Part shown: positions 1 to 64,000 of the stretch, piece by piece
Position numbering within the stretch: the stretch's first letter is position 1
Layout: every line of letters begins with the position of its first letter
Program-made: the position numbers and the translations under genes
Source of the DNA: an uncultured Phycisphaerae bacterium
GTDB taxonomy: Bacteria > Planctomycetota > Phycisphaerae > UBA1845 > Fen-1342
Length of the DNA: 64,000 nucleotides
Assembly: GCA_937928595.1 (NCBI GenBank)
Contig: CALGJV010000025.1
Coordinates: 62,001-126,000, forward strand
Direction of reading: 5' to 3'
Notes under the pieces: generated by a model
The model's input: the letters and a program-made list of their open reading frames with translations, nothing else
Told to the model about the DNA's origin: nothing
Database searches by the model: none

Positions 1-683
1 TCGTTCGGCACGTCGATCGTGGCCACGGTCGTCTCGCAGGTGTGCTCGGCCGCGTAGCGCTGGATGGCCGAGATCACGATGTAGCGGGCTTTCTCGCGGG
101 CGTTGGTCTCGGCCCCGGTCAGGATGCGCTCGACGAGCTCCCCCGCTTCCTTCTCGACCTCAGTCTCGATCTGGCGCAAACAGGCCGCGCGGGCCTGTTC
201 CGGCGTCATGCGCGCCACCCGCAGCAGCTCCGCCCGCTGCTGGGCCAGCGTCTCGTCCACCTTGGCCAGCTTGGCCGCCAACTGCTTGTCGCGCTCGGCG
301 AGCTGCTGCTCGGCCGCCTCGACCTTCTTCTCTTTCGTGATGAGGACGTCGAGTTTCTTCTCGAGCGCCTCCTCGCGTTTCTCGAGGCGTCGCTCGGCGG
401 CTTTCAACTCGTTGCGCGTCTCGGCCGATTCGCGCTCGAAGCGCTCCTTGGCCTCGAGCACGGTTTTCTGGGCCTCGACCTCGGCCAGCCGCATCCGCTC
501 GGCGGCGCGGTTCTCGGCCTCCGTGATCAGGCGAGCGGCGGCCGCCGCGTGCGTCGCGGCGGTCTGCCGATCCCGAAAGAGACGGTACGCCCACATGGCG
601 GCTGCTCCGGCGAGCGCCGCCACGATCGCCCACGCCCACGGGTTGCCCGCGGCGTCGGCCAGGACAAGTTGTGTCGCCAGCAT
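1..683 (-). CDS. rny: Ribonuclease Y, N-terminal part (cut by window edge)
   Basis: The visible 227 residues are the amino-terminal part of RNase Y, the membrane-anchored endoribonuclease that starts mRNA decay. A short hydrophobic segment (about residues 14-30, WAWAIVAALAGAAAMWA) is followed by a long charged heptad-rich coiled coil (about 35-170) and then by the start of the KH region, with the family-typical AREKARYIVISAIQRYAAEH-like stretch written here as EKARYIVISAIQRYAAEH and ending at VATIDVPNE. The KH and HD catalytic domains lie outside the window. The ATG was chosen because it directly precedes the membrane anchor. Codon use matches the neighbours. Confidence 0.93.
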   Translation of the reverse strand, partial: MLATQLVLADAAGNPWAWAIVAALAGAAAMWAYRLFRDRQTAATHAAAAARLITEAENRAAERMRLAEVEAQKTVLEAKERFERESAETRNELKAAERRLEKREEALEKKLDVLITKEKKVEAAEQQLAERDKQLAAKLAKVDETLAQQRAELLRVARMTPEQARAACLRQIETEVEKEAGELVERILTGAETNAREKARYIVISAIQRYAAEHTCETTVATIDVPN

Positions 684-1161
684 GGGTTCATCCGACGATT
701 GCACCGGGATGTTGTAAAAGCGCGCGAGCGGCCGCTCGCCGCGCACGGTCGGGCCCGATGGCCTGCGGATGTGGCGAGTCAGCGCGACTGCGCAGGCAGC
801 CGCGCGGCAGGTGTACCCAAGAACCGGAGACCGGCAGGATCCTCAGGCGGACCGCTGAAGAGAGTATGATTCGGATGAAGATCGGGTCCGCATCTTGTAA
901 ATTCCGCACGTTCACACGGACGCTCGTCGCGACCGCCTGACCGCCTCCAGTGTTACGCCTATGCTGCTCGCCGCGGGCGCCGGTCCCTCGCCGGCGCCCC
1001 GGTTTAAGCGCGCAACCATCGGTGCCCCAGAAACCTACGTTATTATACGGACACATGCGTCAATCCGCCAGGGGTGGCGCGCGGAAAACTCCGCAATGAT
1101 GAAACCAAAGCCCCCCCGCGACGCCGACGCACGCTCCGCGCCACCCCCAATCCGAACTCTG
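684..1161. other. Leader/intergenic region upstream of rny
   Basis: No convincing gene is seen. A perfect 9-bp hairpin (arms GGGCGCCGG and CCGGCGCCC, 7-nt loop) lies at 975-999 without a following T-run, so it may be an RNA structure in the rny leader rather than an intrinsic terminator. On the minus strand a perfect TATAAT lies at 1042-1047, unusual in such GC-rich DNA, with no clear -35 at standard spacing; it is a candidate -10 box for rny and would imply a long 5' leader of about 350 nt. Confidence 0.4.
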
Positions 1162-2124
1162 CTACCGATCGCTTCCCGGCCGGGCCGGTTCCGTCGTCGG
1201 CCGCCCCCCTCGATCCCGCGGGCCCATCCGCCCGGGGGCCCGGCTTTCGCGGCGACCACCCTCCCGGAAGCGCTCCAACCGCTCGTCGACTTCCGCCGCC
1301 CCTCGCTCCCGCATCTCCGCGGCCCGCTCCCCCGCCGCCGCGATCTCTGCCTCGACCTGCCCCTCGATCCCGGCCCGCAGCTCGGCGGTGGCCGCCGCGC
1401 GCTCGGACTCCGCCGTTCCCGCGGCTCGCAATCGCCCGACCAGTTGCCGCACCCACTCGGGCTCGGCGGTCAGGTCCGCGGCCGGGTCCTGCAAGTACCG
1501 CATCCGGGCTTCGATCCGAGCCCCGCGGTGCCGGTCGAGCAGGCTCCGCAGCAGTTCCAGAGCATCAATCTCGAGCTGGACGTTCTCGGCGACCAGGGGC
1601 CGCGCCTCCTGAACGATCTGTTCGGCCGTGGCTTCCGAGCCGGGTCGCAGGCGGAGCCGCCGGGCCAGCCGCTGGAGCTCGAACTGGTTCTCCGAGTACT
1701 TCCGGATGAGCTGTCCGAGCTCGGGACTCGCCTGGAAGACGCGCCGCAGGTGCCGCAGGCGGGGGGCGTTCTCCCCCAGCTTCCGCTGGAAAAGCTGCGG
1801 GTTGGCGGTCCGCAGGGCCGCCAACGCCTCGTGCAGCCGGGGCATGTGTTCCTGTGCGAACGCCAGCAGCTCGGCGTCTTCGCCTGGCTCAAGCGGACCG
1901 CGATCCTCGGCTGCCGGCCGGAACCAGCGGGTCACGAACTCCCGACCCCAGCCGGGGCCCCCGTGCCGCCGGACCTCGCCGGGCGGAACTCCGTCATCAT
2001 CGCGGGCAGGCGCCTCTGCTCCGGCGGGGAAAGGCTGCTCGCGGCCGGGCCGCGACTGCGCGGCCGCTGCGGCAGCGGCCGATACCGCGACGAATCCGAC
2101 TAGGATGCACCGCCAAGCGCTCAC
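1162..2124 (-). CDS. Secreted helical protein of sigma-factor operon, unknown function
   Basis: Not recognised. The 320-residue product begins with a signal peptide (GFVAVSAAAAAAAQ, cleavage near residue 22), followed by a Pro/Arg-rich linker and a largely alpha-helical, Arg/Glu-rich body (about 80-290) that looks coiled-coil-like, and ends in a disordered RPTTEPARPGSDR tail. It starts with GTG behind a GAGG stretch, 11 bp downstream of the anti-sigma-like gene, so it is probably the third gene of an ECF sigma operon (sigma, membrane protein, periplasmic protein). A periplasmic stress-sensing or binding partner is a reasonable guess, based on context only. Confidence 0.72.
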   Translation of the reverse strand: MSAWRCILVGFVAVSAAAAAAAQSRPGREQPFPAGAEAPARDDDGVPPGEVRRHGGPGWGREFVTRWFRPAAEDRGPLEPGEDAELLAFAQEHMPRLHEALAALRTANPQLFQRKLGENAPRLRHLRRVFQASPELGQLIRKYSENQFELQRLARRLRLRPGSEATAEQIVQEARPLVAENVQLEIDALELLRSLLDRHRGARIEARMRYLQDPAADLTAEPEWVRQLVGRLRAAGTAESERAAATAELRAGIEGQVEAEIAAAGERAAEMRERGAAEVDERLERFREGGRRESRAPGRMGPRDRGGRPTTEPARPGSDR

Positions 2125-2135
2125 ACCGTTCCTCG

Positions 2136-2558
2136 TTACAGATCCTCAAAGCGCTCCAGCGACAGCTCGAGCGTACGGAACAGCTCGTCAACTTCCGCCG
2201 CCGCGTCGGGGCGGTCGCCACGGGCCCACCCGCCCAGGAGTGTATCCCGCAGTTGCGTGCCCGAGGCGTCCAGCGCCTGGCCCCAGTCCTGCACGAGCGC
2301 CAACGAATCCGCGTCCGGCGCGACTCCGGCACGGGGGCCCCACAGCCCGAACACCAGCACGGCCGCCGCCGCCACACCGCCCAGCGCCCGCACCGCCCGT
2401 AGCCACCCGCCGCCGGCCCGCAGGCGCCGCGCTTCGGCGGCGACCGCCGCCCGTACCCGCGCCACAGCTTCCGGCCGCGGCACGATGGCCTCCAGCCGGG
2501 GCAGGGAAGCCCGCGCCCGTTCAATCTCGCGCTCCAGGTTGTGCAGCCCGGGTTCCAT
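2136..2558 (-). CDS. Single-pass membrane protein, candidate anti-sigma factor
   Basis: The 140-residue product has a charged N-terminal cytoplasmic part (about 1-50, LEREIERARASLPRLEAI), one transmembrane helix (about 52-72, AVRALGGVAAAAVLVFGLWG) and a periplasmic helical tail. It follows the ECF sigma gene by 3 bp, the usual place for an anti-sigma factor. No zinc-binding HXXXCXXC motif of the ZAS type is present and I do not recognise a family, so the anti-sigma role is inferred from position and topology alone. Confidence 0.7.
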   Translation of the reverse strand: MEPGLHNLEREIERARASLPRLEAIVPRPEAVARVRAAVAAEARRLRAGGGWLRAVRALGGVAAAAVLVFGLWGPRAGVAPDADSLALVQDWGQALDASGTQLRDTLLGGWARGDRPDAAAEVDELFRTLELSLERFEDL

Positions 2559-2561
2559 GGC

Positions 2562-3152
2562 CTAATCCTGATCGTATCGCATCAACTCGCGCAGCCGGCC
2601 GAGCGCTCGATGCGCCCGCGCCAGTGCGGTACCCAGCGGCACGCCCAGCAGGTCCGCGATCTCGCGAAACGAGAGGTCCGCGTAGTGCCGCAGCACCAGG
2701 ATCTCACGCTCCGGGTCGCTGAGCCGGGCCAACGCTGCCTCCAGGCGGTCGCCTGCCTCGGCGGCCTCGAGCGCCTCGTCCGGCCGGGGCAGCGGTGGCG
2801 CCGACAACTCGCCGTGCTGCCCGACCTCATCGTCGTCCAGCGGGCTCGTCACGCCGCGTCGGCGGCGCTGCCGCGCGCGGTCGCGGGCCAGGTTCGCGGC
2901 GATCCGCATCAGCCACGACTCGAACCGATTGTCGTGCTGATACTGGTCAATCACCCGGCAGACCCGCAGAAACGTCTCCTGCATCAGGTCCTCGGCCGCG
3001 TCGCGGTCGCGGGTGAGCCGCACGAGCAAACCGTAGACGCGGCCGGCGTACAGGTCGACCAGTCGGCTGAGCGCGTCCGGTTCGCGACGACGCGCACGCT
3101 CGAGGAGCTCATCCAGCGCCGACCGATCCACCGGGTCCTCGCTTCTGGCCAA
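2562..3152 (-). CDS. ECF-family RNA polymerase sigma factor (sigma-70 RpoE-like)
   Basis: A 196-residue ECF sigma factor. Region 2 is at about 25-95 (AEDLMQETFLRVCRVIDQY, then FESWLMRIAANLARDRARQR), a variable acidic linker at 100-130, and region 4 helix-turn-helix at about 135-190 (LSDPEREILVLRHYADLSFR, then IADLLGVPLGTALARAHRAL). The longest frame starts with TTG; a GTG seven codons later is an alternative. The gene heads a three-gene operon with a candidate anti-sigma and a secreted protein. Upstream, on the coding strand, CGATAATTCGGAACC (3201-3215) holds both a -10-like and a GGAAC ECF -35-like string, so autoregulation is possible but unproven. Confidence 0.92.
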   Translation of the reverse strand: MARSEDPVDRSALDELLERARRREPDALSRLVDLYAGRVYGLLVRLTRDRDAAEDLMQETFLRVCRVIDQYQHDNRFESWLMRIAANLARDRARQRRRRGVTSPLDDDEVGQHGELSAPPLPRPDEALEAAEAGDRLEAALARLSDPEREILVLRHYADLSFREIADLLGVPLGTALARAHRALGRLRELMRYDQD

Positions 3153-3237
3153 ACGCTCAAACAGGGTACTCGATTGCGAGCCGCTGCGATGGTCGTGCGC
3201 GGTTCCGAATTATCGAACGCCACCGTGGGATCAGCGA

Positions 3238-3708
3238 TTATCGGCTGCCCGCGACGCCGAACAGGGCGGCGATGCGGGTGGCGCGGTAGTCGAAGATGGT
3301 GGCGACGTCCCGCCGAACGAGGAGCCCGTGGACCACCCGCCCGAGCGGCCCCAGCGGCAGGGCGTAGCGGACGTGGTCGGTCAGCCGGGTGCCGCCGTCG
3401 GGCAGCGGCTCGAACGTGTGCGTGTGGTGCCAGAGGCGGTACGGCCCGCGGACCTGCGTGTCCACGAACCGCACGCCGGGCTCCCACGTCTCGATCAGCG
3501 TCTGCCACCGCAGGGGGATGCCCCGCCAGCGGATTTGGTAATCCAGCCCGATGCCCGCGGCCATCCGGATCGGCAGGGGCGTGAGGATGCGGAACTCGAG
3601 CCACGGCGGCGTGAGCGCGTTGAGGTTCTCCGCGGCCGCGAAGAACGGAAACACTTCGGTCACGGGCCGGGGGACGACCTGCTCGCGGTGGAGCTCGTAG
3701 ACCTGCAT
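3238..3708 (-). CDS. SRPBCC-fold ligand-binding protein
   Basis: A 156-residue protein of the SRPBCC (START/Bet v1-like) superfamily, which binds hydrophobic ligands or acts as a cyclase/dehydratase-like fold. Family-like strings are VPRPVTEVFPFFAAAENLNA near the N-terminus, LTPPWLEFRILTP, and the C-terminal helix VVHGLLVRRDVATIFDYRA. Upstream in-frame codons extend into the preceding porin gene and have poor coding quality, so the ATG giving MQVYELHREQVV was chosen. The substrate cannot be told from sequence. It lies 46 bp after the porin gene and may or may not belong to the arsenic operon. Confidence 0.83.
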   Translation of the reverse strand: MQVYELHREQVVPRPVTEVFPFFAAAENLNALTPPWLEFRILTPLPIRMAAGIGLDYQIRWRGIPLRWQTLIETWEPGVRFVDTQVRGPYRLWHHTHTFEPLPDGGTRLTDHVRYALPLGPLGRVVHGLLVRRDVATIFDYRATRIAALFGVAGSR

Positions 3709-3754
3709 GACCTCGATCGTAGCGGCGACGCGAGCGCGGCGGCCGTCGTCGCAC

Positions 3755-5257
3755 TCAGAATGCGAGCTGGAACTGCATGCGGAGCAGGAGAACGTCATCA
3801 TTCACGTTGGCCAGGCTGTGCGGCGAGCTGGTGATCGGCGCTTCGCTGACCTTGGTCACGTCGGCCTGAAGTTTGACGTCGTCGCCGCGGAAGTACCAGT
3901 TGACACCGCCGGCGTATTCCCAGGTCCCCTCCCGGCCGTCGGCGAGCGCCGCCACGCCGCCGACGCGGCCCACCACCTCGAACTTTCGCTCGAGACCGGG
4001 GATCGGCAGCATGTAGCCGCACTGGACGTAAGCGCCATGCTGAGCCGCGGCGTCGCTCCGGCCGGTGAGCTGCGTCCAGGGTGCGGGGGGGCGTCCGGCG
4101 CGCGGGTCGACCCGCCGCAACACGTACTCGCCGGAGGCGGAGAAGCCCTGGTACTTGAACATCGCATCCCAGCCGAGCTGGTGAACCCGAAGGCCGTTGG
4201 TGGTCGTCAGGCCGAACCCGCCGGGGCCGTGCGGGTCCGGGCGCGGAAACGGAATGCGGGTCGTGCTCTGGTCACCGTCGTTGTCGTTGAACGCGTACTG
4301 GCAGCCCAGGTCCAGCGCCGGGTACTGGTGGATTTCGTGGTCCGCCTGCCAGGTGAAGTCCCGGCCGGGCTGTGCGCTGAGGGCGTGCCAAAGGGCATGG
4401 AAGACGATGCCCGGATTGTTGTCCAGCTCCGGCGGATCTGGTGAGATCGTCGCCCCGGCGAAGCTGCTGAACGAGTTCACGACGTCGAGGAAGTAATCGA
4501 CACGCCCCTCAAGCAGGCTACCCCAGAGGCGCGCGCCGAGGCCGCGGTCGAACTGGAAGACAGCGTCCTGGACGGCGCGGTCCACGAACTGGAGATTGCC
4601 GTCCTCGATCATCTGCGCCCGCACGGTCGGCATCTTGAAGATGCCCAGTTTCACCTGGAGCGCCTCGGCGAAGCGGTAGTTGACCCACGCCGTCTGAATG
4701 CCGGCGTCGTATCCGCCCGGCGCGTCCATTCGCAGGTCGAGGCGGTACGTCAGGTCGCGGCTGTACCCATGGCCCGAGAAAGTCAGACGCATGCGCTGCA
4801 TGTCGAAACCGGCCCGGTCGTCTCGGCGGAAGCCGGGCGCCAGGTAGCGGTTTTCCGCGCGGGTCTGGTATCCGGTCCAGCGGGCCTGCAAACGCCCGTT
4901 CACGCGCAGCAGAAACGCGTCCTCGGGGCTGCGGAGCACGAATCCGCGGTCGTAACCGGCCGCGGCGACGGGGGGGCGCAGCGCCTCCCGGAACTCCGGT
5001 TCCGCGAGGAGCTTTCGCACTTGCGCCTGGAGCGCTGCGGCGCGGGCCGCACTCACATCCCGTTGCCGGATTGTCTCCAGCCGGGTTTCGAGCGCGGCGA
5101 GCTGCTGCTGCTGCAAGCCCAGGCGCTCTTCGAGAGGGTCGATGCTCGTCCCCGCGCGGTCAGCCCCCGGCGGCTCCGCACGCCCGACTCGTCCCGCCGG
5201 AACCAGCAGCACCGCGGCCATCAGGACAGCACGCATGCGCGGTGTCCTGCCCGTCAT
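3755..5257 (-). CDS. OprO/OprP-type outer-membrane porin
   Basis: About 500 residues: signal peptide (MRAVLMAAVLLVPAG), an N-terminal coiled coil (EERLGLQQQQLAALETRLET, typical of planctomycete and proteobacterial OprO/P porins), then an even beta-strand pattern ending in FQLAF, an outer-membrane C-terminal signature. The family forms phosphate/polyphosphate-selective channels. Arsenate is a phosphate analogue, so as the last gene of the arsenic operon it could carry oxyanions, or act as barrel partner of the upstream multiheme cytochrome; both are inferences. An alternative ATG lies 21 bp downstream. Its 5' end overlaps the small Cys-rich membrane gene by about 98 bp. Confidence 0.87.
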   Translation of the reverse strand: MTGRTPRMRAVLMAAVLLVPAGRVGRAEPPGADRAGTSIDPLEERLGLQQQQLAALETRLETIRQRDVSAARAAALQAQVRKLLAEPEFREALRPPVAAAGYDRGFVLRSPEDAFLLRVNGRLQARWTGYQTRAENRYLAPGFRRDDRAGFDMQRMRLTFSGHGYSRDLTYRLDLRMDAPGGYDAGIQTAWVNYRFAEALQVKLGIFKMPTVRAQMIEDGNLQFVDRAVQDAVFQFDRGLGARLWGSLLEGRVDYFLDVVNSFSSFAGATISPDPPELDNNPGIVFHALWHALSAQPGRDFTWQADHEIHQYPALDLGCQYAFNDNDGDQSTTRIPFPRPDPHGPGGFGLTTTNGLRVHQLGWDAMFKYQGFSASGEYVLRRVDPRAGRPPAPWTQLTGRSDAAAQHGAYVQCGYMLPIPGLERKFEVVGRVGGVAALADGREGTWEYAGGVNWYFRGDDVKLQADVTKVSEAPITSSPHSLANVNDDVLLLRMQFQLAF

Positions 5258-5558
5258 TCTGGTCGGCGACGCCGGCACCGGCTGACCTCCCGGGGCGAAG
5301 CCCAATCGCTTGGTTTGCGCGCCCGTCCGCGGTGCGCCGGCGGCCCAGCCGGCCGGCCAGCCAGCGGGGTCCGTACGCGAGCACCGTCACCAGAAAGCCC
5401 ACGACGCCGGCGCCCGTGAGGCCGACCGGGCAGGCTTGCGACCCGCAGCAGGGGCAGACGGACGCGCCGCCGCCGGCCACGAAGGCGAACACTGCGCCCC
5501 AGCGGGCCAGGAAGCGGCCGATCGCCCGGAGTCGCAGTCTGGCGAGGACGCCGCTCAT
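5160..5558 (-). CDS. Small Cys-rich membrane protein coupled to the multiheme cytochrome
   Basis: Not recognised. The ATG overlaps the stop of the cytochrome gene (ATGA), which argues for translation. The product of about 132 residues has a basic N-terminus, a hydrophobic segment (GRFLARWGAVFAFVAGG), a striking cysteine cluster CPCCGSQACPVG around residue 36, and a second hydrophobic segment (TGAGVVGFLVTVLAYGPRWL). The last 33 residues or so overlap the porin start and may have little selective constraint. A metal- or arsenite-thiolate site or a redox-active site in the membrane is possible. Confidence 0.62.
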   Translation of the reverse strand: MSGVLARLRLRAIGRFLARWGAVFAFVAGGGASVCPCCGSQACPVGLTGAGVVGFLVTVLAYGPRWLAGRLGRRRTADGRANQAIGLRPGRSAGAGVADQNDGQDTAHACCPDGRGAAGSGGTSRACGAAGG

Positions 5559-8062
5559 GTCGGCGGCTCTGCGGCGGTCCGACCGACGCCCGGCTTCGGG
5601 GTGCCCGTCAGCCGCCAGAACTGGAGCGCAATGGTCAGCGCCAGCACCAGGGCCAGCCCGATATCGAACCCGGTGTACGCGAGCCGCGTCAGCGTCGGCA
5701 GGGCCTGCAATTGCAGGAGCATGAGCCCGCCACAAAGGCCCGTCCACGCGGCCATGAGCCACACCAGCCTCGTCAGTGTGCGTTCCGCCCGCGTCGCACC
5801 GCCTTGCGGTCGCAACGCGGTGACGATGCCCGCCAGCAGAATCGCGGCGGCCACCCAGAAGTGTCGGGCGTCGAGCGTGAAACGGCTCGCCAGCATGTAA
5901 CTCAGGAGGTCGGGCGTGCGCGCGGCCAGCACGCCGCCGAGCAGCACGACGACCAGCAGCGCCCACGCGCCGCGTTGCGCTTGGCGGACGGTCAGCGTCT
6001 GGTTTCGGACGGCGGCGTCCCGCAAAGCGGATGCCAGCCAGACGACCGCGAGGACCGCCAGGAGGAGATACATCAGCGGCTTGAGCGTCTGTTCCCGGAA
6101 GGCGCCCGTGCGAATCCACGCGGCGCCGAGCCCGAGGATCTCGTGGTTGGGGATCCAGCGCGGCTGCCCGTCCCCGGCCTGGAACGCCTGCGCCAGCACG
6201 GGCCGATCGAAAAAGGGCGACGGCGAGGAATGGCAGTCGGTGCAGCCCCCGGCGCCAAGCGCCGCCCGAGCGGGCGCGACGTCGTGCGAGAACTTGTAGA
6301 CCGAGGCGTAGGCCGTGGCTTCGTGCTCCTTGTGCGGCAAGTCGCGGTACTCGCTCGACGAGTAATAGGCCCGGCTGTCGCTGACCCACACGAGCCGCTG
6401 GCCGTCGAGGGGGAACCCGGTGGCGGTCAGGTAGTCCCTTGTGGCCGCCAGCAGGGCGTCGATCTCGGCGGGCCGATTCACCTCGGGGGCTCCGTCGCCA
6501 TTGTCGTCCCTGATTTCCGCAAGCTGGGGATACTTGGTGGTCGGGTCAGCCCGGTGCTCCTTCCACATCGTGAAGAAGTCCTTCATGAAGAGCTGGCGCA
6601 GGCCCGGCTGACCGGGCTCTTCGTAACCGACGAACGCGCTGTGGACGCGATTGGCCGGGTAGATCTTGCCTTTGTAGCGGATGAGCGTCGGCTGGGTGAC
6701 GTCGGTCGGCTTGTCGTGGGCGCCGAAGAGCTCCAGCTCGCCGTAGTGGTTCCAGAACCTCATTTCCTGGTCGTAGAACGTCCAGATGTGCTTGCCGGGG
6801 GGCGCGATGCGCGGCGCGGCATTGTAGACGTCGCTGGCCTGCACGAGGGCGCTCTTCACGGCCCGGTTCGGGATGTGGCAGGCTTGACAGGAGAGTTTCT
6901 CCATGTGCATCGGGGGCAGCCACTCATGTGTCGCCCGCGGGGCGTTGCGCCAGCCTGCGAGGTGGCAGGCTTCGCACGTGCGCACGGTGTTGTCCAAGTC
7001 GTCACGGACGAATCCCGAAGGATCATCGCCCTTGCCGAACTGGTGCAGCTCTTTTCCGCGAATGCGCGGATCGGCCGCCCGGCGGCCGGCGGCGTGGCAG
7101 TCCACACACAGCAGACCCGCGGCCATGTGTACGTCGGTGCGGGTCGAATAGCCCGCGCCCCGCTTCTTCCAGTCGGGCTTGAAGTGGCAGTTCAGGCACG
7201 TATCCGTGCGCGGCTCCGGCACAATGTGCAGGATCACGTTCCCTTCGCCATCGAAGCGAGCAACGTTGTAGGCCACCGTCGGCGTCTCATTCGCGGCAAC
7301 CTTGCCGCTTACCGTGGCCAACCCGGCGCCCGCGGTGGCGGCCCAGCGGAAGTTGAGCGCGGCCAATTGGGCGTTTCGGCTCCCGAAGTCGTATTCGGGC
7401 ATGTGGCAGAGCAGACAGTCGGCCTCGATGACCCCGGTCTCCGACCAGCGCGCCTTGAAGTAGTCCCCGTCGAAGCCGTTGTCGCCGCCCGACGTCAAAC
7501 CGGCCGCCGGATCGCGCATGCGCTCGTCATACCGGTGCCCGTCGCGGTCGAACTCCAGCGGTCCGCCGCCGGGGTGGCAGTTGCCGCACGTCGCCGTCAC
7601 GAACTCGAACGAGGTCATGTCGATCAGGCGCGCGCCGCTGTTGCGCTTGGCGGCCAGCTCGCGATAGAGCGGCGCCGGCGAGCACCAGTTCCCGCCATAG
7701 TTGCCGGGGTATTTCACCCAGCCGTAGCGGGCGGCGTAGTCGGCCGGCAGCGGCTCGCCCCGGCCCTGCGTGAAGTGGAAGCCCTCGGTGATCCGGTCGT
7801 AGTTGTGGCACCCCGGGGCCCCGCATGTCTGTTTCGGCGAGTACGGAACCGTGGCCTTGATGCCGTGGCGCGGATCAATCACGGCCCCCTGCTCGTCCCG
7901 CAACTTGAACGGCGGACAGACGCCCTGCGGCGGCGCGCCGGCCCACGCGTCGCCGGGCGGAGCGGAAGCGGGAGGTCGGTCCTCCGCTTCCGTCCGGGTT
8001 GCCACCGCGGCCAGCCCCGCGAGCAGGATACCGAGCGCGGCCCCGAGCGACGAACGGTTCAT
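5555..8062 (-). CDS. Multiheme c-type cytochrome (about eight hemes) with C-terminal membrane domain
   Basis: An 835-residue exported cytochrome c. After a signal peptide (residues 1-26) there are seven CXXCH sites: CGNCH (about 159), CLLCH (216), CLNCH (289), CVDCH (319), CEACH (363), CQACH (392) and CTDCH (607), plus one CX4CH site, CGAPGCH (80), giving up to eight covalent hemes. From about residue 660 to 818 five hydrophobic helices follow, so the heme domain is tethered to the inner membrane. It has a perfect AGGAGG ribosome site and overlaps the acr3 stop by 4 bp. The exact family is uncertain; similarity in heme number to octaheme tetrathionate/nitrite-type cytochromes is noted only as a possibility. 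No arsenate respiration (ArrA) or arsenite oxidase (AioA) gene is in the window. Confidence 0.93.
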
Positions 8063-9135
8063 GTGCGTACCTCCTGAACGGGTGCCGAGGGCACTCCAAA
8101 ATACCGCTTTCGGAAGTACAAGGCCACATTCACCAGGCCGATCAGCACGGGGACCTCGACCAGCGGGCCGATGACGGCCGCGAACGCCGCGCCGTGCCCG
8201 ATGCCGAAGACCGCAACGGCCACGGCGATCGCCAGCTCGAAGTTGTTGCTGGCGGCGGTGAAGGCGATCGTGGTGGTCTTCGAGTAGTCCGCGCCGACCT
8301 GCCGGCCCATCCAGAACGAGATGAGGAACATGAGCACGAAGTAGATGCAGAGCGGAATCGCGATGCGGACGACATCCAGTGGGAGCTGGATGATCTTCTC
8401 GCCCTTGAGGGAGAACATGACCACGATCGTGAACAGCAGCGCGATCAGCGTGATCGGCGAAATCTTCGGGATGAACTTCCGCTCGTACCAGTCCCGGTCC
8501 TTTACGCGCAGCAGCCCGAAACGCGAGATCAGGCCGGCCAGGAAGGGGATGCCGAGGTAGATGAAGACGCTTTCGGCGATCTGGCCCATGGTGACGTGGA
8601 CTTCCGCGCCGGTCAGGCCCAGCCGCGGCGGCAGCACGGTGATGAAGAACCACGCATAGACCGAATAGAACAGCACCTGGAAGACGGAGTTGAAGGCGAC
8701 CAGGCCGGCCGCGTACTCGTTGTCGCCCCGGGCCAGTTCATTCCACACGATCACCATCGCGATGCAGCGGGCCAGGCCGATCATGATCAGGCCGACCATG
8801 TAGTCCGGGTACCCGCGCAGAAACAGGACCGCCAGCCCAAACATCAGCACCGGGCCGATCACCCAGTTCTGCACCAGCGACAGTCCGAGCACGCGCACGT
8901 TGCGGAACACGTCGCCGAGCTCTTCGTACTTCACCTTCGCCAGCGGCGGGTACATCATCAGGATCAGACCGATCGCGATCGGGATGTTGGTCGTGCCGAC
9001 CTGGAAGAGGTTGAGAAAACCCTCGACGCCGGGCCACAACCAGCCGCCGAGCACGCCGACGGCCATGGCCAGGAAGATCCACAGCGTCAGAAAGCGGTCG
9101 AGGAACGACAGGCGCGTCGGGCAACTAGCGTCCAT
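8059..9135 (-). CDS. acr3: ACR3-family arsenite efflux permease
   Basis: A 358-residue inner-membrane carrier of the ACR3 (BART superfamily) type with ten predicted helices. The family cysteine lies in helix 4 in [20 protein letters not shown], and the second conserved block is [20 protein letters not shown]. It extrudes As(III) produced by ArsC. The start ATG lies 6 bp after arsM, and its stop overlaps the start of the cytochrome gene. Length and motifs are normal for the family. Confidence 0.96.
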
Positions 9136-9141
9136 GCAGGC

Positions 9142-10017
9142 TCACTCCGGTTTGCGGGCCGTAAGGTTTAGACTGGTCACGAAGTCGGCGGGGTGCGTCC
9201 CGGGTGGCAGCGCCGCGGCGATCTCCCGGTAGAGCGGGTCCTGAACCGACAGCGACTCCAGGTAGTCGTGCTTCTGTTCCAGACGCAGATCCACGAGGCC
9301 CGCCGCGTGCGCGAACCGCTCGGTGTCTGCCACCAGCACCGCGCCGGCGATGCAGCCGACCAAGGCCGCGACCATGTCCCGCACCCGCTGAGGCAGGGGC
9401 CGCAGCAGCGCCAGGTCGGAGACCGCGACCCGCCCGCCGGGCTTCAGCACGCGAGCGATTTCCCGCCAGACCTGGGGCTTGTCGGGCGAGAGATTGATCA
9501 CGCAGTTCGAGATGACCACGTCGACGCTGCTGTCGGCGACGGGCAGGTGCTCGATCTCGCCGAGCCGGAACTCCACGTTGTCCAGTCCGGTCCGCTCCCG
9601 GTAGGCGGCCAGGTTGCGGCGCGCCTTGCTCAGCATCTCCGGGGTCATGTCCACGCCGATGACGCGGCCGGCGGCGCCCACGCGCGGCCCGGCCAGGAAA
9701 CAGTCGAACCCGCCGCCGCTGCCGAGGTCGAGCACGACCTCCCCCGGCCGCAGTGAGGCCCGCGCGGTGGGGTTGCCGCAGGACAGCCCCATGTTCGCGC
9801 CGTCGGGCAATGCGGCCAGTTCGGTCGCGTCGTAGCCGAGCCGTTGCGCGAGGTCGGCCGCACGGCCGCCGACCGGCCCGCAGCAGGACGAGCCGGAGCA
9901 GCAGCCGGAACCGGCCGGCGTGCCGTACAGGCCCTCGGCGCGGGCCACTTCCGCGTATCCCGCCCGCACCTGCTCGCGAATGGTCTGAGCGTCATTCGAG
10001 TTCGACACGGGGGTCAC
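9142..10017 (-). CDS. arsM: Arsenite S-adenosylmethionine methyltransferase
   Basis: A 291-residue ArsM. The SAM-binding motif is VVLDLGSGGGFDCFLAGPRV (about residue 93), and the As(III)-binding cysteines are in GGFDCF, SNCVINLSPD and VGCIAGAVL. A Cys-rich N-terminal stretch SGCCSGSSCCGPVGG is typical of bacterial ArsM. The enzyme methylates As(III) to mono-, di- and trimethyl forms. The GTG start overlaps the arsC stop (GTGA). Methylated trivalent products could be handled by the organoarsenical genes of the neighbouring operon. Confidence 0.96.
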   Translation of the reverse strand: MTPVSNSNDAQTIREQVRAGYAEVARAEGLYGTPAGSGCCSGSSCCGPVGGRAADLAQRLGYDATELAALPDGANMGLSCGNPTARASLRPGEVVLDLGSGGGFDCFLAGPRVGAAGRVIGVDMTPEMLSKARRNLAAYRERTGLDNVEFRLGEIEHLPVADSSVDVVISNCVINLSPDKPQVWREIARVLKPGGRVAVSDLALLRPLPQRVRDMVAALVGCIAGAVLVADTERFAHAAGLVDLRLEQKHDYLESLSVQDPLYREIAAALPPGTHPADFVTSLNLTARKPE

Positions 10018-10466
10018 GGGCCGCTCCTTTCGAGCCGGTCCAGCAGTGCCGGCAAGCCGCGGACGAAGTCGCAGATCTCGTCGCGTACGCGGCGGTAGAT
10101 GGCGAGCGCGTCTTCTTCGGAGGCGGCCGCCTCCGCCAGCTGGGGCGGGTCGTCGAAGCCCGCGTGAACGATGCGTCGTGCGCCCGGCAGGACCGGGCAG
10201 GTCTCGCGCGCGTGGTCGCAGACGGTGACGACGAGGTCGAACGGCACGTCGGTGAGCGTCTCCACCGTTTTCGACCGGTGCCCGGAGATGTCCACGCCGG
10301 CTTCGGCCATGACGCGGACGGCGAGGGGGTTAAGACCCTGGGCCCGCACGCCCGCCGAGTGGGCTTCCAGGACGGCGCCGTGCAGGTGCCGGGCCCAGCC
10401 CTCGGCCATCTGGCTGCGGCACGAGTTGCCGGTACACAGAAACAGGACGTGGCGTTTGGCGGTCAT
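10014..10466 (-). CDS. arsC: Arsenate reductase, thioredoxin-coupled LMW-PTP type
   Basis: A 150-residue low-molecular-weight-phosphatase-fold arsenate reductase. The catalytic P-loop CX5R is at residues 11-17 (CTGNSCRSQMAEGW), and the resolving cysteine pair is in VTVCDHARETCPVLPGA. This class (S. aureus pI258 type) is recharged by thioredoxin, and two thioredoxin-fold genes lie in the adjacent operon. It starts 3 bp after arsR1 and overlaps arsM by 4 bp. Confidence 0.95.
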   Translation of the reverse strand: MTAKRHVLFLCTGNSCRSQMAEGWARHLHGAVLEAHSAGVRAQGLNPLAVRVMAEAGVDISGHRSKTVETLTDVPFDLVVTVCDHARETCPVLPGARRIVHAGFDDPPQLAEAAASEEDALAIYRRVRDEICDFVRGLPALLDRLERSGP

Positions 10467-10468
10467 GT

Positions 10469-10834
10469 TCACGACCCCTTGTAACAGCCGGCGACCGCGC
10501 GCGGGTCGGCGCGGCGCAAACGGGCCAGCCGCGCGCGGTCCGCGCGCAGCTCGGCCGCCGTGCGGAGCGCGGTCGCGACCCAGCGCAGGGCCCCCCGGAC
10601 GGCCGGCGGCGCGTCGCGGCCGGCGAGCCGGAAGTAGCACCAGCGGCCGGCCTTGCGGCGCTCGACCAGCCCGGCGCGATGGAGAATGTCCAGGTGCTTG
10701 GAGACCGTGGACGGCGACAGGCCCAGCAGCGCGATGCAGTGGCACAGGCACAACTCGCCGCCGCGCAGGGCCGCCAGCACGCGCAGCCGCGCGGGGTCGC
10801 CGAGGGCCCGGGCAATGTCCAGGAGCGCACGCAT
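10469..10834 (-). CDS. arsR: ArsR-family As(III)-responsive repressor (operon B)
   Basis: A 121-residue winged helix-turn-helix repressor. The metalloid site is a three-cysteine motif ELCLCHC (C29, C31, C33), followed by the recognition helix SPSTVSKHLDILHRAGLVER and the wing RKAGRWCYFRL. It is the first gene of the arsR-arsC-arsM-acr3-cytochrome operon and probably represses its own promoter, whose -10 overlaps a 9-bp inverted repeat. The C-terminus adds a further cysteine (GCYKGS). Confidence 0.95.
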   Translation of the reverse strand: MRALLDIARALGDPARLRVLAALRGGELCLCHCIALLGLSPSTVSKHLDILHRAGLVERRKAGRWCYFRLAGRDAPPAVRGALRWVATALRTAAELRADRARLARLRRADPRAVAGCYKGS

Positions 10835-10844
10835 CGCATTCTTC

Positions 10845-10892
10845 TACACTTCGGCAACAAGCGAAGTATAAGCGGGCCCGCCGCCCGGTCAA
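10845..10892 (-). promoter_or_regulatory. Promoter and candidate ArsR operator of operon B
   Basis: On the minus strand, -35 TTGACC (10887-10892) and -10 TATACT (10865-10870) are separated by 16 bp. An inverted repeat with 9-bp arms, TACACTTCG and CGAAGTATA (one mismatch when paired, 8-bp spacer, 10845-10870), covers the -10 box and the expected start of transcription, just upstream of arsR1. This arrangement is what is expected for repression by an ArsR-type protein. Confidence 0.72.
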
Positions 10893-10909
10893 TCTCCCGT
10901 GTCCGCCGG

Positions 10910-11596
10910 CTACTCCAGCAGGAGCAGGTACAGGCCCACGCCGGCGATGAGCACGCCCGCGATCCGCCGCAGGGCGTCGGTGCCGCGGCTCCAGCCCCGC
11001 GATTCGGCCAGCCGCTGCACCAGACCGATGGAGGTGCCGCCGACGAGCACCAGGCCGCAGTGCCCCACGCTGTAGGCCGCCAGCAGCACGACGCCGAACA
11101 CCAGGCCGTAGAGGGGCGTGACCGCGCTGACGGCCAGGAGCACCGGTCCCGCGCAGGGGATCGAGATCAGCCCGAACAGCAGCCCGAGCAACAACGCACC
11201 GACGAAACCGTGGCGCGGCGTTCGCGCGAGCCAGCCCGCGGGCACGGGGACCGCGAACCGCACCACCCCCAGGAGGTGCAGCCCCATGAGCAGACACACC
11301 GCGGCCGCGACATACTTCCACCAGTCGGTCGGCAGCAGGGTGCTGGCGGACCACACGCCGAACCAGATCAGCCCGAACATGACGGTCAGGCCGAGGGTGA
11401 ACATCAGCGACAGCAGGAACGAGCGGGCGACGGTGCGTTCCTGCTGGCCCGCGACGTACCCGACCATCAGCGGCGCCGCCGCCAGCACGCAGGGGTTGGC
11501 CGCGGTGAGCAGTCCGCCGACCATGGCGGCCAGCGGCGCGAGCCAGATGTTGGTCTGGATGACCCGCGCCAGATTGTCGGCCAGTATTTCCAGCAC
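10910..11596 (-). CDS. arsG: CcdA/DsbD-type permease, ArsG-like
   Basis: A 228-residue inner-membrane protein of the CcdA/DsbD transmembrane family with about six helices. The two family cysteines are in TAANPCVLAAAPLMVGY and ISIPCAGPVLLAV. In arsEFG clusters (described from Bacteroides vulgatus) a protein of this type, ArsG, is assigned to efflux of reduced aromatic arsenicals; alternatively it passes electrons to the periplasmic thioredoxin-fold proteins. The GTG start overlaps the end of the preceding thioredoxin gene. The ArsG label rests on neighbours (arsE, arsF) as much as on sequence. Confidence 0.82.
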   Translation of the reverse strand: MLEILADNLARVIQTNIWLAPLAAMVGGLLTAANPCVLAAAPLMVGYVAGQQERTVARSFLLSLMFTLGLTVMFGLIWFGVWSASTLLPTDWWKYVAAAVCLLMGLHLLGVVRFAVPVPAGWLARTPRHGFVGALLLGLLFGLISIPCAGPVLLAVSAVTPLYGLVFGVVLLAAYSVGHCGLVLVGGTSIGLVQRLAESRGWSRGTDALRRIAGVLIAGVGLYLLLLE

Positions 11597-12106
11597 CTAC
11601 CGGACTCCCAGTTCGGCGAACTTGGCGACGAAGTCGGCCTTCGGAAGGAAACCCTCGTGCCGCCAGACCTCGCGGCCCTCGGCGTCGAAGAGGATTTGCG
11701 TGGGGATCACGCGGATGTTGTACGGCTCGCCGGCCCGCGGGTTTTTCCAGACGTCGATGAACTCGACGGCCACGCGGCCGTGGTACTCCTTGCGCAACTC
11801 CTCCAGAATGGGGGCGAGTTCCTTGCAGGCCTTGCACTTGTCGGCGCCCAGGTCGACCAGGCGCGGGAGGCGCTGCGTCGCGGGGGCGGCGGGGGACGTG
11901 GCCGGGGCGCTGGCGGTCACGAGCGGAGGCTGCTCCGGGCACAGCTCACCGGGCGCGGCGGCGGCCGGCGCGGGGTTCGCCGGGCCGGGCGGCGCGGCGT
12001 CGGGCCGCCCGCGGGTGGACCGGAACCAGGCCACGCCGCCGACGATCGCCAGGAGGACGACCAGGGTCAGAAAGCAGTTGTTTTTCGTCGTGGGGCATTC
12101 ACACAT
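11597..12106 (-). CDS. Membrane-anchored thioredoxin-fold protein
   Basis: A 169-residue protein with an N-terminal membrane anchor (CFLTLVVLLAIVGGVAWF), a Pro/Ala linker and a thioredoxin domain (about 80-169). The active site is CKAC in LGADKCKACKELAPILEEL and the cis-proline is in IRVIPTQILFD. It probably faces the periplasm and exchanges thiols with the CcdA-like membrane protein encoded immediately downstream, which would give a reductant line to ArsF or other arsenical-handling proteins. Confidence 0.88.
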   Translation of the reverse strand: MCECPTTKNNCFLTLVVLLAIVGGVAWFRSTRGRPDAAPPGPANPAPAAAAPGELCPEQPPLVTASAPATSPAAPATQRLPRLVDLGADKCKACKELAPILEELRKEYHGRVAVEFIDVWKNPRAGEPYNIRVIPTQILFDAEGREVWRHEGFLPKADFVAKFAELGVR

Positions 12107-12145
12107 GTTGCCGTTCTCCTCCGGCCCGGCGCGGTCGATCCTGCG

Positions 12146-12769
12146 CTAGCCGCCGGCCATAAACTGAGCCACCTCGGTGACCACATACGCCTGGAACCCG
12201 GGCGGGTCCTCGACCAGCTCCCAGACTTTCGGCAGAACCTCCCAGCGGGACGCACGGTCGTCGGTCAGTTCCACGAGGACGAGCGCTTGCGACTGAAGAT
12301 CGAAATCGCGCTCGAAGTGCTCGTGGCCGGGCGCTTCGATGTTGACGGCCTGCCACATCAGCCGACCGGTGGCGAGCTCGCCGCCGTAAAACTCCTCCAG
12401 GGCCGCGCGGGCCTGCCGTTCGATGGCCAGGCAGGTGGGACAGCGCAGCGTACGGTGGAAGTAGTACGCGCAAAAGCGGCGCGGCGGTTCGGGCGCGGGG
12501 TCGTCGGCGGACAACGCGGGCGAGCGCCCCGCGTCGGGCGCGGGTCGTACGGAAGCCGGTGTCGGCGGCGGCGCGGCGGCCGCCGACGTACGCGGCACCG
12601 CGCCGGGCATCTGCGCGGCGGCTGGGCTGCGCGTTTCCGGCGGCGGGGCCCCGCCGTCAGCGGTCGAGGCGGCGCGCTCGCACCCGGCGGCGGCCAGAAT
12701 CAGGAGCACCAGCGCGGCGCCGGGGAGTGACCGGGCAGAAAAGTGGGGTACAAAATCCGCCTTACGCAT
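12146..12769 (-). CDS. arsF: ArsF-family lipoprotein (putative nitrophenyl-arsenical reductase subunit)
   Basis: A 207-residue lipoprotein with lipobox LLILAAAGC (about residues 22-30), a Pro/Ala-rich linker, and a C-terminal domain (about 95-205) that carries the family hallmark YYFHRTLRCPTCLAIE with its CPTC motif. Proteins of this type are annotated as ArsF, the nitroreductase-like subunit of arsEFG operons, which act on nitro-aromatic arsenicals such as roxarsone. It sits between the arsE-like thioredoxin and a second thioredoxin. Enzymatic function is by analogy. Confidence 0.8.
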   Translation of the reverse strand: MRKADFVPHFSARSLPGAALVLLILAAAGCERAASTADGGAPPPETRSPAAAQMPGAVPRTSAAAAPPPTPASVRPAPDAGRSPALSADDPAPEPPRRFCAYYFHRTLRCPTCLAIERQARAALEEFYGGELATGRLMWQAVNIEAPGHEHFERDFDLQSQALVLVELTDDRASRWEVLPKVWELVEDPPGFQAYVVTEVAQFMAGG

Positions 12770-12810
12770 ACTTTGCTCGTGGGGCCCCTCGGGTCCGGCG
12801 CCCGGGATCG

Positions 12811-13056
12811 TCAGGACGCTGCGGCGCTGGTCAGCAGCGCCGTGACCTCCGCCTCGCTCGGCACCTTGCCGGTCACTTTCACCTGGCCGTTGATCACCAG
12901 GGCCGGCGTCATCATCACGCCGTAGGCCGCGATGCGGCTGAGGTCCTTAACATGCGTCAGCTCGTACGCGACGCCGAGCTTGTCGGCCGCCGCCCGCGTG
13001 ACGGTCTCCAGATCGTTGCACTTCTTGCAGCCGGTGCCCAAAACTTCGATTTTCAT
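12811..13056 (-). CDS. arsE: Small thioredoxin-fold protein, ArsE-like
   Basis: An 81-residue single-domain thioredoxin-fold protein (redox-active disulfide protein 2 type). The active site is GTGCKKCNDLETVTR near the N-terminus and the cis-proline is in YGVMMTPALVINGQ. In arsEFG clusters this is the ArsE member. It lacks a signal peptide, so it is cytoplasmic. The start chosen is the ATG of MKIEVLG; the longer open frame upstream has non-coding character. Confidence 0.84.
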   Translation of the reverse strand: MKIEVLGTGCKKCNDLETVTRAAADKLGVAYELTHVKDLSRIAAYGVMMTPALVINGQVKVTGKVPSEAEVTALLTSAAAS

Positions 13057-13201
13057 GCTGCCGTTCTCCAATGTTCGCTTCCTGTCGCGCCATCCGCTTT
13101 CGGCCGGCCGCCGCTCGAGAGCCGCAGGACGCCCCGAGCGGGTCGCGCGTCCGAATTCCTCGGTCCCCGCGTCCCTCAATCTCTGCGGCCGGTCCGCGTC
13201 C

Positions 13202-13609
13202 TCACCCACAGCACCCCGCTCGGCCGGCGACGCCGAGCCGCTGCTTCACCGCGTCCACGACCCGCTTCGCATCCGTGATCAGGTTCGGCTGCGCCGGCTT
13301 CTTCTCGATGTCCATGTCCGTGAGAACCACGTGCACGTCGGCCGTCAAACCGGCTTTCTCCAGCACCTTCCGCACGCAGTGGTCCTCGCAGCCGTCGATC
13401 GCGACGCGCCGGGCCGCCTGGCGCGCCCGGTCCAGCTTGCCGGGGATGCCGGCCGCGACCGCCGCGATGCAGAACAGCGCGCCGGCGCCCTGTTCCGCGA
13501 GCTGTACGCCGCTGCGGTTGGCGACCTGCCCGCTGTACGCCGCCCCCGCACAGGTGAAAACCAGCGTTTCCGCGTTTCCGCCGCAACACGCGCCCGGTGC
13601 CGATGACAT
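13202..13609 (-). CDS. DGC-domain putative zinc-binding protein
   Basis: A 135-residue protein of the DGC family, named for the DGC signature, here AIDGCEDHCVRKVLEKAG. Other family strings are LVFTCAGAAYSGQVANRSG and LFCIAAVAAGIPGKL. Both termini are Cys-rich (ACCGGN, GRAGCCG). The family is recurrent in arsenic clusters with DUF318 permeases; a metal or arsenite chaperone role is suspected but not established. It starts 19 bp after the permease gene. Confidence 0.86.
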   Translation of the reverse strand: MSSAPGACCGGNAETLVFTCAGAAYSGQVANRSGVQLAEQGAGALFCIAAVAAGIPGKLDRARQAARRVAIDGCEDHCVRKVLEKAGLTADVHVVLTDMDIEKKPAQPNLITDAKRVVDAVKQRLGVAGRAGCCG

Positions 13610-13628
13610 GACGGGTCTCCTCTGGGAT

Positions 13629-14906
13629 TCAACCGAACGTGCCGTACAAGACGCCTGCCACCGAGGACAGGACCACCACCAGCGACACGTACGTCAACAT
13701 CTTCCGCGTCCCCACGACCGACCGGATCACGAGCATGCTCGGCAACGACAGCGCCGGCCCGGCGAGCAGCAGCGCCAGCGCCGGCCCGCGGCCCATGCCC
13801 GAGCCGAGCAGCCCCTGGAGAATCGGGACCTCCGTCAGCGTCGCGAAGTACATCAGCGCGCCCGCGACGCTGGCGAACAGCGTGGCGCCGACACCGTTCC
13901 CGCCGACCGATTGCTCGATCCAGCGACCGGGCAGGAGCGCCTCATGCCCCGGCCGCCCCAGCAGCACGCCCGACACGAGCACCCCCACCAGCAGCAGGGG
14001 CAGGATCTGCTTGGCGAAGAACCACGTGCTGGCCACCCAGTGCTTCAGCTCTTCGCGGGTGAACCACACGGCGACCATCGTCGCCAGCGCCAGCAGCAGC
14101 AGGCCGGTGATCACCCACTTCGCGGCGAACACCGCCTCCCAGACGGCGTTGGGCGTGGCCGGCCGGGACCAGTTGGCAAATACGAGGATTCCGATCATCG
14201 CCGCAAAGTAGCAGGCACTTTGCCACAGCGGGCGGTCCACGGCGCCTTCCGGCAGCACGAACCCGCCGGCGGCCTCGGCCTGCGCGGCCCGGACGCGCTC
14301 CTCCCGGCGATAGATGAAGTGCATGGCCAGTCCGATGATGAAGCTGAAGCCGACGGCGGCCCCGGCCCTCACCAAGCCGATTTCCAGGCCGAGAATGCGC
14401 GCGGTCAGGATGATCGCCAATACGTTGATCGCGGGCCCAGAGTAGAGAAACGCCGCGGCCGGCCCCAGCCCCGCGCCCCGCGTCCAGATGCCCGCAAACA
14501 GCGGTAGCACCGTGCAGGAGCAGACCGCCAGAATCGTGCCGGACACCGACGCGACGGCGTAGGCGAGAAATTTGTTGGCCGTCGGCCCCAGGTACTTCAT
14601 CACCGCCGCCTGGGACACGAAGCACGAGATCGCGCCCGCGATGAACAGGGCCGGAATGAGACACAGAATCACATGGTGCTGCGCGTAATCCTGGAGCATC
14701 AGCAGTGCTTCACGCCCGGCCGTCGCCGCGCGCGAACTGCCCGCCGGTAGCGCCTCGAACGGCAGATAGTACGCCAGCAGAAAAACCGCGACCATCAGGC
14801 CGAGCGTAGCCGCGGCCCGCAGCGTCCGGGGCGCCACCGGCCAAACCGCCGGCGTCCCGACTCCGGCGCGGGGCGGCGACGCGACCGAAACCGCGGCCGA
14901 GCTCAC
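13629..14906 (-). CDS. DUF318/ArsP-like permease
   Basis: A 425-residue polytopic membrane protein (about ten helices) of the PF03773 permease family. A paired cysteine motif lies in ILAVCSCTVLPLFAGIW, followed by the strongly conserved FLYSGPAINVLAIILTARIL. Family members in arsenic operons export trivalent organoarsenicals (ArsP), but the CSCTVLPLF subtype is not the characterised one, so no symbol is given. The GTG start overlaps the arsR2 stop (GTGA). Confidence 0.87.
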   Translation of the reverse strand: MSSAAVSVASPPRAGVGTPAVWPVAPRTLRAAATLGLMVAVFLLAYYLPFEALPAGSSRAATAGREALLMLQDYAQHHVILCLIPALFIAGAISCFVSQAAVMKYLGPTANKFLAYAVASVSGTILAVCSCTVLPLFAGIWTRGAGLGPAAAFLYSGPAINVLAIILTARILGLEIGLVRAGAAVGFSFIIGLAMHFIYRREERVRAAQAEAAGGFVLPEGAVDRPLWQSACYFAAMIGILVFANWSRPATPNAVWEAVFAAKWVITGLLLLALATMVAVWFTREELKHWVASTWFFAKQILPLLLVGVLVSGVLLGRPGHEALLPGRWIEQSVGGNGVGATLFASVAGALMYFATLTEVPILQGLLGSGMGRGPALALLLAGPALSLPSMLVIRSVVGTRKMLTYVSLVVVLSSVAGVLYGTFG

Positions 14907-15230
14907 TCGCCCATGGCCGCCTGCTGGGCCCTCAGGTTTTCCTTCAGAACCGTCTCGATGCATTCCCACAGCCCTTTCAGGCAACAAATCGTCGGCCGGT
15001 AGTACGTTTTCGCCCCGTCTCGGCGATCCGCGACGAGCCCGGCCTGCTTGAGCAGCGCGAGGTGCTTCGACACGGTGGACTGGTCGGCCGCAACGAGCTC
15101 GGTCAGCTCACACACGCAACGCTCACGCTCGGCGAGGGCGTCGAGGATCATCAAACGACTGGGGTGGGCCAGGACCTTTGCGACCCGGGCCCGAGCCTGG
15201 TAGTGCGCCAACGAAAGCCGCGGCCAGTCG

Positions 15231-15241
<11 letters not shown>
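14903..15241 (-). CDS. arsR: ArsR-family repressor (operon A)
   Basis: A 112-residue ArsR/SmtB repressor. The classical alpha-3 metalloid motif CVCEL is at residues 42-46 (ERCVCELTELVAADQSTVSK), followed by the recognition helix and by a further CC pair and C in PTICCLKGLWECIE. It differs from the CLCHC-type arsR1, so the two operons are probably sensed separately. The ATG has no Shine-Dalgarno sequence but lies at the expected transcription start, so the mRNA may be leaderless. Confidence 0.93.
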
Positions 15242-15989
<748 letters not shown>

Positions 15990-16054
15990 GAGGAAGGCGC
16001 ACGGTCACGGAGCAGAGCTGCTCGTATGCGGTCCGGATGGCGCGCCCGCCGCCG

Positions 16055-16157
16055 CCCGAACCGTTCGCTGTCCGAGCCGGTTGCCGCCTGAGCCCTGGCT
16101 GCGAAGCCGGGGCCAAGCGTTCGCCGTGGCAGGAGGAACCTGGAGCTGACGCTCCAG
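16055..16157 (+). repeat. Palindromic interspersed element, copy 1
   Basis: Architecture shared with the copy inside batD: two tandem 16-mers (second one TCCGAGCCGGTTGCCG, 16071-16086), then a hairpin with GCGA tetraloop CCCTGGCTGCGAAGCCGGGG (16093-16112, one G-U pair), a variable spacer, then a second hairpin with arms CCTGGAGC and GCTCCAGG (about 16139-16158) followed by CTCGGATGCC. Confidence 0.8.
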
Positions 16158-16306
16158 GCTCGGATGCCAAGTCGTGCCCCATGCCGGCGCTGCCGCGCCC
16201 TTCGCGGCCGAGCCTCGGGTCGGCCGTGATCCGAACGCGAAGCGCCGGCTGGCGCTGGGGCCAGGCCGCCGGATTCGCCGTGCCGACCCCGCTGCGCCCA
16301 CCAAGC

Positions 16307-16430
16307 CATTGCGGAAAAGCAGTGGCACCCGGCCAGGACATTGCTGAAGAGCACTGACATCCGGCCAGACACGGCTCGAGAGTGGCGGCACCGGGCCAAA
16401 CACCGCTCAGGAGCGGCGGTACCGGGCAAC
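16307..16430 (+). repeat. Degenerate 31-32 bp tandem repeat, four units
   Basis: Units begin at about 16307, 16339, 16371 and 16402. Each has a short foldable segment (for example CATTGC-ggaaaa-GCAGTG in unit 1 and CCGCTC-ag-GAGCGG in unit 4) followed by a conserved CACCCGGCCAGGACA-like tail (CACCGGGCCAAACA in unit 3). Stems vary in sequence while pairing is mostly kept. Confidence 0.6.
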
Positions 16431-16516
16431 GCCGCGTCGCCCCGGGCACCGCTGAACGGGGGCGCACGCGCCCCGGGGGCCGACGCCCCCGTGCGGACCC
16501 GGTAAAATTGCCCGGC

Positions 16517-17353
16517 ATGGGCACCGATCTTGACATCAAGCGCGCCGCGCTCGAGGCCCGCCTCCGTGAGCTGGGCTCCGTCGTCGTCGCGTTTTCCGCC
16601 GGCCTCGACAGCACCCTGCTCCTGCGCGTCGCCGTCCTCACCCTCGGCCCCCGGCACGTGCTCGCGGTGACCGGCCGCAGCCCCAGCGTGCCCCGGGCCG
16701 AGCTTGCCGCCGCCGCCGCGCTGGCCGCGGAGTGCGGCGCGCCGCACGAGTTCCTCGACACGCGGGAGTTCGACGACCCGCAGTACCGCGCGAACCCCGC
16801 CGACCGCTGCTACTTCTGCAAGCGCGAGCTCTACACCCGCCTCGTCCCGCTCGCCGCGGCGCGCGGCTACGCGGCCGTCGTCAGCGGCACGAACGCCGAC
16901 GACCTGCGCGATTACCGGCCGGGACTGAAGGCCGCGGCGGAGCGGGCGGTGCGGGCGCCGCTGGCCGAAGCCGGGCTGACCAAGGCCGACCTCCGGGCCC
17001 TGGCGGCGGCGCTGGGGCTGTCGATCCACGACAAGCCCGCGTCGCCGTGCCTCGCGTCGCGCGTGCCGTACGGCGAGGCCGTCACGCCCGAGAAGCTGGC
17101 GCGGATCGACGCCGCCGAAACCTTCCTCCGCTCGCTGGGCTTCCGCGAATGCCGCGTGCGCCACCACGCGGACCTCGCGCGCATCGAGGTGCCGGCGGCG
17201 GAGGTGGCGCGGCTGGTCGCGCCCGACCTGCGGGCGCGCGTCGACGCGCGGCTGCGGGAACTGGGCTTCCGGTACGTGACGCTGGACCTGCGCGGCTTCC
17301 GTTCGGGAAGTCTGAACGAAGTGCTGCTGGGGTCGGGATTGACCGGGGGCTGA
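16517..17353 (+). CDS. larE: LarE-type ATP-dependent sacrificial sulfur transferase
   Basis: A 278-residue PP-loop protein. The pyrophosphatase loop is VVAFSAGLDSTLLLRVA, and the family block PASPCLASRVPYGEAVTPEK carries the cysteine that in many LarE proteins donates its sulfur to the nickel-pincer nucleotide cofactor of lactate racemase and related enzymes. NPADRCYFCKRELYTRL is also typical. No larB or larC is present in the window, so partner genes must lie elsewhere. The ATG precedes MGTDLDIKRAALEARL. Confidence 0.94.
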   Translation: MGTDLDIKRAALEARLRELGSVVVAFSAGLDSTLLLRVAVLTLGPRHVLAVTGRSPSVPRAELAAAAALAAECGAPHEFLDTREFDDPQYRANPADRCYFCKRELYTRLVPLAAARGYAAVVSGTNADDLRDYRPGLKAAAERAVRAPLAEAGLTKADLRALAAALGLSIHDKPASPCLASRVPYGEAVTPEKLARIDAAETFLRSLGFRECRVRHHADLARIEVPAAEVARLVAPDLRARVDARLRELGFRYVTLDLRGFRSGSLNEVLLGSGLTGG

Positions 17354-17368
17354 CGAGTCGGGGCCGCG

Positions 17369-18240
<872 letters not shown>

Positions 18241-18244
<4 letters not shown>

Positions 18245-19401
18245 CCGCCCGCTTCACCGCCCGCGACCATCGCGGCCCGGCAACGCGCCGCGCGGCCACG
18301 TGGGCCGCCGCCGTCTTCGCCGCGCTGTCGGCCGGCTGCCGCCCCGCCGCCCCGCCCGCGCCCGACGCCGCCCGCGACGAGCAGGTCCGCGGCCCGCTGC
18401 GCCTGACCGTCACCGCCGCGCCCCGCCGGCCGCTGGTGGGCGACCGCGTCACCGTCACGATCTCGTTCGAGGCCCCCGAGGGCTACCGCGCGACGCTGCC
18501 CGGCCCCGACGCCCTCGCCCCCCTGGCGGCCCAGGCCGGCGAGGCGTTCGACGAACGCCCCGCGGCCGCCGGACGCCTCTGGCGGCGCACGTTCGCTTTC
18601 GAGCCGCTCGCCGCCGGCCCGCTGGACCTTCCCGCGCTGACGGTCGCGTACGTTCCTCCGCCGCCGGCCGCCGTGACCAGCGGCCCGGCCACGCAGCCGA
18701 CCTCCGAGCCGGTTGCCGTCCGAGCCGGTTGCCGTCCGAGCCCCGGCTGCGAAGCCGGGGCCTGTTGCCAAACGAACCAGGAGCTTGCGCTCCAGGCTCG
18801 TATGCCGGGCGAGCTCGTCAGCGGCGCGCTGCGGATTGACGTGCGCTCGGCGCTGTCGGACAAGGACCAGCCGACGCAGCCGCGCGACATCACCGGCCCC
18901 GTCGTGCCGCCCGCGCCGCCGAGGCCGTGGTGGGCGTGGGCGCTGCTCGCACTCGGCCTCGCGGCCGCAATCGGTGCGACGGCGCTGACCGTCCGCGTGC
19001 TGCGGCGGCGGGCCGCCCGTCCGCCGCCCCCGCTCTCGCCGGAGGAGTGGGCCCTGCGCGAGCTCGCACGGCTGGCGGAGCGCGACTGGCTCGCCCGCGG
19101 CGCGGCCCGTGAGCTCTACTACCGCGTCACCGAGATCGTCCGCCAGTACATCGAGCGCAAGTTCGCGCTCGCGGCCCCCGAGATGACCACCGAGGAGTTT
19201 CTCGCGACGCTCGACCGTCGCCCGCTGCCGCTCGACACCGACCGGTTGCGCGCGTTCCTCGAAGCCTGCGACCTGGTCAAGTACGCCGCGCTCGAGCCGG
19301 GCCCCGCGGACATCGACCGCACGCTCGCGACGGCCCGCGCGTTCGTCGCCGCGGGGGCCCCCGCCGCCGCCGCGCTGTCCGCCGCCGGAGCGCCCCCATG
19401 A
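18241..19401 (+). CDS. BatD-like lipoprotein carrying an in-frame repeat insertion
   Basis: A 386-residue protein: lipoprotein-like signal (AAVFAALSAGC), an Ig-like BatD domain (about 52-140, PLVGDRVTVTISFEAPEGYR), a proline-rich linker, one transmembrane helix (about 222-250, WWAWALLALGLAAAIGATAL) and a cytoplasmic helical domain with LYYRVTEIVRQYIERKFALA. Residues about 155-190 are the translation of a palindromic interspersed element (VRAGCRPSPGCEAGACCQTN) and introduce four cysteines unrelated to the domain. The insertion keeps the frame and sits in the linker, so the protein may remain functional. Confidence 0.87.
18703..18808 (+). repeat. Palindromic interspersed element, copy 2, inside batD
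   Basis: Two perfect tandem 16-mers TCCGAGCCGGTTGCCG (18703-18718, 18719-18734), a perfect 8-bp hairpin with GCGA tetraloop, CCCCGGCTGCGAAGCCGGGG (18741-18760), a spacer, and a second hairpin built on GGAGC-TTGC-GCTCC with a flanking A-A mismatch (about 18778-18797), followed by CTCGTATGCC. Order and sequence match the intergenic copy at 16055. Confidence 0.85.
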
Positions 19402-20465
19402 GACACGTCCATCTGCCGCTCACGCCCGAGGGGGTGCTCTGGCCGCAGCCGTGGGTGTGGCTGCTGACCCTGCTGGCGTTCCTGCCGGTCTTCTGGTGGC
19501 TCTGGCGGCGGCCCGCGCGCCGCCCCGTGCTGCGCTTCTCCAGCCTCGCCCTCGTGCACGCGGCCGCCGGCGCGCGGCGCCACCTGTGGCATGTGCTGCC
19601 CGCGCTGCGCCTGGCCGTGCTCGCGTGCCTGATCGTCGCCGCGGCCCGGCCGCAGTCGCCCGACGAATCCAGCCGCGTCGTCGTCGAGGGCATCGCGATC
19701 ATGATGGTGCTGGACACCTCGGCGAGCATGCTCGACCGCGACCTCTCGCCCCCCGGCCAGGAGCTTTCCCGGCTCGACGTCGTCAAGGACGTGTTCCGCC
19801 GCTTCGTCGCGGGCGACGGCCGGCTGCCGGGCCGCCCGAACGACCTGATCGGCATGATCCGCTTCGCGCGCGAGCCGGACAGCGTCGCCCCGCTGGCCCT
19901 CGACAAACGCCCCCTGCTCGACCTGCTCGACCGCACCGAGGTCGCCGTGGACCGCTACGGCCGCGTGCTCGACGAAGCCAACGCCACGGCCATCGGCGAC
20001 GGGCTGGCGCTGGCGGTCGAGCGGCTCCGCAACCTCCGGCACCTGTCCGGCTCCGGCGAGCAGCTCGTCATCCGCAGCCGCGTCGTGATCCTGCTGACCG
20101 ACGGCGAGAACAACGCCGGCCTCGTCACGCCCGAGCAGGCCGGCGAGCTCGCCGCCACCTGCGGCATCCGGGTCTACACGATCATGGCCGGCACCGGCCA
20201 GCGCATCGGCTTCGTCCGCCGCCCCCCCGACGACACCGACCTGCGCCGCATCGCCGAGCTCACCGGCGGCCGGCACTTCCGCGCGACGAACAGCGCCGCA
20301 CTCGACGAGATCTACGCCGAAATCGACCGGCTCGAGCGCACCCGTACCGAGGAACAGCGCTACGTCGAGTGGCGCGAGCTGGCCGGACCGTGGGCGCTGG
20401 CGGCCTTCATCGGACTGGCGGCGCACGTCGTCCTCTCCGCCACCGTCTTGAGGAAGATCCCGTGA
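19398..20465 (+). CDS. BatA-type von Willebrand A membrane protein
   Basis: A 355-residue protein: N-terminal hydrophobic region with two helices (about 15-35 and 65-82), a VWA domain (about 95-315) with the metal-ion-dependent adhesion motif DTSAS, later T and D sites (LLTDGENNAG), and a C-terminal helix (WALAAFIGLAAHVVLSATVL). It belongs to the aerotolerance-type Bat complex of the envelope. It overlaps neighbours by 4 bp on both sides. Confidence 0.92.
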   Translation: MRHVHLPLTPEGVLWPQPWVWLLTLLAFLPVFWWLWRRPARRPVLRFSSLALVHAAAGARRHLWHVLPALRLAVLACLIVAAARPQSPDESSRVVVEGIAIMMVLDTSASMLDRDLSPPGQELSRLDVVKDVFRRFVAGDGRLPGRPNDLIGMIRFAREPDSVAPLALDKRPLLDLLDRTEVAVDRYGRVLDEANATAIGDGLALAVERLRNLRHLSGSGEQLVIRSRVVILLTDGENNAGLVTPEQAGELAATCGIRVYTIMAGTGQRIGFVRRPPDDTDLRRIAELTGGRHFRATNSAALDEIYAEIDRLERTRTEEQRYVEWRELAGPWALAAFIGLAAHVVLSATVLRKIP

Positions 20466-21541
20466 GCGACCTGCGCTTCGACGACCTGCGCTGGCTGCAC
20501 CTGCTCTGGGCGGTGCTCGCGGTCGCCCTGGCCGGCGTGTGGGGGCTCTGGCAGCGGCGCCGCGCGCTGCGCCGCTTCGCCGCGCCCGAGCTGCTGGCCC
20601 GGCTGGCGCCCGGGGCCGGCCCGACGCGCTCGGCCGCGCGCCTCGCCCTGCACGTGTCCGCGCTGCTGCTCCTCACGGCCGCGCTCATCGGCCCGCGCTG
20701 GGGGCAGGAGCTGCGCCCCGTCGTGCGGCGCAACGTGGACGTGCTGGTCCTGCTCGACGTGTCGCGTTCGATGCTCGCGCGCGACCTCGCGCCCAGCCGC
20801 CTCGAGCGCGCCAAACTCGCCATCGCCGAGGATCTGCTCCCGGTCCTCGCGGGCGACCAGATCGGCCTCATGATTTTCGCGGGCGATGCCGTGCTCGCCT
20901 GCCCCCTGACCATCGACTACGGCTCGTTCCGGCTGGCGCTCCAGGACGTCAGCATCCGCAGCGCCGGCCGCGGCGGCACGAACATCGGCGACGCGCTGCG
21001 CAAGGCCGCCGACGTGCTTCGCGGTCCGCCCGACCGCGGCGACGCCCCGCGCCTGAGCAGCCACCGGCTCGTGCTGCTCATCACCGACGGCGAGGACCAC
21101 GCCAGCTTTCCGGTCGAGGCCGCCGCCGCTCTGTGGCAGGACCTGCGTGTCCCCGTCATCGCCGTCGCGCTGGGCGACCCGCAGGGCGCCCGCATCCCCG
21201 TCCCGGGCGAGCGCGGCGAGACCTTCCTCCAGTACGGCGGGCAGGACGTCGTGAGCAAGGCCGATTTCGCCACGCTGCGGGCCGTCGCCGCCGCCTCGCC
21301 CCACGGCGTGTTCGTCCCGGTCGGCACGCAGAACTTCGACCTCGGCGAGATCTACCGCCGCGTCGTCCGCAGCGTCCGCGCCGAGGAGGACGCGACGCAG
21401 CAGCACGCCCGCCAGCCGTCGCGGGCCCATATCTTCATCCTGGCCGCGCTCGCGGTGCTGCTCATCGACGCCCTGCTCCGCGACGGCCCGCGCCGCGTCT
21501 GGTTCCGCGCGGCCGTCGCGGCCCGGGAGAAAGCCGCATGA
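20462..21541 (+). CDS. BatB-type von Willebrand A membrane protein
   Basis: A 359-residue paralogue of the preceding gene. It has two N-terminal helices, a VWA domain with LLDVSRSMLARDL as MIDAS, RGGTNIGDALRKAADV, and LLITDGEDHASFP, and a C-terminal helix (IFILAALAVLLIDALL). GTG start overlapping the batA stop. BatA and BatB are thought to form a membrane complex with the TPR protein BatC. Confidence 0.92.
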   Translation: MSDLRFDDLRWLHLLWAVLAVALAGVWGLWQRRRALRRFAAPELLARLAPGAGPTRSAARLALHVSALLLLTAALIGPRWGQELRPVVRRNVDVLVLLDVSRSMLARDLAPSRLERAKLAIAEDLLPVLAGDQIGLMIFAGDAVLACPLTIDYGSFRLALQDVSIRSAGRGGTNIGDALRKAADVLRGPPDRGDAPRLSSHRLVLLITDGEDHASFPVEAAAALWQDLRVPVIAVALGDPQGARIPVPGERGETFLQYGGQDVVSKADFATLRAVAAASPHGVFVPVGTQNFDLGEIYRRVVRSVRAEEDATQQHARQPSRAHIFILAALAVLLIDALLRDGPRRVWFRAAVAAREKAA

Positions 21542-22524
21542 TCCGCTTCGTCGCCCTGCTCATGCTCCTGGCCGCGCTCGCGGCGCACGGCCGCGAAACC
21601 GAAGACCCCCGTGCCGCTGTGCTCCGCGGCGAGGCCGCGTATGCCGCGGGCAAGTACGACGAGGCACTTGCCGAGTTCGAGCGCGCGGCCGCGGCGCTGC
21701 CCGACCCGCCGCCCGAGCTGCTGCACAACCGGGCGGCGGCCCTGTTCAAGCTCGGCCGGCTCGCCGAAGCCCGCGCCCTGTGGGACCAGATTCGCACGCG
21801 CAAGGACGCCGCCTTCGAGGCCCGCACGACCTACAACCTCGGCAACGTGGACTACGCCGAGGCGCTCGCCCACACCCAGCCGCAGGGCCAGACGCCGCCC
21901 GACCTGGACGCCGCCCGGCAACGCCTCGCCGCCGCGGCCGAACGCTACCGCGCCGCCCTGCGGCTCGACCCGACGCTGACCGACGCCCGCGCGAACCTCG
22001 AGCTGGCCGAGCTTCTGCGGCGTCAGCTCGAGCAGCTCGCCCCGCAGACGCAGCCGGGGCAGTCCAACCCGCGCAGCGACTCGCAACCCGCGACCCGGCC
22101 CCCGTCGCAGCCCGACCGGCCGCAAAGCAGCTCGCAGCCGGCGGATTCGCAGGAGCAGCCGGAGCCGCAGGATTCCTCGCCGTCGCAGGATTCCACACCG
22201 TCGCAGGAGCAGCCCTCCGACGCCGACCAGGCGCAGAAACCCGCCGATCCGCCGTCCGAGCAGCAACCGCCGCCGGAATCCACCGACCGGAAGAACCGCC
22301 CCTCGGACGAAGCGCAACCCGACGCGGCCGAGAGCCGCCCGGCGGAGGCGCAGCCGGCCGAGCCGCCCGCCGCGGAGCCCACGACCCGGCCGGCGGGCGT
22401 GAAGCTCACGCGCGAACAGGCCGAGCGGCTGCTCCAGAAGATTCGCGAGGCGGAAAAGGCCCGGCGCGAGGCGCTCGCCCGACAACGCGACGCCCGCCGC
22501 CCGCCGGTGGACCGGGACTGGTAG
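21538..22524 (+). CDS. BatC-like TPR protein
   Basis: A 328-residue exported protein: signal peptide (FVALLMLLAALAAHG), two or three tetratricopeptide repeats (about 27-165, GEAAYAAGKYDEALAEFERA; LFKLGRLAEARALWDQI; AAAERYRAALRLDPTLTDAR), a Gln/Pro/Ser-rich low-complexity linker (about 175-285), and the conserved basic C-terminal helix (LTREQAERLLQKIREAEKAR) seen in BatC proteins. Last gene of the Bat operon. Confidence 0.91.
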   Translation: MIRFVALLMLLAALAAHGRETEDPRAAVLRGEAAYAAGKYDEALAEFERAAAALPDPPPELLHNRAAALFKLGRLAEARALWDQIRTRKDAAFEARTTYNLGNVDYAEALAHTQPQGQTPPDLDAARQRLAAAAERYRAALRLDPTLTDARANLELAELLRRQLEQLAPQTQPGQSNPRSDSQPATRPPSQPDRPQSSSQPADSQEQPEPQDSSPSQDSTPSQEQPSDADQAQKPADPPSEQQPPPESTDRKNRPSDEAQPDAAESRPAEAQPAEPPAAEPTTRPAGVKLTREQAERLLQKIREAEKARREALARQRDARRPPVDRDW

Positions 22525-22545
22525 CCGGGGCGGGGGCGGGAGGCA

Positions 22546-22664
22546 GGAAGTGAGAAGTGGAAAATGGGAAGTGAGAAGTCGGAGTCGGGAGGTGAGAAAG
22601 GGAAATTCCCAAGCGAGAAGTGGGAATCGGGCGGCGGAGAGTGAGAATCGGGCAGTGGGCGGTG
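22546..22664 (+). repeat. Degenerate heptamer array, 17 units
   Basis: Seventeen consecutive 7-bp units without phase slips: GGAAGTG, AGAAGTG, GAAAATG, GGAAGTG, AGAAGTC, GGAGTCG, GGAGGTG and so on to GGCAGTG, GGCGGTG. Consensus is roughly RGAAGTG. The purine-rich strand is the plus strand. It lies 21 bp after the batC stop. Confidence 0.85.
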
Positions 22665-22676
22665 CGCCCACTGCCC
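22650..22676 (+). terminator. 11-bp perfect hairpin after the bat operon
   Basis: Arms GGGCAGTGGGC and GCCCACTGCCC with loop GGTGC. The left arm consists of the last heptamer units. No T-run follows, so it may stop or protect transcripts rather than act as a classical intrinsic terminator. Confidence 0.5.
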
Positions 22677-23203
22677 CACCGCGCCGCGCCCGAGCCGTAG
22701 CGCCCACGCCCCCGTCGGCCGGGAGCCCGCGCCCGCAGCGATAGCCCCGTCTGTCCCGAGAGGACGCGTGGTACGTCGACCGTCTTCCGCGCCCCCGGGG
22801 TTGCCCCTCCGTTGGCGCCCGGAGTGATCGAGTGCACGGCCGCGGCGACACCCGGATCAGCCGGTTCTCGGCGTCGCGAGGGCACGGCGTGCCCCCGGCG
22901 CCGCGATTGCCGGAACCGGTCACCTTCCGCAGAGGCTGCCAAAAACGCTGAGACGGGTTACCCGGCCCGCACAGCCGGCTCGACGAGTGGCTGCCGGATC
23001 AGTGGAAGACCGCGACGGCCACTTCGCCCTCGTCATCGCCGCTGTGACCCCGAATCGCCCGTGACTCGCGCGGTCTGCTTGGGGTGCGGTGTACTCAACG
23101 CGCACTCCCCGACGGAGCCGCTGCCGCGTCCCGCTCTCGAACAAGTCAATCGCGACGGCGTCCGGCGTTTGCGTCCCGGGCGGGGCCGTGGTCCAATTCG
23201 AGC

Positions 23204-23923
23204 ATGCGTCCCGACGGTCGGCGACCGGACGAGCTCCGCCCGCTCACGCTTCAGCGCGGCTTCACCCGGGCCGCGCCCGGCTCGGTGCTCATCCGCGCCG
23301 GCGGCACGCACGTCCTGTGCACCGCCAGCATTGACGAAACCGTGCCCGCCTGGCGCGAGGCCAGCGGCGCCGGCTGGGTCACCGCCGAGTACGACATGTT
23401 GCCCGGCGCGACGCCGCAACGCCGCCCGCGCGAACGCACGCGCGTCGACGGCCGCACGCAGGAAATCCAGCGCCTCATCGGGCGCTCGCTCCGGGCCGTG
23501 GTCGCTCTGTCGCGGCTCGGGCCGCGCACGATCACGCTCGACTGCGACGTGCTTCAGGCCGACGGCGGCACGCGGACCGCGGCCGTCACCGGTGCGTACG
23601 TCGCGCTGTGCGACGCGCTGGCGGTGGGGCGGCGGCGGGGGCTGTGGAGGGAGGACGTGCTGCGCGCGGGCGTGGCGGCCGTGAGCGTCGGCCGCGTGGA
23701 CGGGACGCTCCGGCTCGACCTGGACTACCGCGAGGACGTGGCGGCCGAAGTCGATTGCAATCTCGTCATGACGACGCGGGGAGAGTGGGTCGAGGTGCAG
23801 GCCACGGCCGAGCGGGCGGCGTATACGGATGCGGACCTGGCGGCGATGCTGGAGCTCGGGCGGCGCGGAATCGAGCGGCTGTTCGAGTTGCAGCGGGCCG
23901 CACTCGCGGAGGGTCTCACATGA
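23204..23923 (+). CDS. rph: Ribonuclease PH
   Basis: A 239-residue phosphorolytic 3'-5' exoribonuclease that trims tRNA 3' ends. N-terminal signature MRPDGRRPDELRPLTL, substrate loop VTAEYDMLPGATPQRRPRER, phosphate-binding CDVLQADGGTRTAAVTGAYV and C-terminal VQATAERAAYTDADLAAML are all present, and the length is normal. The ATG gives the standard start. The stop overlaps the next gene by 4 bp; rph and rdgB in one operon is a common bacterial arrangement. Confidence 0.96.
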   Translation: MRPDGRRPDELRPLTLQRGFTRAAPGSVLIRAGGTHVLCTASIDETVPAWREASGAGWVTAEYDMLPGATPQRRPRERTRVDGRTQEIQRLIGRSLRAVVALSRLGPRTITLDCDVLQADGGTRTAAVTGAYVALCDALAVGRRRGLWREDVLRAGVAAVSVGRVDGTLRLDLDYREDVAAEVDCNLVMTTRGEWVEVQATAERAAYTDADLAAMLELGRRGIERLFELQRAALAEGLT

Positions 23924-24846
23924 ACCGGACGGCACACTCCCGGCGGGGCTGCTGCGGACCGCTCGGCGGGGCGGCCCCCGTGCTGCTGCTCGGCCTGCTG
24001 GCCGGCTGCGAGGCGGCCGGTCCGGCCGGCGGGGCGGCGCTCGGCCCGCGCGGCGACGAGGACGTCTGGGCGATCCGCTGCATCACGCTGCCGGGCGGCG
24101 GGCGGGAAAGACAGGCGGAGCAGTACGCCGCCGCGCTGCGCAAGGTGCGCGGTCTCCGGCCCGAGCTGGTGCAGGTCCTGACCGACGAGGACGGCACGAG
24201 CGTCTTCTACGGCCGCTACGAGCGCTTCGTCGAGGCCAACGGCAACGTGCGGTACCGTCCCGATCCGGCCCGTGACCTGGACCTGATCCGGCGGCAGAAG
24301 CTGGACGCGCCGGGCGCCGACATCTGGCCGTTCATTCTCGCGACGCTGGATGTGCCGCCCACGTTCCGCTCGTCGCACCCGGAGTGGGACCTGACGAACG
24401 TCGACGGCTACTGGGCGCTCCAGGTGGCCGTGTTCTACAACACCGAGACGCTGCGCACGCGTCGGGCGGCGGCCGAGGAATACTGCCGGCTGCTGCGTTC
24501 GCAGGGCGAGTCGGCCTATTTCCACCACGGGACCGTGAACAGCTCGGTCGTGATCGGCCCGTTCCCCGAGACGGCGGTCGCGACGCTGCGCAGCGAGAAC
24601 CCGCTCTCGAACCGGGTGACCGTCACGCAGCGGATCGTGGACCCGGCCATGCTGGAGGCGCAGAAGCGCTTCCCGCACAATCTGCACAACGGCCACATCC
24701 TGTCCGAGGTCCGCCGCGACGCGAAGGGGGCCGTGAAGGAGCGCGTTCCGGCGCCGTCGTTTCCGGTGATGCTGCCCAAGGCGCAGCGGCAGCTTGACGA
24801 GCTGGGAGAAACCGGCGGTGCTCGAAGTTCTGGTCGCAACCGGTAA
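23920..24846 (+). CDS. Lipoprotein with SPOR-like region, unknown function
   Basis: A 308-residue lipoprotein with lipobox LLLGLLAGC (about residues 22-30). The body contains a stretch typical of sporulation-related-like repeats (GYWALQVAVFYNTETLRTRR then AAAEEYCRLLRSQGESAYFH), in which YWALQVA plus a helix resembles a SPOR fold that binds denuded peptidoglycan. It is placed between rph and rdgB with overlaps on both sides, a lineage-specific insertion in that operon. Confidence 0.8.
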   Translation: MNRTAHSRRGCCGPLGGAAPVLLLGLLAGCEAAGPAGGAALGPRGDEDVWAIRCITLPGGGRERQAEQYAAALRKVRGLRPELVQVLTDEDGTSVFYGRYERFVEANGNVRYRPDPARDLDLIRRQKLDAPGADIWPFILATLDVPPTFRSSHPEWDLTNVDGYWALQVAVFYNTETLRTRRAAAEEYCRLLRSQGESAYFHHGTVNSSVVIGPFPETAVATLRSENPLSNRVTVTQRIVDPAMLEAQKRFPHNLHNGHILSEVRRDAKGAVKERVPAPSFPVMLPKAQRQLDELGETGGARSSGRNR

Positions 24847-25435
24847 CCCCGGCAAGCTGCGCGAGATCCGCGAGATCACCGCCGGGCTGCCGCTCCGCTG
24901 GCGCGCGCTGGCCGAGTTCCCGCACGTGCCGGAGGCCGTCGAGGACGGCGACACGTTCGCCGAGAACGCCCGCCGCAAGGCCCGGCACTACTCGCGCGCC
25001 ACCGGGCTGTGGACCCTCGCCGACGATTCGGGCCTCGAGGTCGACGCGCTCGGCGGAGCACCGGGCGTGCACTCGGCCCGCTACGCCGGTCTGCCGCGCG
25101 ACGACCGGGCCAACAACCGCAAGCTGATCGCCGCGCTCGCCGGCGTGCCCGCTGCCCGGCGCACCGCCCGGTTCCGCTGCGCGATCGCGCTGGCCGACGG
25201 CGAACACATCCTGCTCGAGACCGACGGCCGCGTCGAAGGCCGCATCATCGACGAGCCCCGCGGCGCCAACGGCTTCGGCTACGACCCGCACTTCCTCGTC
25301 CCGGAACTCGGCCGCACGATGGCCGAGCTGCCCTCCGCCGAGAAGAACGCCCGCAGCCACCGCGGCGCCGCGCTGCGGGCCATGCTCCGGCAACTGGAGG
25401 CGCTGCTGCGGGCGCGGGGCCTGTGGCCGGCCTGA
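24818..25435 (+). CDS. rdgB: Non-canonical purine NTP pyrophosphatase (RdgB/HAM1)
   Basis: A 205-residue dITP/XTP pyrophosphatase that cleans the nucleotide pool. Signatures: N-terminal VLVATGNPGKLREIREI, catalytic DDSGLEVDALGGAPGVHSAR, and GRIIDEPRGANGFGYDPHF with TMAELPSAEKNARSHRG. A GTG start 7 bp after GGGAGA was preferred to an upstream in-frame codon; the gene overlaps the lipoprotein by 29 bp. Confidence 0.95.
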   Translation: MLEVLVATGNPGKLREIREITAGLPLRWRALAEFPHVPEAVEDGDTFAENARRKARHYSRATGLWTLADDSGLEVDALGGAPGVHSARYAGLPRDDRANNRKLIAALAGVPAARRTARFRCAIALADGEHILLETDGRVEGRIIDEPRGANGFGYDPHFLVPELGRTMAELPSAEKNARSHRGAALRAMLRQLEALLRARGLWPA

Positions 25436-25535
25436 CCCCCCCCGGATCGCACGCCGCCGCCGCGGCACCCCCCGCATTGCGCTGCTGCTGGCCGCGGCCA
25501 CGCTCGCGGCGGGGGTCGCCGTCAACCAGTCGGCC

Positions 25536-27104
25536 GTGCACTGGCGCGAGAATGTCGCGGACAGCGACCTGTTCGCGTACTTCGGCTGGCTCATCACGCA
25601 GGGCGCCCGCCCGTACCTCGACTTCTGGGACAACAAGCCGCCGGGCATCTGGTGGGCGAGCGCGGCCGCGATCCGGCTCTGCGGCCCGGGAGCGCCGGCG
25701 GACGTCGCGCTCGGGACGGTGCTGCTCGGCGGGACGCTGATCGCCGTCGTGGCGGCCGCCCGAGCGGGGCTGCGCCGCGCGCTGGTGCTGCCGGCGGCCG
25801 TGGCGGCGGCCGTGCTGCTCACGGACGTGCGGCTCGAGTGCGGCGCGGTGCGGACGGAGACGCTCGTCGTGCTCTGCGAGTCGGCGGCGGTCGCCGCCTA
25901 CCTCCATTGGCTGCGGCGCGGACGGCCGGGCGCGGCCGTGCTGGCGGGGCTGTTGGCCGGGGCGGCGCCGCTGGGGAAGCAATCGGGCATCGCGGCCGGC
26001 CTGGCGATCGGCATGCATTGGGCGTGGCTGGCGTGGCGTGAGCCGCGGCCCCGGCGTGGAGCGGTGGCGGCGCTGGCGGCGGCGTGCGTCGCGCCGGCGG
26101 CGGCCGCGGGCGTGCTCGCGGCACAGGGAGCGCTCGGCGAAGCGGCGTACGCGGTCGGTGTGTTCAACCGGGCGTATTTCGCGGTGGATGACGCGACGTG
26201 GGTGCATCTGTGGCGCGCGGCGCGAGTGTACCGGCCGGTGCTGGAGCCGCGGGCGGCGGTGTTCGCGCTGGCGGCAGCGGGGTTGCTGGCGGGCGGGCGC
26301 GCGTGGTTGCGGCGCCGCACGGCGGTGGGGCGGTTGCGGGATCCGGCCGCCGGGCCGCAACGTGCCCCGAGCGCAGGGCCCACGGGCGGCGCGGCACCGG
26401 CGCGTGGCGCGCGGGCCGTGGCGGCGCCGCGCCGCGGCATCGGCGTCATCGTCTGGTGGTTCGTGCTCGCGGCGTATCTCGCGCTCGTGCAGGCCGGTCG
26501 GCAGGCACACCATTTCATGCCGGTGGTCGCGCCGCTCACACTGCTGACGGTCTATCCGCTCCATGTCCTCGCGGGACGGCGCGGGCTCGCGCGAACGCTC
26601 ACCGCCCGGCCGGTCGCCGCCGTGGTGCTCGTCGTGTGGCTGTGGGTGCTGGCGACGACCGCGGCGGGTGCGGCCGCGGCGGCCCAGCGTTGCTGGGCCG
26701 GTCGGCGGGCGTGGGCGGCGGCCGGCGCCGCGGCGTCGCCGGGGACCGACCCGACGCTGGCGGCCGCCGTGCGCGCGGCGTGCCCGCCGGACGAGACGCT
26801 CTACGTGTGGGGCTGGGCGCCGGGCGTGTACCGCAACGCGCTGCGTTGGCCGGCGTCGCGCTACGCGACGTTCGAGAAACTGGGCCAGGTGGGGCCGCAC
26901 GCGCGGTTCATCTTCGACGGGGCCCGCGCGGACCTGCGGACGCGGCCGGCGCGCGTGGTCGTGATCTCGACCGGGGACGCGGCGGGTCTGCTCCGGCCGG
27001 ATCCGTTCAACGAGTGGTTCCGCGCGACCTACACGCGGCGGGCGACGGCGGGCGGCATGGAGGTGTGGGTGCGGGGAGTGCCGGAAACGGCGCCTGGCGA
27101 ATAG
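25536..27104 (+). CDS. Polytopic membrane glycosyltransferase (GT39/ArnT-like)
   Basis: A membrane glycosyltransferase of the GT-C class. The first-loop motif VADSDLFAYFGWLITQGARP followed by DFWDNKPPGIWW fits GT39-like enzymes using lipid-linked sugars, and at least eight more hydrophobic helices follow, with a soluble C-terminal part (PDETLYVWGWAPGVYRNALR). The first usable start in frame is GTG, but the frame continues upstream for 20 codons as a helix (IALLLAAATLAAGVAVNQ) without ATG, GTG or TTG, so the real start is unclear. The stop codon lies in the first unit of a heptamer array. Confidence 0.83.
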   Translation: MHWRENVADSDLFAYFGWLITQGARPYLDFWDNKPPGIWWASAAAIRLCGPGAPADVALGTVLLGGTLIAVVAAARAGLRRALVLPAAVAAAVLLTDVRLECGAVRTETLVVLCESAAVAAYLHWLRRGRPGAAVLAGLLAGAAPLGKQSGIAAGLAIGMHWAWLAWREPRPRRGAVAALAAACVAPAAAAGVLAAQGALGEAAYAVGVFNRAYFAVDDATWVHLWRAARVYRPVLEPRAAVFALAAAGLLAGGRAWLRRRTAVGRLRDPAAGPQRAPSAGPTGGAAPARGARAVAAPRRGIGVIVWWFVLAAYLALVQAGRQAHHFMPVVAPLTLLTVYPLHVLAGRRGLARTLTARPVAAVVLVVWLWVLATTAAGAAAAAQRCWAGRRAWAAAGAAASPGTDPTLAAAVRAACPPDETLYVWGWAPGVYRNALRWPASRYATFEKLGQVGPHARFIFDGARADLRTRPARVVVISTGDAAGLLRPDPFNEWFRATYTRRATAGGMEVWVRGVPETAPGE

Positions 27105-27661
27105 CGAGTTGAGAGTGGCGAGTAGCGAATAGCGAGTTGCGGATCGCGCGCCATGCCCGGCGGCCGACACGCCGGATCGATCGACTCGTACAGCGTGGCC
27201 AAGTCGCGCGCGTTCAGTGCCGTAAAGAGGGCGTGGTGAGCATACTCCGGCGTACGGAAGCGGTACTCCCACGGACAGCCGGGTACGGCCGCGCTGGTCC
27301 AAACCAACCGCCATCGGCCGTCGCGCTCCACGAAATAGAACGCGCGGACCTCGAGGTCGTAAGGGTTGTCGACGTTGAACGTCAACACGGTCCGCTGTTC
27401 GAAGATCGCTCGCCAGGCGTCAGCGGGGCCGGGCCAAGACAACATGGCCGGGCAGCGCAGCTCCTGGTCAACCGAGCGCACCGACAGGCCATTGAAGAAC
27501 GCGGCGAACGCGCGCCCCTCCGGGCCGCCGAGCCCGATGCCCGGCCAGAATTCCGGCACTCTGTGCGGGCCTGCCTCAGGCTGTCCCTGTGGGACGCGAT
27601 CTCCCGCCCGAACCCGATCGGGCGCACCGCTCGCGGCTGCCGCGCCGGGGGAATCACGCAT
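27029..27661 (-). CDS. Hypothetical protein between inverted heptamer arrays, possibly truncated
   Basis: Unrecognised. The centre reads like a real globular protein (FNGLSVRSVDQELRCPAML, FEQRTVLTFNVDNPYDLEVR, AFYFVERDGRWRLVWTSAAV, ALFTALNARDLATLYESIDP) and resembles a secreted or lipoprotein C-terminal region. The C-terminus, however, translates the heptamer array (LAIRYSPLSTRYSPGA) and runs antisense into the end of the glycosyltransferase gene, so the native stop may have been lost. The N-terminus also comes close to the second array. A pseudogene or gene fragment is likely. Confidence 0.48.
   Translation of the reverse strand: MRDSPGAAAASGAPDRVRAGDRVPQGQPEAGPHRVPEFWPGIGLGGPEGRAFAAFFNGLSVRSVDQELRCPAMLSWPGPADAWRAIFEQRTVLTFNVDNPYDLEVRAFYFVERDGRWRLVWTSAAVPGCPWEYRFRTPEYAHHALFTALNARDLATLYESIDPACRPPGMARDPQLAIRYSPLSTRYSPGAVSGTPRTHTSMPPAVARRV
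27096..27144 (+). repeat. Degenerate heptamer array, 7 units
   Basis: Units GGCGAAT, AGCGAGT, TGAGAGT, GGCGAGT, AGCGAAT, AGCGAGT, TGCGGAT in unbroken phase, purine-rich on the plus strand. The first unit supplies the stop codon of the glycosyltransferase gene. Confidence 0.8.
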
Positions 27662-27953
27662 CTTGCGGAGCCCGGCCACCGCGCGGGGACGTTCTTCCCT
27701 CTCACGAAGCAGGGCCAACGCGCCGCGCACTTCCCGTATCCGTCTCCCACTTCCCACTTCGCGGACAAGAAGCCTCCGAAGACGGCGCGTGTTCTACGGC
27801 CGACCGGGGCGCCGGCCGCTACATGCCACGCCCGGCGCGGCAGGAGCGCGGGCGCGCTTCTCGCTCCGCGATTCTCGCTTTCCACGTGCCCATTCCCACG
27901 GCGTGCTTCCCGTTTCCTGCTTTGTCGCTCCCGCCCGCGAGCCGCTGCTCCCG
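27105..27953. other. Repeat-bounded region between convergent genes
   Basis: The span lies between the glycosyltransferase (plus) and the ribbon-helix-helix gene (minus). It contains one uncertain minus-strand gene and heptamer arrays in opposite orientation at its two ends (27096-27144; 27727-27761 and 27854-27930). Confidence 0.5.
27727..27930 (-). repeat. Heptamer arrays in inverted orientation (5 and 11 units)
   Basis: First block 27727-27761: GCACTTC, CCGTATC, CGTCTCC, CACTTCC, CACTTCG. Second block 27854-27930: GCGCTTC, TCGCTCC, GCGATTC, TCGCTTT, CCACGTG, CCCATTC, CCACGGC, GTGCTTC, CCGTTTC, CTGCTTT, GTCGCTC. The pyrimidine-rich strand is the plus strand, i.e. the complement of the GAAGTGG-type arrays. 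Confidence 0.75.
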
Positions 27954-28388
27954 TCATTGGCCCTCCGTGCCACGCGCGTGCGCTGCCGCGACGCTCTGGA
28001 GCCCGCGCGCGATCTGCGCCAGCTCCCCCGGCAGGTCCGGCGTCGCGGCCAGCAGCTCGTCCAGCGTCGCCTTCAGGTTGCGCAGCACGTTCCGCCCGCC
28101 GCCGCCGAACGACGCCGCGCCCTCCAGCCGCTGCGCCCAGTGCGTCAGCCCGAGCTGCCGCAGGTCGTCCGTCAGCTTCCGCAGCCACGGGTGCGCCCGC
28201 CAGAACGCGTCGAACGCCGCGTCGTCCGCCGGCGTCGGCTCCGCGCCGCGGCGCTGCCGGACCGCCTGCGCAAGCAGGTACTCGATCTGCGCGTTGACGC
28301 TGCGGAACTCCGCCGCCGCCCAGCGGTTGAGCTCCGCCCACAGCTCGGGCGAAATCCGCAGCAGGATGGCCTTGCGCGTCTCGGCCAT
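27954..28388 (-). CDS. Ribbon-helix-helix (Arc-like) protein paired with SPFH gene
   Basis: A 144-residue protein. The N-terminal 45 residues ([20 protein letters not shown] then [18 protein letters not shown]) match Arc/MetJ-type ribbon-helix-helix DNA-binding domains. The C-terminal part is helical ([20 protein letters not shown]) and unrecognised. It follows the SPFH gene by 105 bp on the same strand; such pairs recur in bacterial genomes, suggesting autoregulation or oligomer-linked control. Confidence 0.82.
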
Positions 28389-28493
28389 GGCGGTCCGTGA
28401 CCTCGGGTTCGGATCCGTCTGAAAACGGCCGCCCGGCGCGCCGCCGCCGGGCGCAGCCGCGCGCCGCCGACGCCCGCCGGAACGACCGGTCGT

Positions 28494-29396
28494 TTACGCG
28501 TACAGCGTTCCGGTGTTGACCACCGGCTGCGCCGCCTGCTCGCCGCACAGCACGACCAGCAGGTTGCTGACCATCGCCGCCTTCCGCTCGTCATCGAGCT
28601 GCACGGTCTTCTTGCGCTCGAGGTGCTCAAGCGCCGCCTCGACCATCCCGACCGCCCCTTCGACGATGCGGAAGCGGGCCGCCACGATCGCCTCGGCCTG
28701 CTGCCGCCGCAGCATCGCGCCCGCGATCTCCGGCGCATACGCCAGGTGGCTGAGCCGCGCCTCCTCGACCATCACGCCGGCCTTCTTCAACCGCTCCTCC
28801 AGCTCGGCCTGGAGCGTGTGCGAGACCTCGTCCATGCTGCCCCGCAGCGACAGCTCGTGCTCGGCCGTGCTGTCGTAGGGGTACCGGCTGGCCACGTGCC
28901 GCAGCGCCGCCTCGCTCTGGATCTTGACGTAGTGCTGGTAGTCGTCCACGTCGAACACCGCCTCGGCCGTGTTCTGCACGCGCCACACGACCACCGCCGC
29001 GATCTCCGTCGGGTTGCCGCGCTGGTCGTTCACCTTCAGCGTGTCCGTGTTGAAGTTCCGCGTGCGCAGCGAGATCTTGATCTTGCGGTAGAAGGGGTTC
29101 GCCCAGTGGAATCCCGGAACCCGCACCGTGCCCTTGTAGTCGCCGAACAGCAGCAGCACGGCCGCCTCGTTCGGCTGGAGGGTGAAAAAGCCGCAGGCGA
29201 GCACCAGCAGCACCAGGAAGGCCAGACCGGTGAGCACCATGCCCCAGATGTCCGCCACCGGCACGACGCCGTGCGGCGTCTGGGAGGCCGCCCGCGCGAA
29301 CCCGTAGAACACGTAGCCCGCCGCCACCTTGAGCAGCAGCAGCACCGGCAGCACCGCCCACCCACTCAACGTCTTCCGCGAGAACTCGACCGTCAT
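28494..29396 (-). CDS. SPFH/stomatin-like membrane protein
   Basis: A 300-residue protein: two N-terminal hydrophobic helices (about 14-34 and 48-70), an SPFH/band-7 domain (about 70-240; [60 protein letters not shown]), and a C-terminal coiled-coil region ending in NTGTLYA. Such proteins form large rings in lipid microdomains and associate with proteases. Start ATG is preceded by GGAAGGAG, downstream of a good promoter. Confidence 0.92.
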
Positions 29397-29448
29397 CGTG
29401 CGCTCCTTCCGCCAGCCCGGCCGCCCCCAACCCCGGCTCTACCCATGA

Positions 29449-29506
29449 GTATTATCAAAAAGCTATCATAATGCAACAGAGCACGACAGAACGCGACATT
29501 GTCGCG
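29449..29506 (-). promoter_or_regulatory. Promoter and upstream inverted repeat of the SPFH operon
   Basis: On the minus strand, -35 TTGCAT (29471-29476), 16-bp spacer, -10 TAATAC (29449-29454), about 46 nt of leader. Upstream at 29492-29506 is a perfect inverted repeat CGCGACA-T-TGTCGCG, in an AT-rich island that contrasts with the flanking DNA. The repeat could bind the ribbon-helix-helix product or another regulator. Confidence 0.6.
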
Positions 29507-29535
29507 CAAATCTATTTTGGTAAATCATTTATAGA

Positions 29536-30555
29536 TCAAGCGGTCCCGGCCGGCGGCGGGCGGATCCCCATCACGTCGGGCTTGAACACCTTCGACTCCA
29601 GCGCCTTCACGTAGCCGGTCCAGTCGCCGGCGGCGTCGTTGTCGGCCGCAATGGCCTCGAAGCACATCGCGACCTTGGCGTCGAGGTTGTCGAGGTAGTG
29701 GACGATGAAGGCCTCTGGCAGGGCGGGCAGGCGCGGGCTGCCGAACTCGTACTTGCCGTGGTGGGCGAGGATCAGGTGCTTGAGCGCGGTCTCGATCTCG
29801 GCGGGGAACGGTCGGCCGGTCTCGCTCTCGATCGCGCGGCAATGGTCGTGAATCCAGAGCACGCACTGCACGATGTGGCCGACGAGCTGCCCCTCGTTGG
29901 TGTACTCGAAGTTCGTCTCGTAGCGGAGCTCGCGCACCTTGCCGGCGTCGTGCAGGAAGAGCGCCGCCAGCACCAGGTCGCGGCTCACGAGGGGATACAG
30001 CGGGCAGATCGCGTCGGCCAGCCGCAGCACGTTGCGCGTGTGCTCGACCAGGCCGCCGATGTACGCGTGGTGCATTTGCACGGCCGCCGGCGCCCGCTGG
30101 AACTGGGTCGCGAACTCGGCGTCGTTGACGAAGCGGCCGAGCAGGACCAGCAGATCGCGGTTGGCGACGGTCCGCAGGATTTCCTTGATTTCGTTCCACA
30201 GGGCCGCGCGGTCGTGCCGGGTGGCGGGCAGGAAGTCGGCGGGGTTGGCGCGTCCGGGCTCGACCGTGCGCATCCCGTCGATGATGAACTGACGGGCGCC
30301 TTTGTAGTTCTCCACGCGGCCGCGGAAGTACAGCAGGCCGCCTTCAGGCATGGAGTCGTACAGGGTCTGCGACGCGTTCCACATGCGGGCGAGCATCTGC
30401 CCGGTCGCGTCGGCGATGACGGCGTGAATGTAGAGGCTGCCGTTCGCGGTGGTCCGCAGGTCCTTCTGGGCGACGCGGTAGATCTGGTCTTCGAGTCGCT
30501 CGCCGGCCTGAAGCTCGGCGATGGGCCGATGGTCCGACGTTGTGCCGGTGCTCAT
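29536..30555 (-). CDS. YhaM-type 3'-5' exoribonuclease (OB fold plus HD domain)
   Basis: A 339-residue protein. The N-terminal OB-fold nucleic-acid-binding domain (about 10-100, QDLR-type YRVAQKDLRTTANGSLYIHA) is followed by an HD domain with MHHAYIGGLVEHTRNVLRLA, FLHDAGKVREL, and LAHHGKYEFGSPRLP plus VHYLDNLDAKV, all close to YhaM of Firmicutes. It probably degrades RNA or single-stranded DNA from the 3' end using divalent metal. The ATG overlaps the stop of the upstream gene. Confidence 0.92.
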   Translation of the reverse strand: MSTGTTSDHRPIAELQAGERLEDQIYRVAQKDLRTTANGSLYIHAVIADATGQMLARMWNASQTLYDSMPEGGLLYFRGRVENYKGARQFIIDGMRTVEPGRANPADFLPATRHDRAALWNEIKEILRTVANRDLLVLLGRFVNDAEFATQFQRAPAAVQMHHAYIGGLVEHTRNVLRLADAICPLYPLVSRDLVLAALFLHDAGKVRELRYETNFEYTNEGQLVGHIVQCVLWIHDHCRAIESETGRPFPAEIETALKHLILAHHGKYEFGSPRLPALPEAFIVHYLDNLDAKVAMCFEAIAADNDAAGDWTGYVKALESKVFKPDVMGIRPPPAGTA

Positions 30556-30968
30556 GTGGCCCCCTTGTCGCCGCGCAGCCGCCGGGACCATTCGACGGCG
30601 TCGGGCGTGAGGAACACGGCCGCGTCGCCGAACAGGTCCTGCCGCAGGACGACGCCCAGCGGCGTCGTGAAGTACGAGTGGATGGCGTTGGCGAGTTCCG
30701 TGATCGCGGCGTCCCAACTGCGGCCGGCGTCCTCCAGCGCGCGCAGGCTCAGGAAGATGCCCTCGGGATTGCCGTAGTGGCGGGTGACGATTTCGGCGAT
30801 CAGGATCTGCCGGGCCGACGTCCGCACACGTTCCCAGTCGGCCCGCTCGTTGCCGTGGAACACGACCCGCTGGAGCTTGGCGATTTCGTCGACCACGCGG
30901 CGCAGGCAGTCCTGGCTGTCCAGGGCGGCCTCGAGGCGTTCGAGCTCCTCCCGCGCGATCTGTGCCAC
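30552..30968 (-). CDS. Conserved-looking hypothetical protein upstream of the YhaM-like gene
   Basis: Not recognised. A 138-residue soluble protein, helical at the N-terminus (IAREELERLEAALDSQDCLR) and mixed later (HYGNPEGIFLSLRALEDAGR; NAIHSYFTTPLGVVLRQDLF). The GTG start with GGGAGG ribosome site was preferred to longer in-frame codons, which overlap the neighbouring lipoprotein stop and look non-coding. The 4-bp overlap with the nuclease gene implies co-translation and perhaps an accessory role in RNA turnover. Confidence 0.75.
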   Translation of the reverse strand: MAQIAREELERLEAALDSQDCLRRVVDEIAKLQRVVFHGNERADWERVRTSARQILIAEIVTRHYGNPEGIFLSLRALEDAGRSWDAAITELANAIHSYFTTPLGVVLRQDLFGDAAVFLTPDAVEWSRRLRGDKGAT

Positions 30969-31005
30969 TTCGCACCTCCCGGCCTGCCGGGCCGCGCGCC
31001 CCCGT

Positions 31006-31881
31006 CTAGCGCGGCGGGGCGACCGACGGGGCTGCGTCCGGCGGCGCGACGCCCAGGCCACCGGCTCGCTCGTCCAGTTTCCCGCCCTCGCTCTCCTTCG
31101 GCGGCGTACCGGGCGTCCCGAGTTCGACCGGCTGTCCGGTCGCGACCTTGGTCAGGATCTCGATGAGCTGGGCGGGCTCGACCTTCTCCTGGGCGTCGAT
31201 CCAATCCGTGACGCGGTCGAGCATCTCCTGGAGCTGGCGATGGTACGCGACGATCGCCTGAGCCTCGTCCGCCGTCAGCGGGCTGGGCAAGTCAAAGTGC
31301 CACTGGCCGCCCTCCCGCACGAGCGCCATCGTCGGGCTCATCTTGACGGGGCCGAACAGCGGCAGCCCCAGGTTCGGCGTCACCGTCGCGTGGTCGTTGT
31401 CCAGCACGTCCCATTTCGGCACGAGGTTCGCCCCGCCCCGCAGCGCCGCCAGCGCCTGCTCGCCCGGCCCGCGCCCAAGTTTGTCCGTCAGGCTGCGACT
31501 CAGCCGGTCGACCTTCTCGAACGTCGCGAAGAGCACGTCCACTTTTTCCGCGTCGAGCGCCTGCACGTGGGCCGGGTTGTAGTACTTCAGCGCGCGACCG
31601 ATCTCCCCGTCCTTGAGCAGCGCGATGAACGTCTCCACCACGTTCTGCACCTGCGCGCCCGCATCGCCGCCCGCGGCCGCCCCGTCCGCCGTGCCGCCCA
31701 CGCGACCGCCGCTCGGACTGCCGACCGCGGCGGCCGGTTTGTACTCGGTCAGGCTCTCGAGAATGCCGGGGTCCGCGCTCGCCCGGGGCCGGGGACCGCG
31801 GGCGGCGTCCGGCGACTGGCCGCAGCCCAGGAGGCCGGCCGCAAGGCCGAGCGACAGGAAGGCGAGCCGGTGGTTGCACAT
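31006..31881 (-). CDS. Lipoprotein, unknown function
   Basis: A 291-residue lipoprotein with lipobox LAAGLLGC (about residue 13-20), a low-complexity Gly/Ala linker (about 50-78), and a mixed alpha/beta domain (about 80-235; ETFIALLKDGEIGRALKYYN; MSPTMALVREGGQWHFDLPS) resembling a nuclear-transport-factor-2-like or DUF4878-like fold, then a Pro-rich tail. It is probably an envelope protein; no catalytic motif is seen. Confidence 0.76.
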   Translation of the reverse strand: MCNHRLAFLSLGLAAGLLGCGQSPDAARGPRPRASADPGILESLTEYKPAAAVGSPSGGRVGGTADGAAAGGDAGAQVQNVVETFIALLKDGEIGRALKYYNPAHVQALDAEKVDVLFATFEKVDRLSRSLTDKLGRGPGEQALAALRGGANLVPKWDVLDNDHATVTPNLGLPLFGPVKMSPTMALVREGGQWHFDLPSPLTADEAQAIVAYHRQLQEMLDRVTDWIDAQEKVEPAQLIEILTKVATGQPVELGTPGTPPKESEGGKLDERAGGLGVAPPDAAPSVAPPR

Positions 31882-32350
31882 GGTCCGCTCTCGTCAGGGT
31901 CGGGCGGCCGGCGAGGCGCCGAGCCGCAGACGATACCGGCCGGTCGGTGCGGCCGCCGCTTTCCGGGGCAGCGGGCCGCCCCCCGCAGCCGCGTGGCATC
32001 GCGACCGGTCGGGGTCAACGTAGAGCGCGGGCGCGGCGGCGTCAATGGCCGCGTCGCGAGCGGACCGGTCGGCGCAACCGGGCCGGTGAGGGTGGACACC
32101 GCTGCGGCGCTTGCGCTGGGCGGAGGGCACCGTCGGGCCGAGCACACGCGTGCGGCGGGGGCGTTGCGGGAGCAGCCAATCAAAGGCCCCGGCTGGGACG
32201 GAGATAGGCTCGCGCTGCGTCCAGCGGGTGGACGCCAGCGCCGGCGGGCGCCGCGCCTCATTCCGACAGAGACTTTCGAGTGGGCCACTTTGACAACGCC
32301 GTCATCTTGTTCTGTTCTTATCCTGTTACCCCCACGCCCCGGCTCGGAAA
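31882..32350. other. GC-rich intergenic region
   Basis: No gene recognised. Several ACCGGT/CCGGTCGG strings recur (about 31936, 32005, 32063). A TTGACA at 32290-32295 on the plus strand lacks a -10 box at standard distance and points at no plus-strand gene. A promoter for the minus-strand lipoprotein is expected here but not evident. Confidence 0.4.
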
Positions 32351-32923
32351 TCACTGACGGTCGATCGCCGACCAGGACACGTCGCGCAGCCCGGCGATGT
32401 ACGTCGCCTCGACCCCCGCCAGTCGCCAGCCGTCCGGCGTCCGCACGAATGTCAGCCGCCAGCCCGAGGGCAACGTGCCGGCGTATTCCCCCGCCAGGTC
32501 CGCGAGATAGCTCACCGAGAGGACGAACCGCTCACCGTCCGACTCCTCGACCCGCGGTGGCGGCCAGGTCCGGTCCAGCGTCCGAACCCGCAGCCGGCCG
32601 AGCCAGCGGTTCATGTAATCGACGAACGCGGCGCGGTCGCGTCCGCCGGCCGCGAAGGTCGGCGCCAGCGTGTCCGCGACCGGCCGGGCGTCGCCGCGCA
32701 GCACGGCCTCTTCGATAATGCCCAGCTGCCGCAGCCCCGCTTCGCGACGCGTCTCGATCAGCCCCTGCGCGACGAACAGCGCGACGCTCAGCACCAGTCC
32801 GACGACCAGCGGCCGCGGCCGCCCCGTGCGGCGCCAGTACACGAGCAACACGAACAGCGCCGTTCCGAGGAGCACGCCGAGCGCGACGGGCGACTCCAGC
32901 AGCACCCACGTGAGCCAGCTCAA
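32351..32923 (-). CDS. Two-helix membrane protein with NTF2-like domain
   Basis: A 190-residue protein with two N-terminal transmembrane helices (about 10-28 and 39-56; PVALGVLLGTALFVLLVYWR, LVVGLVLSVALFVAQGLIET) and a soluble alpha+beta domain (about 60-188; DTLAPTFAAGGRDRAAFVDY; GWRLTFVRTPDGWRLAGVEA) like NTF2/SnoaL folds. No catalytic residues can be named. It is followed after 42 bp (upstream side) by the propeller gene on the same strand. Confidence 0.75.
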   Translation of the reverse strand: MSWLTWVLLESPVALGVLLGTALFVLLVYWRRTGRPRPLVVGLVLSVALFVAQGLIETRREAGLRQLGIIEEAVLRGDARPVADTLAPTFAAGGRDRAAFVDYMNRWLGRLRVRTLDRTWPPPRVEESDGERFVLSVSYLADLAGEYAGTLPSGWRLTFVRTPDGWRLAGVEATYIAGLRDVSWSAIDRQ

Positions 32924-32965
32924 GCCAGACTCCCGTCCTCAAGCGACTCGGGCCGCCCTGGGCCG

Positions 32966-34183
32966 CTACCGGCCGGCGCGGAGCGCGCCGTCGGGGTGCA
33001 GGCCGACGAACTCGGCGATGAAAATTTGCGGCGCGGTCAGCCCGCCGCGGGTCGAGGTCCACATGAGGTAGCGGCCGTCGGGTGAGAACACCGGCAGTCC
33101 GTCGAACGCCGGGTCGGAGGTCACGCGGTGCCGCTCGCTGCCGTCGTCGCGGATCACGTAGAGGTCGAAGTTCGGGCGGCCGCGGAAGTCGGCGTGGGTG
33201 AAGACGATCCACTTGCCCGACGGGTGCCAGAACGGGCACCAGTGGAACGTCTCGTTGTCGGTGATGGCCCGCTCCGCCGTGCCCTCGACGTTGTTGACGA
33301 AGATCTGGAGGTTGCCGTTGCCCGCCCGGTCGGAGCGGTACACGATCCGCTTGCCGTCCGGGCTGAAAAACGGTCCGCCGTCGCGCCCGTGGGCGTGCGT
33401 GATGCGCCGCGCCCGCCCGCCGTCGGCGTCGCAGATGTAGATCTCCTGGTCGCCGTCGCGCATCGAGCTGAACACGATCCACTCGCCGTCCGGCGAATAG
33501 GCGCACTCGGCGTCGTAACCGTCCACGTTCGTCAGCCGCCGCAGCGTGCGGGTCGCGAAGGTGTACTCGTAGATTTCCATGCCTGGGAAATACTGCCACG
33601 CGTAGCCGTCACCGCTGCCGCCGCCGTGCCGCGGCCCGCCCGCGGGCTGCGAACCGGCGCCGGGATGACCGGCCGGTTGCGACGCGCCGCCCAGGTGGCC
33701 GCTCGGCGGCCCACCGCTTTCGCCCCGCGGCCGCATCGGTTCGAGCTGCTCCGGCGTCACGGCGGGACGCAGGTCGTCGTGGTTGGCGGCGAAGATCATC
33801 TTCTGCCCGCTGGGGTGGAAGTACGAGCAAGTCGTCGCCCCGCGGCCGGTGCTGACCCTCTCGAGCCCGGTGCCGTCGGCGTTGATGACGTAGATCTGGT
33901 ACTCGTCCTGGCCGGTAGGTTTGGCCTGGAAGCAGATGCGCCGGCCGTCGGGTGAGAAGTACGCCTCGCCCGACCGGGTCAGACCCATCTCGGTCGACGT
34001 GAGCTGGCGGACGTTGCGGAACCAGGCCGCCTCGTCGTGAGCGGGCTGCGACGATGCCGCCGCGGGCTGCGTGGCTGGCGGCTGCGCCACGGCGATCGCG
34101 CCCGAGATCAGCGCGAACAGCGCCGCGTCCGGGAGACGTGCGCTGCGTAAGGACGAATTGAGCGACGACGACACGCGAAGCAT
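32966..34183 (-). CDS. TolB-like beta-propeller exported protein
   Basis: A 405-residue exported protein: signal peptide (DAALFALISGAIAVAQ) and WD40-like TolB/PD40 repeats, each with a SPDG core: EAYFSPDGRRICFQ, CAYSPDGEWIVFSS, PFFSPDGKRIVYRSD, FWHPSGKWIVFTH, PVFSPDGRYLMWTS. Between repeats two and three lies a Gly/Pro/Gln low-complexity insert. Fits a periplasmic propeller with binding role; ribosome site AAGGAG precedes the ATG. Partners unknown. Confidence 0.9.
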   Translation of the reverse strand: MLRVSSSLNSSLRSARLPDAALFALISGAIAVAQPPATQPAAASSQPAHDEAAWFRNVRQLTSTEMGLTRSGEAYFSPDGRRICFQAKPTGQDEYQIYVINADGTGLERVSTGRGATTCSYFHPSGQKMIFAANHDDLRPAVTPEQLEPMRPRGESGGPPSGHLGGASQPAGHPGAGSQPAGGPRHGGGSGDGYAWQYFPGMEIYEYTFATRTLRRLTNVDGYDAECAYSPDGEWIVFSSMRDGDQEIYICDADGGRARRITHAHGRDGGPFFSPDGKRIVYRSDRAGNGNLQIFVNNVEGTAERAITDNETFHWCPFWHPSGKWIVFTHADFRGRPNFDLYVIRDDGSERHRVTSDPAFDGLPVFSPDGRYLMWTSTRGGLTAPQIFIAEFVGLHPDGALRAGR

Positions 34184-34332
34184 GGTTACTCCTTCCCGGC
34201 AGGGCCTCCGGGGCAGGCCGGCTCGTTGATCGTACGCACGTCGGCCGCTTCCGCGGCGTCGGGAGCGCGCCATGACACCGCCCCGCGGCGGCCGCTGCAA
34301 GCCCCCTGGACGAACGACGGGCCGTGTCGGAG

Positions 34333-35118
34333 CTACTCCCCGGCCGGGGCGAACAGGTTGACCGGTCCACACCCGCCGCCCAGTCCGGGCGCGGTGCGGA
34401 TCGCGGCGGCGACGAACACCTTGGCGCCCTGCACCGCTGCCGTTAACGGCACGCCGCGCGCCAGGCGGGCGGTGACGGCCGCGGCGAACACGCAACCGGT
34501 GCCGTGGACGTGGGGCGTGTCGGTCCGCGGCGCGGCGCAGCGGTGCAACTCGCCGTCGGAGAACAACACATCGACGGCCTGTCCCGGCAGCCGCCCGCCC
34601 TTCACGAGCACGTGCCGCGCGCCGCACAACGCGATACGCCGGGCCGCCGTCTCCATGGCCGGCACGTCGGCGACCTCCATCTCCGCGAGAGCCGCGGCCT
34701 CCGGCATGTTCGGCGTAACCAGGAACGCCCGCGGCAGCAGCCGGCGGCGCAGCACGTCGGCGGCGGCGGGGTCGAGCAGCGCGTGCCCGTGCTTGCTGAC
34801 CATCACGGGATCCACGACGAGCGGAAACGTGAAGTTTGCGGCCCGTTCGGCCACGACCTCGATGACTGCGCCGCTGCCGAGGGCCCCGGTCTTGGCGGCG
34901 GCGGGCGGGATGTCCGCGAGCACGGCGTCGAGCTGGGCTCGAACGAAGGCGGGGTCGAGCACCTGCACCGCACTGACGGCCCGCGTGTTCTGGACGGTCA
35001 GGAGCGTCACGACGCTCATCCCGTAGACGCCGTGCTGTTGGAACGTCTTGAGGTCGGCCTGGAGACCGGCGCCGCCGGACGGGTCCGAGCCGGCGATCGT
35101 CAGCGCGACGGGCGTCAT
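34333..35118 (-). CDS. thiD: Hydroxymethylpyrimidine/phosphomethylpyrimidine kinase
   Basis: A 261-residue ribokinase-fold enzyme of thiamine synthesis that phosphorylates HMP and HMP-P. Signatures: [20 protein letters not shown] at the N-terminus, [15 protein letters not shown], and the catalytic [20 protein letters not shown]. The 4-bp overlap with tenA indicates a thiamine salvage operon. No TPP riboswitch was found upstream of the pair. Confidence 0.96.
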
Positions 35119-35735
35119 GCCGTCTCCTCCAGCGGAGCGGCGAAGAAGTTGAGCTCGTACTCGAGCGCGTAGCGGTACGCGTCGCGCACGGCCGGCGTGT
35201 TCTCCGCGAGCCGGTCGAGGAGCGCTTCGAGGCGGTCGGCGAGAGCCTGAAACTCGGGCGCGGCGTAACTGTGGATCCAGTCGGCGTACGGGTTGCCGGG
35301 GCTGGGGGGAGCGAGCGTCCGGCCGAGCCAGGCATACAGCCGCATGCACGGCGTCATCGCCGCGAGGGTTTCGCCGACCGGCGATTGCCACGCGGTCCGC
35401 AGGAGGAAATCGGTGTAGGCCCGCGTGGCGACGTACGGCCGGAGGCCGGCCAGCTCGATCTGGAGCCGCTGCGCGTACGCCCGGTGCAGGTTGAGCTCCT
35501 CGAGCACGCCGGCCATCAGGTCGTGCAGTTCCCGGACCAGGTCGAGGTCGTCGCTGCGGGCCGCGGTGGCCGCGTAGGCCCGGAGGAAGGCCCGCAGGAA
35601 GAACACATCCTGCGCGATGTAGCGCCGGAAAGCGTCGGTGGGTAGCGTGCCGTCGGCCAGCCCGCGGACGAAGGGGTGGTTGCGGCACGCCCGCGCGAGA
35701 TCCTGGTTGGCGCTCCAGAGCTCGGTATGCAGCAC
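35115..35735 (-). CDS. tenA: TenA-family aminopyrimidine aminohydrolase
   Basis: A 206-residue TenA/PQQC-fold protein that hydrolyses aminopyrimidine from degraded thiamine. Family strings: [25 protein letters not shown]-type N-terminal block, the catalytic cysteine in [12 protein letters not shown], the [15 protein letters not shown] segment, and C-terminal [13 protein letters not shown] with the conserved glutamate. A GTG with GGGAG ribosome site was chosen; an ATG 69 bp upstream in frame is an alternative. Coupled to thiD. Confidence 0.92.
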
Positions 35736-35924
35736 GGCTGAACTCCCGGTCACGACGAGGCCGGATGCACGAATCCCTTCGGCCCGGTCACTGGCGGTAG
35801 GCATGGTACCGCGCGCGGCCGGCCGGGTGTCAGAGGTGTGCGGGACGTGCGGCAGGGGGGAAACACCGCGGCCCGCGCCGGGTCATGGCACGGGCCGCAG
35901 ACAAGACGGGCGAAGCCCGGGGGG

Positions 35925-35942
35925 CGCGGGCTCAGGCCCGCG
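35925..35942 (-). terminator. Hairpin spanning the xerC stop codon
   Basis: Perfect 7-bp stem CGCGGGC / GCCCGCG with TCAG loop, the loop containing the TGA stop of xerC on the minus strand. No T-run. Confidence 0.35.
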
Positions 35943-36939
35943 GGTGCGACTTGTCGTACGCTTCCTTGACGGTCTCCCCGCTCAGGTGCGTGTAGATCTG
36001 GGTCGTGCTCAGGCTCTGGTGGCCGAGCATCTGCTGGACGGCGCGCAGGTCGGCGCCGCGGCGGAGCATGTGCGTCGCGAAGCTGTGCCGGAGCGTGTGC
36101 GGGCTCACGGACAGGTCGAGGCCGGCCTCGAGCAGATACTTGTCGAGCTTGCGGCGGACGCTGCGGGTGCTGAGCCGCTGGCCGTGCTTGTTGATGAAGA
36201 GCGCCTCGGAGTCGAAGGTGCTGCTGCGCGGATCGCCGCGGCGGAGGTCGAGGAAGTGCAGGATCGTCTGCACGGCCCCGGGGCCGAGCGGGATCACGCG
36301 GCGTTTCTTGCCCTTGCCGGCGACGCGAACCACGTTGCTCGTAAGGTCGACGTCCTCGACGTTGAGTGCGATCAGCTCGCTGACCCGCATGCCGGTCGAG
36401 TACAGCGTCTCCAGCATGGCCCGATCGCGGGCGCCGAGCAGGGTCGTCGTGTCGGGGTTGGCCAAGAGCTTCTCGATCTGGTCTTCCTCGAGGCACTTCG
36501 GCAGGCGCTTGTCCTGCTTGGGCGTGCGGATCGGCGCGACGGGGTTGCCCGTCAGGTAGCCGCGCCGCACGAGGAACTTGTAGAAGCTGCGCAGGGTCGC
36601 GAGCTTGCGCGCCACCGTGCTCTTGCAGTAGTTGTGGTCCCGGAGGGTCGCCATGAACGCCCGGACGGCGTCCGTGTCGACGCCCAGCAGACGCTTGTTG
36701 AGGTACTCGCCGCTCGCGTCCGGCGGCGGCGCGAGCTTGGCCAGGTCGAGGCCGCCGTGCCCGTTGCCGTTGCCGCCCGAACCCCCCGCCGGCGCCGCCA
36801 GGACCGCGGGGTCGAGGCACAGGTACCCGCAGAACTGCTGGAGATCCGCGGCATAGCACTTGGCCGTGTGCGGCGAGAAGTGGCGTTCCGCCCGGAGGTA
36901 GTTGATGAACTGCTGGACCAGACTGGCCTGCGTGCTCAT
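35932..36939 (-). CDS. xerC: Tyrosine recombinase, XerC/XerD family
   Basis: A 335-residue site-specific recombinase. The N-terminal SAM-like DNA-binding domain has an unusual Gly/Asn-rich insertion (about residues 52-75, GGSGGNGNGHGG) common in planctomycetes. Catalytic residues are visible: Arg in STGMRVSELIALN, Lys in AGKGKKRRVIPLG, HTLRHSFATHMLRR, LGHQSLSTTQIYTH with the Tyr nucleophile. Likely resolves chromosome dimers; XerC versus XerD cannot be decided. A longer start 66 bp upstream is possible. Confidence 0.92.
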   Translation of the reverse strand: MSTQASLVQQFINYLRAERHFSPHTAKCYAADLQQFCGYLCLDPAVLAAPAGGSGGNGNGHGGLDLAKLAPPPDASGEYLNKRLLGVDTDAVRAFMATLRDHNYCKSTVARKLATLRSFYKFLVRRGYLTGNPVAPIRTPKQDKRLPKCLEEDQIEKLLANPDTTTLLGARDRAMLETLYSTGMRVSELIALNVEDVDLTSNVVRVAGKGKKRRVIPLGPGAVQTILHFLDLRRGDPRSSTFDSEALFINKHGQRLSTRSVRRKLDKYLLEAGLDLSVSPHTLRHSFATHMLRRGADLRAVQQMLGHQSLSTTQIYTHLSGETVKEAYDKSHPRA

Positions 36940-37016
36940 ACGCCCATCACTTTCGGCGAGAGTCGTCGGCGGCATGGCGCCGGGGACATTCTGCGTGTTC
37001 CACATCGCTGTGTGCC

Positions 37017-37232
37017 CTATTCCACCTGGGCGATCGAGTCGAACTCCTCTGCCCGGCGGTGCCCCAACTGGTAACTCAGGACGGCCGCGTCGAACCAGTC
37101 GAACTCGCTGTCCGGATCATCGGCCAGCGCGACCAGGGCCGCGAGTAACTCCGATTCGCGTCCCACGGCGTATCGGAATACGAACCGCTCCCGCCCTTTC
37201 GTCAGACTGAGGCACCGTCGCGCCGCGTTCAT
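37017..37232 (-). CDS. Small hypothetical protein
   Basis: A 71-residue protein, unrecognised, with an orderly sequence (YAVGRESELLAALVALADDP, FDWFDAAVLSYQLGHRRAEE). The ATG overlaps the stop of the upstream lipoprotein gene (ATGA), supporting translation. It resembles short uncharacterised planctomycete proteins encoded as satellites of other genes; no function proposed. Confidence 0.68.
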   Translation of the reverse strand: MNAARRCLSLTKGRERFVFRYAVGRESELLAALVALADDPDSEFDWFDAAVLSYQLGHRRAEEFDSIAQVE

Positions 37233-37933
37233 GACCTGGCCTCGTTCGGCTCCGCCGTCCACTCGTCGGCATCCAGTGCTAGCATCGTCCGGATGAGGGC
37301 CCAGCCGCAGTAACGGACGTAGAGTTCCTGGGACTTCGTGTACTTGCGCCAGCCGTAGGGGCTCCGTTCGCCGTCTCGCTCGTCAGCAAATTCCTTTAGC
37401 TCCTTGAGTACGCGCTCGTCCGCCGCGTTGAAGACCCGCTGGAGCTGCCAGCGGGGCCGCACGCCCGATAACGGCGGCGCTTCGGGCGCCTCCGCCGTGC
37501 CCGGTGAACCGGCCGCCGCGTAGTACTGCAACACGAGGCCCACCAGCGGCGGGTCGTACGGGCGATACTCCGTGATCGCGACCACCAGCGTGGCATCCGC
37601 GCCGAAGACGCGCGCCAGTTCGACCGCTTCGTCGGGCGTCTGAACGCTGGTCCGGCCGTGACGGATCAGCTCGGCCAGCACCTGGTTCACCGGCACCACC
37701 GAGACGTTCGCGAAGGACAGACATTCCGACGCGACCAGGTCGGTGACTTTCAGCGTGTCGACGTCCGGGCTGTTGCTCAGGTTGAGTATCGGGGCAACAA
37801 CCAGCACGAGCGGCGGTCGAGGTGGCTTGGCGGTCCGCTTTGACTGCGATGTACATCCCGGCAGGATCGCCGCCCACGCGACCACCAGGATCGGTGCCCA
37901 GCACCGAATCGCAACACGAGCCGTCCAGCCCAT
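37229..37933 (-). CDS. Lipoprotein, unknown function
   Basis: A 234-residue lipoprotein. The ATG chosen gives a signal with basic n-region and lipobox ILVVAWAAILPGC (about residue 16-28). The domain (about 40-150; VVAPILNLSNSPDVDTLKVT, VNQVLAELIRHGRTSVQTPD, DATLVVAITEYRPYDPPLVG) looks like the GNA1162/DUF4136-like class of envelope lipoproteins. Upstream, TATAAT on the coding strand (37974-37979) marks the promoter and excludes a longer start that would overlap it. Confidence 0.8.
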   Translation of the reverse strand: MGWTARVAIRCWAPILVVAWAAILPGCTSQSKRTAKPPRPPLVLVVAPILNLSNSPDVDTLKVTDLVASECLSFANVSVVPVNQVLAELIRHGRTSVQTPDEAVELARVFGADATLVVAITEYRPYDPPLVGLVLQYYAAAGSPGTAEAPEAPPLSGVRPRWQLQRVFNAADERVLKELKEFADERDGERSPYGWRKYTKSQELYVRYCGWALIRTMLALDADEWTAEPNEARS

Positions 37934-38236
37934 CCCAGCACGGATGCGCTCGGCATCTCTGGCCCGCCCAACCATTATATCGAGACGGTCAAGATTCGGG
38001 AACGGTTTCGGTGCGATAATTCGGGCTCGCGGGCCAGCCTTTCCCGTGAGACTGCGACACCCATTCTGTCGCGCCGTGCTCATGGGGACGTTCCGTCGAG
38101 CACCGCCCGAACGGCCGGTCCGGACCGCGCCCACCCACGCCGACACCCGCGGCGCGACCCGTGCGCCGCGACTCCAGCGGAGTTATCGGCACACGCCGGG
38201 AATCGAGTTGATCGCTCACCCCGCGGGGCGCGGCTT
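37934..38236 (-). promoter_or_regulatory. Upstream region of the lipoprotein operon with TATAAT box
   Basis: Perfect -10 TATAAT on the minus strand at 37974-37979; a TTGACC lies only 7 bp upstream of it, too near to be its -35, and no better -35 is obvious. A CGATAATTCGG string at 38014-38024 matches the one upstream of the ECF sigma gene. No gene in the rest. Confidence 0.4.
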
Positions 38237-40567
38237 CTACCGCATCCCCGCCTGGACCGCCACCGGGCCGCCGGCGGCCGGCTGCGACCAGAATTCCGGC
38301 CGGCGGTGGGACGAGCCGGCCCGCGCGAGCGCGTCGAGGACGATCTGGGGCGTCAGGACCTCGGGCAGCACGATCGCGTCACCCGGTCGCCCCGCGGGCA
38401 CGACGATGTTGAGCGGCACGCCGTTCCGCCCGTGCGCCTGGAGTTCCTTCTGGATGCCCGGGTCTTCGCGCGTGAAATCCGCCTTGATCGGATAGACGCC
38501 GAGCTCCTTGAAACGCCCCGCGATGCGATCGGTCTCGAGCACAACGGCCTTGTTGGTCTGGCATGTGAGGCACCACGTCGCGGTGTAATCGACGTAAACG
38601 GTGTAGCCCTCGGACGCCAGCCGCTGCGCGATGCCGGGCTCCCACGCCTGCCACGGGATCTTCTTCACGCCCTCCGCGAACAGGCGGTAGCCGCCCCAGC
38701 CGCCCCCGCCGACGAGCACGAGGGCCAGCACCCACAGCGCGGCCGCGCGGGCCGCGGGGGTCGTCAGCTTGATCTGGCCGATGAGCCAGCAGCCGATCGC
38801 GACCAGCGCGAGCAGCGCGAGTGTGCCCTTGAACGCGCCGACGTCGACGAGCTCCACGAGGATCGTGAGCAGCCAGACGACCACGAGCACGAGGACGAAG
38901 CCGACGATCTGCTTGAACGTCACCATCCACGGCCCGGGCCGCGGGACGAAGCGCAGCCAGCCCGGAAACGCCGTCAACAGGACGTACGGAGCGGCCAGGC
39001 CAAGCCCCACCACCATGATGCCGGTGCCCGCGATCGGCGGCGGCAACTTCGCGAGCACGCCCACCGCGCTCCCCAGGAACGGCCCGACGCACGGCGTTGC
39101 CAACAGTGTCGCCAGGATGCCGTTGACGAACGCTCCGCCGTAGCCCTCCTTCGACGCCGCGTGCCCGGCCGCGCTGAGCGCGAAGCCCGGTACTTGGAAC
39201 TCGTACAGGCCGAGCAGGCTCAGCGAGAACGCGAAGACGACCGCGGTGAGGCCGATCAGGAAGCCCGGTTTCTGCATCAGCCCGCCCCAGGCCACGCCCG
39301 CGGACACCATGATCAGCGCGATGACGGCGAAGCTGGCGAGGATGCCGGCCGCGTACACCAGCCCCATGCGGAAGACGCGGCCGGGATCGTCGCCCGCCTG
39401 CTGCACGAAGCCGAAGATCTTCAGCGAGATCACCGGCAGCACACACGGCATGATGTTCAGGATTACGCCGCCCAGGAACGCGAACAAAAAGACCATCGGC
39501 AGCGACGTCGACGTGCCGCCCGTGGTTCCCGTGGGGGCCGACCCGTCGGTCGCCGCGCCGCCGGGCTCGGCCTGAGCGGCGGCGGCCTTCGCGACCGGAT
39601 CGTCGGAGGCAACGGCCGGCCGGTCCGCGGGCACGACCTCGAAGCTCACGCGCCCCGCGGCCATCAGCGGCGGGAAGCACCTGCCCGCGTCGTCGCACAC
39701 CTGGTACTGCACGAGCACCTGCAACTCGACCGGCCCCGACGTGAACTTCCCGTCGGCCACGACCAGCGGCGCACGGATGAGCACGTCGCCCGCCAGTTCG
39801 TTCACGCGGCCGACGCCCGGTACGTCGCGCACCTTCGCGCGTGGCCAGACCTGGGCGGCCGCATCCAGCTTGACACCCTCCGGGCCGCCGATGAACACGC
39901 GCGTCGGAATGAAGCCCTCGATGAGCGGCTTGCGGTCCTGGATGTGGTGACCCGCCTTCACCTTCAGCGCCACGAGCACCTCGGCCCGGCCGCCGACCGG
40001 AACCTGCGTATGCGACGGCAGCGCACGGCTGCCCGCGAGGTACTCCGCCTGCTCGAGCGGCCGGGGCAGCGCGGCGCGGGCGGCCTTGAAGATGTCGGCG
40101 TGGACCGCGGCGCCTTGCTCCGGCGCAATCCTCAGCGTCAGAAGCGCCTCCGCCTGCACGGGCACGCACGCCTCCTTGCACATGAGGGCGCGCACCCGGA
40201 CCCGCAGAGGCACGTCCCCGACGGCCGCGTCGGCGGCGACGCTCAGCGGCGCCAGGACCAGCACCCGTCCCTCGTGGGCGAGGTACTCCAGGCCGTGGTC
40301 CTCCCCCAGCGTCGGCGTCGGAAAGCGCGGCGGCCCCACCGTCACACCGGGCGGGGCGTCGAACGTGATCAGCGTCGGCGCGCCGGTGTCGAGGATGATC
40401 GGGTCGTAGACGTGCCAGCCCTTCTCCGGCAGCAGCTCGACGACCAGCTCGGTCCGGCCGCCGGGCGCGACGGCCTCATGAGCGGCCAGCAACCGGGCCT
40501 TCAGTTCCGGCGCCTGGGCCGGCTGAAACAGGACGATCAGGGGCAGCAGGGCGGCCAGCGCGTTCAC
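38237..40567 (-). CDS. dsbD: DsbD-type thiol:disulfide interchange protein
   Basis: A 776-residue inner-membrane reductant carrier. Signal peptide (LAALLPLIVLFQPAQA), N-terminal DsbD-like immunoglobulin domains (about 25-330), an eight-helix CcdA-like core with the paired membrane cysteines (NIMPCVLPVISLKIFGF and ATPCVGPFLGSAVGVL), and a C-terminal thioredoxin domain with active site TATWCLTCQTNKAVVLETD. It moves electrons from cytoplasmic thioredoxin to periplasmic proteins, for example for cytochrome c maturation. GTG start with AAGGAGG ribosome site. It could also feed the arsenic-region thioredoxins, but is 22 kb away. Confidence 0.93.
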   Translation of the reverse strand: MNALAALLPLIVLFQPAQAPELKARLLAAHEAVAPGGRTELVVELLPEKGWHVYDPIILDTGAPTLITFDAPPGVTVGPPRFPTPTLGEDHGLEYLAHEGRVLVLAPLSVAADAAVGDVPLRVRVRALMCKEACVPVQAEALLTLRIAPEQGAAVHADIFKAARAALPRPLEQAEYLAGSRALPSHTQVPVGGRAEVLVALKVKAGHHIQDRKPLIEGFIPTRVFIGGPEGVKLDAAAQVWPRAKVRDVPGVGRVNELAGDVLIRAPLVVADGKFTSGPVELQVLVQYQVCDDAGRCFPPLMAAGRVSFEVVPADRPAVASDDPVAKAAAAQAEPGGAATDGSAPTGTTGGTSTSLPMVFLFAFLGGVILNIMPCVLPVISLKIFGFVQQAGDDPGRVFRMGLVYAAGILASFAVIALIMVSAGVAWGGLMQKPGFLIGLTAVVFAFSLSLLGLYEFQVPGFALSAAGHAASKEGYGGAFVNGILATLLATPCVGPFLGSAVGVLAKLPPPIAGTGIMVVGLGLAAPYVLLTAFPGWLRFVPRPGPWMVTFKQIVGFVLVLVVVWLLTILVELVDVGAFKGTLALLALVAIGCWLIGQIKLTTPAARAAALWVLALVLVGGGGWGGYRLFAEGVKKIPWQAWEPGIAQRLASEGYTVYVDYTATWCLTCQTNKAVVLETDRIAGRFKELGVYPIKADFTREDPGIQKELQAHGRNGVPLNIVVPAGRPGDAIVLPEVLTPQIVLDALARAGSSHRRPEFWSQPAAGGPVAVQAGMR

Positions 40568-40666
40568 CGGGGCCTCCTTGGGGCCGCGCCCGCGCGGATG
40601 GACCGCGGGCGGCAACCTATTCTAAGCCCCGCCGGCCGCTGCGTATTCCGGGCCGCGCGGACCGGA

Positions 40667-42427
40667 TTACTGGGCCGCCGCCTGGAAACCGGCGAGGTCG
40701 ACCAGGTCGACGTCCCCGTCGTCGTCGAAGTCGAACGCCTCGCAAGTCGCGTCGACCGGCCCGCCGTCCGGCCCGGTCGCGCAGCCGCCCAACAGCGCCA
40801 GATCGGCCGCGTTGACGGCGCCGTCTCCGTTGGCGTCCCCCAGCGCGTAGCCCGACAGCGTCAGTTTCACCGCGTCGCTCGAGGTGTACTCGCCGCCCGT
40901 GCTGCCCGCCGAGGACAGCGTCACTCGCGGCGCGAGCGGACCGGCCGCGAACACCCAGCGCCCCAGGCGCACCCACTGCCCGCCGCCGGTGCGCTGATCG
41001 ACCGGCACGGTCGTCGCGCCGTGGGCGTGCGCAACGGTGTATGCCGCGGCGTCGTTGCGGTTGCTCGAAGCGGTGTACCACACGTACACGTCGTACCGGC
41101 CGGTCCTGGGTAGCGCAGTGCTGAACGTCGCGGTCTCCGTCCCACCGCCCGCCGCCACGCGCGAATCGAAGCGGAAGAATTCCGGCTGGGCCGAGTTGGT
41201 CCACGTGCCGGACTCGACGTAACGCGGCGCGCCGTCGCGGTTGTCAACCACGACCTGGAGCATGCGCTCGCTGACGAACGGGTTGTAGGCGGGCAGTTCC
41301 CACGGCTGCCCCGGCAGCGGCAGGTTGTTGATCTCGTCCTGAATCGCGATCTGGGAGGTGTACTGGTGGTAGACCCACAACCCGGCGTGCGGCACGCCGC
41401 GACCGCGGGCGTAGTTGAGCTGGTCGCGCACCAACTGCCAGTCGTTGTCCTCCGACGCGCGGTACGCGACGCCGAGCTTGTCCACATGCGCGCCCGCCAG
41501 CGCCTTCTGCGTATTGAACTCCGTCCGGAACGCGCTCAGGCTCGTCCGGTACATCTGCGGCATGACGAGGTCCAGGTAACCGCCCTCCACCCAGGCCGGC
41601 CAGCGCTGCATGTGCTGCGTGATACCGTACGAGCCCACCGGCACGCTCGACACAAGAATCTGCGGGTTCACCCCCTTGATCGCCGTGTACGCCTGCTGCA
41701 TCGCCACGTTCACCAGCCCCTCGCGGAACGCGACCCACTGCGGATCGTTCACGTTGGCGGGCGGGTTCACGCCGTACTGCGCCAGATACCGGTCGGCCGT
41801 CGCGGCCTCGTAACCGAACTCGCGGCCGGTCGAGGACTTCCGCCCCCACCGGTACCGGTCCACCTGGATTTCGTCGAAGTTGTAGTTCGCGGCCAGCTCC
41901 CGCAGCATCTCGTTCAGCAGCGCCATCGCGTCCGCGTGTCCCGGGCTCAGGAACACGAACCCGCCGTTCTCGACGGTCACGGGGTCGCCGTTGATGTCGC
42001 GCGCTAGCCAGTCCGGGTGCGCGACGGCGAGCGGATGCGTCGCGACGCCGACGGCCATCCCGTACTCGAACCACGCCCCGACCTTCAACCCTTCGCTGTG
42101 GAATATGTCCGTCAGGAGCGCGGCGTAGTCCGTGCTGCTGGAGCCCCAGGTCCCGCCGGCCGCCTTGTACGCCCGCGACGGCCAGTACACGGTCGCGCCG
42201 CTGTACATCGCGATCCAGACGGTGTTCATGTGCCCGGCTTTGATGTTCTGTGCGATCGCGCGGAGCTGCGCCTCCGACTTCCCCAGATAGACATACTGCG
42301 TCAGCCAGCAGCCGCGCACCTCGGGCACCCCAGTCGGCGTCCGAGGCACGACCGCACCGTCGCCGGCCGCGAAAGCCGCGGCCGAAAGACCCAGGACAGA
42401 TGCAAGCACAAGACCGCGGGGTGACAT
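40667..42427 (-). CDS. GHL10-type glycoside hydrolase-like protein with golvesin-like and dockerin regions
   Basis: A 586-residue secreted protein: signal peptide (LVLASVLGLSAAAFA), a GHL10/DUF187 TIM barrel (about 35-375; EVRGCWLTQYVYLGKS, VGAWFEYGMAVG, NYNFDEIQVDRYRWG, YLDLVMPQMYR), a beta-rich golvesin-like carbohydrate-associated domain (about 400-530; TGRYDVYVWYTASSNRNDAA), and a C-terminal dockerin-like double calcium loop (GDANGDGAVNAADLALLGGC ... FDFDDDGDVDLVDLAGF). Probably acts on extracellular polysaccharide or peptidoglycan-linked glycans. Confidence 0.9.
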   Translation of the reverse strand: MSPRGLVLASVLGLSAAAFAAGDGAVVPRTPTGVPEVRGCWLTQYVYLGKSEAQLRAIAQNIKAGHMNTVWIAMYSGATVYWPSRAYKAAGGTWGSSSTDYAALLTDIFHSEGLKVGAWFEYGMAVGVATHPLAVAHPDWLARDINGDPVTVENGGFVFLSPGHADAMALLNEMLRELAANYNFDEIQVDRYRWGRKSSTGREFGYEAATADRYLAQYGVNPPANVNDPQWVAFREGLVNVAMQQAYTAIKGVNPQILVSSVPVGSYGITQHMQRWPAWVEGGYLDLVMPQMYRTSLSAFRTEFNTQKALAGAHVDKLGVAYRASEDNDWQLVRDQLNYARGRGVPHAGLWVYHQYTSQIAIQDEINNLPLPGQPWELPAYNPFVSERMLQVVVDNRDGAPRYVESGTWTNSAQPEFFRFDSRVAAGGGTETATFSTALPRTGRYDVYVWYTASSNRNDAAAYTVAHAHGATTVPVDQRTGGGQWVRLGRWVFAAGPLAPRVTLSSAGSTGGEYTSSDAVKLTLSGYALGDANGDGAVNAADLALLGGCATGPDGGPVDATCEAFDFDDDGDVDLVDLAGFQAAAQ

Positions 42428-42654
42428 GACGGGGCTCCATCGATGAAGGCCGCCGGGCGTCCGCAACAGCCGGCCGCTTCGCTCGTTATATAACGATAGC
42501 GGATCGGGGGCCGGATTTGCCACCCGCCCGGGCCGTTATGGGGCGACCCTGCCGGGGCCGCCGCCCGTGCCGCCCGCTTCTGTGCTGCCGCGCGGGGGAG
42601 CGTTAGAATCGCCCCCTTCCGGCGCGATTCGCGCCGCAGAGGAGAGCTTTCGCG

Positions 42655-43575
42655 ATGCGTATTACCGGCACGTTTCTGGACGAGATCACGCACGACATCC
42701 CGAGCCAGAACTGGGGGCCGGAGGAGTGGGCCGCCGACTTCGACGTCATGCGGCAGATCGGCATCGACACGGTCATCATCATCCGATCCGGCTACCGCGA
42801 GCAGGCCATCTTCAACTCCTGGACGCTGCGGGAGTTTCGGCCGATGCTGCCGGTACGACTGAACCTCGGAGAGCTGTTCCTCGACCTGGCGCACAAGCAC
42901 GGCATGCGGCTGTTCTGGGGCATCTATGATCCCGGCGACTGGGCCCGCAACGGCGAACAGGCCCTGGCCGTCAACCGCGGCTTCATGAAAGAGGTGCATG
43001 AGCAGTTCGGCAGCCACCCGGCCTTCGGCGGCTGGTACATCACCTTCGAGCTCTCGCGGAACAAGCCGGGCCAGGTGGAGCTGGTGCTCGCGGCCGGGCG
43101 GCACGCCAAGACGCTCAGCCCCGACCTGCCGACGCTGATCTCACCCTACATCGCCGGGCCGAAAGCGCCGGACGGCACTGGCCGCATCTCGGCCGAGCAG
43201 CACGCGGAGGAGTGGCGGTCCATCTTCCAGCGAATCCGGGAGTGCATCGACATCGTCGCGTTTCAGGACGGGCACGTGGACTACTTGGACCTTCCCGACT
43301 ACCTCGCGACGAATCTGAAGCTGGCGCGGGAGAGTGGCATGACCTGCTGGTCGAATGTGGAGTCGTTCGACCGCGACATGCCGATCAAGTTCCCGCCGAT
43401 CGACTGGCGGAAGCTCGAGTTCAAGATCGACGCGGCGCGGGAATCCGGCATCGACAAGCTGATCACGTTCGAGTTCTCGCACTTCATGAGCCCGCACTCG
43501 CTGTACTCGAGCGCGCACACCCTGTTTCGACGGTACTGCGAGCGCTTCGGGCTGCCGGTCCACAGGCCGGCATGA
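42655..43575 (+). CDS. DUF4434-like TIM-barrel protein
   Basis: A 306-residue protein without a signal peptide, glycosidase-like TIM barrel of the DUF4434/DUF5109 sort. Typical strings: RITGTFLDEITHDIPSQNWG at the N-terminus, FWGIYDPGDWARN, FGGWYITFELSRN, IDIVAFQDGHVDYLDLPDYL, and LITFEFSHFMSPHS. It is divergent from the GHL10 gene with a 227-bp spacer, so both may be co-regulated in glycan use. The substrate is unknown. Confidence 0.86.
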   Translation: MRITGTFLDEITHDIPSQNWGPEEWAADFDVMRQIGIDTVIIIRSGYREQAIFNSWTLREFRPMLPVRLNLGELFLDLAHKHGMRLFWGIYDPGDWARNGEQALAVNRGFMKEVHEQFGSHPAFGGWYITFELSRNKPGQVELVLAAGRHAKTLSPDLPTLISPYIAGPKAPDGTGRISAEQHAEEWRSIFQRIRECIDIVAFQDGHVDYLDLPDYLATNLKLARESGMTCWSNVESFDRDMPIKFPPIDWRKLEFKIDAARESGIDKLITFEFSHFMSPHSLYSSAHTLFRRYCERFGLPVHRPA

Positions 43576-43939
43576 GACATGTAAGTATATACAAATAATG
43601 TATCTATGTAACTGACGGCCGGCTTTCTGCGTTGGGATCGTCGGCGCGGCTCGCCACGGCCGCACGTCCGCTGATCAGCGGACGAGGGGGTCTTGCGTCG
43701 GCCTCTATAATTATATAACATTGCCGTTAATTGAGGCGGACCGTCGCATGGACGGCGGACGCCTAGCATCTCGCCGGCGGGATTGCTCGTCGGCCCAGGT
43801 CGTTGGGAATGAACCCATCCGTCGCACGCTCGCGGCCCGCTTCGCCCCGCCCACCGAGGGAGTTCCCCGTCCGACCATGGAGGTCGGTCGGTCTGCTTGG
43901 GAGTGAAGTCGAGTTCTGGTTCCTAAGAGGAGGAGTCGA
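43576..43939 (+). promoter_or_regulatory. Promoter region and long leader of the secreted-protein cassette
   Basis: AT-rich islands at 43582-43613 (GTATATACAAATAATGTATC region) and 43704-43720 stand out. A candidate promoter combines TTGCGT (43693-43698) with TATATAAC/TATAAT boxes at 43706-43719, implying a leader of about 220 nt. A perfect 20-bp palindrome CGTCCGCTGATCAGCGGACG (43665-43684) lies just upstream. The leader folds locally (CCGACC-atgga-GGTCGG) and ends in GAGGAGGAG before the ATG. Confidence 0.5.
43665..43684. repeat. Perfect 20-bp palindrome, candidate operator
   Basis: CGTCCGCTGATCAGCGGACG is its own reverse complement. Position directly upstream of the AT-rich promoter of the PEP-CTERM gene suits an activator or repressor site (for example for the GntR/LacI-type regulator at the end of the cassette) but a terminator of the preceding gene is an alternative. 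Confidence 0.55.
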
Positions 43940-45013
43940 ATGAGGACAGTGCGGACAACCCTGGCAATTCTACCACTACTGGCGGTGACGGTCGCGGCCT
44001 CCGCGTCCTTCACCCTGCAGCCGCTGACGACGTTCGGCGGCGGGGACGGCTGGCTAGCGCCCGGTGACCGGCCGTACCTCACGACTGACAACACCCAGCG
44101 CGGCATCGCGTACAACCCCCTGAACAACCGTGTGTACCTCGTCAACCGGGCGGGCGGGCTGTCGGTGCGGATTCTGGACGGCGACACCGGTGCCGATCTG
44201 GGCACGCTCGACGTCACGGGCATCACCGGCGGCACGTTCGCCCTGAGCGCCATCGGTGTCGGCGCGGACGGCGCGATTTACGCCGCCAACCTGACCGTCG
44301 GCTCGGGCACGAGCCCGCTGAAGGTCTACCGCTGGGCGAACGACGCGGCCGTTCCGACGCTCGCCTACAGCGGCAACCCGGTCGCGACCAGCGCGCGCTT
44401 CGGTGATTCGCTGGCGGTCCGCGGCAGCGGCGCAAGCACGCAGATCGTGCTCGGGTCCGGCAGTAGTCCGGCCGGCTTCAACGCGTACACCGTGCTGACG
44501 ACCACGGACGGCGAGAACTACACGTCGAACTACATTTCGATCACCGGTCCGGCCAACGGTGCGTTCCGCCTGGGCGTCGACTTCGGCGCGGGCAACACGG
44601 TGTTCGGCAAGCAGACCGGCTCGGCCTCGAACGTCGAAGGCACCAGCTTCGACCTCGGCACGGCGACCGGTGCCCGCCTCGTCGGCTCACCCTACACGGC
44701 GACCACGTCGGGCGAGGCTTTGGTGGCCGTCGAGCCGAACTACGGCCTGCTGGCGACGACCGACATCACTAGCGGCAACGTCCGCCTCTATGACATCAAC
44801 GACCTGGCCGCTTCGGGCCTGACGTTCCTGCACGAGGCGGTGTTCCCGGGCGCTCGCAACGCGAACGCGAACGGGACCGGGCAGATGGACTGGGGCAACA
44901 ACCGCCTCTACGTGTTGGACACCAACAACGGCATCCGTGCGTACGAGCTGATTCCGGAGCCGGCGGCCAGCGCGCTGCTGGCGCTGGGCGTCCTCGTTCT
45001 GCGGCGGCGCTAG
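43940..45013 (+). CDS. PEP-CTERM beta-propeller-like exported protein
   Basis: A 357-residue protein with signal peptide (TTLAILPLLAVTVAASAS), a repetitive beta-sheet body resembling DUF4623-type propellers (GIAYNPLNNRVYLVNRAGG, VRILDGDTGADLGTLDVTGI), and a C-terminal PEP-CTERM tail IPEPAASALLALGVLVLRRR: PEP, hydrophobic helix and basic end. Such proteins are sorted by exosortase to the surface. No exosortase gene is in the window. Strong GAGGAGGAG ribosome site. Confidence 0.9.
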   Translation: MRTVRTTLAILPLLAVTVAASASFTLQPLTTFGGGDGWLAPGDRPYLTTDNTQRGIAYNPLNNRVYLVNRAGGLSVRILDGDTGADLGTLDVTGITGGTFALSAIGVGADGAIYAANLTVGSGTSPLKVYRWANDAAVPTLAYSGNPVATSARFGDSLAVRGSGASTQIVLGSGSSPAGFNAYTVLTTTDGENYTSNYISITGPANGAFRLGVDFGAGNTVFGKQTGSASNVEGTSFDLGTATGARLVGSPYTATTSGEALVAVEPNYGLLATTDITSGNVRLYDINDLAASGLTFLHEAVFPGARNANANGTGQMDWGNNRLYVLDTNNGIRAYELIPEPAASALLALGVLVLRRR

Positions 45014-45126
45014 CCGGAGCGATCCTTTCCCGGCCGGGGCGCCGGATGACCGCATTCGGCGCCCCGGCGGGGCCGCTCGGGCCGGAACGCGTTCCCGGCC
45101 CGCCACGCGCACCCCGGAGTGCCTCG

Positions 45127-45639
45127 ATGACCCACATGAGAGGGCATCTCGCCGTCGCGACGGCTCTCGCCCTCGCGGGCGCCGCGATGGGGCACATGTT
45201 TCTCGTCGCCCGCATCAACCTCGATTCCCGGTTCGGTGCCGCCGGCAGCGACCCGATCGAGGTCGTTTCCGACGGGACCTACGTCGGCCTCGCCGGCATG
45301 AACAACACCCCCGCCGAGACGCCAAACCCGTACGGCTGGTACGACTCCCATTGCGTGGCCGCGACGAACCGGCTGCGGGTGCTGGAGTTCCTGAATCGCA
45401 AGCTGCCGGTGTTCGGCGCGACGCCGGTCGTGCAGCCGTGTCCCGGCGATCTGGATTGCAGCGGCACGGTGAATTTCGACGACATCGACCGCTTTGTCGA
45501 GGCCCTGAGCGACCCGGGCGGCGCGGGCTGGCCGCACCCCGAGTGCCCGTGGTCCAACGGGGACTGCAACGCGGATGGCAACGTGAACTTTGACGATATC
45601 GACCCGTTTGTGGCCCGGATCGGGGCCACGTGCCCGTAA
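45127..45639 (+). CDS. Dockerin-like secreted protein, internally deleted paralogue
   Basis: A 170-residue secreted protein. Signal peptide ([15 protein letters not shown]), about 45 residues resembling the N-terminus of the propeller gene at 46535 ([21 protein letters not shown] here), then directly the last propeller strand ([20 protein letters not shown]) and a complete dockerin-like tail with two calcium loops ([20 protein letters not shown] and [20 protein letters not shown]). Compared with that paralogue about 285 residues of propeller are missing, so it is an internal deletion or mini-protein. Confidence 0.82.
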
Positions 45640-45677
45640 CGCCCGCGGGCGGGCGCAGCGACCGGAGGAATGATCCG

Positions 45678-46505
45678 ATGCGGTCAGGAAGACGTGGATT
45701 CACACTGATCGAGCTGCTCGTGGTGGTGGCGATCATCGCGCTGCTGATCTCGATCCTGCTGCCCGCCCTGGGCCGGGCCCGCGAGCAGGCCAAGACCACG
45801 ATCTGCATGAGCAATCTCAAGCAGATCGGGATGGGCTTTACGTTCTACGGCCAGGATTTCAAGGAGCAGCCCCCGCCGAACCGGATGCAGGCGGCGCCGG
45901 GGGCGCCCTACGGCGGCACGCCGCCGGAATTCCGCGATTCGGACTGGTGGTACTACGCGCACATGGTGCCGAAGTACATGCCCGGCAACCGGAATTCCGG
46001 CACGAACGCGGCGTTCTCCGGCGTGTTCGGCTGCCCGTCGGACCCCATCGCCGGCCGGGCCTACTCCATGAACGTGTTCGCGGGGAACTACGAGTCGTCG
46101 AAGCAGGGCGCGCAGACGTACACGCGCGGCGTGCCGTTCAACCCGTTCCGCGTCAAGGACGCGCCGGCCCTCCTCCTGGTGGGGGAGGCGAACGCGATCT
46201 ACGCGGATGGGAACAACCCGAACCTGTACGGCACGCGGCACGTCATCGGCATGGACGGCGCGTCGATCTACCGCAAGTGGGCCAAGGTCGAGGAGCTGTA
46301 CAACCGCGGCCCGTTCTACGGCTACGTGGACTTCGAGAAGCACAAGGGCAAGGCCAACTTCCTCTTCAGCGACTTCCACGTGGAGACGTTCACGAAAGGC
46401 GCGATTCTGATCAAGGACTCCCAGGACCCCAGCAAGCTGGTGTCCTCGCTCAAAGTGAAGTGGTCGCCGGAAGACCCGCAGTGGAACACCCCGACCGCAC
46501 CGTAA
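45678..46505 (+). CDS. Prepilin-type N-terminal cleavage/methylation protein (DUF1559-like)
   Basis: A 275-residue planctomycete prepilin-like protein. The type IV prepilin signal [20 protein letters not shown] (residues 5-24) is cleaved after Gly by a prepilin peptidase. The C-terminal part has the [20 protein letters not shown] motif, like the H-X9-DG-type ending (VNFLFCDGSV) of such proteins, and [20 protein letters not shown] after the helix. Role is pseudopilin-like, surface or secretion associated. Ribosome site GGAGG. Confidence 0.91.
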
Positions 46506-46534
46506 CCCAATTCGGACAAGGAAGGAGCACGAGC

Positions 46535-47905
46535 ATGCGCAAGCGCACGGCACTGGTTCTCGCCGGTCTGCTACTGGCCGGCGCCGCGACGGCGGCCGCC
46601 GATTTCTACCTGCACAGCACGCTGGACCTCAGCGCCGACTTCGGCCTGCTGGGGAACAACCCGAACGTCGTCACGTCCGACGGGACGTACGCGTACGTCG
46701 GCGGTTACACCGCGGCCGCCGACCCGACGAACATCGGCATCCTGAAGATCAACCTGACGAACCCGGCGGACAAGCTGGCGCTGCCGGGCGGCACGCAGGA
46801 GGCCTCGCAGTTCCGTTACTACGGCGGCCTGTTCGTCCGCAACGGGATCCTGTACGCCCTGTGCGACCGCCCGATGGACGGCTCGGTGGCCAACACGAAC
46901 GTGCGCGCGATCGACACCGTGACGGGCGAGCTGGTCGCCACGTTCGACGGCGACGCCGGCAACGGCGACGGCATCGTCTTCCAGCCGGCCGGCATGACGT
47001 CGCCCGCCCTGGGCGGGCTGGCGTTCGACCCGGGCTTCGGCGGCAGCGGCGGCGGCGTGTCGATCATGGGCTACGGGGCCGGCCGGCGCGTGCTGCTGGA
47101 CATCAACGACGGCACGACGATTCACGACACGTCGGACGGCATGCCCGTGACCAACCCGAACCCGACCTGCACCGTCGCCGACGCCAGCGCGTACCGCGAT
47201 CACGTGTACGACCCGGCCGGCAACATCTATCTGCGCCGGTCGAACCAGGTGCAGGTCGCGTACCGGAGCGGCCCGAACGCGCTCAGCGGCTACGGTTACC
47301 TGACCGACGAGCTCAACGCCGACGGCACGCCGCGCGTGGGCTGCGGCGACGGCCAGCCGGTCGGCACGCGCGTGGCCCCGTTCGTGATCGACCAGAACAT
47401 CGAGTTCATCCCGGCCAGCTCGGGAGCGACCAACCAGGATCTTCTGGTGTTCAACGATCGCCCGACGACCTCCGGCGGCAAGCCGTTCCTGACGACGGTG
47501 CTGCTGATCACGACGACCGGCGCGCTGCCGAGCCCGGCGGTGCAGTTCCTGAAGGGCGACGGCACGCCGCTGACGGCGGCCGAGGTGCCGGACGGCACGG
47601 GCGCTTACGATTTCTACTACGACGCGTCCGGGGATCGGCTGCTGGTGCTGGACTTCACGGCGCGACGGCTGTACGTGTTCGGCACGAGCCCGATCGTCAC
47701 CGGCTGTGCCGGCGACGTGGACTGCAGCGGCACGGTGGACTTCGACGACATCGACCGGTTCGTCGAAGCGCTGAGCTACCCGGGCGGCGCCGGCTGGCCG
47801 TACCCGGACTGCCCGTGGACCAACGGCGACTGCGACGGCGACGGACAGGTCAACTTCGACGACATCGACCCGTTCGTTGCCCGCATCGGCGCGACGTGCC
47901 CGTAA
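46535..47905 (+). CDS. Secreted propeller protein with dockerin-like C-terminus
   Basis: A 456-residue secreted protein: signal peptide (TALVLAGLLLAGAATAAA), six or so beta-sheet repeats (DGTYAYVGGYTAAADPTNIG; FVRNGILYALCDRPMDGSVA; RLLVLDFTARRLYVFGTSPI) and a dockerin-like pair of calcium loops ([40 protein letters not shown]), ending in CP. Preceded by GGAAGGAG. It is the full-length paralogue of the gene at 45127. Confidence 0.89.
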   Translation: MRKRTALVLAGLLLAGAATAAADFYLHSTLDLSADFGLLGNNPNVVTSDGTYAYVGGYTAAADPTNIGILKINLTNPADKLALPGGTQEASQFRYYGGLFVRNGILYALCDRPMDGSVANTNVRAIDTVTGELVATFDGDAGNGDGIVFQPAGMTSPALGGLAFDPGFGGSGGGVSIMGYGAGRRVLLDINDGTTIHDTSDGMPVTNPNPTCTVADASAYRDHVYDPAGNIYLRRSNQVQVAYRSGPNALSGYGYLTDELNADGTPRVGCGDGQPVGTRVAPFVIDQNIEFIPASSGATNQDLLVFNDRPTTSGGKPFLTTVLLITTTGALPSPAVQFLKGDGTPLTAAEVPDGTGAYDFYYDASGDRLLVLDFTARRLYVFGTSPIVTGCAGDVDCSGTVDFDDIDRFVEALSYPGGAGWPYPDCPWTNGDCDGDGQVNFDDIDPFVARIGATCP

Positions 47906-48026
47906 GGGGCGTCCGGCCCGGGGCCGCTGCTGGGACGAATGACGCGGCGGTTGCCGCGCCGTCGGCTCCACGGCGGAAGCGCGTGGCGGTGCGAGCAAAC
48001 GATCCGTGTTGTACCGGAGCGTGCCG

Positions 48027-49127
48027 ATGAGTCGTGCGATCTCGCTGCCGAAGGTGGACCGGCGGGACCCGACCCCGAAGTACCTGCAGGCCCGCGAAAT
48101 CCTGATTGACGCGATCCGCGCGGGGCGCCTGGCGCCCGGCACGAAGCTGCCGTCGACCAAGGAGATCAGCGCGCTGTTCGACGTCAGTCTCATCACCGCC
48201 CACAAGGCGCTCGAGGGGCTGGTCGAGTCCGGCTGGCTGCGCCGGGAGGTCGGCCGCGGCACCTACGTGCGCGACGACGTCGACCCGGCGCACAGCGCCC
48301 AGCAGCTCCATGTGGCGCTGGTGCTGGAGCAGAACGTCAACCTCGACGATTACTACCACAGCACGATCCTCAACGGCCTGCGGCGCGAGGCCCAGAACGA
48401 CACCCGCCGGGTCGAGTTCTTCTTTCACGACCGTTTCGACCTGCGGGACAAGGGCAATCGCCCCGTCGGCGCGCTCTGCATTCACCCGCCCCTCGAGGAC
48501 CGGGCCGGCGTCGAGCAGCTCGCCGCCCGGCACCCGGTCGTCGTGCTGGGCGGTACGCTGCCCGATTCCGACATCCCGGCCGTCGACTGCGACAACGAGG
48601 GCGGGGCCCGCGCCGCCGTCCGGCACCTGCTCGACCTCGGCCACCGCCGCTTCCTCGTCCTGTCCGGCCCCATGAACCTGACCAACGCCCGCGACCGGGC
48701 TGTCGGCGCGGCCGCCGAACTCGCCGCCCACGGCATTCCGCTGGCCGACCGCGATCGGCCGGTGTCGCGCGACAGCGTCGTTCTTGACGAGGACACGCGG
48801 GCTTTCCTGGAGCGCCGCTTCCGCGAACCGGAGCGTCCCACCGCGATCGTCGCCGGCGGGTTTTACCTCGCGCTGGCCACCATCCAGATCATCCGCCAGG
48901 CCGGCCTGAGCATCCCGCGCGACGTCTCGATCATCGGCTTCGACGATCCCCCGTCGGCCCCGCTGCTCGACCCGCCGCTCACCGCCGTGCGGCAGCCGCT
49001 GACGGCGATGGCCGCCGAGGCTTACCGCCGCATCCGCGATGCCATTCTCGGCCAGACGCCGGCCGAGCCGCCGGTCCGGCTGGGGACGGAGCTGGTGATC
49101 CGCGGCTCGACCGGACGCGCGCCGTAA
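48027..49127 (+). CDS. GntR/LacI-hybrid transcriptional regulator
   Basis: A 366-residue regulator. The N-terminal GntR winged helix-turn-helix (about 10-85; KYLQAREILIDAIRAGRLAP, LPSTKEISALFDVSLITAHK, GWLRREVGRGTYVRDD) is fused to a periplasmic-binding-protein-like effector domain (about 95-365; GARAAVRHLLDLGHRRFLVL, SIPRDVSIIGFDDPPSAP) as in AraR-type proteins. Probably senses a carbohydrate. It terminates the secreted-protein cassette, and such regulators commonly sit beside prepilin-like genes in this phylum. ATG chosen over an upstream TTG. Confidence 0.92.
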   Translation: MSRAISLPKVDRRDPTPKYLQAREILIDAIRAGRLAPGTKLPSTKEISALFDVSLITAHKALEGLVESGWLRREVGRGTYVRDDVDPAHSAQQLHVALVLEQNVNLDDYYHSTILNGLRREAQNDTRRVEFFFHDRFDLRDKGNRPVGALCIHPPLEDRAGVEQLAARHPVVVLGGTLPDSDIPAVDCDNEGGARAAVRHLLDLGHRRFLVLSGPMNLTNARDRAVGAAAELAAHGIPLADRDRPVSRDSVVLDEDTRAFLERRFREPERPTAIVAGGFYLALATIQIIRQAGLSIPRDVSIIGFDDPPSAPLLDPPLTAVRQPLTAMAAEAYRRIRDAILGQTPAEPPVRLGTELVIRGSTGRAP

Positions 49128-49144
49128 CCGCCCGCGAGCGGCAG

Positions 49145-49167
49145 CGCCGGCCGGCGGACGGCCGGCG
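49145..49167 (+). terminator. Terminator hairpin between convergent genes
   Basis: Perfect 9-bp stem CGCCGGCCG / CGGCCGGCG with loop GCGGA, 17 bp after the regulator stop and before the convergent leuD. A TTTTTT run lies further on at about 49279-49285. Confidence 0.6.
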
Positions 49168-49294
49168 ATTTCGGGCGCAGCGTCCACCCCCCGTGTCGGA
49201 CGCGGTGCGGGCGAGCCGCGGCACGCGCGCCGAATGTGCTTCGCATTCGCTCGCGAAAACCCGACGTCCGGCGCTACGCTTTTTTGCCGGGTCG

Positions 49295-49786
49295 TCACCC
49301 GGCGCGCTGCGCCCGCAGCTTCTTCCGCGTGTACTCGAGCAGCCCGCCGGCCTCGCCGATCGCCATGATTTCCGGCGGCAACTTCGGGAACGAATACGCC
49401 CGGCCGTCCACGGTGATCGTGCCGCCGGCCGCGTCGATCGACAGCGTGCTCCCGGCGCGGTACGCGTCCACCGCGGCGGGGCACTCAATCAGCAGCAGCC
49501 CCTGGTTGATCGCTGCCCGGTAGAAGATGCGGGCGAAGCTTTTGGCGACAATCGCCGCGACGCCGACCGCCTTGAGCCCGACGACCGGCTGCTCGCGCGA
49601 GCTGCCGCAGCCGAAGTTGCGGCCGACCACGAGCACATCGCCCGGCTGGACGCCCTGGGCGAACGTGGCGTCGAGGTCCTCGAGCAGGTGCGGCCGGATC
49701 TCGTCCGGCGTCGCGCACGTGTAAGTGTACTTGCCGGGGAACAGCAGGTCGGTGTTGATGTCGTCGCCGTAGTGCCAGACTTTCAT
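49295..49786 (-). CDS. leuD: 3-isopropylmalate dehydratase, small subunit
   Basis: A 163-residue small subunit of the LeuCD/homoaconitase-like swivel domain. Family strings: KVWHYGDDINTDLLFPGKYT, VVVGRNFGCGSSREQPVVGL, AIVAKSFARIFYRAAINQGL. Length matches the archaeal/thermophile HACN-type small subunit rather than the 200-residue E. coli type. It lies 128 bp downstream of leuC with an octamer repeat array between them. Confidence 0.93.
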   Translation of the reverse strand: MKVWHYGDDINTDLLFPGKYTYTCATPDEIRPHLLEDLDATFAQGVQPGDVLVVGRNFGCGSSREQPVVGLKAVGVAAIVAKSFARIFYRAAINQGLLLIECPAAVDAYRAGSTLSIDAAGGTITVDGRAYSFPKLPPEIMAIGEAGGLLEYTRKKLRAQRAG

Positions 49787-49830
49787 CGCAGGTCCTCGCA
49801 GGTCGCCCGGCGGTCGTCCGCGGCCTTGTC

Positions 49831-49878
49831 TTCGTGCCTCCGTGCCTTCGTGGCTTCGTACCTCCGTGCTTATGCCTC
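49831..49878 (-). repeat. Degenerate octamer array, 6 units
   Basis: Units TTCGTGCC, TCCGTGCC, TTCGTGGC, TTCGTACC, TCCGTGCT, TATGCCTC in unbroken 8-bp phase, between leuC and leuD. Translated on the minus strand it gives the HEGTEARR-type string met as an artefact in many predicted proteins. Confidence 0.75.
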
Positions 49879-49914
49879 TGCCCCGCAGGGCCGGCCGGGC
49901 CGCATCGCCGTGTC

Positions 49915-51177
49915 CTACCCCACCGTCCGCGGGTCCGTGATCTCGCCGCGCAGGGCCGACGCCGCGACGGTTGCCGGGCTGGCGAGGTAGATCTCGCCCT
50001 CCTTGCAGCCCATACGGCCCTTGAAGTTCCGATTGCTGGTGGACAGGCACACCTCGCCCGGCGCGAGGATGCCCTGGTGCGCGCCGAGGCACGGCCCGCA
50101 GCCCGGCGGCAGGATCACCGCCCCGGCCTCGGTCAATGCCGCCAGCGTACCGTCCCGGCTGGCGGCCGTGTACACGTCGCGCGACGCCGGGAGCACCAGC
50201 AGCCGGACTTTCGCCGAGACCTTGCGCCCGCGGAGGATGGCCGCGGCCGCATGCAGGTCGCTCAACCGGCCGTTGGTGCAGGTGCCGAGCAACGCCTGGT
50301 GGATGCGTTTCCCTGCGACGCGGCCGACCGGCAGGACGTTGTCGACCGTGTGCGGTGCGGCGACGACCGGCTCGAGCGCGGCCAGGTCGTACGTCAGCTC
50401 GCGGGCGTACGGGGCCTGGGGGTCGGCCCAGACCGCCTCGTAGCGGTCGCGGGGCACGCCGGCCGCGAAAAGGTATTCGGTTGCGACTTCATCCACCGGG
50501 AAGACGGTGATCTTCGCGCCCATCTCCACGCCCATGTTCGCGATCGTGAACCGTTCGGCGATCGTGAGGTGCCGGACGTCGCCATGAAACTCGACCGCGG
50601 CGTAGTCGGCTCCGTCGGCGCCGATGTCGCCGATGATCCGCAGGATGAGGTCCTTGGCGCTGACGGGCGGGCTCAGCCGCCCGCGCAGCGTGATCCGGAT
50701 GGTCGGCGGGACCTTCAGCCAGGTCTCGCCCGTCAACAGCAGCGCCGCCGCCTCCGTCCGGTCGATTCCCGTCGCGAACACGCCGACGGCGCCGTAGGAG
50801 CAGGTGTGCGAGTCGCTGCCGACGATGATCGTTCCCGGCCGGGCGAAGCCCTTCTCGATCACAACCTGGTGGCAGATACCCTCGCCGACATCGAAGAAGT
50901 TCTGCACGCCGTGCTTTTCGACGAACGCCCGGACCTTGGCGTGACCGGTCGCCGTCTTCTCGTCCGACGCGGGGATCACGTGGTCGAGCACGATGATCGG
51001 CAGGTCGCGGCGCACGAGGCCGAACTCGGCGAGGTCCTTGTCAAGCTTGCCGACGATCGCCGCCGTGTTGTCGTGCATCAGCAGGTGGGCCGGTCGGACC
51101 GTGACGATCTGCCCGACGGCGACCTGGGGCTGCCCGGCGGCCCGGGCGAGCACCTTCTGGGCGAAAGTCTGGGACAT
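49915..51177 (-). CDS. leuC: 3-isopropylmalate dehydratase, large subunit
   Basis: A 420-residue aconitase-superfamily enzyme holding a [4Fe-4S] cluster, in leucine synthesis. The cluster cysteines are in LGTCTNGRLSD and PPGCGPCLGAHQG; other marks are SDSHTCSYGAVGVFATGID and STSNRNFKGRMGCKEGEIYL. It belongs to the shorter HACN-like class, matching the small leuD. The ATG before SQTFAQKVLARAAG was chosen. Confidence 0.95.
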   Translation of the reverse strand: MSQTFAQKVLARAAGQPQVAVGQIVTVRPAHLLMHDNTAAIVGKLDKDLAEFGLVRRDLPIIVLDHVIPASDEKTATGHAKVRAFVEKHGVQNFFDVGEGICHQVVIEKGFARPGTIIVGSDSHTCSYGAVGVFATGIDRTEAAALLLTGETWLKVPPTIRITLRGRLSPPVSAKDLILRIIGDIGADGADYAAVEFHGDVRHLTIAERFTIANMGVEMGAKITVFPVDEVATEYLFAAGVPRDRYEAVWADPQAPYARELTYDLAALEPVVAAPHTVDNVLPVGRVAGKRIHQALLGTCTNGRLSDLHAAAAILRGRKVSAKVRLLVLPASRDVYTAASRDGTLAALTEAGAVILPPGCGPCLGAHQGILAPGEVCLSTSNRNFKGRMGCKEGEIYLASPATVAASALRGEITDPRTVG

Positions 51178-51365
51178 GCGCGCTTCTCCGCGAACGCGGG
51201 ACTCGGGGACGCGAACCGGCACCGGGCCGGGCCCGACTCGCGACAAAGACATAGGATAACGCGGAAAGGGGCCCGCGGCACGTCCGCCCGGGCCCGCCCG
51301 CCATCGACGCGACCGACCGACGCAAGTTTTCGGAAATCAACAGGTGGCGCGCGGACGGCCGGTCC

Positions 51366-53918
51366 TCAGCCCCACACGACCAGCCCCTGGTCGTAGCGGT
51401 CGGCCAGGTCCTCGTGCTGCGGTACCACGCGCACGGCGAAGCCGACCCGGCCGCTCGTGCGGCAGGGGACCGCGCCCTCGAACACGTGCGCGCCGTCGGA
51501 GTCCGGCCGCACCGGTGCGAGCCGCACCGCCTGTCCGACGGTGATTTCGCCGGTCGGCGCGACCGGGCCGAAGTAAGCTTCGATCGCGACGTCGTCGGGC
51601 GCGATGCCGCCGAGCTGGACGCGGGCGCGCACCGACAGGGCATCGCCCACTTTCAGCACGTCCGCCCGGTCGGTCTGCACGTCCAGCACCCGCACCTCGC
51701 CCCAGTGCCGCCGCAGTTTCTCCTTCCAGCGCGCCAGCGAATGCGCCAGGGCGTAGTTGTCGGCGGCGACCTTGCGCATCCGCCGCACCGCCGGCAGGTA
51801 CATCTGCTCGGTGTACTCGCGGAGCATGCGGTTCGTGTTGAAGACCGGGCAGATGGTCTTCATGGACTGCTTGACGCGGCGCACCCAGCCGCGCGGCAGG
51901 TCGTCGATCGTGCGCTCGTAGAACAGCGGCACGATCTCGCGCTCGAGCAGGTTGTACAGCGACTCGCTCTCGACGTGGTCCTGGTAGGCGAGGTCGTCGT
52001 ACACGCGGCCGTCGCCGATCGCCCAGCCGTTCTCGCCGTTGTAGGCCTCCGGCCACCAGCCGTCGAGGCACGACAGGTTCAGGCCGCCATTGCAGGGGAT
52101 TTTCATGCCGCTGGTGCCGCTGGCCTCGTGCAGCCGCAGCGGGTTGTTCAGCCACACGTCCACGCCCTGCACCAGCACCCGCGCCAGGCCGATGTCGTAG
52201 TTCTCCAGGAACACCAGCTTGCGGCGCAGCTCCGGCCGGTTGCAGACGGCCGCCACCTGCTTGATCAGCTCCTTGCCCGCCCCGTCGTTCGGGTGGGCCT
52301 TGCCGGCGAAGATGAACTGCACCGGCCGGTCTTTCTGGTTGACGAGCCGGATCAGGCGGTCGAGGTTGCGGAACAGCAACGTGGCACGCTTGTAGGGCGC
52401 GAAGCGGCGCGCGAAGCCGATCGTCAGGGCCTCCGGGTCCAGGACCTCATCGGCGGCGGTGATCTCCGCCGGGGGGGCGCCCCGCCCCCGGAGTTGCTCC
52501 TTCAGCCGGCGGCGGACGGCCGCGATCATCCACTCCCGGCGGCGCACGTGCACGCGCCACAGCTCTGCGTCCGGGATCTCGTCGATGCGCTTCCAGATCT
52601 CGTCGTCGGCCGGCGCTTCCGCCCAGCCCGGCGCGAGGTACTGCTCGAACAGGTCGGACATCGTCGGACTCATCCAGGTGCGCACGTGCACGCCGTTGGT
52701 GATGTGTCCGATCGGCACCTCCTCGCGCGGAATCCCCGGCCAGTAGCCCTGCCACATGCTGCGGGCCACCTCGCCGTGCAGCTTGCTGACGCCGTTGCTG
52801 CGGTACGCCATGCGCAGCGCCAGCAGCGGCATGCAGAACTCCTCGTCGCGGTCGGCCACCTCGCGCCCCAGCGCGAGCAGGTCGCGCACGCTGATGCCGA
52901 GCTCTCCGGCCATCCAGCCCAGGTGTTCCTCGACCAGCGGACCGTCGAACCGGTCGATCCCCGCCGGCACCGGCGTGTGCGTGGTGAAGATGTGCCCGCC
53001 GAAGACCGCTTCCCGGGCCTCGCGGTAGTTGAGCTGGCAGTCCCGCATCGCCTGCCGGATCCGCTCCAGCGCCAGAAACGCGGCGTGCCCCTCGTTCATG
53101 TGGCAGACGTCCGGCCGCAGCCCCAGCGCCCGCAGCGCCCGCAGTCCGCCGATGCCCAGCAGGATCTCCTGCCGAATCCGCATGCGCCGGTCGCCGCCGT
53201 AAAGCTGCGCCGTGACCGCCCGCAGCTCGGGCGGGTTCTCCGGCAAGTCCGCGTCCAGCAGGTACAGCTTCACCCGGCCCACGTTCACGAGCCAGACGGC
53301 CGCGACGAGCGTTTGCCGACCGAGGCTGACGCTGATTTTCAGCGGCTGACCGTCGGCACCCGACACGGGCGTGGCCGGCCACTGGTGCATGTCGTAGACG
53401 GGGAAGCTCTCGAGCTGCCAACCGTCCTCGGTCAGTTGCTGGCGGAAGTAGCCCTGGCGGTAGGCCAGGCCGACGCCGACCAGCGGGATGCCCAGATCCG
53501 AAGCGGATTTCAGGTGGTCGCCGGCCAGCACGCCGAGCCCACCCGAGTAGATCGGCAGGCACTCATGCAGCCCGAACTCGGCCGAGAAGTACGCAATCAG
53601 CGGCGGGGGGCCCTCGGTAAACGTGTCCTGGAACCACGTGCGGCTGTTGGAGTAGACGTAAAACGCGTCCATGACGCGGCAGAGCTGCGCGATGTAGGCG
53701 TCGTCGCGCGCGACCTGGACCAGCCGCTCCTGGTCGATCTGCCAAAGCAACGCCACCGGGTTGTGTCCGACCTTGCGCCACAGGTCGATGTCCAGCCGGC
53801 GGAACAGGTCGGTGGCCGGAGGGTACCAGGTCCACCACAGGTTGTAGGCGAGCTGCCGCAGGGGCTCCAGCAGTTCGGGCAGTGCCGGGATGACGGTAAA
53901 CGTGCGAACCTGCCTCAT
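51366..53918 (-). CDS. glgP: Alpha-glucan (glycogen) phosphorylase, DUF3417 type
   Basis: An 850-residue GT35 phosphorylase that releases glucose-1-phosphate from glycogen. The N-terminal DUF3417 extension (QLAYNLWWTWYPPATDLFRR) marks the bacterial/archaeal subclass. Substrate and PLP sites: YSGGLGVLAGDHLKSASDLG, HMNEGHAAFLALERI, ARRFAPYKRATLL, and the PLP lysine region EASGTSGMKIPCNGGLNLSC. It is divergent from the polyphosphate cassette, so carbon and phosphate reserves may share regulation. Confidence 0.96.
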   Translation of the reverse strand: MRQVRTFTVIPALPELLEPLRQLAYNLWWTWYPPATDLFRRLDIDLWRKVGHNPVALLWQIDQERLVQVARDDAYIAQLCRVMDAFYVYSNSRTWFQDTFTEGPPPLIAYFSAEFGLHECLPIYSGGLGVLAGDHLKSASDLGIPLVGVGLAYRQGYFRQQLTEDGWQLESFPVYDMHQWPATPVSGADGQPLKISVSLGRQTLVAAVWLVNVGRVKLYLLDADLPENPPELRAVTAQLYGGDRRMRIRQEILLGIGGLRALRALGLRPDVCHMNEGHAAFLALERIRQAMRDCQLNYREAREAVFGGHIFTTHTPVPAGIDRFDGPLVEEHLGWMAGELGISVRDLLALGREVADRDEEFCMPLLALRMAYRSNGVSKLHGEVARSMWQGYWPGIPREEVPIGHITNGVHVRTWMSPTMSDLFEQYLAPGWAEAPADDEIWKRIDEIPDAELWRVHVRRREWMIAAVRRRLKEQLRGRGAPPAEITAADEVLDPEALTIGFARRFAPYKRATLLFRNLDRLIRLVNQKDRPVQFIFAGKAHPNDGAGKELIKQVAAVCNRPELRRKLVFLENYDIGLARVLVQGVDVWLNNPLRLHEASGTSGMKIPCNGGLNLSCLDGWWPEAYNGENGWAIGDGRVYDDLAYQDHVESESLYNLLEREIVPLFYERTIDDLPRGWVRRVKQSMKTICPVFNTNRMLREYTEQMYLPAVRRMRKVAADNYALAHSLARWKEKLRRHWGEVRVLDVQTDRADVLKVGDALSVRARVQLGGIAPDDVAIEAYFGPVAPTGEITVGQAVRLAPVRPDSDGAHVFEGAVPCRTSGRVGFAVRVVPQHEDLADRYDQGLVVWG

Positions 53919-54206
53919 GCCAACTCCAGATCACGCGCCGCGGGGACGGCGGAGGGTTCCTCAGGAGCGCAGCGTAACCACGCGAGCGCGCGGCCGCGTC
54001 ACGCACAATTATCGGCTCGCCGGGGCTTTTCGACCAGCCGGGGTCGCCGCCGGGCCCAGGCCCGTGGACCTGCGGACGGAGAGTCGATTGTTTTTGAACG
54101 CGACAAGTAGGCGGCGATGCCACGATCGTTCATACTATCCGTTCACCCGGGCGGTTTCCCGGACGGGGCTTGGTCCCCTGTTCGGAGCCGGTCCCGAGGC
54201 CCACCG

Positions 54207-55109
54207 ATGAACCTCGAACGTGTCCAGCGCCGAGCCCGGGAGTTCTCGCGCCCCTATCGCGTTGCCTGCGGCGCCGCCTTCCGGCTGAAGCAGATCGACC
54301 CGGCCGACACCGCCGGTCTCAAGTCCGAAGACAAACCCCGCGCGAAGGACGCGCTGGCCACGGGGGTCGAGGCGCTCGCGGCGCTCCAGGAGCGCCTGTA
54401 TGCCCAGAACCAGTGGGCGGTGCTCCTGACCTTCCAGGCGCTGGACGCGGCCGGGAAGGACGGGGCGATCAAGCACGTCATGTCGGGCGTGAACCCGCAG
54501 GGCTGCCAGGTGTACTCGTTCAAGGCGCCCTCGCCGGAGGAGCTCGAGCACGACTACCTGTGGCGCTGCCTGTGCCGCCTGCCGGAGCGCGGCCGGATCG
54601 GCATCTTCAACCGGTCGTACTACGAGGAGACGCTGGTGGTGCGCGTGCATCCCGAGCTGCTCCAGCGCCAGCGCCTGCCGGAGCCGCTGGTGCACAAGGG
54701 GATCTGGCGCGAGCGCTTCGAGGACATCCGCAACGTCGAGCGCTACCTGACGCACAACGGCGTCGTAATCCGCAAGTTCTTTCTGCACGTCTCGAAAGGC
54801 GAGCAGAAGCGGCGGTTCCTGGCGCGGCTCGAGGACCCCGACCGGCACTGGAAGTTCTCCGGCGCCGACCTGCGGGAGCGCGGCTGCTGGAAGGAGTACA
54901 TGGCCGCGTACGAGGACATGATCCGCCACACGGCGACGCCCGAAGCCCCCTGGTACGTCGTGCCGGCCGATAACAAGTGGTTCACGCGGCTGGTCGTGGC
55001 GGCGGCTATCATCGACGCGCTGACGGAGCTGGACCTGCGGTTTCCGGAGGTGACGGCGGCGCAGCGGAAGGACCTGGCGGCCGCGCGGGCCGCGCTGCGG
55101 AAGGAATGA
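54207..55109 (+). CDS. ppk2: Polyphosphate kinase 2 (PPK2)
   Basis: A 300-residue P-loop kinase using polyphosphate to phosphorylate nucleotides. Walker A is DAAGKDGAIKHV, Walker B-like and lid residues are in GRIGIFNRSYYEETLVVRVH, and FFLHVSKGEQKRRFLARLED is typical of the single-domain family. It is the first gene of the cassette ppk2-ppk1-CHAD/HD-ppx. An upstream in-frame ATG at 54117 is less likely, since the family normally starts near the chosen methionine. Confidence 0.94.
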   Translation: MNLERVQRRAREFSRPYRVACGAAFRLKQIDPADTAGLKSEDKPRAKDALATGVEALAALQERLYAQNQWAVLLTFQALDAAGKDGAIKHVMSGVNPQGCQVYSFKAPSPEELEHDYLWRCLCRLPERGRIGIFNRSYYEETLVVRVHPELLQRQRLPEPLVHKGIWRERFEDIRNVERYLTHNGVVIRKFFLHVSKGEQKRRFLARLEDPDRHWKFSGADLRERGCWKEYMAAYEDMIRHTATPEAPWYVVPADNKWFTRLVVAAAIIDALTELDLRFPEVTAAQRKDLAAARAALRKE

Positions 55110-55159
55110 GACGGCGTCCAGACCGGCGGAGCCGGCCGGGCCGCCGAAGGTGAAGACGG

Positions 55160-57307
55160 ATGAGCGTGGTGCCCGGAGTACTGGAATCGCCCGCCGCGGA
55201 CGGCGCCCTGAGCCCGTCCGAGCAGTTCAACCGCGAGCTCTCTTGGCTGGCGTTCAACGACCGCGTGCTGCACGAGGCGGTGGATGAGCGGACGCCGCTG
55301 CTGGAGCGCGTCCGCTTCCTGAGCATCTTCACGTCGAACCTCGACGAGTTCTTCATGAAGCGGGTGGGCGGCCTGAAGCGGCAGGTGCTCGCCGGGGTCA
55401 TGTCGGTCTCGAACGACGGGCTGACGCCGGGGCAGCAGCTGGCGGCCATCCGCGCGGCCGTGCTGCCGATGCTGGCGCGGCAGGCGCGGTGCTTTACGGC
55501 GCACATCCGTCCGGCGCTGGCGGCGCAGGGCATCCACCTGTGCACCTGGGGGGACCTGACGCCCCGCGAGCGCGAGTTCGTCGCGCAGCACTTCCGCCAG
55601 AACCTCTTCCCGGTGCTGACGCCGATCGCCGTCGACCCCGGGCATCCCTTCCCGTTTCTCTCGAACCTGTCGCTGTCGCTGGGCGTGAAGCTGGCGTCGC
55701 CGGACAGCGACGAGCCGCTCTTCGCCCGCGTGAAGGTGCCCGAGCTGCTGCCGGTGTGGGTGCGGATCGAGACCGGCGAGGCCGGCGCACCGTACCGTTT
55801 CATCAGCACGGTCGAAGTCATCAGCCAGAACCTCGACGCGCTGTTCCCCGGCATGCAGGTGCTCAGCGTCACGCCCTTCCGCGTCACGCGCAACGCCGAC
55901 GTCGAGCGGGACGAGGAGGACGCCGAGGATCTGCTCGAGCTCATCGAACAGGAGCTCCGCGAGCGGCGCTTCGCGCCGATCGTCCGCCTCGAACACGGAC
56001 CGCACCCCGACCCCTGGACGCTCGCGTTCCTCGTGCGCGAGCTTGAGCTCAGCGACCAGGACGTCTACGAACTTCCGGCCGAGCTGGACTACACCGACCT
56101 CAACCCGATCGCCGACCTGCCGCTGCCGCACCTGAAGTACGAGAGCTGGACGCCCGCCGTGCCGCCGCGCCTGGCCGACGCCGACGCCGACCTGTTCAGC
56201 GTGATCCGCGCCGGCGACCTGCTGGTCCACCACCCGTACGAGAGCTTCGCCGACAGCGTCGAGCGCTTCATCCGCACGGCCGCCGAGGATCCGAAGGTCC
56301 TGGCGATCAAGCTCACGCTGTACCGCGTGGGCGACAGCCGCTCGCTGATGGACAGCCTGGCCCGGGCCGCCGAGAGCGGCAAACAGGTGGCCTGCCTCGT
56401 CGAGCTGAAGGCCCGTTTCGATGAGCGCCGCAACATCTACTGGGCCCAGCAGCTCGAGAAGGCCGGCGTCCACGTGTTCTACGGCCTCGTCGGGCTGAAG
56501 ACGCACACGAAGCTTGCCATGGTCGTGCGGCAGGACAACGACGGCCTGCGCTGCTACGTGCACGTCGGCACGGGCAACTACAACGTGCAGACCGCCCGCG
56601 TCTACACCGACCTGGGCCTGTTCACCTGCCGCAGCACGATCACCGACGACGTCGTCGAGCTGTTCCACTACCTCACCGGGCGCTCGCTCAAGAGCGACTA
56701 CCGCTGCCTGCTGGTCGCGCCGTTCAACATGCGCACCCAGTTCCTTCAGCTCATCGAGCGCGAGGTCGAGAACCACCGCGCCGGCCGGCCCGCGCGCATC
56801 ATCGGCAAGATGAACAGCCTCGAGGACCGCCGCATCATCCGCGCGTTGTACGCCGCCTCGCAGGCCGGCGTCCCCATCGACCTCATCGTCCGCGGCTTCT
56901 GCTGCCTCCAGCCCGGCGTCCCCGGACGCAGCGAGAACATCCGCGTGACCTCGGTCATCGGCCGCTTCCTCGAGCATTCCCGCATCTTCTACTTCCGCAA
57001 CGGCGAAGCCCACGAGACCGACGGCCGCTTCTTCATCGGCTCGGCCGACTGGATGTCGCGCAACCTCAGCCGCCGCGTTGAGGTGGTCGTCCCGGTCGAG
57101 GACCAGCCCGCCCGGCTGCGCCTCTGGTCGCTGCTCGAGCTGCTGCTCAGTGATCAGCGGCAGACCTGGGACATGCGGCCCGACGGCACGTATGTCCAGC
57201 GCCGCCCCGCCGACCCGCACGACCCGGGCGTGCATGCCCGGTTGCTCGGCCTCGCGCGCCAGTCCGCGGCCGCGGCGCCGCCCGGCGGCACGGTCGCGGC
57301 GCCGTAG
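55160..57307 (+). CDS. ppk1: Polyphosphate kinase 1
   Basis: A 715-residue polyP kinase, normal length. N domain: FNRELSWLAFNDRVLHEAVD; head and C domains: IKLTLYRVGDSRSLMDSLAR, KTHTKLAMVVRQDNDG, and the autophosphorylated histidine in YVHVGTGNYNVQTARVYTDL. The C-terminus carries the second catalytic domain (FIGSADWMSRNLSRRVEVVV). It makes polyphosphate from ATP and is probably co-transcribed with ppk2 and the CHAD-HD gene. Confidence 0.97.
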   Translation: MSVVPGVLESPAADGALSPSEQFNRELSWLAFNDRVLHEAVDERTPLLERVRFLSIFTSNLDEFFMKRVGGLKRQVLAGVMSVSNDGLTPGQQLAAIRAAVLPMLARQARCFTAHIRPALAAQGIHLCTWGDLTPREREFVAQHFRQNLFPVLTPIAVDPGHPFPFLSNLSLSLGVKLASPDSDEPLFARVKVPELLPVWVRIETGEAGAPYRFISTVEVISQNLDALFPGMQVLSVTPFRVTRNADVERDEEDAEDLLELIEQELRERRFAPIVRLEHGPHPDPWTLAFLVRELELSDQDVYELPAELDYTDLNPIADLPLPHLKYESWTPAVPPRLADADADLFSVIRAGDLLVHHPYESFADSVERFIRTAAEDPKVLAIKLTLYRVGDSRSLMDSLARAAESGKQVACLVELKARFDERRNIYWAQQLEKAGVHVFYGLVGLKTHTKLAMVVRQDNDGLRCYVHVGTGNYNVQTARVYTDLGLFTCRSTITDDVVELFHYLTGRSLKSDYRCLLVAPFNMRTQFLQLIEREVENHRAGRPARIIGKMNSLEDRRIIRALYAASQAGVPIDLIVRGFCCLQPGVPGRSENIRVTSVIGRFLEHSRIFYFRNGEAHETDGRFFIGSADWMSRNLSRRVEVVVPVEDQPARLRLWSLLELLLSDQRQTWDMRPDGTYVQRRPADPHDPGVHARLLGLARQSAAAAPPGGTVAAP

Positions 57308-57318
57308 GGGAGCGGGCG

Positions 57319-58941
57319 ATGACGACCGCGACTCGTGTTTCGGTGGCCGCCGCCCGCCGCGTGTTGGCGGCCCGCGCACTGCACGCGCCGCTGGGCGCGC
57401 TGGCGGCGCAGATCGAGGGCGTGCGCGCCGCGCGCGAGGTGGAGGCGGTCCACAAGACGCGCGTGGCGTCGCGGCGCATCCGCAACGCCCTGGACCTGTT
57501 CTTCGACGCGTTGCCGCCGACGGAGCGGCCCCGCTGGCTCCGCCGCATCCGGCGCGTCACCCGCGCGCTGGGCGTCGCGCGCGACCTGGACGTCCAGTTG
57601 CTCTATCTCGACGAGTTCGCCGCCGGGCCGCACCCGCCCGACGTCCGCCGCGGCCTCGCGCTGCTGAGCGGCGCTCTGGCGGCCCGCCGTCGGCGGCAGC
57701 AGAAGGACGTGCGCAAGGCGATGGACCGGCTGGAGGCCGACGCGGCCTGGCGCGGGCTGCGGCGCTGGGCCCGCCAGCACGCCCCGCCGGGGGACGCGCC
57801 GCCGGCCGCGCCCGCCGCGCTGAGGGCCGAGGCCGCCCGCGCCGTGCATGCCCGCCTCGCCGACGTGCTGGCGTTCGCCCGTTACGTCCCCCGGCCCCGC
57901 TGCGTCGCGCCGCTGCACGCCATGCGGATCGCGGCCAAGCACCTCCGCTACACGGTCGAGGTTTACGCCCCGCTCTACCCGCGCGGCCTCGACCGGCTGC
58001 TCAGGTGGGGCCGCTGGCTTCAGGACACGCTCGGGGCGCTGCACGACTGCGACGTCTGGCAGGCGGAGCTGCCCACCCTGCGTCGCCGCGCCTTGCGCGC
58101 GACGGACGCCGACCGCGCGACGCGAACCGCGCTGGCCCGGGCCGTCGCGGCTGTGCGGGCCGACCGCGCCGCCCGCCGCCGCGCGCTGCACGCCGAGCTC
58201 GTCGCGTGGTGGTCGGCCCACGGCGACGAGGCCGCCCGCCGCCTCTTCCGCCGGGCCGTCGGTCCGCCGCCGCCCGCCCCGCCGCCGCGTCCTGCCCGCC
58301 GCGTCCCGGTGCCGCCGCCCTTCGACGTCGGCGGCGACCCGCTCTGGGCGCCCGCTCTGAGCCTGGCCCGCGCCTGTCGTTACGAAGCGGCTCACACGCA
58401 CCATGTTACCTATCTGGCGCTGCGGCTGTTCGACGAGCTTGCGCCGCTCCACGGCCTCGGCCCCCGCGCCCGCACCTGGCTCGGCTGGGCCGGCCTGTTG
58501 CACGACATCGGCTGGGTCCGCGGCCGGGCCGGACACCACAAGACCGCCGCCCGCCTGATCGCGGCCGCTCCACAGCTCCCGTGGCCGCCGCGCATCCGCC
58601 GGATCGTCGCGACGATCGCCCGCTATCACCGCCGCGCGCTGCCGCGGCTCGAGCACACCGCCTACGGGGCGCTGCCGGCGGCCGACCGCCGCACGGTGGC
58701 CGTGCTGGCCGCCCTGCTGCGCCTGGCCGACGGTCTGGATTACGCGCATCAGGGGCTGGTCCGCGACGTGCGCGCGCGGATAAGCTCCACGCGGATCTCG
58801 GTGTTGTGCTCCGGCCGCGGGCCGGCCGCCGCGGACCTGGCGCGCGGCCGGGAAAAGAGCGACCTGGCGCGGCGCGTGTTCGGTCGGGAAGTGGTGGTGC
58901 GATGGCACGAGCCCCGCGCCGGTCCGACGGATCGGTCGTAG
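57319..58941 (+). CDS. CHAD domain fused to Ppx/GppA-type HD domain
   Basis: A 540-residue protein. Residues about 1-310 form a CHAD domain, a polyphosphate-binding helical bundle with conserved histidines (EAVHKTRVASRRIRNALDLF; PLHAMRIAAKHLRYTVEVYA; LHDCDVWQAEL). After a Pro/Arg-rich linker (about 315-340), residues 345-540 carry an HD domain like the C-terminal domain of exopolyphosphatases (GLLHDIGWVRGRAGHHKTAA; IARYHRRALPRLEH). This combination, in a polyP operon, suggests a protein that binds polyphosphate granules and hydrolyses phosphate or nucleotide bonds. It overlaps ppx by 40 bp. Confidence 0.9.
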   Translation: MTTATRVSVAAARRVLAARALHAPLGALAAQIEGVRAAREVEAVHKTRVASRRIRNALDLFFDALPPTERPRWLRRIRRVTRALGVARDLDVQLLYLDEFAAGPHPPDVRRGLALLSGALAARRRRQQKDVRKAMDRLEADAAWRGLRRWARQHAPPGDAPPAAPAALRAEAARAVHARLADVLAFARYVPRPRCVAPLHAMRIAAKHLRYTVEVYAPLYPRGLDRLLRWGRWLQDTLGALHDCDVWQAELPTLRRRALRATDADRATRTALARAVAAVRADRAARRRALHAELVAWWSAHGDEAARRLFRRAVGPPPPAPPPRPARRVPVPPPFDVGGDPLWAPALSLARACRYEAAHTHHVTYLALRLFDELAPLHGLGPRARTWLGWAGLLHDIGWVRGRAGHHKTAARLIAAAPQLPWPPRIRRIVATIARYHRRALPRLEHTAYGALPAADRRTVAVLAALLRLADGLDYAHQGLVRDVRARISSTRISVLCSGRGPAAADLARGREKSDLARRVFGREVVVRWHEPRAGPTDRS

Positions 58942-60485
58942 CGTTCATCGACATCGGCACGTACGCGATGCGGCTGCTGCTGGTGCGGTTCAACCCGAAC
59001 CAGTCGCACACCGTGCTGGCGGAGCTGCGGGAGCCGGTGCGCCTGGGGCTGGACGAGTTCCAGTCGAACCGGCTCCAGCCCGACGCGATGGCGCGGGCCG
59101 AGCTCGTGGCGGCGCGTTTCACCCAGATGGCCCGCGCGGCTGGCGCCCGCGAAATCATCGCGGTGGCCACGTCGGCCACGCGCGAGGCCGCCAACCAGCG
59201 CGAGTTCGTCCGGCGGCTGCGCGACCGTGCCCGGCTCGACGTGCACGTCATCTCGGGCAAGGAGGAGGCCCGGTTGGTCTACCTCGGCGTGTCGCGCAGC
59301 CTGCACCTCGACGGCCGCACGGCGCTGTTCATCGACATCGGCGGCGGCAGCACCGAGATTGCCGTCGGCGACGACCGGGACTATCGCTACCTCGACAGCC
59401 TCAAGCTCGGCACGATCCGCCTGGCGCAGCTTTTCCAGCTCGACCGCACGGCCCGCGCATTGCGGGCCCGCGAGTACGCGGCCGTGTGCGACTACGTCCG
59501 CAGCGCCGCCGTGCGGACCATCGAGCGCCTGCGTCCGCTGCGCTGCACGCTGGCGGTCGGCTCGTCGGGCACGCTGCGGAACCTGGCGGCGCTGGCGTCG
59601 CACCGGGCGGGTCGGCCGCTCGGCAGCGCCGACCCGTACCTGCGACGGGCGGAGCTGCATGACGTGGCGCGTCTGCTGCGCAGCACGCCGCTGGCCGAGC
59701 GCCGCACACTGCCGGGACTGAGCCCCGACCGGGCCGACGTGATCGTGGCCGGCGCGGCGATCATCGAAACGCTGATGGACGAACTGGGGCTGGACACGTT
59801 GCACACCGCGCGCCAGGGCCTGCGCGACGGGCTGCTGGTGGACTACGTTCTGCGGCACCAGGCGCCCGGCGCGGCGATCTACGGCCTGTCGCCGCGGCGG
59901 CGCAGCGTCCTGTTGCTCGGACGGGCCTGCGGCTTCGACGAGCCGCACGCCGAGCGCGTCGCCGCCCTGGCGCTGGGCCTGTTCGACTCGGCCCGACAGG
60001 CCGACCTCCACGGCTACGGCGCCGCGGAGCGCGAGCTGCTGGAATACGCCGCGCTGCTGCACGACATCGGCGTCTTCCTGTCGTTCGTCAACCACCAGGC
60101 CCACACGTACTATCTCGTGCGGCACGCGGACCTGGTCGGGTTCGACCAGACCGAGATCGCCGTCATCGCGGCTCTGGCCCGCTATCACCGCAAGGGCCGA
60201 CCGCGCCGCGCGCACCCCGAATGCGACGAGCTGGACGGGCGGAGCTTCGGCGTCGTCAGCCGGCTGTCCGTGCTGCTGCGGCTGGCCGAGCGGCTGGAGC
60301 GGTCGCACCACGGCGTGATCCGCAAGGCGCTGCTGCGGCCGGTGGACGACGAGACGGTGCGGCTCCAACTCACGGCCGCGGGCGACTGCACGCTGGAGAT
60401 CCAGGCGATCGAGAAGGATCGGCGGGCGTTCGAAAAGACGTTCGGCCGGCGGCTGGTCGTGCGGCACGCCCGGGCCCGGACGTGA
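58902..60485 (+). CDS. ppx: Ppx/GppA exopolyphosphatase
   Basis: A 527-residue ASKHA-fold phosphatase. N-terminal signatures: FIDIGTYAMRLLLVRF, FIDIGGGSTEIAVGD, LAVGSSGTLRNLAALAS, and IIVAGAAIIETLMDELGL-like VIVAGAAIIETLM. The C-terminal HD domain has ALLHDIGVFLSFVNHQAHTY and ALARYHRKGRPRRAHPECD. It degrades polyphosphate or pppGpp; the context makes polyP the likelier substrate. The ATG overlaps the fusion gene, so translation is coupled. Confidence 0.95.
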   Translation: MARAPRRSDGSVVAFIDIGTYAMRLLLVRFNPNQSHTVLAELREPVRLGLDEFQSNRLQPDAMARAELVAARFTQMARAAGAREIIAVATSATREAANQREFVRRLRDRARLDVHVISGKEEARLVYLGVSRSLHLDGRTALFIDIGGGSTEIAVGDDRDYRYLDSLKLGTIRLAQLFQLDRTARALRAREYAAVCDYVRSAAVRTIERLRPLRCTLAVGSSGTLRNLAALASHRAGRPLGSADPYLRRAELHDVARLLRSTPLAERRTLPGLSPDRADVIVAGAAIIETLMDELGLDTLHTARQGLRDGLLVDYVLRHQAPGAAIYGLSPRRRSVLLLGRACGFDEPHAERVAALALGLFDSARQADLHGYGAAERELLEYAALLHDIGVFLSFVNHQAHTYYLVRHADLVGFDQTEIAVIAALARYHRKGRPRRAHPECDELDGRSFGVVSRLSVLLRLAERLERSHHGVIRKALLRPVDDETVRLQLTAAGDCTLEIQAIEKDRRAFEKTFGRRLVVRHARART

Positions 60486-60614
60486 AGCGAGCGCGCGCCC
60501 GGGCAGTTCCGACGAGAGTCGCGACCGTCCGGGCGCCAACCCGGGGCCGCGGGCCTCACGCCCGCCGAGGTGCGAGGCCCCGCCGCCGCGGGGGCTTGCG
60601 CGTCCCCCGCGGTG

Positions 60615-60650
60615 TCCGAGCCTGGAGCGCAAGCTCCAGGTGCCGTGGGC
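60615..60650 (-). repeat. Palindromic interspersed element, partial copy 3
   Basis: On the minus strand it reads ACCTGGAGCTTGCGCTCCAG followed by GCTCGGA, matching the second hairpin and downstream flank of copies 1 and 2. The GCGA hairpin and tandem 16-mers are not found at the expected distance, so this is a remnant or a shorter form. Confidence 0.65.
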
Positions 60651-61075
60651 CGCACACGGCCGACGGCGAACCCCCGGCGTGGCACCCGGGACGCGGAGGA
60701 ACGGCCGACACGAGGGTCGGCCGCTTCTATGCAAGCTCCCGCAGTGCCAAGCGCGTTGGCGACGGGGTCGTCCCAATCGTCTATCCGAGCATCGGCGGTC
60801 CGCCGCGGCGGACCGCGTAGCCCGCACGGGTGCTCCGAGGGAGCCTCGGGCGGACGGCCCCATCTACGACCGAGCATCGTACGGCAGCCCAAGCGGCCAT
60901 CGAGCTCGTCCGCCCGCGGGTTGGACCCTGGCGTCTCCGCACGCACCAGTCACCACGCTCCGCACGCCGGAGGGGAAAGAAGCGCAGCGCTGCCCGACCC
61001 CGCCGACAACGCCGCTTCCGCGACGCGCATCTCAATACAACTTCCGCACCCAGCGATTGGCGATGGCCGCTGCGA

Positions 61076-61264
61076 TCACGCAGCGCGGCTTGCCGGCCGC
61101 CAGCAGCCGGGCCCGAAACGCCGGCCGTAGGCCACGATCGCGGCCTGGGCGTTCGGGCAACGCCGCGCCCCCAAGACCCGGCCCGCCGGGCTCACCACCA
61201 CCACCGGCACCACGTTCTCCGCGTAGTCCCGTCCCACAAACGTCGCTACACTGTCCGCATTCAT
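61076..61264 (-). CDS. Very small hypothetical protein
   Basis: A 62-residue candidate (FVGRDYAENVVPVVVVSPAG, GARRCPNAQAAIVAYGRRFG). Composition is protein-like, and the ATG is preceded by AGGAGCCGGAG, a fair ribosome site. No family is recognised, and it lies in a hairpin-rich spacer, so it may be a remnant. Confidence 0.42.
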   Translation of the reverse strand: MNADSVATFVGRDYAENVVPVVVVSPAGRVLGARRCPNAQAAIVAYGRRFGPGCWRPASRAA

Positions 61265-61342
61265 CTCCGGCTCCTGGGCTAAACCGTACTGCCCCGCCCG
61301 AGTTGTGCTCGGACGACCAAAGAGCTTGCATCCCCATCTACA

Positions 61343-61882
61343 ATGGAGCCGGGTACGGCGGTTCCGGCCGCACCGTATCACTTCGAGCCGCCGGACGAGG
61401 AACCGGTGGAGACGACCGAGGGCGACGCGTGGTCACCCGCGCAGGGCACGCGCCGCGCGCTCGCGGTCGGCGGCGTTTGGGCGTGGGTCCTGGCACTCCT
61501 CCTGGGCGGCGTGGCGTGGATGGCGCCCGACGTGGTGCTGAACATGCTGGCGCGCGCCTTTCTGGCCCTGCTCGTGACGTGGATTCTTCTGCCCCGTATA
61601 CAGCGGGCGGCCGGCTTCACGGCGTGGACCAGCACGGGCCCCGCGATCGCGTTCGCGGCGCTGGTCATGCTCTCGAATCACCTGGCCTTCGCCCTGCACG
61701 GCGTCCCGACCCGGGAGGGCCCGGTGTCCGGCTGGGAATTGTGCGCGCCGCCGGCACTCCTCGTGCTCAATCTGACCGTGCCCATCGGGATCGGCGGCGC
61801 GGCCCTGCTCGGTCATCGCGGCAGCAGCGACCTGCACACCCGGCTGGACATCCTCGGGCAGAGCGTGCGCCGCTGGGGCTGA
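61343..61882 (+). CDS. Four-helix membrane protein, unknown function
   Basis: A 179-residue protein with an acidic Pro/Glu-rich cytoplasmic N-terminus (FEPPDEEPVETTEGD) and four hydrophobic helices (about 46-62, 67-83, 98-116, 134-156; AWVLALLLGGVAWMAPDVVL; AIAFAALVMLSNHLAFALHG; LVLNLTVPIGIGGAALLGH). No family recognised. It stands alone 92 bp before the DUF1611 gene. Confidence 0.72.
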   Translation: MEPGTAVPAAPYHFEPPDEEPVETTEGDAWSPAQGTRRALAVGGVWAWVLALLLGGVAWMAPDVVLNMLARAFLALLVTWILLPRIQRAAGFTAWTSTGPAIAFAALVMLSNHLAFALHGVPTREGPVSGWELCAPPALLVLNLTVPIGIGGAALLGHRGSSDLHTRLDILGQSVRRWG

Positions 61883-61974
61883 CGCGCCCTCCGGGGTCCG
61901 CCGGTCCGCCGTCCGCCCGGCACCGCCCCATCCCGCCGCGGTTCCCCGCCCCGCAGACTCCGTAGAATGCGGCC

Positions 61975-63015
61975 ATGCACAACCTCCCGCCGCACCGTCG
62001 TCTGTTGCTGCTGACCGAGGGGCAGCTCGGCGTTTTCACCGCCAAGACCGCCGCGTCGCTCCTGCGCTACCGCGCCGCCGACGTCGTCGCCGTGCTTGAT
62101 TCCGCCGCCGCCGGCACCGACGTCCGCTCGGCCGTCCCCTGGGCGCCGCCCGTACCCATCCTCGCCGACGTGGCGAGCGCCGCCCCCCTGCGCCCGGATG
62201 CCCTCTACGTCGGCATCGCCCCCGTCGGCGGCGCGCTGCCGCCCGAGATGCGCCGGCACATCCGCGAGGCCCTCGCCGCCGGCCTCGACATCGTCAGCGG
62301 CCTGCACGAGTTCCTCGCCGACGACGCTGAGCTCGCCGAACTCGCCGCCCGCTCCGGCGCGCGGCTCTTCGACGTCCGCCGCCCGCCCGCCGCGCGCGTC
62401 GTCGCTTCGACCCGCGCCCGCGAGACCCGCTGCCGCCGCGTCCTTACCGTCGGCACCGACTGCAACGTCGGCAAAATGGTCACCGCCCTCGAGCTCACCG
62501 CCGCCGCCCGCCGCGCCGGCCGCGCCGCCGAGTTCGCCGCCACCGGCCAGACCGGCATCATGATCGCCGGCCGCGGCGTCTGCGTGGACGCCTGCGTCGC
62601 CGACTTCGCGGCCGGCGCGATCGAGACGCTCGTGCTCGCCACCGCCGACGCCGACGTATGCTTCATCGAGGGCCAGGGCAGCATCGGCCACCCCGGCTTC
62701 TCGCCCGTGACGCTCGCACTGCTGCACGGCGCCTGTCCCGACGCGCTGGTGCTCGTCCACCAGCTCGGCCGCACGCACTACCGCGCGCCGCCGTTCACCC
62801 CGCTGCCCGGCTGGCGCGAGCTCATCCGCGCCTACGAGCACACGGCCGCGCTCGTGCATCCGACCCGCGTCGGGGGCGTGGCGCTGAACACCGTCGGACA
62901 CTCCGACGACGAGGCCCGCGCAGCCGCGGCCGCGCTCGCGGCGGAACTCGGCCTGCCGGTGCAGGACCCGGTGCGTGACGGCTGCGACCGGCTGCTGGCG
63001 GCCGCGTGCGCCTGA
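61975..63015 (+). CDS. DUF1611 P-loop protein (DgcN-like)
   Basis: A 346-residue protein of the DUF1611 family, whose characterised member DgcN N-acetylates D-glutamate in D-amino-acid catabolism. The N-terminal Rossmann-like domain (about 1-140; LLLLTEGQLGVFTAKTAASL) precedes a P-loop domain with TVGTDCNVGKMVTALELTAA and FIEGQGSIGHPGFSPVTLAL. The usual partner (an epimerase-like dgcA) is not adjacent. Substrate is inferred by family only. Confidence 0.9.
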   Translation: MHNLPPHRRLLLLTEGQLGVFTAKTAASLLRYRAADVVAVLDSAAAGTDVRSAVPWAPPVPILADVASAAPLRPDALYVGIAPVGGALPPEMRRHIREALAAGLDIVSGLHEFLADDAELAELAARSGARLFDVRRPPAARVVASTRARETRCRRVLTVGTDCNVGKMVTALELTAAARRAGRAAEFAATGQTGIMIAGRGVCVDACVADFAAGAIETLVLATADADVCFIEGQGSIGHPGFSPVTLALLHGACPDALVLVHQLGRTHYRAPPFTPLPGWRELIRAYEHTAALVHPTRVGGVALNTVGHSDDEARAAAAALAAELGLPVQDPVRDGCDRLLAAACA

Positions 63016-63420
63016 CGCGCGCGGCGGCGGCGAGATCGGCGGGGCCAGCCACCAGGGCGCCGGGGCGACCTCGCCCGGGCAGACGGGAACCCTGTGCCGG
63101 GCGCAGTGCACGGCGGTGATGCGGTCGGCCACGCCGCCGGTGGTGCCGCGCAGCGTGACCGGGCTGCTCCAGAACTGGTTGGGCAGGCCGGGCAGGGCGT
63201 GGAGGTCGACGGGGCCGACCAGCGGGCCGTGGCCGGCGACCTGGCTGTAGTTGCGCGGCGTCTCGGCCTTGCCGAAGAAAATCGGCCCGGCGGAGCTGCC
63301 GCCCGCGGCGGAGAGCAGGAGCAGGACCGCCAGCGCGGCGAGGACGCGGCGGGCGGCGCGGTTGGGGGACAGGACACGGGTCGGAATCACGACGGTCGCG
63401 TTGTGCGGTTGCGCGGACAT
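63016..63420 (-). CDS. Secreted hypothetical protein without a normal stop codon
   Basis: The start is clear: ATG, signal peptide (RRVLAALAVLLLLSAAGGSS), AAGAAGG ribosome site. The mature part looks natural (FGKAETPRNYSQVAGHGPLV, HALPGLPNQFWSSPVTLRGT) and ends near CPGEVAPAPWWLAPPI. But the frame meets no stop until 61813, running 1.2 kb antisense through the DUF1611 gene. The coordinate given for the 3' end is only the edge of DUF1611. The stop was probably lost, or the end was removed by rearrangement. No family recognised. Confidence 0.45.
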
Positions 63421-63643
63421 GGCGGAGCCTTCTTTCGGCTTATACGAGTTCTGCACCGCATTATCTTTTGTGGGTCCGCTCGGCGAAGCGCCGCGGGCTC
63501 TACTTCCGCTCAGCCGCCCCCGCCCCTTCCTTTGACACCGCGTCCCCCGGACGGCCGACGACGCACCCACCGCCGCGGCGCGTAGCGTCCGACCCCCGCT
63601 CGTTCCGGGCGCACGCGTGCGATGTCGGCCCCCCCAATGTTCC

Positions 63644-64000
63644 TTACCCCGCGCTCGCGCCCGGTCCGCCAACCGCCGCGTCCCACGCCACGCGCGGCGC
63701 ATCCCCCCACAGCCCATCCAGGTCGTAGTACGCCCGGTGCTCTTCGTCGAACAGGTGCACGACGACGTCGACGTAGTCCGCCAGCAGCCACGTCCCGCGG
63801 CTGCTGTCCGCCACGCTCAGCGGCCGCCGCCCGAGACCACGGGCGTACTCGTACAGCGCGTCCAATACGGCGTGCATCTGCCGCTCCGACGTGCCCGTAC
63901 CCAGCACGAAGAAATCCGCCAGGCTGCTGAGCCCCCGCAGGTCGAGCACCACCACATCCTCGGTCTTGTTCTCCGCCGCCAGCCGCGCCGCCGCCTGCGC
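63644..64000 (-). CDS. rsfS: Ribosomal silencing factor RsfS, 5' end cut
   Basis: A protein of the RsfS/Iojap family that binds ribosomal protein uL14 and blocks subunit joining in starved cells. Visible residues contain ENKTEDVVVLDLRGLSSLAD, FFVLGTGTSERQMHAVLDAL and YVDVVVHLFDEEHRAYYDLD, ending with a normal stop. Codons upstream of AQAAARLAAENKTED lie outside the window, so the start is not seen. Confidence 0.94.
   Translation of the reverse strand, partial: AQAAARLAAENKTEDVVVLDLRGLSSLADFFVLGTGTSERQMHAVLDALYEYARGLGRRPLSVADSSRGTWLLADYVDVVVHLFDEEHRAYYDLDGLWGDAPRVAWDAAVGGPGASAG

What the first reader, a model, noticed from the sequence alone, without database searches (positions are those of the whole stretch)
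22546..22676. Seventeen-unit degenerate heptamer array ending in a perfect hairpin
Period 7 is unbroken over 119 bp with strong strand bias (purines on plus) and the final units form the arm of an 11-bp hairpin. Related 7-bp arrays recur at 27096, 27727 and 27854. Heptamer short tandem repeats are known in cyanobacteria; their role here is unknown.
Basis: partly seen in the sequence, partly recalled or inferred. Interest (0 to 1): 0.6.

Follow-up and report, generated by a model that had tools for sequence, protein, structure and literature searches.

The report
Purine-rich heptamer array at gene end
Just after the stop codon of a gene, this bacterium carries about 17 imperfect copies of a 7-letter, purine-rich word; similar 7- and 8-letter arrays lie at gene edges across its genome and in many other bacteria, almost always pointing the same way, which extends a repeat class described in Xanthomonas and Nostoc whose job is still unknown.

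Summary
Window 22546-22664 carries 17 in-phase degenerate heptamers: lag-7 identity is 60/112, against 37 in shuffles, none of 1000 reaching it. A perfect 12-bp hairpin (not 11) follows at 22650-22676. Arrays recur genome-wide. In 2.41 Mb (65%) of this genome, intergenic DNA holds 21 period-7 and 25 period-8 segments, against about 2 each after shuffling.

They are strand-polar gene-edge elements. The purine strand starts at an ORF edge, usually 0-30 nt after the stop codon, and runs into the intergenic space: 22 of 35 sites lie within 30 nt of their own stop, 5.9 expected. Convergent gene pairs are favoured, divergent pairs avoided. The heptamer GNGARTN follows the same rule in at least ten phyla and in viral contigs; neighbouring arrays run purine-then-pyrimidine 114 times and the reverse once. 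The two arms do not covary, so base-paired hairpins are not what is conserved.

The closest known class is the GGGANTN heptamers of Xanthomonas and Nostoc (Rehm 2015), with the same placement. Differences here: no GGG tracts, added octamer classes, and units that look like independent draws from one degenerate word. Most likely these are cis elements of transcript ends; function is unproven. Verdict: new variant of a known kind.

The parts
21538..22524 (+). TPR gene, BatC-like, whose 3' end the array follows (third gene of a BatA/BatB/BatC-like run)
   Evidence: own codon-model gene call; TPR_2 E 1.1e-8; NF047507 BatC E 1.3e-15, below its curated cut-off
22532..22664 (+). the degenerate heptamer array (clear units from 22546; consensus GGAAGTG, i.e. 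GRGAAGT in another frame); purine strand = coding strand of the upstream gene; starts 8 nt after the stop
   Evidence: lag-7 69/126, z 5.3, 0 of 1000 shuffles; period scan
22650..22676 (+). perfect 12-bp hairpin, loop GTG; its 5' arm is made of the last heptamer units; no U-tract
   Evidence: sequence; -25.5 kcal/mol; no terminator-like site found
25536..27104 (+). 522-aa gene without a Pfam or NCBIfam match; its stop codon TAG (27102-27104) lies inside a heptamer unit (GAATAGC)
27095..27148 (+). GCGARTN-class heptamer array; purine strand = coding strand of the gene it overlaps
   Evidence: lag-7 34/47, z 6.1
27727..27762 (-). short, weak heptamer array (ACTTCCC on +); purine strand is minus, pointing away from the minus-strand gene at 27954-28388
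   Evidence: lag-7 16/29, z 2.8; pattern hit L006
27846..27936 (-). very degenerate heptamer array; purine strand minus, beginning about 18 nt after the stop of the minus-strand gene (27954)
   Evidence: lag-7 z 2.2, lag-14 z 3.4
27954..28388 (-). 144-aa gene convergent to 25536-27104; weak ribbon-helix-helix match (below Pfam cut-off)
49825..49869 (-). octamer array, class C (GGCACGAA on the minus strand), about 45 nt after the stop of the minus-strand gene 49915-51177
   Evidence: period-8 score 20.9; sequence

Best explanation
The array is one member of a genome-wide set of strand-polar, purine-rich tandem arrays (period 7 or 8) that sit at ORF edges, mostly directly after a stop codon. It belongs to the same kind as the intergenic GGGANTN / GGGGAYT heptamers of Xanthomonas and Nostoc. 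Shown: periodicity, genome-wide recurrence, position at the stop codon, polarity (purine strand runs from the ORF edge into the intergenic space), preference for convergent and avoidance of divergent gene pairs, breadth across phyla, and lack of covariation between facing arms. Inferred: the purine strand is transcribed as the 3' untranslated end of the upstream gene (here the BatC-like gene) and acts in cis at the end of the transcript. It could be an unpaired, purine-rich, R-loop- or tetraplex-prone spacer between the last ribosome and whatever ends transcription, so each array works alone and does not need its partner arm.
For: Intergenic period-7 and period-8 segments 21 and 25, against shuffled means 2.05 and 2.1. 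22 of 35 sites within 30 nt of the stop of their own-strand gene, permutation mean 5.9, 0 of 20000. Convergent 17/35 against 13% of intergenic length (P 6e-7); divergent 1/35 against 32% (P 3e-5). (GCGARTN) arrays from other phyla: 64 of 68 that follow a stop are nearer to it than to the gene ahead, median 3 nt. Facing pairs purine-then-pyrimidine 114, reverse 1; in this genome 7 and 0, although the two arms there use different words, most of them pairing a 7-mer with an 8-mer. In Vibrio, Saprospiraceae and Mesorhizobium loci the array lies between the stop codon and a terminator-like hairpin. Purine-strand RNA:DNA hybrids are 0.23 kcal/mol per step more stable than the duplex, pyrimidine-strand ones are not (+0.01). 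In X. citri RNA-seq, transcripts start or stop more often at G4-forming arrays than at controls (PMC4692102).
Against: In this genome hairpins after arrays are not enriched. Elsewhere arrays also sit beside start codons (17 of 85 in bacterial loci, 79 of 166 in viral-contig loci), which a pure 3'-UTR role does not explain. The strand rule alone, within fixed intergenic regions, is only modestly significant here (30 sense-after-stop, 25.5 expected, p = 0.02). No expression data exist for this organism. Gene calls are my own. The neutral rival below explains much of the placement.
Confidence: 0.45

Rival explanations
1. Neutral product of replication slippage: 7-8 bp repeats arise by polymerase slippage and survive only where they do no harm, at gene 3' edges. 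Polarity comes from a strand-specific mutational process such as R-loops in ribosome-free RNA just after the stop codon.
For: Arrays in Mesorhizobium, Vibrio and others are near-perfect repeats (modal unit share 0.86), as fresh slippage gives. Octamer class B here shows adjacent units more alike than random (0.748 vs 0.606). Divergent promoter regions are avoided. Rehm 2015 cites a slippage proposal for heptamers.
Against: In this genome GCGARTN units are no more alike within an array than between arrays (0.686 vs 0.674, p 0.20; variable positions 0.396 vs 0.423), and variation is concentrated at positions 5 and 7, which plain decay of a local founder would not give. The same word recurs in many phyla. 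Polarity of 114 to 1 also covers arrays at start codons.
Confidence: 0.3
2. Facing arrays form a base-paired stem-loop: a bidirectional intrinsic-terminator or REP-like palindrome with heptamer arms.
For: Purine arm then pyrimidine arm is the polarity of a terminator stem. The array in the finding ends in a perfect 12-bp hairpin. Several Rhizobiales arrays flank a hairpin.
Against: Arms of one locus do not match at the variable R/Y position more than arms swapped between loci (0.51 vs 0.515), and no register stands out. In this genome most facing arms have different periods, 7 and 8. No U-tract at the window hairpin. Only one Y1 transposase gene in the genome, with no array in my list near it.
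Confidence: 0.1
3. One-way barrier by Rho: the sense (purine) RNA is a poor Rho substrate, whereas antisense RNA entering from the neighbouring gene is C-rich with evenly spaced YC steps and is terminated.
For: Enrichment between convergent genes. Rho is present in this genome (676 bits, plus a second Rho-like protein).
Against: The same arrays occur in two cyanobacterial genomes without a real Rho match. They also lie between codirectional genes and in phage-like operons.
Confidence: 0.08
4. Strand-specific tetrahelical DNA: four units fold into a G-quadruplex (GGGANTN) or an AGCGA-quadruplex (GCGARTA), which acts as a replication or transcription block.
For: The shorter arm has exactly four units in 51 of 82 viral-contig pairs. 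Xanthomonas arrays favour four units and form G4 in vitro. Four AGCGA repeats form a solved tetrahelix (PMC5442326).
Against: Octamer classes and most of the window's own array have neither four GGG tracts nor AGCGA. Only 37 of 87 GCGARTN units here have A at position 7 and so can give AGCGA. No four-unit mode in this genome.
Confidence: 0.07

Closest known systems
Heptameric GGGAATC / (GGGANTN)n repeats of Xanthomonas and GGGGA(C/T)T repeats of Nostoc (Rehm et al. 2015, PMC4692102)
   Same: Period 7, purine/G-rich strand, intergenic, dispersed; next to ORFs within 0-50 bp, downstream on the coding strand and overlapping stop codons; facing pairs; few between divergent genes; extensive length and sequence variation
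   Different: Here position 2 is mostly C (GCGARTN) or mixed, so regular GGG tracts are absent; several 7- and 8-base words in one genome; units degenerate and exchangeable between arrays; strong preference for convergent pairs and for stop rather than start codons
TAACTGA heptamer direct repeats of marine Beggiatoaceae (MacGregor 2015, PMC4679880)
   Same: Intergenic tandem heptamers found in scattered phyla
   Different: Different word; there mostly a few bases upstream of start codons, proposed translational role
Tandem heptanucleotides (STRR) of the cyanobacterium Calothrix (cited in PMC4692102)
   Same: Tandem heptanucleotides
   Different: Cyanobacterial; nothing here indicates that this genome is cyanobacterial (it has Rho); sequence identity with those repeats was not tested
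DRT10 / telomerase-type reiterative synthesis of short tandem repeats (PMC12632851)
   Same: Short tandem repeats of fixed period (9 nt for Eco3 DRT10) with tolerated variation of the template
   Different: Product is cDNA, not known to enter the chromosome; no RVT_1 reverse transcriptase found in this genome

Membership tests
Xanthomonas/Nostoc intergenic heptamer class (Rehm 2015) | tandem heptamers of the form GGGANTN / GGGGAYT | tested here: not met
   Units are GRGAAGT and GCGARTN; G1, G3, A4 (and T6 in GCGARTN) shared, regular GGG tract absent. GCGARTN fits the wider GNGANTN pattern only
Xanthomonas/Nostoc intergenic heptamer class (Rehm 2015) | G-rich strand 0-50 bp downstream of ORFs on the coding strand, including overlap with stop codons | tested here: met
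   22 of 35 sites within 30 nt of own stop vs 5.9 expected; stop inside a unit at 27102-27104
Xanthomonas/Nostoc intergenic heptamer class (Rehm 2015) | facing pairs, one on each strand | tested here: met
   own genome 7 purine-then-pyrimidine, 0 reverse; other loci 114 to 1
Xanthomonas/Nostoc intergenic heptamer class (Rehm 2015) | preference for four units | tested here: inconclusive
   own genome arrays have 3-11 units, mode 5 of 21 arrays; mode 4 in viral-contig pairs
Xanthomonas/Nostoc intergenic heptamer class (Rehm 2015) | G-quadruplex formation in vitro | not testable with these tools
   needs CD/NMR; lack of GGG tracts makes it unlikely for GCGARTN
Intrinsic terminator | GC-rich hairpin followed by a U-tract | tested here: not met
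   12-bp hairpin but no T-run; scan finds none; hairpins not enriched after arrays
REP/BIME palindromes | palindromic unit with a RAYT (Y1) transposase and complementary arms | tested here: not met
   one Y1_Tnp gene only, no listed array beside it; arms do not covary
Phase-variable (contingency) SSR | length change alters a promoter or reading frame | not tested
   no second strain or same-genus genome was returned; the array lies 3' of the gene, which speaks against it
Telomerase/DRT10-like reiterative reverse transcription | a reverse transcriptase with a short repeat template in the genome | tested here: not met
   no RVT_1 at E <= 0.001 in a 97.9% complete genome
Known structured RNA families (Rfam) | covariance-model match over the array or hairpin | tested here: not met
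   0 matches up to E = 1 in window 22400-28400

The most novel reading that the evidence does not exclude
The arrays are scars of templated, telomere-like repeat addition at broken 3' DNA ends. Each broken end is extended with a short degenerate purine-rich word and the ends are then rejoined, which would leave purine strands running inward from both flanks, arms that are independent draws from one word, lineage-specific words of 7-8 bases, and survival only up to the ORF edges.
Probability: 0.05. Interest if true: 0.92.

Novelty: new variant of a known kind. Interest (0 to 1): 0.5.

Why it matters
Rehm et al. left the function of intergenic heptamers open and discussed them in terms of G-quadruplexes. 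Here the same placement and polarity are shown for words without GGG tracts, for octamers, and in at least ten phyla plus viral contigs, with a near-absolute polarity rule (114 to 1) and no covariation between arms. That shifts attention from G4 and stem-loop models to a strand-specific process at ORF edges, and gives a simple, testable rule for any genome: purine strand out from the ORF edge.

Tried and rejected
Orthologous array in relatives: RNase PH loci of the 14 best-matching relatives (same family) show no period-7 array, but gene order also differs, so age cannot be told. Hairpin as a general part of the arrays: rejected for this genome. Stop codons in all three frames as the purpose: only words ending in A (or containing TGA) supply them; the octamers do not. 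NHEJ as the source of additions: no Ku gene in this genome nor in 7 of 11 other array-bearing genomes. Rfam: nothing. The pattern run backwards as a control is zero in this genome but high in a few others, so a mirror-image heptamer class (ATTAGTG type) exists and GNGARTN is not the only word.

Full report
Observation. The seventeen in-phase heptamers at 22546-22664 are real. Lag-7 identity is 60/112 against a dinucleotide-shuffle mean of 37.1 (z 5.0, none of 1000); lags 6 and 8 are at background and lag 21 is highest. Purines make up 77% of the plus strand. The hairpin is GGGCAGTGGGCG-GTG-CGCCCACTGCCC, 22650-22676, 12 bp, without a U-tract. The array can be followed back to about 22532, 8 nt after the stop codon of a BatC-like TPR gene (21538-22524). 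The array at 27095-27148 is stronger per base (z 6.1) and contains the stop codon of its gene (TAG, 27102-27104). The two arrays at 27727 and 27846 are weak, read on the minus strand, and follow the convergent gene 27954-28388. So all four arrays in this stretch have the purine strand equal to the coding strand of the gene they follow.

Genome. The window is C25:62001-126000 of a 3.69-Mb assembly. I fetched 2.41 Mb of it (assembled) and called genes with a codon model (1882 genes, 86.5% coding). Among periods that are not multiples of three, only 7 and 8 and their multiples stand out. In intergenic DNA there are 21 period-7 and 25 period-8 segments, against 2.05 and 2.1 after shuffling (maxima 4 and 5); the other periods shown give 2-10. 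The pattern (GNGARTN)x4 with up to 2 mismatches has 49 matches and its reversed control none. Words on the purine strand are GCGARTN and GRGAAGT (7), and GAGAGAKC, GAGGGAYT, GGCACGRA and GTGRGCAR (8). In composites read from the stop outward the order GGCACGAA then GAGGGATT recurs.

Placement. Merging arrays per intergenic region and strand gives 35 sites. 30 have a same-strand gene behind the 5' end of the purine strand, 22 of them within 30 nt of its stop (5.9 expected by random placement and strand, none of 20000 permutations). 17 of 35 lie between convergent genes (13% of intergenic length; P 6e-7) and 1 between divergent genes (32%; P 3e-5). Sense purine content after stops in general is 0.51, so this is not a property of all 3' flanks. 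Facing arrays are purine-then-pyrimidine 7 times, never the reverse, even though most of those pairs join a heptamer to an octamer.

Other genomes. In 294 genomes of the same phylum, 67 (55 of 210 genera) carry (GNGARTN)x4, each lineage with its own flavour; 23 carry the GRAGGCAC octamer (whose reversed control is also non-zero in several genomes). With self-trained gene calls, 64 of 68 arrays that follow a stop are nearer to it than to the gene ahead, median 3 nt; 17 more sit beside start codons, most of them still with the purine strand pointing away from the nearer gene. In contigs classed as viral the same rule holds (140 of 166), with many start-codon cases. Over both sets, neighbouring arrays within 150 nt are purine-then-pyrimidine 114 times and the reverse once. 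Some loci are near-duplicates, so the counts overstate independence, but the direction is not in doubt.

What the arms do not do. If facing arms were kept as a stem, the R/Y position should covary. It does not: 0.51 in the same locus against 0.515 with partners shuffled, and no register is preferred. Position 7 is more alike within a locus (0.63-0.67 vs about 0.5), but without dependence on register, so this reflects the local flavour of the word. The shorter arm most often has exactly four units in viral contigs (51 of 82), as reported for Xanthomonas. Four GGGANTN units can make a G-quadruplex, and four AGCGA tracts make the tetrahelix described in PMC5442326. But neither fits the octamers or the window's own array.

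How the units vary. In twelve GCGARTN arrays (87 units) position 7 is almost free (0.20 bits) and position 5 is mostly A or G (0.88 bits), while the others keep 1.2-1.55 bits. Units within one array are no more alike than units dealt between arrays (0.686 vs 0.674, p 0.20; at positions 5 and 7, 0.396 vs 0.423). So in this genome they look like independent draws from one degenerate word rather than recent copies of a local founder. Octamer class B behaves in the opposite way (0.748 vs 0.606), and arrays in other taxa are nearly homogeneous. This contrast is the most puzzling result.

Mechanism. Shown: period, breadth, edge position, polarity, absence of arm covariation. Inferred: the array is the transcribed 3' end of the upstream gene and acts in cis, strand-specifically, at the end of the transcript. 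RNA-seq in X. citri found transcript ends at G4-forming arrays more often than at controls. Against it: hairpins are not enriched after arrays here, and arrays elsewhere also precede start codons. A neutral slippage origin with survival only at harmless edges remains a serious rival. A Rho barrier is weakened by arrays in two cyanobacterial genomes without Rho. A telomere-like origin at broken ends would predict the polarity, the independence of arms and the multiple words, but this genome has no RVT_1 reverse transcriptase and no Ku.

Known or new. The nearest described class is Rehm et al. 2015 (PMC4692102), which reports the same placement on coding and non-coding strands, stop-codon overlap, facing pairs and scarcity between divergent genes. 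The GGG tract that defined that class is not met here, so I file this as a variant of that kind, not a member. Any planctomycete reading rests only on gene content and general impression.

Noticed in passing
C8:9821-10043, C11:16486-16700, C9:15655-15723 and window 49825-49869: Octamer arrays (GGCACGAA, GAGGGATT, GAGAGATC, GTGGGCAG classes) are as common as the heptamers in this genome and mostly follow the same gene-edge rule; composites keep a recurrent order from the stop outward.
   Followed up: partly
G051, G072, G196, G206, G256: The heptamer pattern read backwards (NTRAGNG, ATTAGTG type) is as frequent as or more frequent than the forward one in a few genomes of the phylum, so a mirror class of heptamer arrays exists there.
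   Followed up: no
L304-L395 (viral contigs): GCGARTN inverted array pairs are frequent between codirectional genes in contigs classed as viral, often with exactly four units per arm; some contigs hold several pairs (for example L376, L372).
   Followed up: partly
L029:901-1450 (relative G010): A long tandem array of a palindrome-containing unit (GGATGCAAAGCGGAGCTTTGCACTACT) lies upstream of RNase PH in a relative.
   Followed up: no
G000:C26:67274-68368: A second Rho-like protein (448 bits, below the family cut-off) besides the canonical Rho at C12:203889-205127.
   Followed up: no
window 25536-27104: A 522-aa protein without Pfam or NCBIfam match whose last codons and stop are made by the heptamer array; C11:234368 looks like a second such case.
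   Followed up: partly
own genome, GCGARTN units: GCGAATA and GCGAATG occur but GCGAATT does not appear among the strict units, whereas GCGAGTT is common: positions 5 and 7 may not vary independently.
   Followed up: no
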